A DNA stretch of 64,000 nt from positions 62,001 to 126,000 of the forward strand of contig MU271156.1 in assembly GCA_021432605.1 (NCBI GenBank), written 5' to 3'. Shown in pieces: positions 1 to 64,000 of this stretch; the stretch's first letter is position 1; every line of letters begins with the position of its first letter. Origin of the DNA: Coniochaeta sp. PMI_546. Its lineage: Eukaryota; Ascomycota; Sordariomycetes; Coniochaetales; Coniochaetaceae. The position numbers and the translations under genes were made by a program. The notes under the pieces were generated by a model. It worked only from the letters and a program-made list of their open reading frames with translations, was not told the origin of the DNA and made no database searches.

Positions 1-1974
1 GGCTCGAGAATGCGCCGATGATGATGCCCCCCCCCCCCCGGATTTCAAGACGCGCTTACAAGTAGAAGTCTATCTAGGTACCTTGGTACAAAGCTGACAG
101 AGTTCTGTGTCATTGTCTGACAAAGGTACCTCTCTACCTCTCTGGAGTTGAGAGGTGAGTATACCGGTAGAGGTAAGTATCACAGCTCGTCGGACCTTTT
201 CCTCCAATTCCTTCTCTCTGACTGAAATAACTCCAAGTGGAAGGTACAGTACTAGGTACCTTGCAGGTTGCCATGGGACTGTGGGAAAATGGGAATTGTA
301 TAAGTCGGGAAGGCACCACCGCGGCCCTCCTGTCCGTTGCTGCCCTCAGCCGACAGCCCGATATTTTATCGACTGCCAGTAACCGTGAAGGATTCCAGTC
401 TTCATGATTCCCTTTCCCCCCCCGGATCTTCGCTTTCGTCGTAACTTCAGAGGAGGACAAGGCACGCGGATACTGGCATCACTCAGTTTAAACGCAAAAA
501 AAAGAAAACGACATCAGCAGTTATCCAGAATAAGGTACTTTACCGTGCTAAGTCAGGTAAGGGAGTGTTGTCTCAAGTCGCCCAACTTGGATATCCAGAC
601 TGCCAGAGCACTTTGAGCCACGCCGTGGAGCCCCACCATCGCTGCTTTTTGTGAGCTGATCATCCTTGCTTGTTACCGGACCCTGCTGTCATGCTTGCCC
701 CTACTATGTAGACTACTGTCCTGCTAAGGTACTTACTTACACTTGACAGGCGTGTAGCATACACGTGGCCGACGTGTAGTTCAGTACCACACCCTGCCAC
801 CACATTACACTACGGACCCGACCTCCCGAGTCGATACAAATCAGGCACAAGCATCTTGAATCTCGACAAGGATCATTTCCAAGGATCTGTCTGTTGGAAG
901 CCGAAGCCGAAGCTGGACCGGCCCCTTTTCCTCCATCCCGGCTACACTGACTGTACAGTAGAGTTCGCGAATTGTTCTGGAACTTTGCTTTAAAGGGACG
1001 TCGTGTCTCCCCCCCTCGCGGCTTATAAGTTCAAGGATATCGCCTCCTTACGTACGTGGTCCGGACTGTCGGATTCATCAGCAAGTTTTGGGCGCATCTA
1101 GACCCGTCACTGCTCTTACGTACTGTATTCAGCTGTACTCGACGGCTTATACCTCAAAACAAACATATTGTTCGCCAAGAAATACCGTGGACGAGACAGA
1201 CATCCCAACTTTGATCTTCTCGGCAGCAAAACATTCGACACGAAGGCTTCCCCGCCAATCCACACTCCAACACCCAACATGCTTGTCATGGCACGCGACG
1301 TCTGGGTCTAAGACGCCGCCAAACTTGGGCCAATTCGGGCTCCATATTGACAAAGAGAATCCATCCCGAGTCCCAGTATTCACCTTGGTGCCCCGCCCTG
1401 AGACATTACTACTAGGCATCCTCCATCTTGGGAGCTTTTCTATTCGCAGATCGCAGCCCGTCGCAGCTGAGATCCTAACATTCCCGACAGCTTGGGATTC
1501 AGGAACCATCAGGAATCCACTCCGCTGCCGAACCGAAACCTACCTTGGGCAAAGCCAGCCGTCCAGACCTAGACAGATCACGGCCGATCACTTCTGCGGG
1601 CCGCCGCCCGTACATCTAATCCAAGACCGCCATCGTCCTTTTTTTTTAGCGCTGCTCTGTTTTCTGCTTCACGGCATTGCCCAAGTCTGGCATCGCGCAT
1701 CTGCCTCGTGCATGCTCTGGTCCCGTACTGCTGGGTTTTCAAATCTAGCAAGGACGCCGGTGTTGGCCGAGCAGACCACTGATACTTTGGACAGTTTCAG
1801 AGCCAGTGACACCTTCCTCAGCAGGCATAGGATTCCAGGTTCCTCACCGGCGCATGGCCGGCCAACGCTCAGACCCTGCGGAAACGGTCATTATATCCTT
1901 CGTCGGTGAAGCAGATAGCAGATTGAATTTAAGAGGCATCTGCACTCCTCCTGCAGCACGATAAGATATCAAGC
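1..1974. other. Upstream non-coding region (no supported gene)
   Basis: I see no supportable gene here. An open frame of 273 codons at 1088-1909 (TTG start) has no recognisable motif and an erratic composition, so I treat it as chance. The first 300 bases hold several copies of an AGGTACC-type motif (near 75, 123 and 252) that recurs in other intergenic parts of the window, and a run of ten C at 31-40. The last several hundred bases probably carry the promoter and leader of the LST7 homologue, whose start codon is at 1975. Confidence 0.5.
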
Positions 1975-4230
1975 ATGACGTCGATTGTAAGTGTTTGTAT
2001 GCTTCCATCTCTCATCTGCACTTTCACCCTGCACGTCTTGACCCCTCCAGCTGCTGGCATCACGCCCTTGGTGTGTGTATGTCGCAGTCACAGTGTACTG
2101 TGGGTTTCTCTATTCATCGTCAATTCCTTTGATTCCCTATTCCAAAGTGTCACTGTGGAACAGACATCAAAACCACGACATGCGAAACACGTCAGCCTCA
2201 AAACCGTCTGGGTTCTGGTCGATATATCTCCGCTGACCCCCGTGCGGTGGACTCATCCTAATCTCGCATCACTCCCCAAACGTCATCCAGTTACATCCTT
2301 TCGTCTCACCGCCTCACCGCCTCGAAGCCTTGCACCGTGGTCGTATGAATGCCATTCACTGGACGATGCGAAATGGTGTTCCCCCACGTCTGCCGACACC
2401 AGCAAGCTGGGACATGGCTACTTGGTACCGCCCTATTTGTGAGCTGTCATTGGGGCACTACCGGGGGGAAGGCGATGGCCTTGTTGTTATCTCGTCACGA
2501 GCCACAAAGTCAACGCCGCCTAGGCAGCCTGCGTTACACGGCATCTTCGCCTCGCACCTTGATGTCCCCTCCGCCCCCCCAAACCTTAAATCAAGAATGA
2601 TCATGAACATTATGCGACACATCTCTCCCCCTTTCGTATCCCCCTCTCCCTTTCTCTTCCTCACATCTGGGATGCGCAACGTTATGGTTTCTTACCTCCC
2701 AGATATCGCCTTCCGCTGCTGTCATCCAGCATGATGTGTCTTGCTCAGCTGTACACAGAGAGGCTAATCTCCCACTTGCAGCTCTGTCTGGCGCATTACT
2801 GCGACATCCACGGTCCCACACCGTTAATGGTAACTGAAGGTCTTCCGGTGCCCTGCAGCGTGTGCTACGAACATGACACCCCGGTCTACGCCGTGACCAG
2901 CACACCCGACGACCGGCCAAGGACGAGCGTCCCTTCCGCCTCTCAACACGCCACTGCGGCCGTCACGGAGTCCCTGCGGCGCCTGAACTTCGCAGGCGCC
3001 CACCGCAGTGCTTCGGTTCCTGCGTCCGAGCATGACGTCCAGACACATCGTGCCGCCCTGCTCAAGTCGGCGCAGCTGGCAGGCACTGCTGCGGCTGTGG
3101 AATCCCCCCCCGATAGTCCGCGCCGCTTCTCTGAGCAGCTACCGGCACAACCGAATCGCTCCGAGTCCGGGTTTCGCAGAACGTACGATGAGTACGTTAC
3201 GAGACGTGCCGCTGCCTGCGACAACTGCGCTCTCACCCTTCCCCCCCGTCAAGAAAGTCCGGACAGCGACAAGGGACCGGACTCTCGGTCTGAGCGCGGC
3301 CCCACCTTACGGACTCGCGCTCCATGCGCTCGTGTCTACTCCGGAGCACCGGACGATTCCTCGCTTGGCTCCCAGGGGTCGTCTAGTGCAGCGTCCGAAG
3401 ATGAGACCCAGCCGGCGCGCATGTCATCCCACCGGAGGACAGCATCACGGTCAACAGCCAGCACATCGTCGGCCGCGAATGCACACACACACTACCTCGA
3501 CTATACCTCTACCCACGAGCCCGTCAGTGCCACCTCCTTCTCCATAGTCCGAGCCTCCTGCCTTCGCACTCTCTCCCTAGAGACCCTTCCCCGCCCACCT
3601 GCCACCGGTTTCGGCCAGCCAGCCAGCACGTCGTCTACCCCGGTGGCATCGCCCGTCACCCCTGCCTTCGTGACGACCCACAGCGCCGGCTCAGCAGCCT
3701 CGGGAGGACCGATCTTCTTCGGCGACCCATCAGCCGGCTACACGACAGCCTACATCTTCCGCATCCCCGACGTCCACGCCCGCGGTCACAAACGCGTCTA
3801 CGCCTTCCTGGCACTAAGCACCCACCGCGAGCGACTGGCCATGAAGTCCTTCGGCTTCATCGCCGCCGCCTTCCGCGACCTGGCGGCCTGGATCCAGCGC
3901 CTGGCGGAGGCCGAGGCCGAGCGCGCCAACTCGCCCGGCGGGTCGTCTTCGGCCGGTAGTCCGGTCGTGGCGAACCCGAGTTTCGGCGGCTTCGGGGCGG
4001 GGTCTGAGATGGGCACCTCCAGCCAATCGGCCAGCACGGGCGGGAGCAGCTTTCTCACCGGCGGCATGGGCGGCCTGTCTCGTCGGATGGGTGGAGGGTT
4101 CGGCGGGTCGAGTGTATCCCTAAAACAGCGTGGTCTGGCGGAACTTGTCGGACTGCCGGACTTCTTTATCGAGCTGCACACGCAGTTCGTCAGGCTGCTG
4201 CTGGAGTTAGGCGTGGAGCTCGGGTCTTAG
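1975..4230 (+). CDS. LST7: Folliculin/Lst7-type longin-domain protein
   Basis: Homologue of folliculin/Lst7, which with its Lst4/FNIP partner acts as a GTPase-activating complex for Rag/Gtr GTPases at the vacuole and feeds TORC1 signalling (family knowledge). Exon 1 is only 1975-1986 (MTSI); a GTAAGT donor at 1987 joins the acceptor ending CTTGCAG at 2781, exon 2 being 2782-4230, 486 residues in all. The join yields MTSILCLAHYCDIHGPTPLM, which restores the typical folliculin N-terminus with its conserved HxCxxHGP segment. Further on, a SIVRASCLRTLS segment, GPIFFGD and a following strand-rich stretch (HKRVYAFLALSTHRERL) match the folliculin longin core. The middle (about 90-240) is Ser/Thr-rich and likely disordered, and a Gly/Ser-rich insert sits near 395-450. 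The 795-bp first intron is long for a fungus. The alternative start at 2731 would lose the conserved N-terminus. It is convergent with RPT3. Confidence 0.8.
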
Positions 4231-5382
4231 GGAGACTCGAGTGTCCAGGACTTGGCTTTACCAAGCAGCATGCCCTCGCCGGCACCTTGGAGCCACGAGC
4301 CGGCAACGTATGTCCGACGGCTTGTGTGTGGGCGTCCCACAAGCGAGTTCGATAGGGCCAGCGATTCGAACCAGCAACGAAAACAGGCGACTCGGTCGAT
4401 CTCTACTATGGATATCAGACCACATATTTTGCGATAGATGCATGATTTGACAGAGCGAGTATACCCTTGACACATTTTGGCATTCAGCATTTTGGAGAGG
4501 ACGACGAACGAAGTATGGGAGGATAATGCTAATTGCTAATGCAAACATAATATGGTCGACGTACTACCGGTAACACATGTCGCTCATCATGTCAACCGTC
4601 TACCACACAACATACACATCTCACATATTTCTCTGCTGGAGCGGGGGCTGGAGACTAGGGGGAGATGATATACCCGACCTGGAGGATCCGGTCATTTGGA
4701 CGTGAGATTGATCACGGCTACGACCAAACAGATACTGTGTCCGTTTGGCTTATTTCCTTCACAACTTGTCGTTTGTGTAATGGAAGCGTTTATGTGAGTG
4801 ATTAGGGGCTGGGAGGCCAGAGGATGAGAGGGCCTCTGTGGGATGCGATGACTACCATTAGGGAGTCAATTTCCCTTGCTAAGGAGTGGCATTATGACTG
4901 AGGAGGGGGTCAAGTGGAGGTTGGATGACTGACGATTTTAACGTGCTTCTCTGCTGGTGTACTTCTACGAAGAGTCGGTGGCACTCTGCCAGACCTGGGT
5001 AATGGACGGACGGAAAGGGAGGATTAGACAAATACACAAGGGCCAACAAATAGACTTTGGGATCAGCTCCGGATCATGCCGTGACTGGCGGGAGGGAACA
5101 GGAAACAGCGAAGTGATACACGTCCACATTGACTTGGAAGACTACCACTTCAAGATCAAGTGAACTCTATCATATTGTACAACCTTGTTAGCAAAGAGCA
5201 TGTGTCTCTCTCTACTCTCTGCTTCCTTTGTGAACCGCACGCCATCCACAAGCCCACCGATGATCAGACTCTTCTCATTACCCTCCTCGGTGCTTCTCCA
5301 TCAGCCCACTGCCTCATCCACGCTCCTCCCAACCAGCGTCCATCCACCTGGATGCATAGACACAGGCAGCCCGCCCCACCGT
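4231..5382. other. Convergent intergenic region between LST7 and RPT3
   Basis: This 1.15-kb stretch lies between the 3' ends of two convergent genes and should contain both 3' UTRs. No open frame here looks coding. The GATTCGAACC near 4372 resembles a reversed tRNA T-loop, but no T-stem or cloverleaf can be formed around it. Confidence 0.5.
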
Positions 5383-6715
5383 CTATTTATAAAACTCAAA
5401 CTTATTATCATCCGCACTCCCCTTGACCTGGCTGCTATACGCATCCTCCAAGTCCGCCTGGATGATATTGTACCGATTCTTCCTCACAGCCCTCAGCCCG
5501 GCCTCCTGCATGATGGCCGCAATCACCGCTCCGGAAAGCGGGTCGTTCCTCACAATCAGGCTGTCCAGGTCCACCTCGGGCGCCAGGCTCATCTTGCCCG
5601 CGATGGTGCTGAAGATCAGCCGCCTCTCCCGCCTGTCTCGGAGGTTGGGGAACTCGATCTTGCGGTCCAGCCGGCCGGGACGGAGTAGGGCGGGGTCGAG
5701 CGTGTCGGCCCGGTTGGTGGCCATGATAACCTTGACGTTGGCCGTCTGGTCGAAGCCGTCCATCTGGTTGAGCAGTTCCAGCAGGATGCGCTGGACCTCG
5801 CGGTCGGCGCCGGTCTGGGCGTCGAACCGCTTGGTGGCGATGGCGTCGATCTCGTCGATGAAGATGATGGCCGGGCTGTTCTCCCTGGCCATGCGGAACA
5901 CGTCGCGCACCATCCTGGGCCCCTCGCCGAGGTACTTCTGGACGAACTCGCTGCCCACGACGCGGATGAAGTTGGCCGTGGTGCTATTGGCGACGGCCTT
6001 GACCAGCATCGTCTTGCCCGTGCCGGGCGGGCCGTAGAGGAGCACGCCGCGCGGGGGGTCGATGCCGATCTGCTTGTACAGGTCGAAGTGGGTGAGGGGG
6101 AGCTCGACGGCCTCGCGGATCTCCTGCTTCTGCATGTCGAGACCGCCGACGTCGGCGTAGGTGACGTCGGGCTTCTCGTCGGCGCCCAGCATGGCGATGG
6201 AGCTGTCGGCTTCGGGGGGCAGGATGTCGACTAGGGCGTTGGAGTGCCGGTGTAGGGCGACGGAGGAGGAGGGCTTGAGTTTCTCGCGGTCGAGGGTGGA
6301 GAGGATGCGGACTACGTAGTTGGAGCCTGTGGATGATTGGACTATGCCGGTGCTGTTGTTGACGGTGTGTTAGAACTCGAGGCTGGGTAGGGGCGATGGG
6401 TAGTGACGGAGAAGCTTACTTTTGGTCAATAGCCTCCATGAACTGTCCAATCACCAGTGGCACGCTCTGGATACGTTTGATCTCCTCCTGGGCGCGGACG
6501 AGCTCCCGCTTGAGGCTCCGCTGCTCATCCTTGATGTACTCTTCTTGTAGCTGGATATACTCGAGCTGCCGCTGTAGCTTCTTGAGGGTTGCATAGTCGT
6601 CACCTGCCTCGGTGGAGATACCCTCAAAGTTCTCGATGCTAGGGATGGCCGGAATGCCGCTCTTCTTGTGAGGCGGGACGTGGTTCGCCGGGTTTTCGAC
6701 TAGGACGTCGCCCAT
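5383..6715 (-). CDS. RPT3: 26S proteasome regulatory ATPase subunit Rpt3
   Basis: AAA+ ATPase of the 19S base that unfolds ubiquitinated substrates and gates the 20S core. Exons (minus strand) are 6715-6420 and 6352-5383, with a 67-bp intron (GTAAGC donor, ACAACAG acceptor), giving 421 residues; yeast Rpt3 is of similar length. The order is an N-terminal coiled coil (about 40-90, [20 protein letters not shown]), an OB region ([17 protein letters not shown]), then the AAA domain with Walker A GPPGTGKT at 206-213, Walker B IIFIDEID at 261-268, and an arginine-finger region [14 protein letters not shown]. The C-terminus FEFYK carries the HbYX-type tail that docks in the alpha ring. The split codon across the intron makes EAIDQN-TGIV, as in the family. 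Every ATPase motif is present, so it should be active. It diverges from the small gene at 7880 across 1.16 kb. Confidence 0.97.
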
Positions 6716-7879
6716 GTTGAGAGCTGTTATTGTCTGGTGGTGGTGATGCGAGTACGGAATGGGGAGAGATTCGGTGGGTGGTGCGAGGCAAATTAGGTTT
6801 TCTTTGGTTCGTAGAGCAGGTCACACTTGCCTGATGGGACGCAGGGGCCGGTGGTTTGTTGATGTTGGGAGGATTGTTGATGGGTTGACGAAGCTCCCAG
6901 TTCGACGGATTTCGGTTGGAGGCGCCTTGCAGCTTACCAGGTGCCAGTTGGCGTCAGCGATGGCAGCCTCTTTGCTTAGCTGGGGCTGTCACGTGTACTA
7001 ACATGTGACTTTGGAGCTGCCGATGTCTTGATTGGCAAGAACTGTCCCAAATGAGGCAAGGCGCCTTGCCTGGAGCACATTGGATAACGGCTCACGATAA
7101 ATGGGTCCACTGGTCGCTGGCTTAGGTGGAGACCCAAGTGAGGTCAGCTGAATTCAAGGTTCCCGCTAACCCGAGATAGCGGCGGCTAGGTATGGGGTAC
7201 TTGTCTCCCAGCTCGGGGAACCTACTAAGATTCCCATTAAAGATCCCCGCAGCTCTGTATCGGTGACATGGCGTTATCTTCACCTGACTGGCCGCTTCGC
7301 TTCTGCTGCGGTTGATGCAGCAGCGGGGACTGACGACAACATGAGATGCGTGATTCATGCTGGAGCTCTCCTCGATGACTCCCCCGGTCTGGAGGCCTTG
7401 TTAGGGGGCTACTGTCAGTGGTCCCTGCGTTAGCTGCCTCCTTCTGCTTATCAGTGCCTATCACTTAGCATGACACACTCGACTCCGGCCATAACCCCTC
7501 TGTCTCGTACTAACACCGACTTCGGTCTCATCCAGCAGCTCTACCTCAGGCACAGGCCGGTATCTGCCTTGTTCAGCCTGCCGGCTCCGTGCACCTCTCC
7601 TTCAACACCGTACAACCTCAAGTTATTGTCAACTTCCCGTCTCTCCAGTTCGTTCTTCTGCAACTTGTTACATCATCCGTGGCTTGTCTCTACAGGAATT
7701 AATGCGTTCTCTTCCCTACTCTTCTCTGTCTCTTCGGGCGGTAGTAGTAGCAGCAGCAGCAGTGCCATCATTCACCTACTCCTGAGGCATCCCATTCCAG
7801 GCATCTCCATCCACAAGTCTCGCCACAACCTTCCGCCTCAACTTGCTCCGGCAAAACCATCTCAAGTACAGCATCGCCA
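6716..7879. other. Divergent promoter region of RPT3 and the 7880 gene
   Basis: Non-coding 1.16 kb between two divergent genes. It holds an 18-bp perfect palindrome at 7054-7071 and a half-related GGCGCCTTGC at 6921-6930, plus a CACGTG-containing GTCACGTGT near 6989. The last 350 bases before 7880 are pyrimidine-rich with many CT runs, typical of a fungal leader. I did not find a yeast-type proteasome element (GGTGGCAAA). Confidence 0.5.
7054..7071. promoter_or_regulatory. 18-bp perfect palindrome, possible dimeric regulator site
   Basis: The sequence AGGCAAGGCGCCTTGCCT is its own reverse complement over all 18 bases. It lies about 340 bp upstream of the RPT3 start codon and about 810 bp upstream of the 7880 gene. 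Its right-hand core GGCGCCTTGC recurs at 6921-6930. The symmetry fits binding by a dimeric transcription factor, but the protein is unknown, and a chance hairpin cannot be excluded. Confidence 0.3.
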
Positions 7880-8467
7880 ATGTCCTCCTCGATTGCCATC
7901 CCGGCCGGTCCGTCGTCCGCCATGGAGTACGATCATCGCACCCCTCGGCAGTCCTCCGAGACCTCGGCTAGCTCGCCCTCCTCGTACTCGAGCTCGCCGA
8001 GCACGCCGGAGCCGGGCTCCAAGGCAGCACAGAAGCGAAAGGTGTCTCACCGCCGGAGGGAGAGCCTGCTGAGTAAGTTCAAACTGCCCTTAGCTACCAT
8101 GCTGTTTGTCGCTCCTCTGCCGAGTGACACCCTGGCTATGGCGTGACTCACCACCATAGACACGACTTGGCTAACACACTGTCCAGGCCCGGAGTTTGCC
8201 AAGGAAGAGTGCACCACCATCAACATCGGCGACGACGGTCAGCCACGACTGGTCAGTTTCACTCACTGAGTGCCAGCCGACATATTGCCTCGACTGACCT
8301 TATACCAGATCTCCTACCTCTCCTCCAGCCAAGGCTTCCTTTGGAACCCAGAGGTCTTTATACCGTCCTACATGGACTGCGAGTACACCCCGCTCGATCA
8401 CCGCCGCGAGCCGGTCATCGAGATCGTGCTGAGCGACGAGGAGATCAAGAAGATGCTTCCGCAATGA
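7880..8467 (+). CDS. Small conserved fungal protein of unknown function
   Basis: Three exons, 7880-8072, 8187-8251 and 8309-8467, encode 138 residues; both introns have good signals (GTAAGT...CTGTCCAG and GTCAGT...TATACCAG) and the frame closes exactly. The N-terminal 65 residues are Ser/Pro/Thr-rich with a basic cluster KRKVSHRRR (about 54-62) that could be a nuclear localisation signal. The C-terminal 75 residues are compact: PEFAKEECTTINIGDDGQPR, then ISYLSSSQGFLWNPE, a YMDCEY turn and an acidic end VLSDEEIKKMLPQ. Composition and splicing look like a real gene, but I recognise no named domain or catalytic motif. The start chosen is the first ATG giving this uninterrupted frame after the pyrimidine-rich leader; a later in-frame Met at residue 15 is possible. 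Confidence 0.7.
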
Positions 8468-8964
8468 GACTGAATATAAGCAATGGCCCATAGGGGTCCA
8501 ATACGACCGGAAACAACACCCTAGACGGCGTTTCTCACGACCCAACATTTCCCTCACCCGCGGCGGCGTTATGGGTTCTCCTTCGTTTTTTTGTTTTCAC
8601 GTCATTGTCACCCACCACTCAACCCCGTTTATTATGCATCGGAAAGGAGATTGATTGCACACACTGTTTTTTTTGCGGCCGGTCGGAGTGCTGGAAGAAG
8701 GCTGATATAATCATTTTGTTCCCCTCCAGGTCGAGCTAGCCCACGGTCAATGCCCGTACACTGGACAAGGGTTATGCAGGAGTACTGGTTTGCGGGCTGG
8801 AGCTGGGGAGTTGGGGATCTCGTCTGCAGGTCAATTTCATGTGTGGTATATGCCATAGGAAAGGGAGTTGTCATTATACAGCGTTGTGCATGCATACCTT
8901 CCCTACGGTCGTGACTGCTCTTCTTTTAGAACAATGGCCCTCCTATTAGCTGTCTTGACCCTCC
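8468..8964. other. Intergenic region, nothing recognised
   Basis: About 500 bases between the small gene and the relic on the minus strand. It has T-rich stretches suitable for a 3' UTR, and I see no coding or structural signal. Confidence 0.45.
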
Positions 8965-9656
8965 TCATGGTACCAAGCTGACCTGCCTACCATGGTTCCC
9001 GTACTGAGTCTCCTTCGGAACCATTACGAGGACTCGCCGACCCAAAAGCTGCAGAAATCCACCTTCGGAAAACCAACATCCCCCCTCACCATGTCCAGGC
9101 CCTTTCAAAGACAACAGCTCAACCTCCAACCGCATCTCGTCCTCGACAAAGCGTAACAGTTCGCTATATATGTGAGGGATCCACTCCATGGTGGTCATGC
9201 CCTGAAGGCTGGAAGTTGAGGTGGAAGAAGGCGAGCCACCGCTCTACATCGACCCCTAAGTGCGAGAGGGATTTCGTCTCCCGCGACGAAAACTGACCAG
9301 CGTCGGTGCGTAGTCGAGGCGCAGCTGCTCGCGAATGGCTGTCAGTGTGACGGTGGTGAAGGTCTGCGTGGCTGGCTGCCCTCGTAGCGGTGGAAACGGA
9401 AGTGGCGGCGGCGCACGTCGCTGGTGCGGTCTAGGGTGTCTGGGTCTTGGGATGAGGCATCTGGAGGTGTTAGGAGTTTGTGGACTAAAACGGGCTTGAG
9501 GCTCGCTGGAGGAGTGGAACGGTGACGATCCTATGCCTCCCTGCGGGTAGTTGTCGGCGGTGATGGCGTTAATGATCGCATGGAAGGTTGTAAAGCGAAG
9601 TGGCGGGAAGGAGGGTCCGGTATTGTCATCGACCCGAGGAGCGCTTGTTGTCTACT
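8965..9656 (-). pseudogene. Decayed host gene, function unknown
   Basis: On the minus strand, protein-like segments follow one another in order but in different frames. Around 9590-9530 there is TTFHAIINAITADNYPQGG; further on a segment ending HFRFHRYEGSQP is followed, in another frame, by TFTTVTLTAIREQLRLDYAP. A stop near 9259 then precedes a last open segment, 9198-8965, with WIPHIYSELLRFVEDEMRLE and LLGRRVLVMVPKETQ. The pieces are coherent in composition and order, as in one ancestral protein of roughly 220 residues, but at least one frame change and one stop interrupt them and no start codon heads the first piece. An unrecognised intron or assembly error could explain one break but hardly all. 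I do not recognise the family. Confidence 0.45.
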
Positions 9657-11194
9657 CGAGCGAGCGGGGGCTGGTTTGGAACTGGCTGATGCCGGCCGTG
9701 GATGGTAAGAATACCATGAGGACAAAGGTTGAAGTTCAACTAGAAGGGGACAGTCTCTGGAGCTGTTTGATGCTTTAGCAGCGATCTTGAATAAGACCGT
9801 GCTGGTGCAAGAGGCGGTGTGCTTTCATGGCAGGGACTTGATTCTGACTTCGTCTGATATAATTTTCGGCATCAAGTCACTCTCTATTTTCTCAACATCC
9901 GGTGTTGTCTGGTCGTGGTACAGAAACCGGTGTAGAGGCAGCCGCGAAGACTCCAATACCGCTAATTCGATCACCTAGCGCTCGCTTTTGCTTTTCCTTC
10001 TCCATTTTGACCCCCAAGCATAGTATCATGGATGAGCTCCACACAGTTCTCCTCTCCGACTTCTGAACTGGTATGCTGTTGTAGGTATGTGTCTTGTCTT
10101 AAGGCCGGTTATGCGCTGCGTATTCAAGAAGTGGGAGACTCGGACGACTTCGGATCAGTTCTCACAGAAGCCAAGGTGAACCCAGAGTTGGGTAATACAG
10201 TCACTTTATCGTTCAGGGTGGAAGGTTCGTGGATACTCTTTCGTGGCAGGCTGTGACCAGAATGAATCCCAGTTACTTTGGTCCTGACTGGACATCATAC
10301 CTTGATCACCGGTGGCGTAAGCCCATAACCAAAAGGGACCAGAGACAACAACAGCTCTACTGTGTCCGATATGTAGAGGATTCCGCTGTCTGTCTCCTGA
10401 GTTGTCAGTTATGTGTGCCGTCCTAGATATGGGGCATATATACGTTACTTTGGCCGGATGGCTTTACGAATACACATTTAACTCCCTTCTTTGCTATGTG
10501 GTGTTCCGATGTCACCTGCCGTGTCTCTTTTTAGTCCACTTTGGGGAACTTGTCACATCTCGCTTCAGTCACATATATATTGCGTGTGTAAGCATAAGGT
10601 TTTTCTGATTTTCTTCTCTCGAAAGGCTTCAGCCATCAACTGCCACGGGGTATATTGTCCACGTCCACTCCAGAACTCAGTCCCACCCTCCATTGTCCCT
10701 TTTCCAGCTCCCAGGTCCGCCATGCTTTGTGTGCAACCTGATAGTTGCCCGTACCGTGTTTCGTAAAAGAGACCATAGAAACATTTTGGGGTATATCCTG
10801 ATACCAGTCCTAATAGACGTGAAAATGCTTTGATCTCCGTATAAAAAAAAGTACTCCTCCTGATGCATGTGACCGAGCGCCGTGCGTGGTTTTGCTGCCA
10901 AATATTGACGACTTCCTCCTCTTTCCGAATGAGTACTTCATCCGATCCCCGAATATTATGAGGTTAGAACCGCATCATGAAATCATAAAAAAATAAAGGA
11001 AGTGAGAACCAGGGGGTGGTGGGATCGGTTTTGTGTTGTCCCCGTGTCTCCCTGTTGTCTTGGGGAATCGATGGTGAGCGATCAATCAACGCCCCCAACA
11101 CCATTAACATCAAGAATAATATCGCAGAAACGACTCGAAGGCTGTCGCCGGGAGCTTGTTCCGGTCGCATAGCCTCAACATGCAGTCACTGTCG
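9657..11194. other. Intergenic region, nothing recognised
   Basis: About 1.5 kb with short frames only (the longest about 90 codons) and no motif I can name. Its right end should contain the 3' UTR of the minus-strand gene ending at 11195. Confidence 0.45.
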
Positions 11195-12467
11195 TCAGCG
11201 GTGCTCCGGCTTCGCCCAGCGCTGCTCCGGATCCAAGCCGCTCCATTCATTCTCGTCGATCCAGTTGTCCCAGGAATCGCCCTCTCCGCCTCCAGGAGTG
11301 CCGATTCGGCTCGCTTGTCCCGGAATATCGAGGAACTTGCTCTGTGGTTGCATGGCATGGAAGTAGTCCGTCGGCGGGGCGCCATACGCGTTGAGCTGCT
11401 TCGGAACGCTGCTATCGTCCGGTACCGTGGTATTAAAATTCGAGCTGCTGAACTGCGCGTAATCGAAGTTGTCAGTGCCTGTCAAGTCGGACATACCGAA
11501 GAAGGCTCCTGCTAGCGGATCGTTCATGTCGATGTTGGCGAGCAGTTTGGCATCGTTCGGCAACTCGGAGGTGAATGAGGATTGGAAAAGCGGCTGGTCC
11601 ACATTTCCACTCGACAAGGATTGCGGAGCGACGTATGTGGTATACTGTTGAGGTGGCGCGACTTGCGGTGTGGAAGTAGACGAACTGGAGGTATCCGCGT
11701 ATCCTGACGCTGGAGAAAGCACCGGCGGCGAGTCGACTATCGATGGCCGTTTCTGACTCCTGGGAGACTGCATGTAGCTTGCGCCGCTCGAATGCGAATG
11801 GGTGGCCGATAGAGGCGAAGGTCGATGTACTGCTTGAGACCGGTCGCTGAAGCTGCTGGAGGTAGGAGGCTGAACGGCGGAATGGAACATCGGCGAAGCA
11901 GTGGACTGCGGCGAGCTTGCCTGGATTCCTTGGAAATAGGCCGACTGCTGCATCTGCTGGCCCATTCTGGCGGCATTGGGAAAGCTTTCGGCGAACAGCT
12001 TGTCCACCTCCTTTTGCCGTGCCATGCTGGCCATGGCTACCTGACCCGTAAGATAGGCGCTCAGCCTACTGTTCATGTCGGGCGAGGATGTTTGGAGGTG
12101 GGCCGCCAGGGCTCGGTAGTGGCGTGGCAAGTCATCGTCTTCCTCCTCGTACATCTCTTCCTTCATGACAATCTCCTCGGATATCTTAAAGCCCTTTCCA
12201 GTTCGCTTCTTGTGGATCTCTGAGGCCATGCGTGCCGATTGGACGCGAGCCTCGATGCTGCGGTCTGCCCTGCGAGACGCGGCTATATATGCCCTCTCCT
12301 GGTTTTCTTCGTGGGATCTCTCGGTCTGAAGACACGTGTTAGACGTTGCTATTCGACGACGAAGGGGAACCGGGCATCTTGTCAACGCGCGGGAATAATA
12401 CCTTCTTCATCGCTCTCTCTGAAGATATGCCCACTGGCCCGGAGACGTCCAAAGGTCGCTTGGGCAT
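11195..12467 (-). CDS. Conserved fungal protein, low-complexity C-terminus, unknown function
   Basis: Exons 12467-12402 and 12325-11195, joined in phase 0 across a 76-bp intron (GTATTATT donor, GTCTTCAG acceptor), give 398 residues starting MPKRPLDVSGP. The N-terminal 110 residues are charged and helical: a basic stretch ERAYIAASRRADRSIEARVQ is followed by SEIHKKRTGKGFKI and an acidic EEMYEEEDDDLPRHYRALAA. This block resembles a conserved uncharacterised Pezizomycotina family as I remember it. The rest, about 130-398, is rich in Ser, Pro, Gln and Met with no obvious fold, which suggests a disordered, possibly transcription-related protein. There is no DNA-binding motif I can name and no signal peptide. 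An upstream start within the exon 2 frame (12385) would read through the intron and is less likely. Confidence 0.7.
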
Positions 12468-15460
12468 CGTGATAAATGTTATGTGTGTAGGTGATTTTTT
12501 CTTTTTTTGATGAAGCTAAGCTAGTTCACTGGCAATACACTTCGATATAGCGTCCAAGTCGTGATATGAAACTTCCGAGTCACAGAATTGAAAACAACTG
12601 GATTGTAAGGCTCTTATCAGGACACGCTCGTGGGAAAACTTCGAAGCCGACGTGAGCCACAGGCGGATAGAGGCAAAGGCTGTTTTGGTCTGTAAGAAGG
12701 TGAAGTTTATTTTTCGCGAAGCTGGATCCATCCCCCACGGGCGCCTGGGAGGGAAATTGGTTATATACAGTATGTCTCTCGTCGACCCCTGTCCGTGTGA
12801 CGGGACAATCGCCCCAGAGAAAAAGGACATTGAGACGGCAGATTGCAGTGCATATCGGCTCGTTCTAACCATGGGCAGCTACCAGTCTGATTTCCATCAC
12901 AACCCGATCCACTGGGATGGAGTGTTGATCGGAAGAACGCTGAGGAGATCGATCTGGGATGGCTTGCGCGGCATGTGGCCACTGACCACTGGCCGCTTAC
13001 TACTGCAAAGTAAAGTACTGGTAGCATGCTTGTTACTGCTCGCCGGCTGAGGAAGGTACCACTGGGTAACCATGAAAAATGCACCTGCATTCTCCCCCCT
13101 TGGCCCTCTCCTTGTTCCCAAAGTGCATGGGCGCTAGCAAGTCTCTGGTATCTCGCCCCGCCTTTAGACCGGGTAGAGTATTTACCGGCGTTGGCACTCC
13201 TCACTTTGGCCAGCATCACCGCTGTACAATAGTAGAAAGATCTACTGCGTAGTGTAGGATCGCTGTTGCTGTGGTAGGAAAAGCCAAGAAACTCCCGATC
13301 GAAGGCTCTTGTGTTTACTCGAGTCGCGCCGGAGCCTCAGCCGAATGCCACAACTACACAGTATGTTGGTCTTCCTCTACGAAGACTACGATAATGTAAC
13401 CCACAGCAACCTCTTCCGCATATTCTGCGTGAGATTAAAACATCAATTCTCTCCCTCCGCCTCCAAAAGCCGACAAGAAGTGGTGTTGCCCGGAAGAGCT
13501 TGGTTGATACACCACATTAAGTTGAGCGAAGAGATGCTGTCTCACGCACTTCAGCGTGGATGTGCGGGGCGGTGTGTTACTCCAATGAGAAAGCGGTGGG
13601 CTTTACCTGTTACCCTATCAGCTTCGACGGAGAGACAGCTCCTACCTCCTCCTACACTGTACCTATGCAGAACGCAGGACCATAGTACGCAGTAGCTGAC
13701 GGAAGGGCGGGCAAATGTGGTACTTACTATCTGGCAATCGGAAGTCGCACAAAGCGTGGACAATGATTGCCCCCAACAACCTAACTGTGTGGTCAACCTC
13801 TCTACCTCAGCCCCGTGACGTCACGCTCAAGGTAAGGTTAAGTGATAGAGGCGGTCTTTCATTTCACAGAGGGTGGAAGACTGTTTCTGGCGTAGCTTGT
13901 TTTAACTCTTTGCTTGGTTGGACTCATTGTCAACGGATGTGTGGTGAGTGTGTTGGTTGTGCGCACAAGTCCGGAGCATTTGCTCCGGAGAGTTTGCTCC
14001 GGCCTGCCAGGATCGCCCCCAACAACCTCTTGCGGTACATCTGGTGACCTGAACCCACCACCCACAGCACTAACAGCGCTAGTGGAGAAGTCGCCGATTG
14101 CCCACCACCTACGCGCGCAAAGAGCCCGGAGCATTGAGTAGGAGTCGAATCAACACCAGCCACATGCGGAGCGACCTGCATTTGCAAACCATGCGGGCAG
14201 TTTTCTGTCTCTTTGATGCAAGCCGTATGCGAGACGCGAAACCGGATATGATGGCATGGATGGAGCCAATGGCTCTCTTGGGCGCACGATAACGCGCAGT
14301 CCCGTGAGCGGTAGAAACAGCCTACCGTCGAACGGACTGTGCCACACTCGCTCACTATCGAGCGACGTGTGCGCCACTTCTCTGGGCATTGGCTCTCTTG
14401 AGATCCAATCACCCTCTGAGCCTGAGCTACATGTAGTGCCCATACCTCTTGACTGCGAATGAACAAGATACTCTACATTGTACCTTCTTACTGTCCGTAT
14501 ATCTATGCACTTTGCTGCTTGGTCGGCCGATCGGCGTCTTTCGCCTCCGAGGCGTATCAAAGCTTGTACATCTGTATAGTGTACATACATAACCAGGTAC
14601 GGTTACACTCACTTCTTCTCGACGATCTCGAAGCGATGGGATTTCGGAGAAAGTCCATGCTGACAAAGATTGACCCCATCTTGTTGTGTGTACACTGTAT
14701 ATGTATGGTCCAATTGGTACTGTCGATCCCGAGCAGCCCAGCCAATACTTGCGGCACGCCAGAGATCGTACCAGCAATTGCTCCCATCCACACTCTTCAG
14801 CACGTTGTCGAGTTCAGTAGTGTATTGCCACAAATTAGACACCAATTTCAGCTGGGGGAAACGCTACTAAGATAAACTAACAGCGGATTCCCATAACCGG
14901 ATCGTCGGTCGACAGCCAGGCACTCATAGTCCTGGCTTATAATACACACATTATATTGTATTTGGAATGATTTTAGAATGTGGCGTCGTGATGCGTGTAC
15001 GGTTATTGCTTTTACTTTGTATCGTCTCGTCTGGTGTTAGGCGTATCCAAAGTTTCAACCTCCAGCGTCCCCGGCAGACTCTACCACAATCGACCGCTGC
15101 ACTCACGACTTGGCAACGATCCTTTTGGTCGGCTCTCGTCTTCTTTTTGGATATCGTGATGCCTTATTTCACGACATGACATCATCTTATAATCAGGGGA
15201 CTGCCAAGCAACAACCCTTAATTAACCCTTGAAGCATCGGATCTTCTTTGTTGTTCGGGAAAGCTAACCAGCTCCGGCCAAGATGCTGGAGACCTCCTTC
15301 GTGGTGTCAAAAAATAGGCTCCGCCTCTCCGCCCATCCCTTTCCCGCTTCGTACAGACTGACGGCCCAATCGCATCAGCCGGAAGAGATCTCCTAACCGC
15401 TTTCATCGGAGCGGGGTCTGACGTCAAATTTCCAACATGCGATGCAACATTGGTTGGTCA
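12468..15460. other. Gene-poor region
   Basis: About 3 kb without a supportable gene. Frames up to 178 codons occur on both strands but show no recognisable protein. Local structure includes an inverted repeat at 13971-13988, two copies of a GATTGCCCCCAACAACCT-like phrase (about 13764 and 14012) and two copies of a TGGCTCTCTTG phrase (about 14269 and 14390). These may be debris of older duplications. Confidence 0.45.
13971..13988. repeat. Short inverted repeat, 8-bp arms
   Basis: CCGGAGCA and TGCTCCGG are perfect reverse complements separated by two bases. The arm TGCTCCGG is repeated once more ten bases downstream, and CCGGAGCATT recurs near 14126. No gene is adjacent. It could be a short hairpin or a remnant of a repeat; I infer no function. 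Confidence 0.35.
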
Positions 15461-15935
15461 GATCTAGATAAGGTTGCGGTCGTGTTTGGGATCTATCTTC
15501 TCAAGTTGCAATGGATCTACACAATTTATGTACAGCAAGGGGATTTCGCTCCAGTAGCCGGCAGGGCGGAACTCGGTCGCTGCTGATCGCTGCTCGGGCC
15601 GGTGACTCGCAAATTTCAGTGCAAGAATGCCGGCAGAGGGCTTTCGGCATGTTTTGAGAACCCTTCTTGCTTTGAAATCATCTACTTGTGGTACGGAATA
15701 ACCACACGCCCGGCATATGAGGGTCTCAGCAAAGTACCTTGGGAATGAATTCGCGCACCATATCTTTATCGCCCATGAAATGCTAAACAGACTGGCCCAA
15801 ATTATACAAAGTCCTGGTAGCCTAGAGTTGTGCCTTGTCTGATGCATAAGTACTCACGCTGTTGGCAGCATCCTTGGCGAAGTCGTCGGCTGGCATGAGA
15901 ACTGTCACGATACCGTCAGAACCCTAGCTGGTCCG
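15461..15935 (-). pseudogene. Possible gene relic
   Basis: On the minus strand a protein-like run DGIVTVLMPADDFAKDAANS ends in a GTGAGT donor near 15858. It is followed by a TTTAG acceptor and a second run HFMGDKDMVREFIPK, after which a GTACTT follows and no convincing continuation is found. A further 127-codon frame (15847-15464) overlaps in another frame. This looks like two exons of a gene whose ends are lost, but the evidence is only composition and splice-like signals, and I do not recognise the family. Confidence 0.25.
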
Positions 15936-16231
15936 GGCTGCGCTGGGAGTGGGATATTATCCGCTCTTGATCTGTCCGTCATTGTCGGAAGGAGCTACGA
16001 TTTGGATCCGAGGTTTACACTTCTCCCGAACCTTTAGTTTATCGCAGTACGAAGACGGAAGATACGAGGAAGTGGCAGACCGGGATGCAGGTGCCGCGTT
16101 CCGAACGGATCAGAAAGAGGGGCCTTCAAGGTTAAAGCGCGCTGAATAGCAAGAGTAAGAGTCAAGCAATGGCTACAACATAGAGTAATCTATGGCTTCG
16201 CCAACACATGTTAAGACCTGCTTAAAAGCTC
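15936..16231. other. Region upstream of tRNA-Lys, nothing recognised
   Basis: No gene seen. The bases just before the tRNA, GCTTAAAAGCTC, resemble the 5' flank of the second tRNA-Lys copy at 18510, so some flanking sequence seems to have been duplicated along with the tRNA. Confidence 0.4.
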
Positions 16232-16304
16232 GCCCGGTTAGCTCAATCGGTAGAGCGTGAGACTCTTAATCTCAAGGTTGCGGGTTCGACCCCCGCATCG
16301 GGCT
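16232..16304 (+). tRNA. tRNA-Lys (anticodon CTT)
   Basis: The 73-base gene folds as a full cloverleaf. The acceptor stem GCCCGGT pairs with ATCGGGC (one G-T pair), the D arm is GCTC-AATCGGTA-GAGC, the anticodon stem TGAGA/TCTCA holds the loop CTCTTAA with anticodon CTT, and the T arm is GCGGG-TTCGACC-CCCGC. The discriminator is T at 16304, read from the unprocessed DNA without CCA. There is no intron. An identical copy lies on the opposite strand at 18438-18510. Confidence 0.96.
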
Positions 16305-16362
16305 CAATTCCTGATGCTGCCTTTCAAAGGCAATCAATTTCTTTTGTCATTTTCGTATTACG

Positions 16363-16490
16363 TTTCCATCTTTCCATCTTTCCATCTTTCCATCTTTCCA
16401 TCTTTCCATCTTTCCATCTTTNNNNNNNNNNTTTCCATCTTTCCATCTTTCCATCTTTCCATCTTTCCATCTTTCCATCTTTCCATCTTT
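16363..16490. repeat. TTTCCATC minisatellite
   Basis: A perfect tandem array of the 8-base unit TTTCCATC: about seven copies stand on each side of a run of ten N. The array lies directly downstream of the tRNA-Lys gene. Because the N run is inside the array, the true copy number is unknown and the array is probably longer than shown. Each three units encode an 8-residue repeat, so long open frames across it are artefacts. Confidence 0.97.
16422..16431. other. Assembly gap (10 N)
   Basis: Ten unresolved bases placed inside the TTTCCATC array, the expected outcome when reads cannot span a tandem repeat. Ten is likely a placeholder length rather than a measured distance. Confidence 0.99.
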
Positions 16491-16659
16491 TTAATATGTC
16501 GACATTTACGAACAGGGGATCTTGAAGTTCTTTCTGATCACGTCCCGAAGATGGAATCAAAGACGCACAATACTCTTGCCATGCTTAACATCGGTGAGAT
16601 TGCACTTCCAGCCGCCTCAAGACTATAAGTGATCACGCCTATCTTTACTCCCGGTGTCT

Positions 16660-17807
16660 TCATACCCTCTGTATGGCCTTAATCCTATTCTCGATTGCCT
16701 TTGAAACGACCCACGCACCCTGGGCACCCTCGAATCCATGAGGTACTCCAGGATACAAGTGAAACTCGACTTCGACATGCGCTTCAGCCAGCCGTTGCGC
16801 AAACCGAAGGTCTTCGTCCCGGAACAAGTCCAGCCCTCCGACGTCGATGTACGTGCTCGGTAGACCCCCCAGAGACTTAGCCCTCCCCGGTGCGGCATAT
16901 TGCGAGACATCGGCATCCTCCTTCCCTCGCTTGTCAGCGCCCACGTACGCGTCCCAGCCCATGACGTTATCTTCCGCTTTCCAGGTCAGGAATGACTTAG
17001 TCGGCCAGTCGTCGGGATAGTGCGTGCGGTCGTCAAGCATGGGGTAGACGAGCACCTGCTTCGCGACCGGCGGATTGAGACCCCTATCGCGAGCCATCAA
17101 CACCGTTCCGGCTGCAAGTCCGCCGCCCGCGCTGTCGCCGAAGACGACGATGCGCTCGGGGTCAATGTGCATCTCTCGCGCGTGGGCCGAAAGCCACTCC
17201 AGTGCGGCGTAGCAGTCGTTGACTGCCGCCGGCGCCGGGTACTCGGGCGCACGCACGTAGTCCACGGCGAAGTGCTGCACGCCTTGGGCTACGACGCTCC
17301 TAGCTATCTCTGGCGCGAAGATCTCCACTGTGCAGCAAATCATGCCTCCGCCGTGGATGTTCTGTATGTCGGGTGTTAGCTGCCGTGTCTCAGGGATCTT
17401 TACTCTCCCTCCGAACGCCAATTCGCCATAACCGTCACCTTACTTACCAAGACCGCCGACCTCAACGGCTCCCCCTCCTTTGGCGGTGCACGCTGCTCCG
17501 CCGTCGCGAACCGACTGACTGTGAACTTGTGCGTGCCGTCCGGGCTGTCGAGCTCGACCTTTGTCTCCTCCACCTGCTCCGGGTAAGGTGCCAGCCTGAA
17601 GAGGGCGCCGAGCAAGCTCTCGGTAAAAGCCCGCAGCTCAAACACGTCCTTCCATTTGCTCTTGAGCGGTAGCGTGCCTTCGGGTGCCACGTTTGCCGAG
17701 GCGATTCTCAGCCACTCAGCATCGTAGCGGAGGCCGTGCTTCTTCTGCAAGGCCGTCTTTGCCGATTCTAGAGGCTCTGGAAGGGCGCTATCTTGCGGAC
17801 CGGACAT
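16660..17807 (-). CDS. Alpha/beta-hydrolase esterase, HSL-like family
   Basis: Serine carboxylesterase/lipase of the hormone-sensitive-lipase-like type (alpha/beta-hydrolase_3). Exons 17807-17448 and 17361-16660, joined in phase 0 across an 86-bp intron (GTAAGTAAGG...CATACAG), give 353 residues starting MSGPQDSALPEP. The oxyanion motif HGGG is at 123-126, formed just after the intron (AVL-NIHGGGM). The nucleophile elbow is GDSAGG at 195-200 (Ser197), the acid is probably Asp298 in GGLDLFRDE, and the base is His328 in VPHGF, so the triad is complete. There is no signal peptide, so it is probably intracellular; the natural substrate cannot be told from sequence. The two tRNA-Lys genes lie on either side. 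I chose the start because it is the first ATG of the open frame and gives the usual N-terminal cap region. Confidence 0.9.
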
Positions 17808-18437
17808 CTTGTGCTCTGCTGCGGTCAGGTTGTAGGTAGGTAGGTGGAATATGATATATTAAGCAGTGTGCGTGCGGCTGGTGTGAGACACTAAATGTAA
17901 GTTTCCCACAGTAGACGAATTCTTGGGGGAGCTGAAGCAAGACAATGTGAGCGAAGCTGGAGTTGGAGCTCTGGTGATTTATATCGTCTGCTGTGCGCAA
18001 CACTTGTTGAGAATTACACTATTCCCCGTCGGCTTTCTAGCGTCGCGGCACATGTCCCGAACTTCCTGGCGCCCAGGGTTTCAGTGAATCCTTTTATCCG
18101 GGCGCGGGCAATCACGTCTACGCCGTCTATAGAGGCTCCCCGACGGGACACTTATAGATGGATACCTTTGCAGTGTACAGCTGAGTGCGGCAGACATATC
18201 GTTTCTTGACCGGAGCAAGAGGCACCAGAACAAGTACCTTTGGGATTGGGGCGCGCCCACCAGGTCTGTCACACTCTTTCTCTTTTCCGCAGCACATACC
18301 TTGCCAATCCGCAGATTTGCAGCAGGCGATGATTCGATGAGCGCAGAGTGTGGCTTCGTTCCCCGCAGGACTTCGGCAGTGCAGGGCAAAAAAGCAAAAG
18401 AGGAATGATACCAAGTGAATGGCAACATCGGGAATTG
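17808..18437. other. Esterase promoter region and spacer
   Basis: About 630 bases between the esterase start and the second tRNA. Open frames that run from here through the tRNA are shadows. No other gene is recognised. Confidence 0.45.
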
Positions 18438-18510
18438 AGCCCGATGCGGGGGTCGAACCCGCAACCTTGAGATTAAGAGTCTCACGCTCTACCGATTGAG
18501 CTAACCGGGC
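18438..18510 (-). tRNA. tRNA-Lys (anticodon CTT), inverted copy
   Basis: Reverse complement of this stretch is base-for-base the same 73 nt as the tRNA-Lys at 16232-16304, with intact acceptor, D, anticodon (CTT) and T arms and no intron. The 3' flank AATTCCCGATGTTGCCATTCA matches the other copy's AATTCCTGATGCTGCCTTTCA closely, and the 5' flanks share a GCTTAAA...AGCTC stretch. The duplicated unit therefore extends a little beyond the tRNA on both sides. Confidence 0.96.
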
Positions 18511-19441
18511 TGCAGAGCTGTTTAAGCGGGTGATTGGTTGAGAACAAGCGAGGCTATCTTGTATTATAATCTGACTCGTGCGGTGGACCTGGTTGCCGAA
18601 GCTCAACTTGAATGAGTACCATAGTGCAATAATGTGAATGATACGATACAATGCCTCGAACTGCAACTGAGATGTACGTGGGCACGACTGCGCGAGGGCG
18701 TGGTCGTAAACACCGAAGAATGAAGCCCGACTTCATAATAAGGGTCCGACCTGGGCATGGGGATCTGATTGAAACGGGGATGCGATTAATCCCAATCCGA
18801 ACAACAAGGAAACCAAACGAACGAGGAGTTGACTGTGACTGTACGAGACTATTGTGCAGTCCTGACTCCGCATCAGCCTAAAGTGCATGTTGCTTGGTTA
18901 TCGTCGATGTGAACTTCGGCGCCCGATCCTAGGTAATGTTGGACTGGGTTCTTGACTCTTCCAGACTTGGGAGAAGATCAGTTCAGGTCGAGAAATGTCG
19001 CTCGCCAGGGACTCACTCCACTGCGCTCGACGAACTGCAGAGTTTGGAGTGTCTGATAGCTGGGTGTTTGCTTGCGCGAGTGTATTGAGCGTCGACTATT
19101 TGAGGCAGGTGAGGCGCGAAATAGCAAAGAGCTAAAGCGCGCTTCTGTCGATGGAAGTCGGTGTCCGTCCGAGAACAAGGACGAGAGGAGCCCGAGGGGC
19201 GGTTATAGAAGTCGCAGTCGAGATCCAACTTGGTCGACTATGTGCAGTATGAGGAAGGACCGGACCATGGTCATACAATTAGGAAAGCATAACTAAACTG
19301 GCAAGACGGAGCCAAACTACCTATGCACAAAAACCACTCGACCGGCTCCTGTAGAAGACTCGATTTTGTTCGTCCAGTATACAGCGCTCATGAATATTTA
19401 CAAGAATCAAGCACTCGATCAATGTCCTCCGATTATCCACA
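18511..19441. other. Intergenic region, nothing recognised
   Basis: About 930 bases between the inverted tRNA and the 3' end of the polygalacturonase gene. Short frames only, none convincing. The right end should hold the polygalacturonase 3' UTR. Confidence 0.45.
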
Positions 19442-20739
19442 TCACGAGGGACATCCCGTAGCAGGATAATTACAGCTCCCACCCTTTCCACCACCCGTAA
19501 CACTAACCCCCTCATACTCAAAGTCGCTACAGCTCCCATCACCACACAGGATATAATAATTATAAGCCTTGCTCCCCGTCGCCGTCCCCTTGACATCAAT
19601 CAGCTTGACGCCCTGAATGAGCACTCCATTCGTCGGGTTCCCAGTCGGACCGCCATTGAGATAATCCTGCTGGATATCGACACCGTAAGTCGTAATCCCG
19701 GTCAGAGTGATGTTTCGGTAAGTGACGTTCTTGATCAGCCCGGTTGTGTTGGAGTTTGTCTTGATGCGGCATCCGTTCTCGCTGTTGATGACCTGCGAGT
19801 TGCTGAACAGCACCGTATCAACGGTATTGTTGCTCTTCCCGCCCACGGACCCGATGCTCAGCCCGTGGCCGCCGGAGCAGTACATGCTGTTCGCGGTGAT
19901 GTGCGTACCGGACGTGACAGCCACGCAATCATCCTGGTTGATGACCGTGATGCTGTCGAGCGTCACGTAGTCGCTGGAGCTGATATCAAACCCGTCGCTG
20001 TTGTGGGCCGCAGCAAGAGTCCCCGAAGCAGCATTCGGGGCGTTGCCGTCCGAGTTGTCCAGCGTCAACCCGGAAATGGTGAGGTGCTGCGCCGTCCCGA
20101 TAGAGAAGCAGTGGACGGGCCAGTTGCGGATGTTGAGGTTAGTGATGGCGCTGTTGTACATCTTCTTGATGACGATGAAGTGGTCCGGCTTGGCGGCGCC
20201 GCCGTTGGAGCCCAGGCCGTCCCAGTAGGCCGGGCCGTTACCGTCGATCACGTGGCCCGGGGCGCCGGTTATGGTCACATTTGTGCCCGAGATGACGATG
20301 GGGTCGAAGTCATTGTTGGGGGTGAAACCGAAGGTCTGAGAGGGCAGTTAGCATTGGCTTTCCGGAAGGAAAGATGGAGATGCGAGACTCGACTCACAGT
20401 CCTTCCCGCAAAGGTCACTGCTGCGCCGGTCTGCAGCTTCTGCAGATCGATCGTGCTTGAGGGCGGAGCGGAGATGTTGGAGAGCACGATGTTGGTGCAC
20501 GACTTGACAGCTGATGAGATGGAGGCAAAGTCTGTGACGGTGCAGGCGGTCCCGGCAACAGTAGTCGTCGGTGTCGGAGTGCTTTTCGGGGCGACGCTGA
20601 CGCTTGTGCTCAGGGTCGTCGGAAGCTGTCACAAGTTAGTGTCTGTTCTCAACCTCCAAGACGGGCAGTCACTTACAGGAGAGCAGACGGCCAAGACAGA
20701 TGGCAGCAGCGCCGCACACGGGACGAGGAATGACTTCAT
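19442..20739 (-). CDS. Secreted endopolygalacturonase, GH28
   Basis: Hydrolyses alpha-1,4-galacturonan of plant pectin outside the cell. Three exons, 20739-20677, 20625-20398 and 20335-19442, all in phase 0 with GTAAGT/GTGAGT donors, give 394 residues. The signal peptide is MKSFLVPCAALLPSVLAVCS. A Ser/Thr/Pro-rich linker (PKSTPTPTTT) is followed by the right-handed beta-helix. The GH28 signatures are all present: NSDGFD at 209-214, QDDC at 231-234, GGHG at 252-255 and RIK at 287-289, covering the catalytic Asp residues and the His. Conserved cysteines remain, with a C-terminal pair in SCNYPATGC. An endo mode of action is inferred from the short, compact type without exo-specific inserts. It implies a plant-associated or plant-degrading lifestyle. 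As is common for such genes, carbon-source regulation is likely but not shown here. Confidence 0.94.
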
Positions 20740-21627
20740 CTTGGCAATGTCACGACTAAGTGTGCGATATCAAGCAGTGGGATACAGCGCCACGGAAGAG
20801 TCTCCGAGTGCCAAGGGTGATCTCTTATATAGGTCGCATTAAGATCTGTTCGGGGCTCCATATTGCAGGAGAGCCGCACCCCCGCTGCCACTCAATCTGA
20901 GATGAGCTAGGGTAGCAGCGTAGGACTGGTATCCGAGGCCATGGTCGAGCATTGGTGGACATTCTCCATTGTCTGGGTCCAGGGACGGGCGTTACTGCCA
21001 CCGTGCAGTTGTTCTATTCAGTCTAGTCCAGGATAGAAGGGAGAACCTGTTCTGTCTCCGAATACAGTACCTCGGATTTTCCAACATGTGCCGGTAGAAT
21101 TCATGCACATTTCTGCGGTAGGGGGGATGTCCCCTGAACATAATAGACAACCATTGGTGGATGAATTCTGGGGCGCCGGATCCCGTCCCTCTAGTCAACC
21201 CCGGAGCTCGGAATCATGATGCATTCGAAGCTTTGCGGCTCAGTCCGCGTGGCAGACTAGTGCATCCAGGCCCGCCAATGGCAGTGATACCTGTGTAGCC
21301 ATAGAAGGCAAAATACCAGGAACAAGAGGAACATTGTGACAGTGTACCAACGAATGAACCGCCGGTGTCCATTTCGCAACACCAGAGATCCCGATCAAGT
21401 ACTGGTTATACGCCGTAAAAGGGGTCCTATCTCGTGTAAACATGCGGCCATTGCTGCAAGAATTCACCGAAACACAGCCTGTCCAAACTCAAGCGACACC
21501 ATTTTGCGTGTTCGTCTACACCCAGGCATCCATAATCGCCTGAGGCTCAAGTCGCTCTTTAAATGTTACATCATTTCCCTTAAACACCATGCCATGCCAA
21601 AGACGCAAACGCCACTCCGCTGTTCGC
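20740..21627. other. Polygalacturonase promoter and UBP2 3' flank
   Basis: About 890 bases containing the upstream region of the polygalacturonase gene and the downstream end of the deubiquitinase gene. No further gene is recognised. Confidence 0.45.
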
Positions 21628-24600
21628 CTAACCATCATAAGGAGGCAGCTCCTCCGCACCACCCACCCTCTCAACCCCCTCCATCATCTCCCCGTCCACC
21701 TCCTGCACCTCGTCCTCCTCGAGAACCTCAAGCTTCCGGCCGGGAACCTCCACCAGCCCCTCAAGCCCGTCCTGTCGAACATAAGCGAGGTAATACGGCT
21801 CCCCCGCCTTGCTCAACTCCTCCAACAGCGCCTGACTCTCATCCTCCCTCCGCTCCGTGACAGTGGTGTCGTTATACTTCCTCCACACCCTCGCCCCAAA
21901 GTCATATATCCACACCCAGTAATGTCCGCTCTTGGCCGTCTGCCCGGCGTGGCAGATGACCGCATGCAGTCTATACCGCTCCGACTCGAGTCCGGCGAAG
22001 AGGTTGTCTAGTTCGGCCTTGAGCAGATCCTCGCGAGTCTGCAGGTCCGTGTCGATATGCGACGATATGTCCACCTCGAGATCGGGGTGGTGGAAGGGCT
22101 GACGCGGCTTGAGGAACGACGGGGGTGGGGAAGATTCAGCGACGGGGGAGGCGTCAAGGATGGCTTTCACCTCCGGGTTGATGACGACGTAGTCCTCGTC
22201 GCTGGTGTCCGGGTCGTTGACGGCTGGCTCGAATTGCCAGTTGTTGAGGTACCGGTCGACGCTGTCGTCGATGCTGGCGGGGGCAGTGGCTGTAGATCCG
22301 GACTCGGCCGCCGTCTCCGCCTTCTTGCGACCTTTGATCGCTGCGACCTGCTCGAGCTGCGCCTTGATGGTCCAGCTTCTAACTCGGGCCTTGTAAACTG
22401 GCGACGACTCGTCTGCCTCCATGTAGCGATCTAGGAACAGGACCTCCGGAATGGCAACCGGGTTGGTGTTCTTTCCGCCACCCACCTTGCTGCGCTGGAT
22501 GCAGACGTGGAAGATGGGGGGTGGCTTGATGATAGCCGTGTAAGAAAGAATCTTCTCCCCAATGGTCTCGCGGTCGAAGAAGTTGTCGAGCGCCTCGTAC
22601 AAATGGACCGGGCCGTCCACTCCGGGGTTCGCAGTGACCCACCGCTCATAACTAATGGAGCGGTTGTACTGGTTCTTGCCCATCTCCATGCGCATGTTTG
22701 CGAAAGAGATGTAGAAGGTGTCGGTGATGATATCCCGATGGTGCTCGGCGTCATTGGCGTGGATCACACTGCCGGGGTTTACGGCGGCACGCAGGTGGTT
22801 GATGCAGCGGCCCATGACCTCCTCGACGTCCATCTGGTCCGTTCCGACAACTTCGGTCTGGTCGAGCGCGGCCATTAGTGCGCGTAGCTGGCTCTGAGCC
22901 TCTGGATGTGCATCTGCGGCCGTTTCTTTCTGCTTGTCGATCACGGGAGGTTGCTCGTCTCGCTCCATCAACTCGTAGGATGACTCGAGCGGTTGGTTGA
23001 TGAGTGTCTGCGAGCTGGCTGTGCTAGCGGCCGGGGACTCATCATTGGTGAGATCGATGGGTGCCACTGTAACAACCGTTGGGTCCGCATTTGTCTGCTG
23101 GCCGTTAGGGATAGGCGCCGGGCGGGCAGGTAGGGGCGGAGGAGTAGGTTGTTTGCTGTTGTTCTTTGCCGCATCTGCGTTCACTTTATCCGGAGAGAGC
23201 CAAGCTGCGTTGGCCAGGCGCTGCTGTGGCTTCACAAATTTCGTCGAAGCACTGCCAAGGTCCTTGAAAAGACGCTGTAGCTCCAGCGTGACTGCCATCA
23301 CGTTAGCACGAAACCCGCTGAGGTGTGGTGAGCAAGTTACTCACATTCGCGGCCAAGATAGACCTCCTCATTCTGGCTCGCTAGGTCCTCGGAGAGCCCT
23401 ACTGTGACGGGGTCGTAGTTCAAGACCAGCTCACGGACCGGTGTAACGGTATAGAGGTACTGGAGGATGCTATTGAGATAGCAAGTATTGCGAAGGTTAT
23501 CGAGACCGGGCGGCAGGCTCAGATCGACCTGTTGCGCTTCGTTAGGGGAGACGGTGATCTGATCATGCGCACCAAGAAGATTGCCGTATATGGTTCCCGC
23601 ATCCACCAATCCTTGCCGTCTAACATCGGCGGCATAGGACTTGATAGGCGTGCTGTTGAAGTGGTTGGCAATGGCCATCAGAGCCGCCGAGCACATGTAA
23701 CGGGTCCCGCCATTCTAAATCAGACATTAGCAGCTTTACTTGGCAATGAGAGCTAGCAGAAGATTTTTGGATGAATACGGAGAAGAATAAAGAGAGGAAC
23801 CAACCTCGACAGCCTGTTCGACGTAGTAATCTAGTACAGCCAAATCAGGAGTGTTACCGGCCTTTACGCCAGATTCGAGCTGAAGATAATCGCAAGCCTC
23901 TTCGAAGGAGAAGTCGCTCACGGCCTGCTCCATGATGGCCTTGCTCTTTCGCTCACGGCCGATGAGAAAAAGCTTCTGGCGGTGCTGCACCTTTTGTGCG
24001 GGAGACTGTTCGAAGAAAACCTTGTACTTTCGTATAACAAAGTCATCGGACTCAGTGCAGTCGGCTGGCAGGTTGAAGTGGGAGTAGGCCTGAGCAAGAG
24101 GCGTGTTGGAAGAAGCCTCTTGCTGCTCGATCAGGGATGCCTCCGTGACGGTAAAGATTTGCAGGTCGACGCTTCGGTGGCTGGCCAGGCGTTGCAACGC
24201 ATCGCAGTACAATTTTCTCCTGAGCGGGTCTGCCTCAACTTGGCGTTGATACGCATACTTCAGCATATCCTCGTTAGGGTTCGGCAAGGTGCCGAGTCGT
24301 CTAAAGTCGGCGTCATCGTCTTCGGGTTTCTTGCCGCCAGCCGTGTCCCACCATGGGCAGTTCAAAGCCCGCTTGAGCTTGAAAAGAGCCTCCGACCACG
24401 GCTTCACCGCTCCTCCGCTCGGCTGTCCGCCTTGCTCCTCGATAAGCGCCTGGATTTCGCTCCGAGCGTCTTCGATGAAAGCACGTTGAGTGTTGATCGG
24501 TGTCTTTTCGTTCGGATAATGCTCAAGCTCTGGCAGAAACCAATATTCCTCATCCTCAATCACCCTCCGTTCAAGGCCGAGGTACTCGAAGATGTGAGAA

Positions 24601-25609
24601 GAGGAGGCGCCAAACTGGATGTAGAAGCGCTTATTCCGAGTGGCAATCCTCTTCGGCGGCTCGTCGACAGTCTTTCCAAGGCAGTCCCTCAAATACGCGT
24701 TCAAGGTTGTCAGAGCGGTGTATTCCATGTCGCTCTTCAAGGTCTGAGGGTTGAAACGGACAGGATCCATCTCGATCGCCTGTTGTCGTTGATGCGCGAT
24801 CCGCTTCTCATCGACGACGAGCTTAATATGCTCCATCTTCATACGGGGCTTCGATACGGACACGGACACGCTGAAGGAGCAAGTCGCAGACGAGCAGTGC
24901 CAGATGCCTGTCTGGGTTACAGGGTTGAAAATATCCTTGGTCGTTGGAACAATCACCTTAGATTCTGCCAGCACAAGATGGCAGAGGGCGGCTTTGCCGT
25001 TCTCGGACGTGTTACTGGATGGAGTAGGGCAGATGTGTGGAGAGTCCTGCTCGAAATGGAACAGGAAGTGGTACTTGCAGTGTCTGCAGATGCATGAGAT
25101 GAGTTGACTCCTAAGAGTAGCATCCGGACACTGTATGTCGATAGATAGCAACTCATGACCATTCGAGGGCCGGGCGCTAGCATCTGTGAGTGAGAGTCTG
25201 TCGGGAAGATGCTCGCATCGAGTGAAGAGATCGCCAGTATCACCGGCACGATCAGCTAGCATGCCCATATACAGGTCATGTAGCCAACGAGGTGCCAGAC
25301 GTCCTATCACCATGTTAGCTTAGCAGCGAGCGACGGTGCGAGTTTGGAACACCTACCTGGCCTCGGGCTATCGTCAACCATGACGGGTTGTTCGGTTTCG
25401 ACGCGCATCTCTACATGAGGGATATCCCAGTTAGCAACTTTCCACTCACTGAAGACGGGAGCACGTTGAAGCAGACGAGCCAGCTCGACGTCGGGCAGCG
25501 ATCCGCGGGACAAGCAAGCAGTTAGATCAAGCGCACCAAACCGAGACTTGGTCTTCAACCGAAGCCGTTTGTTCGGCTTGGTTTCAGACGGCATCCTGCG
25601 ACGCTTCAT
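21628..25609 (-). CDS. UBP2: Ubiquitin carboxyl-terminal hydrolase, Ubp2-like
   Basis: Cysteine deubiquitinase of the USP family; yeast Ubp2 trims Lys63 chains and works with Rsp5/Rup1. Four exons, 25609-25357, 25303-23805, 23714-23345 and 23291-21628, give 1261 residues, close to yeast Ubp2 (1272). Introns are 53, 90 and 53 bp; the last has a CTAAC branch just before its CAG. The long N-terminal half has Cys-containing segments (CICRHCKYHFLFH, CPDATLRSQ) of the type seen in Ubp2. The Cys box is GLDNLRNTCYLNSILQYLY with Cys at about 662, and the His box is SGHYWVW with His at about 1164, followed by WRKYNDTTV. A less common feature is Arg where most USPs have Gly (NLRNTC for NLGNTC). I chose the start MKRRRMPSETKP; MPSETK five residues later is possible. 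Its 3' end faces the polygalacturonase promoter. Confidence 0.9.
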
Positions 25610-26967
25610 GCGTACGTGGCGTAAGGAAAAGATGATAAACGGAGACGCAGAAAACGAGGATGAGCAGCAGAGAAAGCAGATGACGACGGCCAAGAAGCAA
25701 TGAGAAGGGCAGAGAGACCAACTTAAGTGCTTTTAGAGATGGCTCAGATTGTTGGAGTTGCGTCTCTCTTCTGGATTTCGAGTTGAGACAGGAAAGAGTT
25801 GCCAGTACTAGGAGTTGTGCTTTGTAGAAGACCAGAGCACAGGCCGACTGTCGACAGGTGTCGAGCTCTCAGGAAGTCCAACAATAACGAGGGGTCTCGG
25901 CGGGACAGCGGCCAGTGAGATCGGAAGTGGTGATGCCGGCGGAGAATTGCTGAATCGGCGGCCTGGTACACCTTGTGCGGCACACGCGGCTTCGCTTAGT
26001 CGTCCATGAGCAACTTACAACACGATAGGGGTCTCCTCGGGTGGATTACTTGTCAAGGCCAACGAAAGAGTGAGGCCGACAAGGTTCACGAAGGCTACGT
26101 CTCGAGTCTCGGTATGTTGTGAGGTATCCTAGTTATCTTCTATGCGTGATGGTTTCGGCGGAGAGTAAGTGTTCCCGTTGAGGCGCAGAGCCTCGGAGAT
26201 GAAATCGATTCAGAACTTCATGAAAGTGTGTCTCATGGCAGATAGTTTCCGCTGCGGTGGAAGAAAAGGCGAGAGAGGAGAGCTTGAGGATGAGCTCACA
26301 AAGGGGCCTAGGATATTCCTATTCTATCACGGGAAAGAGGACTGTAACTTCTCAAAAGGTGGTAGCATGAAAGGCAGTCCAAATCATTCGTCACCAGGCA
26401 TACGTGTCAGGGGTGTACACAGGATGTGTAAGTAGACAGAGTGGCGTAGAATAGCTACGAACACACACAGCTGACGCAGCCTTGCCGCCTCGTGAAATTA
26501 GGCCAAATGCCGTCAATGTTCACCATACTAAGGCTCCTATTCGCTGGCCAAGACACGGGCGGGAACAGGCAGGTTGGACGCTTGGACATCGACACTGCTG
26601 AGTCATCAAGGCCATCATCACTTGGAACACGCCTGTAATAGCTTTAAAACCCTTTGACTGCGGCAGTAATCTGGAAGGATCAAAACAAAGGGAATGCTGA
26701 ATGAGCCGGCCATAGCTAGATATCTGCTAATGAACAATATGTTGACACTAAGGTATGTGTACTTTGTGAGGAGAGGAATGGCAATGCTCGAAGGAGATCA
26801 CGTGGTCCTATGAATAGCTCCTGAGACTCAACAGCCAATGAGACAGCCCAATTTGAAAGCGGCAAGCTCCACCGACAACCGAGCTCAATCGAACCTCGCG
26901 ATCGGACATTTACCTCGTTCTTCGTCATCTCGAAAGCTCGTTGACGCCCCTCATACCCTCCAACGCA
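25610..26967. other. Divergent promoter region of UBP2 and the complex I subunit gene
   Basis: About 1.36 kb between two divergent housekeeping genes. Open frames are short and unconvincing. No regulatory element can be named with confidence. Confidence 0.45.
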
Positions 26968-27752
26968 ATGTCGAACCCACCTCGAGAAGAGCATCCGTAC
27001 CATCCCCAGGATGCGATCCGACAAGCCGGCATCGCTACTGCCATAACCGGCGGCAGTGGCTTGGCCGCGGCCGCCATCAAGAGCGCCATGTCCCCGCAGA
27101 ACATCGGTGCCTTTGGAGCCTTCACCCGGTTCGGTGGCACCATTGCTGTCTGGAGTATGCTCAGTTCCGAGATTGAAGGCTGCTACAGCGTTATTTTAGT
27201 TGCTGACGCGTTGCTTCTTATCTAGGTGCCGTCGGCGGTGTCTTCCAGTTCTCCAAGACCGCAGCAGCCAACCTTCGCGAACAAAATGACCACTATAACT
27301 CGGCCATCGGTGGTTTCCTAGGCGGTTCAATTCTTGGGATGCAAAGTGCGTGGATCAACCAGTCCGTGTCTGGCTCAGAAAGATGGTGTGAGGCTGACAC
27401 GTCAACAGAGAGAAGCATGCCTCGGATCCTCGGCTACGGCGCCCTGTTCTCCGTTGTCCTCGCCGTGTTCGATTATACCGGCAGCAGCTTGAAGGGCTCG
27501 CGGAGAACACAGGAGCTCGATGAGTTTGACAGGAAAGAGTACTTGCGCAAGAACAGGAGGCGGCCATTGGAGGAGACGCTCGCCGAGGTTGGAGAGGGAC
27601 GATGTGAGTTGACTTACGCCTTCTACAGTTGATGTCAGCTAACGTTTGTGACAGCAATCCGCCCGCCCGGATATGAGGAGCGGAGGCGCGAGCGCCTGAA
27701 GGAGAGGTATGGGTTCGAGGTTAACCCGGTCTCTGCTGATCCCGATGCCTGA
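26968..27752 (+). CDS. NADH:ubiquinone oxidoreductase 21.3 kDa subunit (NDUFA11-like)
   Basis: Accessory membrane subunit of mitochondrial complex I, Tim17/NDUFA11-type fold. Four exons, 26968-27154, 27226-27345, 27409-27603 and 27655-27752, give 199 residues; all introns are phase 1 (GTATGC, GTGCGT and GTGAGT donors). The start MSNPPREEHPYHPQDAI is typical of the family, whose N-terminus has a YHPxDA motif. Small-residue-rich membrane helices follow (GIATAITGGSGLAAAAI, AIGGFLGGSILGM, ILGYGALFSVVLAVFDYTG). The C-terminal arm is strongly conserved: FDRKEYLRKNRRRPLEETLA, EVGEG and RPPGYEERRRERLKERYG, ending NPVSADPDA. No cleavable presequence is evident, as expected for this subunit. It points away from UBP2. 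Confidence 0.9.
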
Positions 27753-27937
27753 GATCGGGCATAGTTCCCTTGGCGTTGAGGCTTGATTGTACATATAGAG
27801 AGCGATGTGAGGAGGAGGGCAGATCGTCGTTACCATACAATGGAGACGCTGTATCATACTGCAAGCGCCTTGGCCTGGGTGTCTCTTGTTGCTCTGATAC
27901 AACGATCCGGACTGACTACATGGTATGTACAACGGCC

Positions 27938-27985
27938 TGATCATAAACTATACCTACAATGTTCTTTTTCCTGACCAGTTTCATC
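27938..27985 (+). repeat. Degenerate 40-bp element, copy 1
   Basis: Shares the pattern GATnATAA-CTATACCTACA-TGTTCTTT-CTGA with two further copies at about 28396 and 28921. The spacings are about 460 and 525 bases. Identity is partial, which suggests old copies. Confidence 0.4.
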
Positions 27986-28393
27986 ATCTGCTAGACCATC
28001 TCCTGCTTGTTCTTGACAAGATGATGACCACTCCTCTCAGGTAGTGACCCTTCGAGGCTCTTGTCCTCGCACTGACCAACCTTACACGTATTAGTATTTG
28101 CTCCACTTGGGCGACATGCTCCACCGCTACCCGGCATCAGATGTCCCCCACCACGAATAAATTCTCTTATAAATACCTTCCTTCCCTGATCAACTAACAT
28201 CGATTCAAGTAAACAATGACAACGCCTGGCGCCTGGGAAGCATATGTCTGCGCTCCAGCTCGTTCGGTATCTGGCACCCGGCTGGTAAATGACATTACGG
28301 TTCCTTCGTATACGGTACGCCTCCCCCCATTCCGTCACTTTAACATTCCATACCATGATGATATTCTCGAAAGAGGCTGTTTATGAATCTTTT

Positions 28394-28440
28394 CATGATT
28401 ATAACCTATACCTACATTGTTCTTTTCACTGATGCCTACA
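28394..28440 (+). repeat. Degenerate 40-bp element, copy 2
   Basis: Reads GATTATAACCTATACCTACA followed by TTGTTCTTTTCACTGA; the closest match to the shared pattern. Downstream, a CCTGCTT...TTGACAAG-like stretch is also shared with copy 1. Confidence 0.4.
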
Positions 28441-28917
28441 CCATCCCGAATCGCTCTGGACCCCCTGCTTATCGATATCTTGCTGACAAGCCACGATAGT
28501 ATCAGATGATGTCGACTTCTATGTAACTGCCAAGACCTAACCACTTCAGTGTCTCCTCGTACTTCGACCTGCTTGTCAAGGTATGCTAATTATCTCTCCT
28601 TAACACGACCCCCTCGCATGATGCTAGCACTTTTCTCAAAAGTATTTGCTACTTCAGAGCTTGTTCGCAAGCAATGAGACAAAACACACAGCCCTGATCT
28701 TGAGCACCTTACTACGATGCCACCTCTAATACTCAGCTTGGCATACTCGATGCTAACTGTCGCCTAGCATACTGTGATATGAAATGAACTTCGTCTATTA
28801 GACTTTCCCTCCGCCAGGTCCCCATTGTCCTCCAGAAAAGGTACATCGCCTTTATTCTCCTTTCTCAATCCGTTTTTACAAGCTACATGATGCGTATCTC
28901 AGGCTGTTTCTGATCCC

Positions 28918-28962
28918 ATATGATTATAACATTTCACCTACATTGTTCTTTCTCTGATAGCA
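28918..28962 (+). repeat. Degenerate 40-bp element, copy 3
   Basis: Reads GATTATAACATTTCACCTAC followed by ATTGTTCTTTCTCTGATAG; matches copies 1 and 2 with several substitutions. The function is unknown; it may be a remnant of a larger repeated unit. Confidence 0.4.
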
Positions 28963-29194
28963 GACACTCCTTCACTACACGTCCCATGAAATAGCTTTGA
29001 CCAATGAGCTAACTCCTCAATAGCCTTCCACAGCATCCGTGATTATGACACATCCCGGAACTTGTACATCAGCAGCTACATCCAGTAGAGATGCCTTAGC
29101 TCAAGTAAACCATCTATACCGTAGCAATGACCCCCCTCGTAGAACTCCAGACGCCCCAACCCAAAACGCTCCCATCCATCCCCGGCCGTCCGTG

Positions 29195-32045
29195 CTACAA
29201 AGCCTCAACACTCTTAAAGAAGGGATTCGCCAGCAACCTCTCATTCCCCTTAACCAACTCCCTCAGACGTCCCACCATCTCCTCCTTGCTCATGCTCCCA
29301 CCGTTGACCTCATCCTTCCACCTGACCAACACTTCCTTCAACAGCGCACTCCCCTCCTCCACATCCTCCTTCTTGTACTCCGTCCCCAGTCCAGCCGCAG
29401 CATCGTGCTTGCTCGTGAAATCCTCGAGCTCATCAGCCTTCCTCTTGGCCATCCTGACGACCTTATCCGGGAACCTCACAAGCTCCGCGACATGTATCCC
29501 GAAACTCTGGTCACACACCCCATCTTCGACCTTATACAGCAGCGTGACCTCCCTCTTCTCGTCGTCCTTCTCCCCCCGCTCAGACCCGCCGATATGCGCC
29601 GTGACGTGCAAGTTCCTGACCTGGGGGTACTGCTCCGCCAGCGCCGTCAGCTCGTGAAAATGCGTGGCGAACATGGAGAAGCAGCCGATCTCCTTGACGA
29701 TGTGCTCGCTGATGGCCCAGGCCAGCCCGAAGCCGTCGTACGTCGACGTCCCCCGCCCCAGCTCGTCGATGATGATGAGCGACTCCGCGGTGGCCGACTT
29801 GAGTATGTTGGCCGTCTCCAGCATCTCGGCCATGAAGGTCGAGACGCCCTTGAGCTGGCTGTCCGAGGCGCCCACCCTGGCCAGGATGGAGTCGAAGATG
29901 GTGAGCTCCGCCGCGCCGCAGGGCACGAAGCAGCCTATCTGCGCCATCAGGGCGATGACGCCTATCTGCCGGATGTAGGTCGACTTGCCGCCCATGTTGG
30001 GCCCGGTTATGATGAGGAAGGAGGACGTTTCGCGGTTCAGCTCGACGTCGTTGGTGATGAACTGCACGTCGTCTTGCATCTCCATGCAGGGGTGGCGGGC
30101 TTCGGTGAGGACCGTCCGGCCCTGGCCGCGGGGATGGATCTTGGGGCGGACGTAGGAGATGGGCGCGTGGATGGAGGTGTGGGCGAGGGAGACGATTACG
30201 TCCAGGTGGGCGAGCACGCCGGCCAGGCGTTCGAGGACGGGACAGTAGGAGGCTGCCACGCCGACGACTTCGGCGACGAGGCTGGACTGGGTGCGGTTGT
30301 AGTTGGCGTTCAGCTGGTCGAACTCGCGGCGGAGGGCTTGTAGTGTCTTGGTGGTGAAATATACACCGTTCTTCTGCGTGGAGCACTCTTGGTACTTGGA
30401 CTTGTTGCGGATGCAGCCCGCTTCTGTGCGTGTGAGCCGCATGCACCACCCGTGCACCTTGTGGTTCTCGAGAAAGATCTTCTTGTCCTGCTCCTGGCCC
30501 AGGTCGTCGGCTGCGTCGGCGTACTCGCGGTTCATGTCGCTCCGCAGCTTGTCGAGTTTCTTGCGGATGATGCGCAGGCTGTCGTCGAATTCGGGCTTGA
30601 TGATGAATTCGTGGTTGTCGAGGGCATCTAGGTCGACGGTGGTCTCGACCATCTCTTGCAGTTTGACGAGACTGTCGGACAGCTCGCGCAACTTGTTGGT
30701 GTAGGCTGCGTCTAGGGGGTCGCGGTAGGCCTCGTCCATTACGCCTTCGAGGGTGCCGAGGAAGCCCGGCAGGCGGATGACGACTTGGTAGGCGCGCACG
30801 ACGTCTTCGAGGTTGGCTTTGTTGCGCTGGAATTTCTTGGATAGGCGATACAGGTCAGGAACGGAGCGGAGATGCTCTTCTTGCATGGTCTGGCGGAGCT
30901 CTGTGTCGTTGACAAATGCTTCGACAAGCTGCTGGCGCTTCTCGATCTCGTCCTTGTTCATCAGGGGCTGTTTGAGCCACTGAGAGAGCAGCCGGCTGCC
31001 GTTCGGTGTCTTGCAGTGGTTCAGTAGACCGTAGAGACTCATCGTCTTGGCGCCGTCCCTCGATCCTGGCATGAGGTTGAGAGCCTTTAGTGCTGCGGCA
31101 TCCAGCTTCATGAACTGTGAGAGGTCGTGCTGGTAAAGTTGATACTGCCCAAAATTCGAAGGGTCTTGAAGAACACCGAGGTACCTGATGAGGGCAGCTG
31201 CAGAGCCCATCGCCAGCTTAAGGTCAGTCTGTGGTAGCATCGAGGTGGACCGCTCGTCCTTGAGCAGCCTCGCAAGGTCTTGCTCGATATCCTTTGTGCC
31301 AAACTCCGCAGCTGGGCGCTCAGAGATAGCGACTCCGCAGTTGTCGATGATCTGTCTCAACTTGGCCAACTCCGGGTCCTTCTCCTTCTCCGCTTTGTCG
31401 ATCTGGATAAGGCACTCCTTGACGCCTAGCTGGATCAGCAGGGCCTCGAAGTTGGAGTACAGGTCGTTGTCGAGGAACTCGCTGACGCCGAGCTCCCTGA
31501 CACTCGCGTCGGCGAAGCAAACGCCGACGCTCCGCCCAGACGCGTTGGCGGAGATCTTGACGGCCAATATCATGGGAGCGGCCTCAAACTGACCGCCCAG
31601 CTCGTCTTCGACATCCTGTAGGTTGCCGGGCGAGGCTTGCTTGACGACTTTCCAGTTCATGCGGCCGCTTGTGCTGGCCCAGATCTCGACTCTCTTGCCC
31701 AGCTTGAAGAGTGCTTCGCGGAGGAACTGGCGAAAGACGGTGATGGTCATTGTTACGGAGGGTAGGCCGGTGTGGTCGCTTCTGCCCAATTGGCGGACGA
31801 CAGAAGTGGTCTTGTAGACGGTCCGGGCGATGAAGTTGGCATCCTCGCCATGAGCGGTGTACCAGTCGCCACGGTCGAAAACGCGTACCGTGTCATCGTC
31901 AATGGCAGGTAGGGATTTGAAGAAGCGGATGAAGCCATGTTCGTCGTCGACCTATGTGCCATTTACCACATGTTAGAGTACGCCTGGTCAGCCGCGGCGG
32001 TAGGTGATAGTGTAGACAAACCTTGAGTTCTGGTCGGGAAGACAT
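29195..32045 (-). CDS. MSH2: DNA mismatch repair protein Msh2
   Basis: MutS homologue that pairs with Msh6 (single mismatches) or Msh3 (loops) and starts nuclear mismatch repair. Exon 1, 32045-32022, encodes MSSRPELK; a 70-bp intron separates it from exon 2, 31951-29195. The product has 926 residues, normal for Msh2. The mismatch-recognition domain begins VDDEHGFIRFFKSLP; connector, lever and clamp follow. The ATPase domain carries Walker A GPNMGGKST (from 658), an SDSQLKGVSTF signature and Walker B DELGRGTST (from 737), then a His-switch region FATHFHELTALA and a C-terminal helix-turn-helix. All key residues are present. It diverges from TRM10 across 464 bp. An ACGCGT box at 32195-32200 lies 150 bp upstream of the start. 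The eight-residue first exon is easily missed by gene callers. Confidence 0.97.
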
Positions 32046-32509
32046 CTTGACTCTAGTCCATGAAAGTCCTGACTGAAATTGAGAGGCTAACTACCACAAT
32101 GTTTGATCTTCAAGATAGTCGCAAGTGTAAGGAATGTGAACTTGGCCAGTCAAGGAGTTGTTCACAGCTGTGCTCAAGAGACGAAGAGTTGCAGACGCGT
32201 CGAGCTGGAAGTCATTAAACGGAAGACGCGACGTGATTCAATTGCACTTATTTAGTGGGGATTGTCCAAGCAGGTGTACTCTCAGCTCTGTAGGTACTAT
32301 GTACTACGGCGCTGGGGTACAGGGGTCCACGGGTCTTCTCCCCGGTGTGGAGCTTCGAGGTTTGTCAGTTCACTGAGACAACGAACAGCACTGTTAGAGA
32401 GAGATTCATATATATATTTATAAATTCTGTCATTCTTTAGCGGCGATACATGCCAATAGCTTACTGTCTTTAGGAATCTAGTCGTCCTGGTTGTTTGTTT
32501 GCAGCGGGC
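32046..32509. promoter_or_regulatory. Shared divergent promoter of MSH2 and TRM10
   Basis: A 464-bp spacer with no coding frame, flanked by two outward-facing starts. It carries the MluI-type box ACGCGT at 32195-32200 and a related GACGCGACG near 32226, both nearer to MSH2, and an AT-rich stretch (TATATATATTTATAA) near 32409 nearer to TRM10 that could serve as a core promoter. Confidence 0.55.
32195..32200. promoter_or_regulatory. MCB-type site (ACGCGT) upstream of MSH2
   Basis: The palindromic hexamer is the binding core of the yeast G1/S factor MBF (Mbp1-Swi6), which controls replication and repair genes. It lies 150 bp from the MSH2 start codon, as does a similar box before PRI1 (37752-37757). 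A function here is inference by analogy. Confidence 0.45.
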
Positions 32510-33967
32510 ATGGTGTTGAGGACTGCCAGTTACCTGCGGAGCACCCTTCAAAATCTTTCACGGCTTTCAACACCACTCAGGAATCTCAATATATTCTGCA
32601 CGACGTCGCAGCTCACCCGCTCCAGGATCAGCCGCTCTTTACTACAACAACGGAGCTTCACATCTCATACGCTGTTGAGGGCAAATATAGCCGATACAAT
32701 GAGCGGGGCAGATACCACAATGGAGGAGTCTAGAGTCCCGGACAGCCTCCCCTCAAACCAAGGAGGTGATTCACAGGATGCCGACACAGCCTCCAAGACG
32801 GATCTGTCCAAACCGGCCCAGGAAGCTGTAGAACTGGTCCCAGGCACAAAACGACCACGTGAGGAATCCGACAACGGCGACGGAGATGGCGACGGTACCA
32901 AACCCATGTCCAAGAATCAACTCAAGCGCCTCCGCCGCCAGCAGGCCTGGGAAGAAGCCAAGGAGTCCCGCAAACTGAAACGCAAAGAAAAGCGCCACGA
33001 GAAACAGGCCCGGAAACGCACAGAGTTGGAAGAGAAACTCGAGGCCGCCAAGGCAGCGGGCCTGGACCCGGAGGAGGTCCGGAAGGAGGCCTTCAAGCCC
33101 GTCCGAGAGAAGAAGCACAACCCCGTCCCCGTGGCTTTCATCATTGACTGTGACTTTGAGAGGTACATGCGGGACAACGAGATTATCTCACTGTCGAGTC
33201 AGGTGGTGAGGAGTTATAGCATGAACAAGATGGCCAAGTACCAGGCGCATCTGTTCGTGAGCAGCTTTGGGGGCAAGATGAAGGAGCGGTTCGAGACCGT
33301 GCTGGCGGGGAACCATAAGAAGTGGAGGCATGTGCAGTTGATTGAGGGGGATTTCGTCGAAGCGGCTAGGCTGGCCCAGGAGGTCATGGCTGGAGACGGG
33401 GCGGGAGAGGTTATTGATGTTCTGAAGCCAGTCAGTGAGAAGGAGGCCAAAGATGGAGAGACAAGTGCTGCACCTGAACCGGAGCCGGAGACGGGTGTCG
33501 ATCGGTCAATTGTCTACCTCACGTCGGACTCGCCCTATACACTCGAGAGACTGGAGCCTAACACCAGCTATGTTATTGGCGGGATCGTGGACCGAAACAG
33601 GGAAAAGGGGCTTTGCTATAAGCGGGCTGTGGAAAAGAAGGTGCGAACGGCCAAGCTGCCCATCGGAGAGTACATGGCGATGCAGAGCCGCTTTGTCCTC
33701 ACGACAAACCAGGTCGTCGAGATCATGGCCAAGTGGCTCGAGTGCGGTGACTGGGGCGAGGCGTTCCTGCACGTCATCCCGCAGAGGAAGGGCGGTGTCT
33801 TGAAGGGTGCCGGCTCTGAGGGGAACCATGAAGATGGCCAGGATATCGAGGAAGCTCGGGCAGGAGAGAATGGCGAGTCTGAGGCTCAGGAACAGAAGAC
33901 GGAGGACGAGATAGCAGCTCAGGAGAAGACATCGGAGCAGCCCACGGCTGAAGAGGCAACGTCATGA
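32510..33967 (+). CDS. TRM10: tRNA (guanine(9)-N1)-methyltransferase Trm10
   Basis: SPOUT-class enzyme that methylates N1 of G9 in tRNAs using S-adenosylmethionine. A single exon; the first ATG at 32510 gives 485 residues and a second in-frame ATG at 32699 gives 422. The 63 residues between them have many Arg, Ser and Leu and almost no acidic residues (MVLRTASYLRSTLQNLSRLS), as in mitochondrial presequences; the second start, MSGADTTMEESR, looks like the usual cytosolic/nuclear Trm10. A basic linker (KNQLKRLRRQQAWEEAKESR, KRKEKRHEKQARKR) precedes the catalytic domain: VAFIIDCDFERYM, VYLTSDSPYTL, VIGGIVDRNREKGLCYKRA and LPIGEYMAM, covering the SAM-binding knot. The C-terminal tail is acidic. 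It converges on the GH93 gene with 112 bp between stops. Confidence 0.94.
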   Translation: MVLRTASYLRSTLQNLSRLSTPLRNLNIFCTTSQLTRSRISRSLLQQRSFTSHTLLRANIADTMSGADTTMEESRVPDSLPSNQGGDSQDADTASKTDLSKPAQEAVELVPGTKRPREESDNGDGDGDGTKPMSKNQLKRLRRQQAWEEAKESRKLKRKEKRHEKQARKRTELEEKLEAAKAAGLDPEEVRKEAFKPVREKKHNPVPVAFIIDCDFERYMRDNEIISLSSQVVRSYSMNKMAKYQAHLFVSSFGGKMKERFETVLAGNHKKWRHVQLIEGDFVEAARLAQEVMAGDGAGEVIDVLKPVSEKEAKDGETSAAPEPEPETGVDRSIVYLTSDSPYTLERLEPNTSYVIGGIVDRNREKGLCYKRAVEKKVRTAKLPIGEYMAMQSRFVLTTNQVVEIMAKWLECGDWGEAFLHVIPQRKGGVLKGAGSEGNHEDGQDIEEARAGENGESEAQEQKTEDEIAAQEKTSEQPTAEEATS

Positions 33968-34079
33968 TATAACCAGACCTCACGCAAGTGAAGTCAGACT
34001 CAAACACACAAGTCAAGCAAAATACCCAACACCCTTATATATTTTGTGAAGTCAGGTCTATACAACACCTTGAGGGCTA

Positions 34080-35237
34080 CTACACCTTCAACAAAGCCTT
34101 CAAATCAACCACACTCAGACTGACATTGTTCGTCGTGCTCGGTGGCAGATGTCCAGCCCCAGCAATCAGCAAAGCCCCCGGATCCCCCTTCAACACCCTC
34201 AGATGCCGAGTATACGCCACCGGCTGCGCAACATTATACGCCTCCCACTTATTCACATCGCCTAGCGCCCTATTCACAAAGATCTGCTGGTTCGTCCCGC
34301 TCGACACAATGATACTCCCGTCTTTCCCCCCGACGCTGCTCCACGTCACATACGGACTGCCCTGCGGTTTGAGGGTGCCAATCTGAATCGGCTGGCCGGC
34401 CGACTTGTTGAACTGCCTCGGATCGTCCGCGATGCGATAGTAGACGGGGAAGCTGTAGCCCGAGAAGCCGGGCCCGCCGCCGTACTCGTACGTCATGATG
34501 TACTTCCCGTTCGGCAGCTGGACCACGGTCGTCATGCCCGGGCGGGCGGTGTAGGTCGCGTAGCTGACATCGTCGACGGGGTCGTCCCAGTTCTTCAGGT
34601 CCCTAGACGTCTGGTGCACCAGTTTCTGCCCGTGCAAGGGATCCCGCTGGTCCGAGTAGTAGACGATGACCTCGTCCTTGTACAGCATGATGAACGGCTC
34701 CCAGACGGGGGTCTCGCCGTTGTTTGGGATGGCGCGACCGCCCGAAGCTACCGACGAGACGAATTTCCATGTTAGACCGCCGTCGACCGATGCGTAGACG
34801 TCGATCTTGGTCAGACTCAGATCGGTGGGGATGCTATTCCCTGCTGCGAGAACGGTGCCGGCCGGGAACCCGCCAAAGGCGCGCGGGAGCTCGTAAAGGA
34901 ATGGCTGGTACCGCAGACCCCAGTTGTTGACTTGGTCCGTAATCTTTGAGATCTGTTGCCAAGACACGCCGGAGTCTTTGGACTGATAGATCGGGAAGTA
35001 GACCAGCGGCGGCTCGGGGGAGTAGTTCTCCCATGTTGCGAGGAGTGTGCCATCTGACAGCTCGACGGTGCGGGCGTACAGGACGCGCGGGTCAGTGTAG
35101 TTTGTCGGCGGGGTGAAGATGACTTTGTTGTTGAAGAAGGTGACGCCGTGAGGAGAGCATTTCTGGAGGATGCCGCTTCCGCTTGGAAGGGCGAAGGCGG
35201 CGGTGATGAGCGACAGGAGGGCGGTGCGGAGGAGCAT
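34080..35237 (-). CDS. Secreted BNR/Asp-box protein, probable GH93 exo-arabinanase
   Basis: Predicted exo-alpha-1,5-L-arabinanase that releases arabinobiose from plant arabinan, based on resemblance to fungal GH93 six-bladed propellers as I remember them. A single exon of 385 residues starts MLLRTALLSLITAAFALPSG, a clear signal peptide; the frame extends 28 codons upstream, but that would bury the signal. Two Asp-boxes are visible, SKDSGVSW at 86-93 and SVDGGLTW at 150-157, with the usual S-x-D-x-G-x-T-W spacing. Other propeller-like strands are RVLYARTVELSDGTLLATWE and GKYIMTYEYGGG. Catalytic residues cannot be assigned without an alignment, and a non-hydrolytic sialidase-like protein remains possible. 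With the GH28 gene it indicates pectin side-chain degradation. Confidence 0.82.
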   Translation of the reverse strand: MLLRTALLSLITAAFALPSGSGILQKCSPHGVTFFNNKVIFTPPTNYTDPRVLYARTVELSDGTLLATWENYSPEPPLVYFPIYQSKDSGVSWQQISKITDQVNNWGLRYQPFLYELPRAFGGFPAGTVLAAGNSIPTDLSLTKIDVYASVDGGLTWKFVSSVASGGRAIPNNGETPVWEPFIMLYKDEVIVYYSDQRDPLHGQKLVHQTSRDLKNWDDPVDDVSYATYTARPGMTTVVQLPNGKYIMTYEYGGGPGFSGYSFPVYYRIADDPRQFNKSAGQPIQIGTLKPQGSPYVTWSSVGGKDGSIIVSSGTNQQIFVNRALGDVNKWEAYNVAQPVAYTRHLRVLKGDPGALLIAGAGHLPPSTTNNVSLSVVDLKALLKV

Positions 35238-35854
35238 CTTGACGGTGGTAGCTCTGGAGGGAGGTCGGAAGACATGTGTGCTCACCGGAAGCCGTAGTCG
35301 ATCGTGGTCCATAACCCCCAAGTCTTATAACCTTCATTTAGCCTACCCCATGCATTTTGCCATGCCCACTTGGAGGTGGATTGGAGACACAACTTTGGCG
35401 GATATTGCCCCGACCATCGGATCCATGGCAGCGTCGCTTCTGCTCGGCGTATTGTTACCGCACCGCATGACGGGTGGAAAAACAAAGTGACATCAGCGGA
35501 AGCAACATCTGTCAGATATATTTCTTCCGGTAGTTGGGGAAGATGTCCCAAGCAGTGGTAGTGAGCCGGGGTCTGCGGGGGGATCGACGCAAGGATCGTG
35601 TACAGCGAGTGCCACTGAGATGCGCACCAATGAGGTGAAGCCGTCGAATTATCATGAATCTGTGCTACGAATGCCGGTTGTTGAGGAGAGCTTTCAACAT
35701 CGTTGCAACCGTTGCCAAGCATTCGTGAAGCTGTCATTACCACGTGTCCGTCGAAGGTATGTACCCAACCCAACATTATGTGTAGCACCAAATCGGCAAC
35801 ATGCCCAACCCTAGCTCCTGTGACAAGCCAAGGAAACCAATCGAGCAGAAGCTC
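35238..35854. other. GH93 promoter and PRI1 3' flank
   Basis: About 620 bases. A 169-codon minus-strand frame (35791-35282) overlaps the GH93 upstream region but has no recognisable motif, so I do not call it. Confidence 0.4.
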
Positions 35855-37601
35855 TCAGAACTCCATCGACTCAGGACCCTCGTCCCTCTCCCGCTTCACC
35901 TTAACATCCCGCTCATCCTTCATCAGCGCCAGCACAAATGCCCTAAACTGCTCAACATACGGCTTGAGGCTAGTCTTCTCCCAGTCCTGCACCGGCCTGC
36001 TGTTGGGGTCCACCTCCTCCGGCTCCTTCCACGCATCGATCTCAGCTAGTAAGCTCTGCACGGTCGGGACGCCCAGCGGATCAAAGTCCTCCAATGAACG
36101 CGTGTCAATCGGCACGCACACTCTCCCTGTGCCGGGGTGGACGACGAACGGGCTCTTGAGCAAATGGTTGAGTTTCTTGCTGACCTCGATATCGAGTCTG
36201 GGGTAGGTGTATTCTAGAACAATGTCCTGCTTAGCTTCGAGCAGTGCCTTGGCATCGAGGCTCTTGCTGGCGCCCGTCTTGGCGAGGGCATCGATGTCCG
36301 CCCACTTGGAGAGCGAGGCGCGACCAGGTGCTGAGTTCCACTTCTTGCGAAGACTTTCGTTCAGCTGTCGGTCTGGGAGGAGTTGCAGGAGTTTCTCTGC
36401 TTGCTCTTCTGTTTCCCAAGGGTTTTGGACCTCGAGGACATCTTCTTGGAAGTGTGATTTGAGGATGTCCAGACTTCGACTGTGAGGAGTTTAGAAATTT
36501 GATAGGCACACTCGTTCGGACAGACAGCTAAACTTACGTCAGATGTGGATGGAGTGGCCTCCTTAGGTTAACCTTCTTCCCGCTCTGGGCACCACCGCGG
36601 ATAACCTCCAGGTAACCGGCCACTGCCCTCCTCTTCTGGTCGTCTAAACTCCGCGCTTTCTTGTCGCATACCCACGCGTGGGCTCCTCTTCGACCGGAGT
36701 ATACCCACATGATGTGCTTGAAGCCAAAGTCTTCTCGCAGCGCGGCATCGACGACCTTGATCGCCATGGTCATGAACTGCCAGCACTTGTTGCATATGTT
36801 TGCCTTGTCGCAGCATGTTCGGATGTCGTCGTAGTCCGTAAGATCGATATCGAAGCACAGTTCTTTGGAGAGAGGTTTGAATGCTGTGGAATTTCGCAAC
36901 GTCTTCCGGTCACGAGGATTCGTGTTGTAGACGGGCCCAATTTCGAACCGGGAGGGCATGAGACGGAGGACGTCCTTCTTGAGACTGGTACATGTTGGTC
37001 AACGCAAGCAGACTAGCTTTTTCGGCCAGAGACTTACTGCTCGGAGGTAGGGAACGCCTGGTATCGTAAGTAGGCATCGTTGGAAAGCGTGAACGCAAAT
37101 TCTCGGTGGCTGAAGTCATTGGTCGGAGTCGGGCTGTGGTTCAGCCATTGGAAGAGGTAGCGCCAGGGGAAGAGGCGCTGGTAGAAGCTCTTCATCACTT
37201 CTGGATCGGACGCCTTGAGAGAATCGCCTTCTTGGCTGCAATGACCCCGAGTCAGCAATTCGACCGCATATTGATGTCCTAAGAGTGCAGTCTTACCTGG
37301 ATGATGGTGTCAGTTGACCCGGAGAGCTCGACTGAGTGGCTTCCGCTGGACGAGAACTGGGGAACTCGTCGTCACTGTCGGCATCGGCGAAGAGGTCTTC
37401 CAACTTGACATCTTCCCTTTTCTCTTCCTTACCACTATCGTCCGCCAATTGCTCCCCTCTACTTTGGCCAGGGATATCTACCATGTCGACATCCTCCTCT
37501 GCAGGAGGTTGTTGTGCATCAGTGTTGGCATTCGCATCTTCCTCCATTCTGGCCTCTCCCACTTCGGGAGCTTCAGACTCTGCGGGTACAGAGTGCGGCA
37601 T
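35855..37601 (-). CDS. PRI1: DNA primase small (catalytic) subunit
   Basis: Makes the RNA primers for DNA polymerase alpha at the replication fork. Four exons, 37601-37297, 37235-37038, 36984-36538 and 36479-35855, with introns of 61, 53 and 58 bp, give 524 residues. The first 100 residues are acidic and low-complexity (MVDIPGQ, LEDLFADADSDDEFP), an extension not present in yeast Pri1. The core starts MKSFYQRLFPWRYLFQWLNH and holds SHREFAFTL. The metal-binding DxD is in CFDIDLTDYDDIR (Asp213 and Asp215), zinc-site cysteines lie in CCDKANICNKCW (225-235), and SGRRGAHAWVCD is the conserved third motif. The start MPHSVPAESE is preferred; the frame extends 36 codons further to 37709. An ACGCGT box lies about 150 bp upstream of this start. 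Confidence 0.93.
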
Positions 37602-38798
37602 ATCGTATGACTTTCTCGTTCCAGCAAGGACTTCACCGCTATACGTTTGTTGATCTGAGGCTGCGTCAGAGTTGCTGCTATGCCGACGTGCAATCGCAAT
37701 GGCATCCAAGAAATCCAGTCGCGTCTACGAGCAGGAGTGAAACGCGCCTGGACGCGTTAAGTGGCTCCGCAAGTGCCGAGAGTCCCTTGACCAATCAATG
37801 GCAGAGCTGTAAACCCAGCAATGTTTCCCCACAAAGTACGTTAGGTACGTACCTACTACGGTACCCCAGAACGCTTAGTCCAGTAAACATGGCATTCCAA
37901 TCCATCCCCTTTCAGCTTGCTTCTTGAGCATGTTCCATCACATCATCCTCGGAGAACCTTCGTGCAACTGTAGCACAATACCAGGGATTGGAGGGCATGA
38001 TGAGACAATCAGACAGCTAGGTCTAGACCATCCCCAAGTACACATGCCATTGTGCTAACATGGATGATCCTCCTATCCTACCGGAACCGTGGTACTCAGC
38101 CCTGGCCTTGGCTTGGCATGCAATATAGCGGACATTGGTGACGGTGGAAATGACAAAGCGGCTCGACTCTTTCATCTAGCTATTCAGCTCGCATCGATCT
38201 AAAACTTCTGCCCAATTCAGGCCTGATTTTTCAGCCTCAAACAGACCGCCTTGCTCCATCCGTTGCATTCTATCGACTCGCTGCGCCTGCAGCGTCACAG
38301 CGCGTGGCACTCTTGCCGTCGATAGCGTTGAAAACCGCGCGACATGCATAAAGGCGCTGATCAAGTGATCAACGCTGATGTCTCTGGCACAGTGCGGTGA
38401 AGCGCCGTATCCGCGCCTCCTGGTCGCCGGAGCCTCGTTTAGGGATCTAGAAGGGAGAAACTAGTTATGTATACCGGCCGCCACAAGTGATCACAACAAG
38501 CATGGCAGGACTCAGAACGTGTGCGGCTGTGAGCGCCATCAAGGGATAATGTCTCTTAGAACGGCCGATATTGGAAACCTGAGCGAACATGCGCGGATAT
38601 TGCCGTCGAAGGTGCAACTTACGATGGCTGGCAATGAGGTGCTCAACAACACGTCTGGCGTAGCGAGTGCAAGCATAAGAAGCGTCTGTTGCCCAGCTCT
38701 GCTTCTTCCTGGACAGACACCTTCAGCAACCAGACAGCACAGGCTTCCGAGTGCCCACAGTCATTACATTCGTTGCCTAGGACAAGAAAAGGATCAGG
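37602..38798. other. PRI1 promoter region and spacer
   Basis: About 1.2 kb between two divergent genes. It contains ACGCGT at 37752-37757 and a cluster of GGTAC motifs (TTAGGTACGTACCTACTACG near 37841). A 62-codon frame at 38364-38176 (-) has even composition but no recognisable motif or splice context. Confidence 0.45.
37752..37757. promoter_or_regulatory. MCB-type site (ACGCGT) upstream of PRI1
   Basis: The box sits 151 bp upstream of the preferred PRI1 start codon, at almost the same distance as the box before MSH2. Yeast PRI1 is controlled by MBF through such boxes (known). That the same applies here is inference. Confidence 0.45.
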
Positions 38799-40401
38799 AT
38801 GAAGCTCAGCAACCTCCTCACCCTGTGCGTTGCTACCCTTGCCAGCGCAGGGGTGCTAGAGCGTCGTGCAAACTGCGATGACAAGTAAGCTTTCCTCTAC
38901 TGACAACATCTCTCTGGTCGCATCTGGAGAGGCATTGACACTATCGCAGCTGCGGTCGGCAAATCGCAGCCACGCGTGCTGGAGCTGTAGATCCCGCCAT
39001 CAGGAGCGCAGACTGCTCGAGGGCTTTTGTCAACGTTGTTACCGTGACGGTCACGCCCACTGCAACTGCGCTGACAGTGACGTCGACCGCTTCGGTCACC
39101 TCGTCGATCATCGTCTCAACGTCCGGTACGACGGTGAAAACGACTACTGTGGCCGTTTTCTCGACTGTGACGAGCACCGATGTCAGCACCACCGTCACGA
39201 TCTCGACTGTGCTACCAGTCGTGCCGCGAGCTGAAGCTGAGAAGCGAGCCCTCACTACATCGGTGCCGGCATACGCCAGTTCTTGCACAAAGCCAGGTGC
39301 ATATGCGAGCGCCTGCTCCTGTCTCCTCGGTCATTCCGCCTCCACCAGTACTAGCACGGTTACCGCAACAGCTAGCGTATGTATTGTATTGCCTTCAAGC
39401 TGTTGACCCAGTCAGCTAATCTCCCGTTCGCAAACAGGCTGTGACCACCGCGGCGACGATTACCACCACCGCCGTTGTCACTGCAACCTCGACCGTGTCA
39501 ATTCTTGTCACGTCCACGAGCTCGGAGTTCACCACAGATCTATCGACAGCGACGATTGAGACTACAACTACGTCCACTCTCATCTGCACCGCGACCGGAG
39601 GCGCTCCGCCTATTGTGCTCGCCAGCCCGACAGGCGTCGTCCCTGAATTCAATGGCCAGACATCGCCTTATGACATTGACGACCCATTCTACAAGGTCTC
39701 TCTGCCGTTCCCCATCACCATCTACGGCGTCTCTAGTGCCGATGTCTTCATGGGCATCAACGGCGTAAGTGAATCGAATCCATAGTGTCCGGCCCCAATC
39801 TGCGCACGCTAACCTTTGAGGCAGATCGTCTTTGTGCAAGACCCGAACGGTCCTGTTGTGACCGCAGACACTTCAGCAGCCGACCAAAGCAAGAGAGTGG
39901 GCTACACAAACCAGCCGTTCCCAGCCTATTGCCCCAACTTCGACGGTTCATTCTTCTGCCCCGGTGCACTGCCGTACTACACGGTCGCCCCCTTCTGGGA
40001 CGATCTCTACGTCTACGCGAACACTCACCAGGGTCTGTATTACGAGGTTGACGGCGTCGCGCCCCATCGGACCGTCACCTTTGAGTGGTACACCTCCCAC
40101 TACCAGGCCCCGACCGAATACTACCACTTCACCACGCAGTTCTCCGAGTCGTCGCCCGGCGCGTGGACCACCGCCTACTACCAGATCAGTGACAGCGGCT
40201 CTTCGGCTGCTGTTGGCCTGCAGGGTGGACCCAATGGTGAGTTTGAACTCGAGCACGCGATACGATCTCTTACTGACGTTGCATACAGACGGCCTGTTCG
40301 CCCAATACTCCAACAACCAGCCGGTCATCACGAATGGTCTTGTGTTGTATTACAACCCTACGACCAATACCATTACGACGTCGGGCGCGGCAGTCTGTTA
40401 A
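38799..40401 (+). CDS. Secreted Ser/Thr-rich protein with a C-terminal beta-sandwich-like domain
   Basis: Five exons, 38799-38884, 38950-39376, 39438-39764, 39825-40236 and 40289-40401, encode 454 residues; all donors are GTRNGN and the frame closes at every join. It starts with a signal peptide, MKLSNLLTLCVATLASAG, followed by VLERR, a Kex2-like site. Residues about 45-250 are dominated by Thr, Ser and Val (VTVTVTPTATALTVTSTAS type), suggesting heavy O-glycosylation and an extended stalk, with one short Cys-containing block (SSCTKPGAYASACSCLLG). The last 190 residues are compact: DIDDPFYKVSLPFPITIYG, VAPFWDDLYVY, RTVTFEWYT and WTTAYYQISD, reminiscent of nidogen-like extracellular beta domains. 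No GPI signal or catalytic motif is seen. The family is not one I can name; a cell-wall or adhesion role is inference. Confidence 0.78.
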
Positions 40402-40645
40402 GCTGCGCTTGTGCTCCCCCGTCTTGTCATTCCCTTCTCCGAGGGCGCGTTCTACACGCCCGCGTCTGTTCACGGGCTGGGTACAAAATCCTAGTCATAA
40501 TGTTAATCGAATTATAATCAAGCTGCAATCACTGTCCAATCGCTGATGGCTAGACTCAATCATATACTTTGAATTGCTAGGAGCTATGGTCTTGACGCTG
40601 GGCACCGTAAATGCCGCCCTAGTACACTACAAAGGAGACCAAAAC

Positions 40646-41883
40646 TCATAGACGCCCGTTGGTCCTTGCCTCCTGATCGGGCCTCCTTGCCGGCCAAATC
40701 TTACAAGCTTGATGGGCCGTCGCAACGATATTGCCCGCGTCATCGATGATCTCGATGCTCTCGTCAAATCGCCCGTTGGACAGCCAACGCATGTGAGTGT
40801 GAGTGAGAAGCCACTCCTGCCCTCTGACGTCGACGCGGAAGTCCAACTTGAGGGATGTTGTCGGCATTTGGTACTTGGTAATCGCTTTCAAGGCATTCTC
40901 CTCGTAGTTCAGGGGTAGGGGCGGGATCTGTGGTGAGCAGCACTCATTAGCTTCTTGACACTCCGATATTGACTGCCCAAGCGCTTTGACTCCCGGTTAT
41001 GATGCAAGGAATAGTGGTATTCGAAGGAGTTAAAAGTCATGGGCTCGGAAACTGTCCCCTTTTCCGGGAACAGAGGAGAAGACGGATGGGGAATGGAGGT
41101 TGGTCTAGTTTACCGAGTCAGTTATCAGTGCCAGATGTTCTAGCTCGAACGTTCCTCCATCATCCAATTTGTCCCACATGTACCGGACATTCCGGCCGCC
41201 GAAGGCAGGACTCCAGAGCGGATTCGGGCCGTCGTTGGGGGTGTAGCACCGTATTGCTGCCGAAGGCGGGTTGACGTAGTAAAAGAAGGCATCGACCCAA
41301 CGTCCACAGTCCTTGATGCGGTCCGGGACTGGGATTTTGATCTGCTCTATCGCCCCATCGATGGTAGCTCTTCTCTCCTTCAAGCTTCCCATCCGAATAG
41401 TCGCGTGGGCGTATATATGCTTCTGGTGAGGATCCGAGGCTACGATCTCGGCCTGGATGGTCGACTGGGAGATACCGCGTTGGAGGACTTTCAATGCTAC
41501 ATGAAACGGCCCCTGGGGCACAGGCTGCAGGAACTCGACGTAAATGCTGAGCGGGTCATGCTCGGACATCTCAGGAAATCGACTGCTGCTGAACTGGCGA
41601 GCTGCAGTCATCAACGCTGCGGTCAAATACCCTCCTAGGGCTGGTAGCTGTCCTCTACTGCCCGCTTGATTTCCCAAGCATCAGCGATGTGATCCAGGTT
41701 TACACTCTCCGTGAAGTGCTCACCTCCTGAGCACCAGGCTATCGGCACATTTCCGGCGTATCGACAGCCATCGAAGCCCTCTATTGGCGTAGTTTTGATG
41801 GCCTCAAGGAAGTTGATCCGGGGGAATTTGTGCTCCCTCCAACCTGGAGTTGCTTCAGCATTCGGAACGTGAGATTCAGCCAT
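40646..41883 (-). CDS. Thioesterase-superfamily (acyl-CoA thioesterase-like) protein
   Basis: Double hot-dog protein of the thioesterase-like group (TesB/4HBT_3 type). Exons 41883-41724, 41634-41114 and 40927-40646 give 320 residues. The first join (GTGAGC donor, CCCTAG acceptor, 89 bp) forms IAWCSGGGYLTAALMTAARQ, matching the W-x-x-G-x-x-GGY-x-x-A pattern at the start of the first hot-dog helix. HDPLSIYVEFLQPVPQGPFH is the conserved strand after it. The third exon gives the second hot-dog (LKLDFRVDVRGQEWLLTHTH, VATAHQACKI). The 186-bp second intron uses GTAAAC and CACCACAG. There is no targeting signal at the N-terminus. The substrate is unknown; similar genes occur alone or in metabolite clusters, but no synthase is nearby. 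Confidence 0.78.
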
Positions 41884-42390
41884 TATGAAAGTTGCATGTC
41901 CAAGACTGAAGGCAACGATGGAATGATTATGGCTAAATCACATTCTCACGAATGTTTACAATTCAAACGTCACGATGGGTGCTTACAAGACGACGAAAGG
42001 CCCCATCTCACATAAGCCCCTTATGCTGACAGACCCACCTAACAACGTCGGTGATGTTGACCTAGAGCAGCTGCCAAGACTTCCAACGCCTTCTGTCGTC
42101 CCCAGATGTTGTTTTGCAGACTGAGATCGTCGCAGGGTCGAGGAAAGCCTCGCCTCAGGCATGATCCGATCGTTGATATGTCCCCTCGTCACTAGGGCCT
42201 CAAGCCCATCACACCTGCCAGCCAAACACGTGGACAAGACCAACTGTTCCTTGGGCGCCCTTATAACAATAAGTTCTAGGTACTACTCCCAGGATTTGAG
42301 ATGTTCCCGCTGACGAATACCACAAGAACAGCGGCATATCTAGGATTTTCAGTCAGGAAATCGCTCGAGCGGCTCTGGGGGCAGCATAAC
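41884..42390. other. Intergenic region, nothing recognised
   Basis: About 500 bases between the thioesterase promoter and the 3' end of the next minus-strand gene. No gene or motif recognised. Confidence 0.45.
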
Positions 42391-43317
42391 CTACGCTGCG
42401 GTGGCCGCAAAGATCTCCGCCCGCTTTGCATTCGTCATCAGGCCTACGCTCAAAGCAAAGGCCGCGGTGAAGACAGCAACCATTCCGAGTTTCGCGGCAT
42501 CAGAGGTGACCCAGTAGAGGCCAACTATGGAGCCAACCAGCAGGATGGCCGCCACGAAGATGCTGATGGCAGCGACTGTGATTGCCACGGAATCCTCACT
42601 GAACCGTCCTATCCGGTGGAGGCCGTCGCGAGAAAGCTCTTCCTGTCAGTATGTTAGCTCAGACAGCGTATCCTGCGGACAGGGTAGTGGGCTAACCCGT
42701 GTTGGCCAGTGACGTCTCAGGAAGAGCGACAGATAGTCTGTTTCCGTTGTGTTGAGTCCGACGAGATCCTCTGGGGTGTCCAGAAACGTCTTGGCCAGTC
42801 CGCCAAGCGCAGGGAATGGTTTCTTGAACCATAGCCTGTATGCATCGAGCACACGTTTATTAGGGCGCTTCAGCCTTGATATCTCACTCTGTAATAGAAG
42901 TGCTTCGTCTAATGGTGAGTCAGTCTACGGGCACAATAGTTTGTGGGACGACATTCACGGACGATACTCTCTCAACTTTGCGCGTATCTTCTCGATTAGC
43001 TCCTTTCTGACCTTTGCATCTTCCAACCCGACTGCATATCTTTCTGTCAGGATCTCCCACGTCCTCGCAGCATCTTTCAGGTCCATGTCATCAGTATTTG
43101 CGTCATCTTCATCCAGCTCATTTAGTTGCTTTTCGAGGACGAGGAGCTCGGCCTGCAGGTAGAGAAGATTCCGCGCCGCAAGCTCATGGAATTTGCGGTA
43201 AATGGAGGTCTCGCTGTCAGCATCCAGTGCGATCCATCTTGCAACATCAGCGAATCCTTCTTTTCGCTGTTTCAGAGCGGTTGAACCACTGTCGCCCGAG
43301 TTTATGCCCTCATTCAT
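42391..43317 (-). CDS. DUF6594-type fungal membrane protein
   Basis: Exons 43317-42963, 42908-42697 and 42642-42391 encode 272 residues. The N-terminal part is helical and charged (ETSIYRKFHELAARNLLYLQ, then AELLVLEKQLNELDEDDANT), the middle has LLLQSEISRLKRPNKRVLDA and LVGLNTTETDYLSLFL, and the C-terminus has two or three membrane helices (ITVAAISIFVAAILLVGSIVG and LGMVAVFTAAFALSVGLM). This layout of a coiled helical domain followed by hydrophobic helices fits the fungal DUF6594 family as I know it, whose function is not established. The first intron uses a GTCCGT donor, chosen because it gives EYHEALLLQ in frame; it is the weakest join. The family is often multicopy and accessory in filamentous fungi. 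Confidence 0.7.
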
Positions 43318-43994
43318 AGATGTAGGCAAAGGGCCGGCCTCGATGAAAAGGTCGTGGGACTGGGGATCACTTGTGAGGCTGGACTTGTATTGGAGGAATA
43401 CCGTCAGGAGTGTTTATGCGTCTCTCTGATTAACAAGAATTTACATTTACTCACCGCAAACCAAACGCCCGAATCAGGTGCATGGCCGATGGACTAAGGG
43501 AGCCTGACCGAACGCCCGTGGTGGCAGTGCCTGCAGTCCCACGTGGGCTAACGATAACGACTCGATACAGTAATCTGTGCGAGGCTTTGGACCAGACATT
43601 TTACTCTGATCGAATCCTCTTTCCGCTTGATCGACCTCATTCTTTCTGACATACTCAGAGGAGTTAACTTTGATCAGCCTTGCTCAAACCGCCTCGGCCT
43701 GACAGAAACACAACACGCGCCCGGTCCTGACTCAAGACAGTTATATCGCCAACAGTATAACCCCAGCTGAGCGAACGTTTTAAAAGTTCTCTGCGTGCCA
43801 CAACCTTCCTGGAGCGGATCAATCGTAGCAAGCACGGACTAAGGGCCCGGCCGCCGCTACTTATATACAGCGAGGCTAGTTTGAGGTCACGATAACAGTC
43901 AGCTAACGCCCAACTTTTATTCCACGGATCCAGCAACCCAGATCCAGGACCTTCGTCGTATGATTTAGCCATCAGTACAGCATAAAAAGCAGAA
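43318..43994. other. Divergent spacer between the DUF6594-type and retropepsin-like genes
   Basis: About 680 bases. A 155-codon minus-strand frame (44131-43664) overlaps the start of the plus-strand gene and has no recognisable protein. Nothing else is seen. Confidence 0.4.
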
Positions 43995-45662
43995 ATGAAT
44001 CCATCAGCAGGTCCTGGCTCATCCGAGCCCAACGCAGCAGAGCGCGACCAGTCCATGAACAAGACAGACGACCCGACTAAGGACAAATTCATGGCCGTTG
44101 GCATAGACTTTGGTACGACATACTCTGGCATCTTCTGGACGGATATTCAGCCCCCATCTCCAATTTGGGCACCGTGGACCGGGCCTAAGTGGGCTGATAG
44201 GCAGCCCACAGCCGGAAGCAGCGGATTATATGGCAGTAAGTTTTGGGGCAATCTCGCCTTGGAGGAGAGAAAGCTTCTAGAAGTCTTTAGCGTGCTCGGG
44301 GAAGGTAGTGCGCCTCCGACCGCTGTAGAGAATTCATCAACGGCCCTGCAGATGTGGTCGAGGTTCTCAAGGCGGACCTCCGACTTCTCCTCAGGACGCA
44401 AACAGTATTTCATCCAAGGGCAGCTGGGTCGGACTCATTTGGAAGCGTTCCCAGATAGCGGTGCCGACATGTGCTTCATCTCGCCGAGCATGGCGTCCAG
44501 GCTCGGCCTCAATGTCACTCCAGGTACTGGAAGGACAATACACCTCGCCAACAAGAAACTGGCCACATCGCCTGGGATGGTTCGGGTGCCGTGGACCTTT
44601 TCCGGAGAATCGACCGCGCAGATGCTGGAGTGTTGGGTCCTTCCTGGAAGCGTACACAGTCTCGTCCTGGGGAACAAGTTCCTGAGAGCGACGCAGACGC
44701 TGACCAAATTTGCTTCCCGCATCAAGTCCAGAATCGTCGGTCTGCCGAAGCGACTGCGCTTGAGGCTGCTGGGCGAGGAGAAGCAGCGCCTGTGGGGATA
44801 CCTCGACGGCCATCTCACGCCAGCGCTCCCGGATACGGGGTCGGACGTGATGCTCATCTCTCGAGAGTATGCCGAGAGGATCGGGCTGACTATTGACGGT
44901 TGTTGCGAGAACTGGCTCGAGGTCGAGTTTGCCGACGGCAGTACTACATGGACGAGTGGTGTCGTACGAGACGTACCTTGGAGCGTCGGGGGGAAGACGG
45001 TTCGCTGCAACTTCCATGTCCTGGATGACTTGTGCGTGGATGTGGTGTTGAGCAACGACTATCTGTTCGAAACACGCGTGTTCACCGAGCATAGCAACTG
45101 CTTCTTCGACACAGACTCGGAGCAGGACCTGTTCCAACTCTGCAACATCCGGCTCATTGGCCGGTTCTGCGACACGCTCAGCGGACTGGAAGACGAATAC
45201 TTGGAAGATGGTAAGAAAAAGAGACACTCGGCTCTCGGCGTTCTTGGCTAACGTTGCAACAAAACAGTGGTGTCGTTGAATGCTTTCGGTCCTGAGATGG
45301 TTCAAAGGGAGCTGTCTAGACGAGATCGGATCCGAGACGAGATTCTTGCTCTGCCGGCAACTCAACGGGAAGCAGCCAGCCAAGCAGAGGCAGAGAGACA
45401 ACGACGATGGCAGGCTCTGAGGGACGCACATAGGCAGAGATGGGAAGCTGAGGCCTCCTTGGCATCGTCCTCGCTGAATCAAGAGCCGGCCCATAGGACA
45501 GCGACAGATGTGGGTAGCCCTCAGAGTCCGGATCGTCCTCCCGTCAGGGAGGCGGCTGGGAATGATCCGCAACAGCGGCCAGCTCGAAGGACATGGTGGA
45601 AAAAGAGGGTTAGAGTCTCTATTCCGCTGCGGCATCTGACAAGAAGCGAGAGGGTTCCATGA
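43995..45662 (+). CDS. Hsp70-like fragment joined to two retropepsin-like domains
   Basis: Two exons, 43995-45210 and 45268-45662 (57-bp intron, GTAAGA...AACAG), encode 536 residues. Residues 34-50 read AVGIDFGTTYSGIFW, the first phosphate-binding loop of Hsp70/actin-fold ATPases, but the rest of that fold is absent. Two similar domains follow. The first has EAFPDSGADMCFIS (Asp154) and later HSLVLGNKFL; the second has PALPDTGSDVMLIS (Asp280) and later DVVLSNDYLF. Each pairs a D-S/T-G-A/S-D active-site loop with a hydrophobic ILG-like segment about 80 residues on, the layout of retropepsin-like aspartic proteases. Two such lobes in one chain mimic the pepsin arrangement. The last 120 residues are charged and helical (RELSRRDRIRDEILALPATQ), ending in basic WWKKRVRVSIPLRHLTRSER. 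There is no signal peptide. I read it as an intact host gene with uncertain function and substrate. Confidence 0.7.
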
Positions 45663-46603
45663 GGAGTTACACGGTGAGGCTTGAGGACGAAGTCGAGTGT
45701 GAGTTTGAAGGATAAAGTTCGGGCATCTTCGGCATATATGACTGGGGCGTTAACGAGGACAACTAATCAGGATAGCTAATCTCAACCACACGCACTTGGG
45801 ACGTCGAGAAAATAGAAGAGCGAACTTCTTAACCCTTGGGAGTACCATAGTGACAGACCTTCACGCATCAAGTGGCTGAACAGGGAATTTCCAAGTGTTA
45901 TTGGCTCCTGGCTGGCAACCGGCTGCCAACCTTTGGTGAACTGCGACGTACTTACATTATCTGGGGTAAGGTACGATTACGTTACCTTAATTCCGAAGCT
46001 TTGGCGGAGTTTTGCCGGCCAGGACGGCAGCTTGCCAACCGGGGAAACCGCGGCAGCGTATTGCCCCACTCAGGTGCAGCAAAGGTCCAATCGACGGCAA
46101 ACGGGACACCCGCCCTGCTGGAGATTCAGCGTAACAACACTGCCCTGGACAGTGCCAGGTGACATCAACCAAGATCTGTGGGAAAGGAGCATGTCTGAGT
46201 AAGGTACCTTGATCATGTATCGACCACAGAGATGAAAAAGTTATATATATAAGAGGTGCTTTCATGCTATGCTGCTCCGTTGCTTCCTGACTGTCTTGTT
46301 GGAAAAAGTACCTTATTCTTCGGTTGTTTGAACTTCTGGACTCATCTCTCTGTCGAAATAAATGCAAGGGCACTGAATGACGGGCACCAACCTGACTCTT
46401 AGCTGTACAAGGACGTCATTGAATCCGCAACACGCAGTTAAATTAGTATCCCCTGCCGCCAAGCACCGTCCCTGATGAGCGATCGCCAGCCTTGAACCCT
46501 TGTCGTTCCGAGGACATACCACAGGTCCTGTGTAAAAAGGTCGCGACGACACTCGCTCGCTTCCCTTTTGTTTGTCATTTATTTGCTTGCAAGAAGGACA
46601 GTT
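45663..46603. other. Promoter region of the sterylglucosidase gene
   Basis: About 940 bases without a gene. It holds GGTAC-type motifs (GGGGTAAGGTACGATTACGT near 45962 and GTAAGGTACCTTGATC near 46200). Confidence 0.45.
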
Positions 46604-49033
46604 ATGTCACCTCTCCGTCTCCAGATCGAAGACGGCAAGTTTCGAGACGGCCATGGGCGGCAGGTACTTCTAAGGGGTATCAACGTTGCCGGCGACGCAA
46701 AGTACCCAAGCCAGCCCTGGCAACCGTCGCACATCGTTTTCGACTTCTTCGACGGCGACAATGTCAACTTCCGCGAGCGACCATTTACCAAGGAGGATGC
46801 TCCTCTGCACTTCTCGCGCTTAAAGCGCTACGGTTACAACACCATCCGCTACGTCTTCACCTGGGAGGCCATTGAGGCGGCTGGTCCGGGCATCTACGAC
46901 GAGCAATGGATACAGCATACTATTGAAGTGCTCAGGGTGGCCAGGGACTATGGCTTCTACATATTCATGGATCCGCACCAAGATGTCGTAAGTCGTCGAC
47001 CCTTAATCGCTTCAATTCAAATGCGTCGGGTCCAGAAGCTGATCGCGCTGTGCCTCACAGTGGTCTCGATTCACCGGCGGCTCAGGGGCTCCAATGTGGA
47101 CTCTGTACGCAGCCGGCCTCAACCCCCAGAGCTTCGCCGCCACCGAAGCAGCCATCGTGCACAATACCTACCCCGATCCGGCCCAGTTTCCAAAGATGAT
47201 CTGGTCGACCAACTACTACCGACTCGCGGCCGCCACCATGTTCACCCTCTTCTTTGGCGGCAAGGACTTCGCGCCAAAGTGCATCATCGACGGCGTCAAC
47301 ATACAAGACTACCTACAGTCGCACTTCTTCAAGGCCTGCGGGCATCTCGCTCAACGGATACACGAAGCCGGGGATATCGAGAATGATATCGTGTTTGGCT
47401 GGGAGACGCTCAACGAGCCAAATAGAGGTATAATCGGAAACGAGGATATAAGTGTGATCCCCAAAGAACAGGCTCTCAAGAAGGGAACATGTCCGACCAT
47501 ATGGCAGACGATCCTTACAGGCTCCGGAAGGGCATGTGAGGTCGACACCTGGGATATGGGCGGCCTAGGCCCGTACAAAGTCGGTAGGTCTCTCATCGAT
47601 CCGCACGGCGAGGTCGCGTGGCTGCCAGAGGGCTACGACGACTCACGCTACGGGTGGAAGAGAGATCCGGAATGGAAGCTGGGGGAGTGTCTGTGGGCGC
47701 AACACGGCGTGTGGGATCCTGCAACGGACACACTACTCAAAAAGGACTACTTTGGCATACACCCTAAGACCGGAGAGAAGGTCGATTACACGTACTATGC
47801 GCAAAACCATTTCTTGGACTTCTACCGGAAATACCGGGACACCATCCGGACGCATCACAAGGAGGCGATCATATTGCTCCAGGGACCAACAATGGAGATA
47901 CCGCCCAGGATCAAGGGGACGCCAGACGACGAGAACAACATCGTCTACGCACCACATTGGTACGACGGCATAACGCTCATGACCAAGAAGTGGAACCGGA
48001 CATGGAACGTCGACGTCATCGGCATCCTGCGTGGGCGGTACTGGACGCCCGCCTTGGGGATCAAGCTCGGCGAAACAGCCATCAGGAATTGCTTCAGGGA
48101 CCAGCACGCGGCCATGCGGCAGGAGGGCATCGACAACCTGGGCAATCACCCCTGTATAATGACCGAGTTTGGCATCCCGTACGACATGGACGACAAGCAC
48201 GCCTACAAGACGGGCGACTACACCAGCCAGTCGTCCGCCATGGACGCGAACCACTTTGCCGTGGAAGCCTCTGGGTTGGAAGGGTATACACTGTGGTTAT
48301 ACATGACACAGGTACGCTTTCTCTTTCCGCTACTCCCCCCCCCCGTTCTCTCACTAATATCCTACCGCAGAATGACCACGAAAGAGGCGACCAATGGAAC
48401 GGAGAAGACCTATCCATCTTTTCAGTAGACGACAAGCCGCTCCCCGTATCCCCTCTTCCCAGGAGTCCGGACCCAATGGCGTCGACCAACGACCTCCTGT
48501 CCGTAGACTCCGCCTCCCCCACCCCATCCTCAATCCGCAAAGATGTGGACTCCGAGACGGGCGTGACGCCCGCCAACCTGCGCAGGACGATGACCAACGC
48601 CTCCATATCCTCCGTCCCTCAGCCGTCCAGCACAACGGGGTACCGCGCAGCGGAAGCCTTCGTCCGGCCTGCGCCCATCGCCGTGGCCGGAACGATAACG
48701 GGCTACTACTTCGATCTGAAGAGGTGCGAGTTCAACCTCTCCCTCCTGGCAGAGTCAGAGGCGGGCAAGGACGCGCCGACGACGCTGTTCCTGCCGGATT
48801 ACCACTTCCCCAAGGACGGGTGTACGGTGGAGGTCAGCAGCGGGAAGTGGGAGATCTCGAGCGACGAGGACGAGGGGCCGCTGGTGCAGCGGCTCAGGTG
48901 GTGGCATGGCGATGGGGAGCAGAGGATCCGGGTTACGGGGTTGGTGAGGAAGTACAATTCTAGTGAGGACGAGGAGGAGGGGGGTTACTATGAGGCGCTT
49001 GGGAGGGGTATTGGGTCTTGTAGTGTTATGTGA
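46604..49033 (+). CDS. Sterylglucosidase / glucocerebrosidase-like GH5 (subfamily 12 type)
   Basis: Retaining beta-glucosidase resembling Cryptococcus EGCrP2/Sgl1, which removes glucose from ergosteryl glucoside in the cell. Exons 46604-46987, 47061-48311 and 48371-49033, all phase 0, give 765 residues starting MSPLRLQIEDGKFRD. The barrel opens GRQVLLRGINVAGDAKYPSQ and NTIRYVFTWEAIE. The acid/base Glu is 247 in FGWETLNEPN and the nucleophile is Glu497 in CIMTEFGIPYD. LEGYTLWLYMTQ-NDHERGDQWNGEDLS near the end of the barrel is formed across the second intron. A Ser/Pro-rich linker (about 560-640) leads to a beta-rich C-terminal domain (AGTITGYYFDLKRCEFNL, TTLFLPDYHFPKDG), as in the subfamily. 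No signal peptide, so intracellular action is likely. Both catalytic residues are present. Confidence 0.88.
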
Positions 49034-51220
49034 GGTGATGTAAGATGTATCGATATTAGAAGAAGGCGGAGGGGGAGAGAGGGACAACATTATCTATGGC
49101 GTTGTTTTCTGGAGTTTTGGGTTTCTGGGATTCTACGGTGCAATATTCATAAGGTATTCTACGGTACTGAGCGATGAGTACCTAGCATCGAATAGCCGGT
49201 GGTTTTTGGAACAAATATACGATGATGAGTTATCCTGGTATCACACACTCAGACTGCGGGTGCCCTGGAGCGAGTTCTTGTATTGAGCTCGTACTGTGGT
49301 GGGCGAACAATGAGCACCTGTTCAATCCCACAGTTCGTTGCGCTCCCGGGGATTTGGGGATCATTTGCATTTCCTTTAATGAGATTCCATTCTTAATCAA
49401 GCAGTTCGAGTCTATCGTGACGAAGTTAGGCGTCTTACTTACTTCATTCAAGCGTCACGGACAGAAAACGATGCGCAGTGTGTTGGGCCATCGTTTTTAT
49501 GTTGCCTGACCCCGAGGTACCGACTACACAGAGGGTATGGCATGGAAGGTCGGGTACCTACATTTAACATTCAGGTACCTTACCTACCTTTACCTGTAGT
49601 GACCTAGACCTTGGTCAGGCCAAGGTACCTTACTCAAGGTGAAATCATCCGTCGGCAAGAACTTCGCTTGGTAAAGTGGGTGAATATCGATCAATCAGCA
49701 TGTTCTGAAATAAGGCCCCTTACCTTATGTGTACTACAAAGTGGCTGGGCGCCAAAAGAGAGTTTTGTAATGCAGGCTGGCAAGGTACGGTGAATGGCGC
49801 TCAGCCCAGTCCCTGCTGGCGCTAGTAGGTTTACCGCAATACCATACCTTACGTAGTACTAAGTACGGTAAAGGCAGATATCCCTGGTTGCCCTTTCCCC
49901 GGTTGTATTTCCCCGGTCGCGGCAGAGAAACGAGGAAGGAGCTAACGCCGATACGAGAAAGTGGCTGGGAGTTGGTGTGTTGGTACCGTGGTTTGCAGGA
50001 AAGAGCAGACAGACGACTTCCTTCCTTCCCTGTAACTGGAAGGCATTACAGGTACCCAGCACCTTACCTTTGGTACTTGGACTGGTTTCTTCTCATATAA
50101 GGCACGGTACTTTGGTAACTGGCAATGACTCCATGTCCCGTCGGTGTCGGATATCTGATCGACCTAGGGCAGCGACACAGACAGACAGGCAGACAGAAAC
50201 ATTCGATATTAATAGTCTTATCTTCCTTTGAATTTGAAGCACCGTTGCACCACCTCTGCAACTCTCTCTCTGAATCACCGCATCTGCATTCGAGACATTC
50301 CAAGTTCTCGTTGGCTGGAGCGCAGGTCCCACCGTCCCATTCGCTAGGGCGGTCCGCTGGTTTCCACCCTCGTGCAGCAAAACGGCAGCCGTGGCTCCTC
50401 CTCCATCGGCAAGGGCAGCTTCTGCAGTGGTACTAAGGTACATGTACATACCTAAGGTAAGGTAGTCGATTGAGCGGCCAACCCGTAAGCGCCTTGCCGC
50501 CGAGACGAGACGACGAGGAGAGGGAATGGTAACCTGGAACCCGAAGAGGGCACGGCATCGATGACCTTACCTCTACCTCTAGACTTTAAGTCCGTATTTT
50601 GATTCAAGAGACTTTTGTCTACAGGTATACCTACATCATCGCCCCCAAGGGAAGGACGAGTTTCCTTTTCAGCGGCATTTGGCAAGGCGGGACCCCCATC
50701 CGCCGCATCGTGCATCTCGCATCTTGTGCCTACCCTAGTCCTGTCTATTTGATCTGATCTGATCTGATCTGAGCTTTTAACGACGGAAGTTTATTTTACG
50801 GACCATCTCGATAATGCGCATCCCCCTCCTGCTCCCCACCACTCGATCAGATGTTTGCGAGCGATGAGCTCCGAGCATGACCAGTGCGCGACAACGCTCT
50901 GCCTCGAATCCATCAGTTAGCTCCCTCCGCTGAAGGAGGCGGCTATACAACTTGCCTCTCCGACCCCCCTCGCAGCCCCCTCAACCCGTCCTCTATACAA
51001 ACGTGGTTGCCAGCATCGACGGTACCTTGCGGTGCTCGGCGACGTACCTCCTACCTGCCGACACTGACCTCCCCGAAACTGCCACCGAGGGCTTCGACCG
51101 CTCCCGGCTTCCTAACACCGTCCTTAGGAACCGGGTTCGACTCCTTGCGGCCTGACACTCGCCCCTGATCGGGGTCTTCCTCCTTCTCCTCCTTCTTCAC
51201 GGCAGCAACCACCGCCCACC
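49034..51220. other. Long upstream region of the MAPKKK gene, rich in GGTACC-type motifs
   Basis: About 2.2 kb without a convincing gene. From 49515 to 50460 it is dense in AGGTACC, AAGGTAC and TACCTTACC motifs on both strands. A CAGACAGACAGGCAGACAG run lies near 50180 and a GATCT tandem at 50751-50770. The last 350 bases are CT-rich, as in a leader. It may include a long 5' UTR for the kinase gene. Confidence 0.5.
50751..50770. repeat. GATCT tandem (four copies)
   Basis: Four perfect copies of the five-base unit GATCT in the upstream region of the MAPKKK gene, followed by GAGC. Probably a simple microsatellite; no function is inferred. Confidence 0.9.
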
Positions 51221-54200
51221 ATGTATCAAAATCCACAAGCAAACGGCTCACGGCCCTTCCAGGTGCCACCGCCGCCCCCTATGTCGCCCCCTGTGCCTGG
51301 GCAGATGGGCAACCTCATGAACATCCCTCCTCCGCCGCCGCGCTATCCCAGCGCCCCAGCCGGCATGATGCCTCCTCCTCCTGGTCCACCACCGGGTGGC
51401 CCCTACACTATGAACACCATGACCTCCTTCCCAAACAGTGCCCTTCCTCCGTCAAGTGCCTTGGGAACAGCGCCGTGGCAAGCAGCTTGGGGCCGCAACA
51501 TGTACAATCCACAGAACGGCTTGAAGCTACCTCCGCCTCCTCCAGGCGCAGCTGGTCAACATCAGACATACAACCCTACCTTGCATTTTCAGGGCTATCC
51601 TGGCGGAAACCTGCCTTTTCCACCCCCTCCACCTCCCAGTGAGCAGATGAGCGCAACATACATTCCGCAAGGGGATACATATGGTGAAGGAGTTGGCATA
51701 CCCGGTCTGGGCATGAGAGACGAGGACAATAACCCTGTCGCAATCGCTATGGCTCAAGCTCAGCACAACTGGAACATGCAACAAAATCAGAACTCAAACG
51801 ACACCTTGTCTACGCCTTTGAACGAAACTGCGAATAGAGACCACCTATATGCCACTGCAATACAGAAACAGCAAGGATTGATGGCTGGCGGAGCTGCAGG
51901 AACCTCGATGATGAGCAATGCGAGCTCAGCAGCCCCTGGAATCCCGCCCGAGCTCGCAGCCCAGTGGACAATGGATAAGGTTCTGCAGTGGCTGCAGGCC
52001 AATTCTTTCTCCAAGGACTGGCAGGAGACCTTCAAGAACTTAAACCTCCACGGAGCTCAATTCCTGCAGCTTGGCGGAAGGCAGGCGGGCCGCGGTAACT
52101 TCGGCATGATGCACCAGGAGGTCTATCCCAGATTGGCAAAGGAATGTAGCAATAGTGGCACCGGTTGGGATCAGGCCCGCGAGCGTGAAGAGGGCAAGAG
52201 GATGCGCCGACTCATCCGGGTCATCATCACCGGACGGCCGACCGAGTCCTCACAGAGGCCCTCTCATGCGCGCGCAGAGTCTTCCGGCGCGCCTAATCCT
52301 ACGAGCGCCGGTGGTGATTCCGCAGATTCCCCTAACGTAAGTTCCAGTAGAGATTTCAGGTGCCGATCTTGCATGCAGAGCTAACTTTATCGCGCAGACG
52401 CCCATCAAAGCACCGGGGCCTGGATTTGGCGGACGGAGATACTCGCAATCGAGATCGACGACGATGCCTACGCTGACGAATAGCACGATGAGCTCTGATG
52501 CAAACCATAGGACCATCATGAAGAACATTGACATCGACGGGTCGCGGCGCCGCAGCCCTAGTGCGAGTGAACTGCCTGAAGGTGGGACCATGCGCAGCAT
52601 GCAACAAGCGCTGGGGGGCAGGAGCAGTCCAAGTGGAAGTCCACAACTCTCATCTTCAGTTGGCGCAGTTGCATCGGCCTCCCCACGTAACGCCCGGTTC
52701 GGCCACCGGCCACGGAACAGTACGGATTCTGTGTCTTCAAACGCGGCAATTTACGGGTCAGGTGTCCCAGCCGAGGCTAGCCAATTGCTCAAGAATGGCA
52801 TGAGCATAGCGGAATTGGTGCATAACGGGGACCCGCATGGCCGGAGACATGGGCAGGAGAGCGGCGGTCGACCGTCGCCTGCCGACTCCGGAGAGCGCAG
52901 TGCTGGGACTCCTCCCGGAAGCGCAAAGGAGGGCAAGTCTTTCCTCTCCTTTCTCGGGAGGAAGAAGAAGCAGAAGGAGGACGGCGCATTCCCGTCGCCT
53001 GAGGATCATGAATCTCCAACTAGCCCAATGGTCTTCAAGCCATCGTCGCTCGGGAGCAGGGCGGGCCATGCGAGCGAGGCCTCGCTTGACCGCCCGGCCT
53101 CGAGCCTCTCAACACTGGGCGGATCTACACTGCGGGGCTCCCAGGTCAGGTCACCGCGAGTTTACGTCCTGGCTACGGCCGATTACTGGAACTATCGCAT
53201 GGTCGACGTGACGGACCTGGAGACACCAGCAGACATCCGACAACTCATTTGTCGGAACCTTGGAATAGACGAATACATGAACACGGAAATTTATCTCACC
53301 GAGCTAGGAAAAGCGGACCATGACGAACCTCTTGACGACAACAAGCTGTTGGCACACAAGAAGCTCAACGCGGATACTCTTGGAAGTCTGAAGTTTTTCG
53401 TCCGACCAGCCGGAGCCCCGCAGCCAGCCGGTTCGTACGCTCAGGCAGCAATGGATCAAGAAGCATATGCCACGCTCGACGGGCAGCGGCAAAGGTCAAG
53501 TTCTTCTCCGCCAACGTCCAGACAGAACACAATATCGGGCGAAAGGCGAGAGAGGGATGAAAAGGTCCCGAGCGTAGAAGCAATGGCTTACAAGGCGGAG
53601 CAACTCCGTAAACAACAGGAATATCTGGCTAAACGGAAACAAGCGACTATGAAAGAGACGAGTCCGTCGGATTCAAACTACGGTATTGTGGGCAGGAACG
53701 TCAACTTCGATCAGCCACGTCTCTCACCGTACGAGGACAAGAAGCCCGATGTCTTGTTCCCTCAGCGGAAGGCACCCGCACCACCTGGCGATCCGTCTGC
53801 CACTTTGATCAAAGCTAACTCACTGAGCAAGAAGACCGGCCAAGGTATGCGCATACCACAAGTCGACGGTTTCGAGCACCAACGTCGCACGTCCTCCGAC
53901 CTGCGAGAGGAGCTCCACGAACGGCAGCGGAGGAGAGCCCAAGCCGCACAGCCGCAGCCTTCCGGCGGTATCGGCGGGCTGTTGGTCGGCATGGGTGCCC
54001 GACTCGGCGGCGTGGGCCACCCCGTCGCCGGCGGATCGCAAGCAATGTCCCCTGTTCGGTCCTTCACACAACCTGTTACAAACAGCGAGCTTACAGAAAA
54101 AGGTAAGGGAGCCATGTCTACTGTCAATTTCGGGGAGTGCAGCGGGTCCGGCTCGGGTAGAAACAGTCCCAAAGCCCCCGGATCGCCCGGTTCCGTGACT

Positions 54201-56528
54201 TGGAGCCGCGGCAACTTACCATTTGTTGTGCCAGACTACTCCCCTGGCGGGACGCCTCTGGGCTCTCGCGCCGTTGAGGGCGATAACTTGGGCCCTCTCT
54301 ACGTAAGCAAACCAGAGCATGGAACGGTCGCTAAGATCCGTCAAGCAGCACAACCACAGCGCGTGCCGTCGCCCGGCGATGTCAGTCCGGGTGCAAGCAG
54401 ACAGCCGAGCGACTTTAGTAGCGGGCACCACCCGAGCGGCAGGCGGAAGTCGCAGGGCCCGGACGTCGAGTTCCAGGAGAGCGAGGTCAGCTTCGCGAAG
54501 GGTCCGCAATCTCGCCCTGCTACTGAAGGCTATGACTCTGGCGATGACTCCGACGACGGGCTCTTCGCCGTGCCGATCTCTTCTCGCAGCTCCGGTGTCA
54601 CGGGCAAAACTGCTGCTCTGAAGAAGAGCTTCGACGGCGATAGCGGCGAGTCGGACGGGAATGGCGGGAAGCGGCCGAGTTTGAGGGTGAACACGAATAG
54701 GTCTAGGAAGAACCTGTCGGTGGCCTTTACATCACCTTCGAGTGCCGGACTGAAAACTCCCGATCTCGACAACGACGATCGGCCGAGCACGCGAAGCTCC
54801 AAGAGCTCCTCACGCCAGACGCCCTCAACACCCGCGACCGAAAGTTGGGAGTCGGACGATAAGGAGAGCAAGCTGGCCCGACGCAAGTCATTCATGGAAA
54901 AGGATATCTGGGCCAATCGTCCACCTACCGACGCGCTGATCAACAATCTCGAGGACTTCTTTCCCAATCTGGATGTCGACCAGCCGGTGCTGGAAGAAGG
55001 CGAAGAGGCCGCAGTGTCAGAAGCCGGACCGTCGCCCATCGCTGAAGTGGACGAGAACTCGCCCGACACGAGCAAGCCGCCAGCGCAACAGACCGGCGGA
55101 CCATCTTCTTTGGCTTCCCACAGGCAGTCTATCCTCTACAACGAGAGCGACACGCTCGGTTCCGACGAATCGACTCTCAAAGCCCTCGAGTCACGCCCCG
55201 TATCCATGCAGTCAGTAGCGCACCGCAGCATCCGCCGTTCGGGCGGTCTCGGCCGCATGAAGTCCATCCGTGAAGTAGCCCGCGGCGCCCACGAGGCCAA
55301 CAAGCGCTACACTCAGACGTCGGCGCAGATGGGCGGCTCTGGCGCCCCGCCGCCCATGCCCAGCGCCAGCGCCAACCTGAACAGCAACCTCATGCGCCGC
55401 AAGAGCACAAAGATGTTCGGCAACAAGATTGAGCAGATCCGGCCCGAGCGGGGATCCATCAACGCGGCGATGGGGCTGACGACGATCCCGCAGGACAGCC
55501 TCCCCACTCAAGACACGCTGCCGAAGCGGCAGACGACGTTCCGGTGGTTCAAGGGTCAGCTGATCGGGAAGGGCACGTACGGCAGGGTGTACCTTGGTAT
55601 GAACGCCACGACGGGAGAGTTCTTGGCAGTCAAAGAGGTGGAGGTCAACCCCAATGCCGCCAAGGGCGACAAGAACAAGATGCGCGAGATGGTAGCTGCG
55701 CTGGACCAGGAGATTGACACGATGCAGCATCTCGACCACGTGAACATTGTGCAGTACCTCGGCTGCGAGCGGAAGGAGACGAGCATCTCCATCTTCTTGG
55801 AGTATATCTCTGGTGGCTCGATCGGGTCCTGCCTACGCAAACACGGCAAGTTCGAGGAGAGCGTCGTTTCTTCCCTTACGAGACAGACGCTCTCTGGCCT
55901 GGCATATCTGCACCGCGAGGGCATCTTGCACAGGGATCTGAAAGCGGACAACATCCTCCTTGACCTCGACGGAACGTGCAAGATCTCGGATTTCGGCATC
56001 AGCAAGAAGACGGACAACATCTACGGCAACGACAAGAGCAACAACATGCAGGGCAGCGTGTTCTGGATGGCGCCCGAGGTCATCCGGTCTCAAGGCGAGG
56101 GGTACAGCGCCAAGGTCGACATCTGGTCTCTGGGGTGCGTGGTTCTAGAAATGTTTGCCGGTCGACGACCTTGGAGCAAGGAAGAGGCCGTGGGAGCCAT
56201 CTATAAGATTGCCAACGGGGAGATGCCGCCTATTCCGGACGAGATTCGGGAGAAGATCAGCCCGCTGGCTATCGCTTTCATGTTGGATTGTTTCACTGTG
56301 TAAGTTTGACTTCCCCTCGACTGAGATGGAGAAGCGGGTTGTGAAATGGAATGGGACAAGGAGAAAGAGAAGAGAGCAGAGCTAATAAGATGCGACAGAA
56401 ACCCGACTGAGCGGCCGACTGCCGATATGCTGCTGTCGCAGCACCCGTTCTGCGACTTGGATACGAATTATCCAAACTACAACTTTTTTGATACGGAGCT
56501 TTATGCTAAGATTCGGGGGACTTATTAG
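51221..56528 (+). CDS. BCK1: MAP kinase kinase kinase of the cell-wall-integrity pathway (Bck1/Mck1/MIK-1 type)
   Basis: Ser/Thr kinase that passes the Pkc1 signal to Mkk1/2 and Slt2 for wall integrity. Exons 51221-52336, 52398-56299 and 56399-56528 give 1715 residues. The start MYQNPQANGSRPFQVPPPPP opens a Pro-rich region (1-150) with polyproline runs. A SAM-like domain (about 248-312, WTMDKVLQWLQANSFSKDW) and a Ras-association/ubiquitin-like domain (about 625-705, RVYVLATADYWNYRMVDVTD) follow, then a long Ser-rich linker. The catalytic domain spans about 1420-1705: GQLIGKGTYGRVYLG, LAVKEVEVN with the ATP-binding Lys near 1451, HRDLKADN near 1550, DFGISKK, and GSVFWMAPEVI. The final exon supplies NPTERPTADMLL and the C-terminus. 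The kinase looks functional. The domain order is that of filamentous-fungal Bck1 orthologues. The last intron is 99 bp with a GTAAGT donor. Confidence 0.93.
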
Positions 56529-58196
56529 GACTAGGTCCATTGGGTTCACGGCACATGTTCATTGCCGCTGGATTACGTTTATAGGTGTCTTGGTTTATGG
56601 GCTGGAGAGAAAGGCGAGACTGGTGCTTTGCCTGCTGTTGTTCTCTTACTTGTTGGGATACCTATTTTGTTACATGGTCGCGCGAGAGAATAGGACCGGT
56701 TTCCGAATCCATGCTTCCTGCCTGCTCTTGAAGCTTGTTTCCTTAGAAAGTTTTTGCCGGCGCCGCAGAGGTGGTCTAGCTGGGGAAACGGATCCGGTGC
56801 AGTTCATACCGGAGCATAACTCATGCGGGTCATATGCCGGCTGAATACCGGGGTCGATCGACCTGCCTGGAACGGGTCGCTAGCGTTGCCGCTATTGAAT
56901 GGCCACGATGCATTGAGGTTACGCTGTATGGCTTCCATTTGAAGCTGGCGGACGACGGTGATGTCCTCATGAACAGATCAATCCCTTCGTAGAACGACCG
57001 CCATACATTCAAGGAGAGAGAGAGAGAAACAGCGCTCGTAAAGCTGACGATCTGACAGCTTCAGGAGCCACCTCTCATTTTCCAGGGTCCAACCATAAAA
57101 GCCACCTCGGAACGATGACATCCTTGTCGCCCGTAAAGGCAAAAGGTGGCCAGGGACCCTGGGCCGCAGAAACAAATAAGCCCCTCCCTCCGCTGCAGCC
57201 TCTTTTGACTCCCAGAATCTGCAGCCGTCGGAAGACACGGCAAGGGGGAATCTCGACCTACCTTATTACTTCTAGTGTATGTGTACACATATGTACGCCG
57301 ATTAAGGTTGTTAAGATGTCCCCGGACCAGCAGCGAGGCCAGGCTCTGGATGTTATTGGACGACTGGCCCGGCCTTAGCACACAGTATCATGACTACTCC
57401 TCTCCCCATGTTTCAATTCATCCATGAACTTTTCTTCTTCTTTGTGGGAGTGAGACACACTAATGTACCTACCTTATGGTAAAGTACTATGCAATATGTA
57501 TAGAGGGACATAGTACACAGACTTACACGTATACACTACTACTGAGGACACACACAGTATGCCAAGCCCGCTACCGCTTCCGTCTCGCCAGACTGGACTG
57601 ATTGAAGTCTTGGCAGGTCAACTTTACCCTCTTATTTGTCCGGATCCTTTCTTGTTTGCCTCCTTGCTACGCCGAGTCTTGGCGAAATGGCGGTCCCGTC
57701 GCATCTGGCCTCTTTCGGCTACTCTTGTCTCTGTCCCTCGTGATGGCATGGAAATATAGTGTCTTGCGGGGAGCTTGGATAGCTATGCACCGATCTTCTT
57801 GCCTAGGCAGTTAGTTTTATCCATTCTCTCTCTATCTCTCTCTTCCGTCCCTCCTTTTTCGCTCTTCACAAGAACAAGTGATTGCTGTCTGTCTGTCGTT
57901 GGTTTAGGTAGACGAGGTCTCTCAAGGTAATGACATTGCGAGGTGTGTTGCCGAAGTCCCTGTACCGCTGTCTGTCCTCCTTCACGGACCTCGTATCCAG
58001 TTCCGGGCCGACTTCGCCATTCCCGCCGGGCGAGTTTTTTGGATTAGACTCTTGCTGTATCTGTGTCTCCTCGACAGGTCCGTCTGACATCAGCTCTTCT
58101 CTCGCGATGCGCCAATAGTCCATTCCCTCGAGGCTTCTTCACCACTCTCCCCCGCACAGCGCTGCTCACGCGAGCAGCCACGGGCGCACCACCACC
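56529..58196. other. MAPKKK 3' flank and GH47 promoter/leader
   Basis: About 1.7 kb without a convincing gene. A 62-codon frame at 57930-58118, in the same phase as the downstream gene but closed by a stop 78 bases before its ATG, could be an upstream reading frame if the leader is that long. A CT-rich tract near 57826-57850 marks the probable leader. Confidence 0.45.
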
Positions 58197-61100
58197 ATGC
58201 CCCGTTTCAGGAGGTACCGCGTGTTCGTGGTATCTGCCTTCATCATCCTCGTCCTGCTGTTCCAAGTCGGTAGGAACGCAAATTGGGAGCCGTCTGCGTC
58301 ACTGCCGCAGAAGGCCAAGGGCGGCGACAAGAAGGAGACCAACATCAGACCACCCACGTACCAACCGCCTACGGACAAAGTCAAGCCCGCCGGTGACTCG
58401 GACTCGTACAGGGGCGCCACCCCTGACGACGAGCCGCAACGGCAGCCTCCTTCGAAGGAGCAGAACATCGAGATCCCCGTCTTGAAGGAGGAGTATGGCT
58501 ACAAGGACTATGCGATACCACCAGTCACCGCTGTCAAGACGGCCGCGGCAGCAGCGGCAGAGAACACGGGGGCTAAGTTCGAGAAACTCGGGACGACAAC
58601 TTCCAAAGCCGGCGCAGCAAAGGCTACAAAGGCCCCCGTCCTGATCGAATCCACAAACGACGGCGACGACGACGACACCTTCGCCACAAAGAAAGGCGCC
58701 AGCAAATCCTCACAAGCGCCGACTCCGGCCCCTACCACAGTCCACTGGCAAAAGCAATCCGAATTCTTCCCCGTCCCAACCGAGTCCCTCATCAAGCTGC
58801 CCACGGGCGAGCCGAAACACATACCCACGATCCAAGCCGCCTTCGCCCCCGAATCCGCCGCGGCCAAGGAGAAGCGCGAGCGGCGCCTGGCCAAGGTGAA
58901 GGCCGAGGCCGAGCGGGCGTGGGGCGGCTACAAGAAGTACGCCTGGACGCACGACGAGGTGCAGCCCGTGAGCAAGAAGCCGCGCGACCCGTTCTGCGGC
59001 TGGGCGGCCACGCTGGTGGACGCCCTCGACACGCTCTGGATCATGGACATGAGGGACGAGTTCGACGACGCCGTCAAGGCCGTGGCCGACATCGACTTCA
59101 CTACCACGCCCTACAGGAACGACATTCCCGTCTTCGAGACCATAATCCGGTACCTCGGCGGCCTGCTGGCGGCCTACGACGTGTCGGGGGGCCACAAGGG
59201 CCCCTACAAGATCCTGCTGGACAAGGCGCTCGAGCTGGCAGAGATACTGATGGGGGTGTTCGACACGCCCAACCGCATGCCGGTGCTGTACTACAACTGG
59301 AGGCCCGAGTACGCCAGCCAGCCGCACCGGGCCAGCCCGAGCTCGTCCGTGGCGGAGCTGGGGAGCATGAGCATGGAGTTCACGCGGCTGGCGCAGCTGA
59401 CGGGCGAGGACAGGTTCTACGACGCGGTGGCGCGGATCACGGACGCGTTCGAGGAGTGGCAGCGCAGGGGCACCGCGCTGGACGGCATCTTCCCGCAGAA
59501 CGTCGATGCCAGCGGGTGCAACCGGACGGCGCTGAATCTGAAGGTGGCGGAGGAGAAGAGTCGGGCGGCCAAGGAGCAGGCGAGGTTGGAGGCTGAGAAG
59601 GAAGAGGAGGAGAAGGTTGTGGGATACGTGCCTGAGGGTAGAGCTGCTGCTGCTGCTGGTGGGGAGGACGGGGAAAAGCATGGGAGCGAAGCCGGTTCCA
59701 AGTCGAGGTCTGCGACTGAGAAGTCTGGCAGTGCGGGGCCGGCGTTTGACTCACCCGGGCTGGCTCTCGAAAGGGAACAGGCCCGAGCGAAAGCAGACCA
59801 ACGCAAGCGCGGCATAAACGCCTCAACCACTGACCAAATCCCCGCCCTGGTAGGCCGAGACCCGCACGCGGGCAGCCGGTCGGCGCCCCTCAAGGCCGAC
59901 GGCGCGCTGGCAGAGTGGGACTGTCCGGCCCAAGGGCTGGTCAGCGGCGGGTACGGCTCGGACTCGTACAGCATGGGCGGCAGCCAGGACTCGGCGTACG
60001 AGTACTTCCCCAAGCAGTATTTGTTGTTGGGCGGGCTGGAGCCCAAGTACCGCACCATGCACGAGAAGACGGTCAAGGCCGTCAAGAAGTATCTGCTGTA
60101 CCGGCCCATGATCAAGGACGAGAGCCGGGATCTGCTGTTCTCGGCGAGGGCGTATAGCTATGGCGCGACGGATGATAGTCTCAGCTACGACTACGAGGTG
60201 ACGCATCTCACCTGCTTCCTGGGCGGCATGTTTGGCCTGGGCGGCAAGATCTTTGGGTCGGACGAGGATGTGGAGATAGGCAAGAAGCTGGCGGACGGGT
60301 GCGCGTGGGCGTACGAGATCATGCCGACGGGCATCATGCCCGAGAGCTCGGTGGTGATGCCGTGCAAGAGCATCGACAAGTGCGCGTGGAACGAGACGGC
60401 CTGGCACGAGAAGATGGACCCGAACCGCTCGTGGCGGGATGAGCAGATGGCGGATTATCTCGAGAGGCATAAGATCTGGAAGGAGGAGGTGAGGAATATC
60501 ACGGAGCAGGCGAAGCTGGAGAAGGAGAAGAGCGACAAGGTGGATGCTGCCGCCAGAGAGATTGAGGAGGAGAGGGAACTGAGGCCGGTAAATGACACGC
60601 TTCCTGGTAAGGGTGGACCGACGAATCTGAAAGTCGGAACTGCCTCTGGTGAAGGTGCGTATGATTTCGGGAGCGAGGACGACGGGGTATCGTCTGTGCA
60701 CAAGCGCAGTGCCGAAGACGCCAGCGACAGCATCCTGGAGAGAAATCGCAAGACGATGGAGGACAGCGAGATGATCAAGAAAGTCGGCGAGGAGCTCGAC
60801 TTCAACACTCCCACGAGTCACAGCACCGGTCATCACGACTATGAGGCCGCTGACAGCAGCCAGACCACTCTCACCGACGAACCCGACCTCCCACCCGAGC
60901 CGATCCCGCCGCAGACGCACGAGGAGTATGTTAAGGACCGTATCCGCAACGAACATCTCCCGCCTGGATTCATATCGCTGAACGACAAGCGGTATATCCT
61001 CCGGTACGTCTACTGCCCCCCCTTCCTTCTGTGTCATCCCCACTAACAAACTCTGCTCTGTAGCCCGGAAGCGATAGAATCAGTCTGGTACATGTACCGC

Positions 61101-61361
61101 ATAACCGGCGACCCGGTGTGGCAAGAGAAAGGGTGGCGCATGTTCGAGTCCGTGATAGCGGCCACGACGGTGTCCGCGGGCCACAGCGCCATCGACGACG
61201 TCTCGTCGACAAAGGCCGTTACCTTTACGGATAACATGGAGAGTTTCTGGCTGGCCGAGACGCTCAAGTACTTCTATCTGCTGTTTGCCACGCCAGACAC
61301 GATAAGTCTGGATGATTGGGTGCTCAATACGGAGGCGCATCCGTTCAGGCGGCCTCCTTAG
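58197..61361 (+). CDS. Class I alpha-1,2-mannosidase, GH47, long form
   Basis: Trims alpha-1,2-linked mannose from N-glycans in the ER/Golgi. Exons 58197-61003 and 61064-61361 (60-bp intron, GTACGT...TCTGTAG) give 1034 residues. [23 protein letters not shown] is a short basic head with one membrane helix, so a type II Golgi/ER protein; a Pro/Ser/Lys-rich stem runs to about 250. The catalytic domain starts at [20 protein letters not shown] (near 259) and includes [32 protein letters not shown] and, at the end, [20 protein letters not shown] with the Ca2+-binding Thr. Two long low-complexity inserts, about 445-565 and about 775-915, interrupt it and nearly double the usual GH47 length. The first insert has a coiled-coil part ([20 protein letters not shown]). 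Family membership is clear; whether it is a processing or ERAD-type enzyme is not. Confidence 0.9.
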
Positions 61362-62053
61362 CTGTTGTTATCTCCCTGACGCTGGGATGAGTGTTGGACT
61401 TGGACTCAAGAATGGGTATTAGACAGCGGTGTTTGGGCGCAAGGTATAACTTTGTTGTATTGGGTAGCGAATTTGACCCTGACTAACTTGATTATTGCCG
61501 TCTTGACTACGTACTTCGTGAAAACTGTCTTCAAAGGTGAAGGCTCATCGTCGTACCTTGAATCCTTTTCGACAAGAGTCTTCTAAACCTACTGACACCA
61601 CAAACACTTGACAGATCAGAATCGATTCTCTCTTCCCAAGTATATACGATATAGACAAAGACCAAACACAAAAATAGCATTAACTCCGGACCCTGATGCT
61701 GCTTGCTTGTCGACGGATGTGTCTGTTGGAGGAGATGCCCTTCCCAACACAGTCAAACAAAACATTGTATACATGAATCTCCCCCACATCCAGACAGACT
61801 TGGCTTCCAAAAAAACACACACACACATCCCTTCCTACGCGGCGTATCTGACCCGAGATCACGGCCTCGACCACCGCTTTCCCTTGCCCTCAACAAAGTC
61901 TATAGTTTGTCGTATCATTAACCCTCCCCAGTCCTTCATGATCTCGTGTCAAAACAGCCGTGAACTTTGCACAGCCTCCCCCAAAACCCCCCAGCTTTAC
62001 CCCTTCCAACCCCTCCTGTCATTCTTTTTCTCGTAACCAAGGAGAGCAAGGTG
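61362..62053. other. Convergent spacer between GH47 and FIG1
   Basis: About 690 bases between two convergent stops, holding both 3' UTRs. An A-rich then CA-repeat run (near 61808) and TC-rich stretches occur. No gene recognised. Confidence 0.5.
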
Positions 62054-63151
62054 CTAATCCATAATCTGCGCCAAAACCCTGATACTGAGAATCATCACCA
62101 GCAGCCCAATCGTAACGATGATCAGCAGCGTGAAGCTGAACCAGCCCATCACCATGGCGCTGGTGCCCACGCCGGACAGGACGCTCCCGTTCCCGAAGTC
62201 CTGGGCGATGATGCTCGCGGCCACGGAGGCGGTGTGCTGCCACAGGACGGAGACCAGGATGAAGATGCTGGCGATGAAGATGATGGCTAGCGCTATCTGC
62301 GACACGGGCCTGGAGGGGAAGGGCTTGACCTCGCGCTCCGAGCCCTCCGAGTCTTCCTCCTCGTGCCAACCGGGGAAGGTGGCCAGGAGGAGGAGGCAGA
62401 TGAAGGCGAAGATTATTGCTATGATTCTGTGGGAATTTGTCAGTATGAGTGAAGGATAAGAGAAAGATGAAAGAATAGCTAGAAGGTAGGGGGAATAGGC
62501 ATACATCAGGTATGGAAACACAATCATATCCTTAAACTGGCTCGCCAGCCATATCAGGTTGAGCGGGTCCTGGTCGACAGACACCTCGTTGGCCAGGGCC
62601 GTGGCATTGTTGCTGCACAGCCACGACCCTCCGTCCGGGTTGACGCAAATGCCAAAGTAGCCGACGCGCGCCTGGAGGTGGGCGCCGCCGACGATGTTGC
62701 TGATGGCCGTGTTGACGTTGTAGTCGACCTGTGCGGTGTCGGGCACAGCCGTGTAGTGTTCGTAGTAGATGGAGAGGAGGAAGATGTCGGGCATTAGCGG
62801 GGAGGAGGAGGAGCAGCCTGCTAGGAGTAGGGCTGAGACATCTTGTTAGTGAAGGGCTGGAGGAATGGGCGATGGTGGACAGTGTGGTAGAGGTCGCCTC
62901 ACATAGTAATATTATAGCCACTGCTATGAGGATCATCAACACGTGGTGATAGCCTAGGAAGGGTACCCATCCTGCAGAAGATGCGTTAGTAGACTGTCCC
63001 ATATGCCATGAACACATTCCTGTCGTGAGGGTGTATGGAATTAACCACATTCCAACTACCGGTCATGACAGGCCCATGGCACCAAGATACATCGGAGAAG
63101 GAGCATAATTAACGTACGGTACCACCCTAATTGAAATCTTTCACCGGCCAT
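62054..63151 (-). CDS. FIG1: Ca2+ regulator and membrane-fusion protein Fig1
   Basis: Claudin-like membrane protein of the low-affinity Ca2+ uptake system; in yeast it acts in mating projection growth and cell fusion. Four exons, 63151-63118, 62971-62903, 62832-62505 and 62426-62054, give 267 residues. The joined N-terminus reads MAGERFQLGWYRWVPFLGYH, then HVLMILIAVAIILLSLLLAG, the first membrane helix. The extracellular loop has the Fig1 signature GYFGICVNPDGGSWLC (G-x-x-G-x-C...C). Three further helices follow (IIAIIFAFICLLLLATFPGW, IALAIIFIASIFILVSVLW, GWFSFTLLIIVTIGLLVMIL), four in total. Intron 3 is 78 bp, a multiple of three, without an in-frame stop, so an unspliced reading stays open. 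The first two exons are very short (34 and 69 bases). Confidence 0.9.
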
Positions 63152-64000
63152 CTCTGTGTATCTTCTCCCGCTCTTCTTTTTGAACCGTTACTTGACCCCA
63201 GTCCCGTCCTCGGCCCTCGCGCGCCGGAGTTGACGGTCGGGTTGAGAAGGCGCTGGCCCTGCAGCGCTGGAATGTCGGGGTGGGACCTTTCTGGAGACGA
63301 AGATGCGGAGCTGTGGGAGAGGAATGCGGGACGGGTGCTCCCTTGTGAAGCTTGTCTCGTGGGATCTTGTCTCGGTTGTGATCGATCGTGGTGGGTTTCA
63401 GGAACGACGGACGGCTCTAGAAGAGGATGGTTAAGTGATCACCTAACAGCGTCACAAGTTTGATGATGTAGGTAGGTTTAGGGGAGTCACCCGCGTAAGT
63501 AAATCTTGCTAGTGATGCTTGGAGTTGACAGCAGTGAACTGCAAAGATAGCTCGATGTAAGTAATGGCGATGGTGTTGAAGCTAGGAATGCAAGAACGTA
63601 CTCATGGGTTAACCGCTGATGGGTGGTGGATATGGAGTATGTGAGAGAGAAAAGGCTAGAACGGGGAATCTGTATGCAGTACAATTGGACCCGACCTCCT
63701 TTGGTGTGTCTCGAGATGATGCGTGGTGCCAGGCGTGGTCTGGTCACCCAGCCACCGGTATTATTTACTTTGGTGGTGGTTGACCGGGCAGCAAGAGTCG
63801 CTAATTGGCAGCAGGGGTCTCTTAGAGCTGGGCGCTAGAGTTTCAGTGGGCTTGCAAGTTGCGGCCAGAACAATGCCCCGCTATCGAGTCCACTGTCCAG
63901 CTGGTGGGCGCCTGAAAACGAGGCTGGACCCCTGCAACGGGTGACGTACACGTACTGTACCCATTGGACTAGGCACGCCGTTGCAATCCATCGCTTCCCT
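63152..64000. other. FIG1 promoter region, nothing further recognised
   Basis: About 850 bases up to the window edge. Short frames only. No gene or element can be named; a gene starting beyond 64000 cannot be excluded. Confidence 0.4.

Follow-up and report, generated by a model that had tools for sequence, protein, structure and literature searches.

A fungal gene with an Hsp70-type phosphate loop and two retropepsin lobes on one chain

A gene on contig C14 of Coniochaeta sp. PMI_546 encodes two retropepsin domains, each with its active-site motif, behind an Hsp70-type loop, and it lies in a host context. The window in which it was found is the whole stretch of DNA that was analysed, 64,000 nucleotides in length and spanning C14:62001-126000. 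Gene content and introns, along with several divergent genes of Hsp70-like type, suggest a filamentous fungus. The gene is read, with moderate confidence, as a host chimera in which an Hsp70-like head precedes a single-chain, probably cytosolic retropepsin; from the sequence we infer the pairing of the lobes, the proteolysis, the location and the fusion. The unusual parts of the gene are its Hsp70-like head and the apparently independent doubling of its lobe, the lobe design itself being already known.

Gene model and reading frame

The forward-strand frame that starts at the ATG at 43995 runs for 418 codons without a stop, and splicing of a 57-bp intron would give a predicted product of 536 residues from two exons, ending with the stop at 45662 (Table 1). 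Among the eight frame-keeping intron candidates listed, this is the sole one that combines a GTAAG donor with a CAG end. No Pfam domain was found in the tail encoded by exon 2 (residues 406-536). Codon statistics prefer the stated frame for the whole gene and for six of its seven segments, the exception being the linker of residues 101-133, which has its best codon score on a minus frame. The codon adaptation of the gene (0.609) falls just below that of the eight frames of the window used for training (0.615-0.837), which score highly by construction, and such a value may be that of a weakly expressed or young gene. The minus strand also holds an open frame of 414 codons (44391-45635), which is probably a by-product of codon use since it has no Pfam match. 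The gene is a real, somewhat odd host gene.

Table 1. Positions of the features of the gene within the window
Feature	Position	Strand	Remarks
Exon 1, residues 1-405	43995..45210	+	ATG-started open frame; donor GTAAGA at 45211
Hsp70-type phosphate-1 loop FMAVGIDFGTTYSGI, residues 32-46	44088..44132	+	
Weaker Hsp70-like stretch, residues 47-100	44133..44294	+	W-T-G ... PT ... WG spacing; suggestive
Retropepsin lobe 1, residues 145-229	44427..44681	+	PF13650; AlphaFold2 block pLDDT 82-94
Lobe 1 Asp154	44454-44456	+	
Lobe 1 LG-motif Gly226	44670-44672	+	
Retropepsin lobe 2, residues 270-355	44802..45059	+	PF13650 and PF13975 over cut-off; AlphaFold2 pLDDT 40-77
Lobe 2 Asp280	44832-44834	+	
Lobe 2 Ser353, replacing the motif Gly	45051-45053	+	
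Predicted 57-bp intron	45211..45267	+	GTAAGA donor, TAAC branch-like site, ACAG acceptor
Exon 2, residues 406-536 and stop	45268..45662	+	Arg/Gln/Ala-rich tail

The two lobes and their doubling

The active-site loops are DSGAD from residue 154 and DTGSD from residue 280, and the hydrophobic motifs are LVLGN from residue 223 in lobe 1 and VVLSN from residue 350 in lobe 2, so that the hydrophobic-hydrophobic-Gly motif has Gly226 in lobe 1 and Ser353 at the equivalent place in lobe 2. An earlier note on this DNA had described exactly such a pair of loops, 126 residues apart, each followed by an LG or LS motif with serine for glycine in the second lobe, and this description is borne out. PF13650 matches the protein twice (E 9.7e-20 for the whole protein), and each lobe alone exceeds the cut-off of this family (1.9e-12 for lobe 1, 5.4e-7 for lobe 2); PF13975 also matches each lobe. 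The lobes are 29% identical to each other. The active-site aspartate of lobe 1 is present in 45 of 45 aligned relatives, rows that had been picked by this very motif, and that of lobe 2 in all ten aligned relatives that have a letter there.

Single-sequence searches of the PDB returned nothing significant, the best match being DDI1 (E 0.045 and 0.023 for lobe 2 against human DDI1). Within NCBIfam, TIGR02281 alone matched, with an E-value of 9.4e-5 and 22.6 bits, far below the family cut-off of 57.95. The profile of pepsin family A1 is absent from the Pfam list at E up to 10, the HMMER filters used there dropping weak matches. DDI1 has one lobe between ubiquitin-like and UBA-type ends, and neither kind of end has a Pfam match in the protein. 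Viral contigs scanned using the lobes gave no pattern match, and tblastn of plasmids and phages gave nothing at E 1.

An AlphaFold2 prediction from the single sequence had a mean pLDDT of 33 and was not used. Residues 130-372 were instead modelled from an alignment of the query with 45 relatives, 44 of them bacterial rows and the other the added host DDI1, with L064, L089, L097, L124 and L129 left out; the mean pLDDT of this model is 69.4, with lobe 1 above lobe 2 (Table 1). When the model was compared with the PDB by Foldseek, a tethered single-chain HIV-1 protease ranked first (E 2.3e-6), 9iy9, a two-lobe protein of Bacteroides fragilis, ranked fifth, and plasmepsins and DDI1 appeared from ranks 10 and 15, respectively, several of the plasmepsin matches extending over about 310 alignment columns. 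TM-scores by query length lie between 0.27 and 0.52 in the best 50 rows, and hence the orientation of the lobes in the model is uncertain. A profile made from the model alignment, which is dominated by bacterial rows, matches 9iy9 along both lobes (E 2.8e-18). The structure prediction that had been proposed as a check gave matches to retropepsin-type folds, DDI1 and plasmepsins, but with low to medium confidence for lobe 2.

Both Asp-Ser/Thr-Gly loops are intact, and Ser353 would count against the putative activity. Glycine occupies this place in ten of ten bacterial second lobes, although that of L065 is doubtful and those of L093, L111, L115 and L118 were taken from the printed sequence, the script's first match there being another motif. 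The filter that kept 49 rows demanded of the single-lobe rows a hydrophobic stretch before the aspartate and a later hydrophobic-Gly motif, so that in those rows the glycine is present by construction. The model alignment places the C-terminal end of lobe 2 wrongly at just this point, and so the Ser353 column cannot be counted from it. Together with the long branch of lobe 2 in the tree of lobes (1.96, as against 0.58 for lobe 1), the serine is what would be expected of a catalytically dead protein that has retained the two-lobe fold as a module for binding peptides or partners, with a regulatory role. This is possible but doubtful, as a dead enzyme could lose the two aspartates and the Ser/Thr and Gly next to them, all of which have been kept.

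Chains with two lobes are also found in bacteria. Prokaryote contigs were scanned with a GC-rich DTGA...LGL pattern that gave at least 117 stretches, for which 80 loci were listed and all 80 frames examined; 11 of the 80 have two D-S/T-G lobes per chain as judged from the frames (L065, L079, L088, L093, L095, L096, L111, L114, L115, L118 and L124). Pfam confirmed two stretches in all four of the two-lobe proteins tested, and five of five genomes picked for holding two-lobe genes each have at least one open frame with two PF13650 matches, counts that show the design to be easy to find and do not give its frequency. In a first scan of genome contigs, made with alignment A1, there were 68 pattern matches, none of which was confirmed as a relative. 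The D-S/T-G spacing is 123-149 residues in ten bacterial single chains, compared with 126 here. The idea that the tandem design is itself new was rejected, bacterial counterparts being readily found and the structure of one, 9iy9, solved. What the earlier note had pictured as a pepsin-like chain built from two retropepsin lobes is thus supported by the double PF13650 match and by the fold matches, but is a design that already exists in bacteria. Whilst the bacterial two-lobe proteins, including 9iy9, likewise carry two D-S/T-G lobes per chain and match in fold and profile, several of them start with an apparent signal sequence (by eye), and the four that were scanned have no Hsp70 match, in contrast to the Hsp70-like head found here.

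A tree of the lobes was built from 57 rows and 110 columns, with 13 of its 54 inner branches firm and lobe 2 of the gene among the long branches. L064, L073, L089, L094, L097 and L129 were left out, and L124 counted as one lobe despite the two motifs in its frame; DDI1 is the sole fungal host row beyond the gene's own lobes and L005 the sole element-derived row. Lobes 1 and 2 of the gene are sisters (support 100/98). Of the bacterial second lobes, ten in all, six make up a single firm group (97/92), and the bacterial first lobes are spread over several groups, the gene's lobes grouping together and away from both. As the two lobes are each other's nearest relatives in the tree, the doubling looks separate from the bacterial one. 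The fork that unites them with L058 and L112 is open (86/84). By score, the best match of lobe 1 outside itself is L112, a proteobacterial single-lobe retropepsin (38.7 bits), followed by lobe 2 (24.9 bits), and the best of lobe 2 is lobe 1 (25.1 bits), followed by the host DDI1 (14.0 bits). Single-lobe bacterial retropepsins of the TIGR02281 type are hence the best-scoring relatives of lobe 1 in the set (L112 and then, after lobe 2, L058), but they have one lobe only where the gene has two. The simplest reading of tree and scores would be that the gene's lineage made its own duplication, starting from a lobe either of bacterial type or from an unsampled fungal source.

The Hsp70-like head

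The head reads AVGIDFGT from residue 34, and DFGTT at residues 38-42 matches D-x-G-T-T, the phosphate-1 motif of Hsp70, which also has phosphate-2 and adenosine motifs. Neither of these two was seen when the whole protein was read, and no Hsp70 profile matched it either, PF00012 being absent even with E-values up to 10 allowed. In the genome PF00012 has 21 matches, none of them near C14:106 kb, and residues 1-102 found nothing in the PDB at E 10. An Hsp70 loop near residue 35 without the remainder of the ATPase, as claimed earlier, is therefore what the protein contains.

When the genome itself was searched with residues 1-129, the starts of the Hsp70-like genes L031 (E 0.012) and L032 (E 0.049) were found, and in the reverse direction the first exon of L031 finds the gene at E 0.015, after two other Hsp70-like genes. 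The genome, of 33.5 Mb and 24 contigs, has four sites that fit a degenerate DNA pattern for DFGTT-[YF]-S-[GA] and none that fits the reversed control, on which basis a chance origin of the loop was rejected. The other three sites belong to divergent Hsp70-like genes (L032/L049, L031 and L048). The loop is thus nearest to the divergent Hsp70-like proteins encoded by the fungus itself, and is identical at 12 of 14 positions between this gene, FMAVGIDFGTTYSG, and the Hsp70-like gene L046, FMVIGIDFGTTYSG.

Past the loop, an extension of the homology to about residue 100 is suggestive. With residues 48-104 shuffled, 74 of 2000 sequences score as well when the loop is attached and 1293 of 2000 without it. 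The order W[PT]G..PT..WG, picked after the alignment had been seen, arises in a fraction of 0.0003 of 100,000 shuffles and a looser form in 0.024. Three of four relatives conform to either version. The loop had been described as isolated; no further Hsp70 domain was found, but this weak similarity may carry the resemblance as far as residue 100.

The genome has five divergent Hsp70-like genes (L031, L046, L047, L048 and L049). By eye, L046, L047 and L048 have an intron within or just after the phosphate-1 loop, at three different positions, those of L046 and L047 falling inside the DFGTT-[YF]-S-[GA] motif, and L031 and L049 have none there. Their proteins have the phosphate-1 loop in common with the gene, and possibly the W..PT..WG that follows, but run on into Hsp70-type sequence, whereas the gene runs into retropepsin lobes. 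The first exon of L031 seems by eye to end after EWFKL, about where the similarity of the gene fades. Exon shuffling is not relied on, since an intron is lacking at that point in the gene, and L046, L047, L048 and L049 read through it. Of the two origins that the earlier note had left side by side, a fusion is the better fit, since the protein has a retropepsin body and a further Hsp70 domain did not come to light.

It is unlikely that the model joins two separate genes, the Hsp70-like piece being a relic 5' exon or a small transcript of its own and the protease starting from a later Met. A single frame of 418 codons spans both parts and the loop DFGTTYSG is complete without splicing, against which can be set the shortness of the Hsp70-like piece, an in-frame candidate intron at the loop (44113-44211), the introns at or right after the loop in three of the five related genes, and the poor codon score of the linker.

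Host context and proposed function

The genome contains at least 124 reverse transcriptase matches, and 123 of the 124 listed have stops. These stops are mostly TAG or TAA, as repeat-induced point mutation (RIP) would leave, and the stop-free exception among the listed matches is C8:731217-731492, in a frame of 603 codons. On contig C14, where the gene sits at 106 kb, the listed matches are found at 4 kb and 636 kb, the nearest being about 100 kb away from it. None of the eight frames scanned between 34080 and 49033 has an element domain, and the gene shows no RIP signature, its indices (0.51 and 1.25) falling where the usual thresholds place unmutated DNA. One neighbour, divergently oriented, has a frame at 42955-43317 on the minus strand that matches the first third of the domain of unknown function DUF6594 (PF20237, E 3.3e-19). 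Another, at 46604-49033 on the plus strand, is a glycoside hydrolase family 5 gene with a GH5 C-terminal domain and apparently several exons. The host DDI1 (C1:1627596-1627859) is a gene separate from the two-lobe one. The idea that the gene belongs to a retroelement still in place was rejected, there being no listed reverse transcriptase match nearby and no element domain in the eight frames scanned, and its earlier description as intact and host-owned agrees with this and with its lack of a RIP signature.

At E up to 1 the genome has seven PF13650 matches. Four of them (L005-L008) are outside the gene and DDI1; each has a reverse transcriptase match from the list some 0.5-0.6 kb off, and three of the four carry TAG/TAA stops. 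Through these matches the lobes might be traced to a domesticated protease of a Gypsy-type element of this genome. Such an origin is improbable, given the distance of the gene from any listed reverse transcriptase match, its lack of a RIP signature and the best score of lobe 1 against a proteobacterial protein; the element row L005 also falls apart from the gene's lobes, albeit on a long branch and across forks of weak support.

In the favoured reading, that of a host chimera, the two lobes of one chain would replace the two subunits of a retropepsin dimer, with Asp154 and Asp280, one from each lobe, together forming the catalytic pair and no dimer being needed. The protein is probably cytosolic, as its N-terminus, judged by eye, lacks a hydrophobic stretch. 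The first hundred residues would derive from an N-terminal piece of a divergent fungal Hsp70-like protein, keeping the phosphate-1 loop but too little sequence for an ATPase, which the head alone cannot be because it lacks the remainder of the nucleotide-binding domain. It is probably a start region and linker or a partner contact rather than an ATP-driven motor, the roles that we infer to remain for it being partner contact or merely the supply of a promoter and start. Counting against this explanation are Ser353, the weak model of lobe 2 and its misplaced alignment, the low TM-scores, the Hsp70 similarity past the loop, which is insignificant alone, and the minus-frame codon score of the linker. 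A more elaborate account, offered only tentatively and rather unlikely, is that, in a younger and independent repeat of the pepsin step, a retropepsin lobe was doubled within one gene of a fungal lineage and came to follow a first exon of Hsp70-like origin; the product would be a cytosolic single-chain protease whose head docks to the Hsp70 system or its clients.

According to PMC12239564, pepsins are single chains of two lobes, each of which gives one aspartate. They are usually taken to be a duplication of a dimeric form that resembles retroviral proteases, and the DDI1 retropepsin is a dimer (both from PMC2642776). The gene resembles the A1 pepsins in having two lobes per chain and in the plasmepsin matches of its model, but it lacks an A1 Pfam match and its lobes are still 29% identical. 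DDI1 is likewise a fungal host gene with a retropepsin domain, and lobe 2 finds its human form, though only at the weak E-values given above, but it has one lobe and acts as a dimer as opposed to the two lobes on one chain here. In the part of the literature that was accessible, mostly outside subscription journals, no description of a retropepsin and Hsp70-like architecture in fungi was found. A eukaryotic single-chain retropepsin with lobes that share 29% identity would be a second example of the pepsin duplication step, and a testable one, as the lobes could be separated and each asked whether it still dimerises. The Hsp70-like head raises a question of its own, namely whether a piece of a chaperone's ATPase can be retained for docking.
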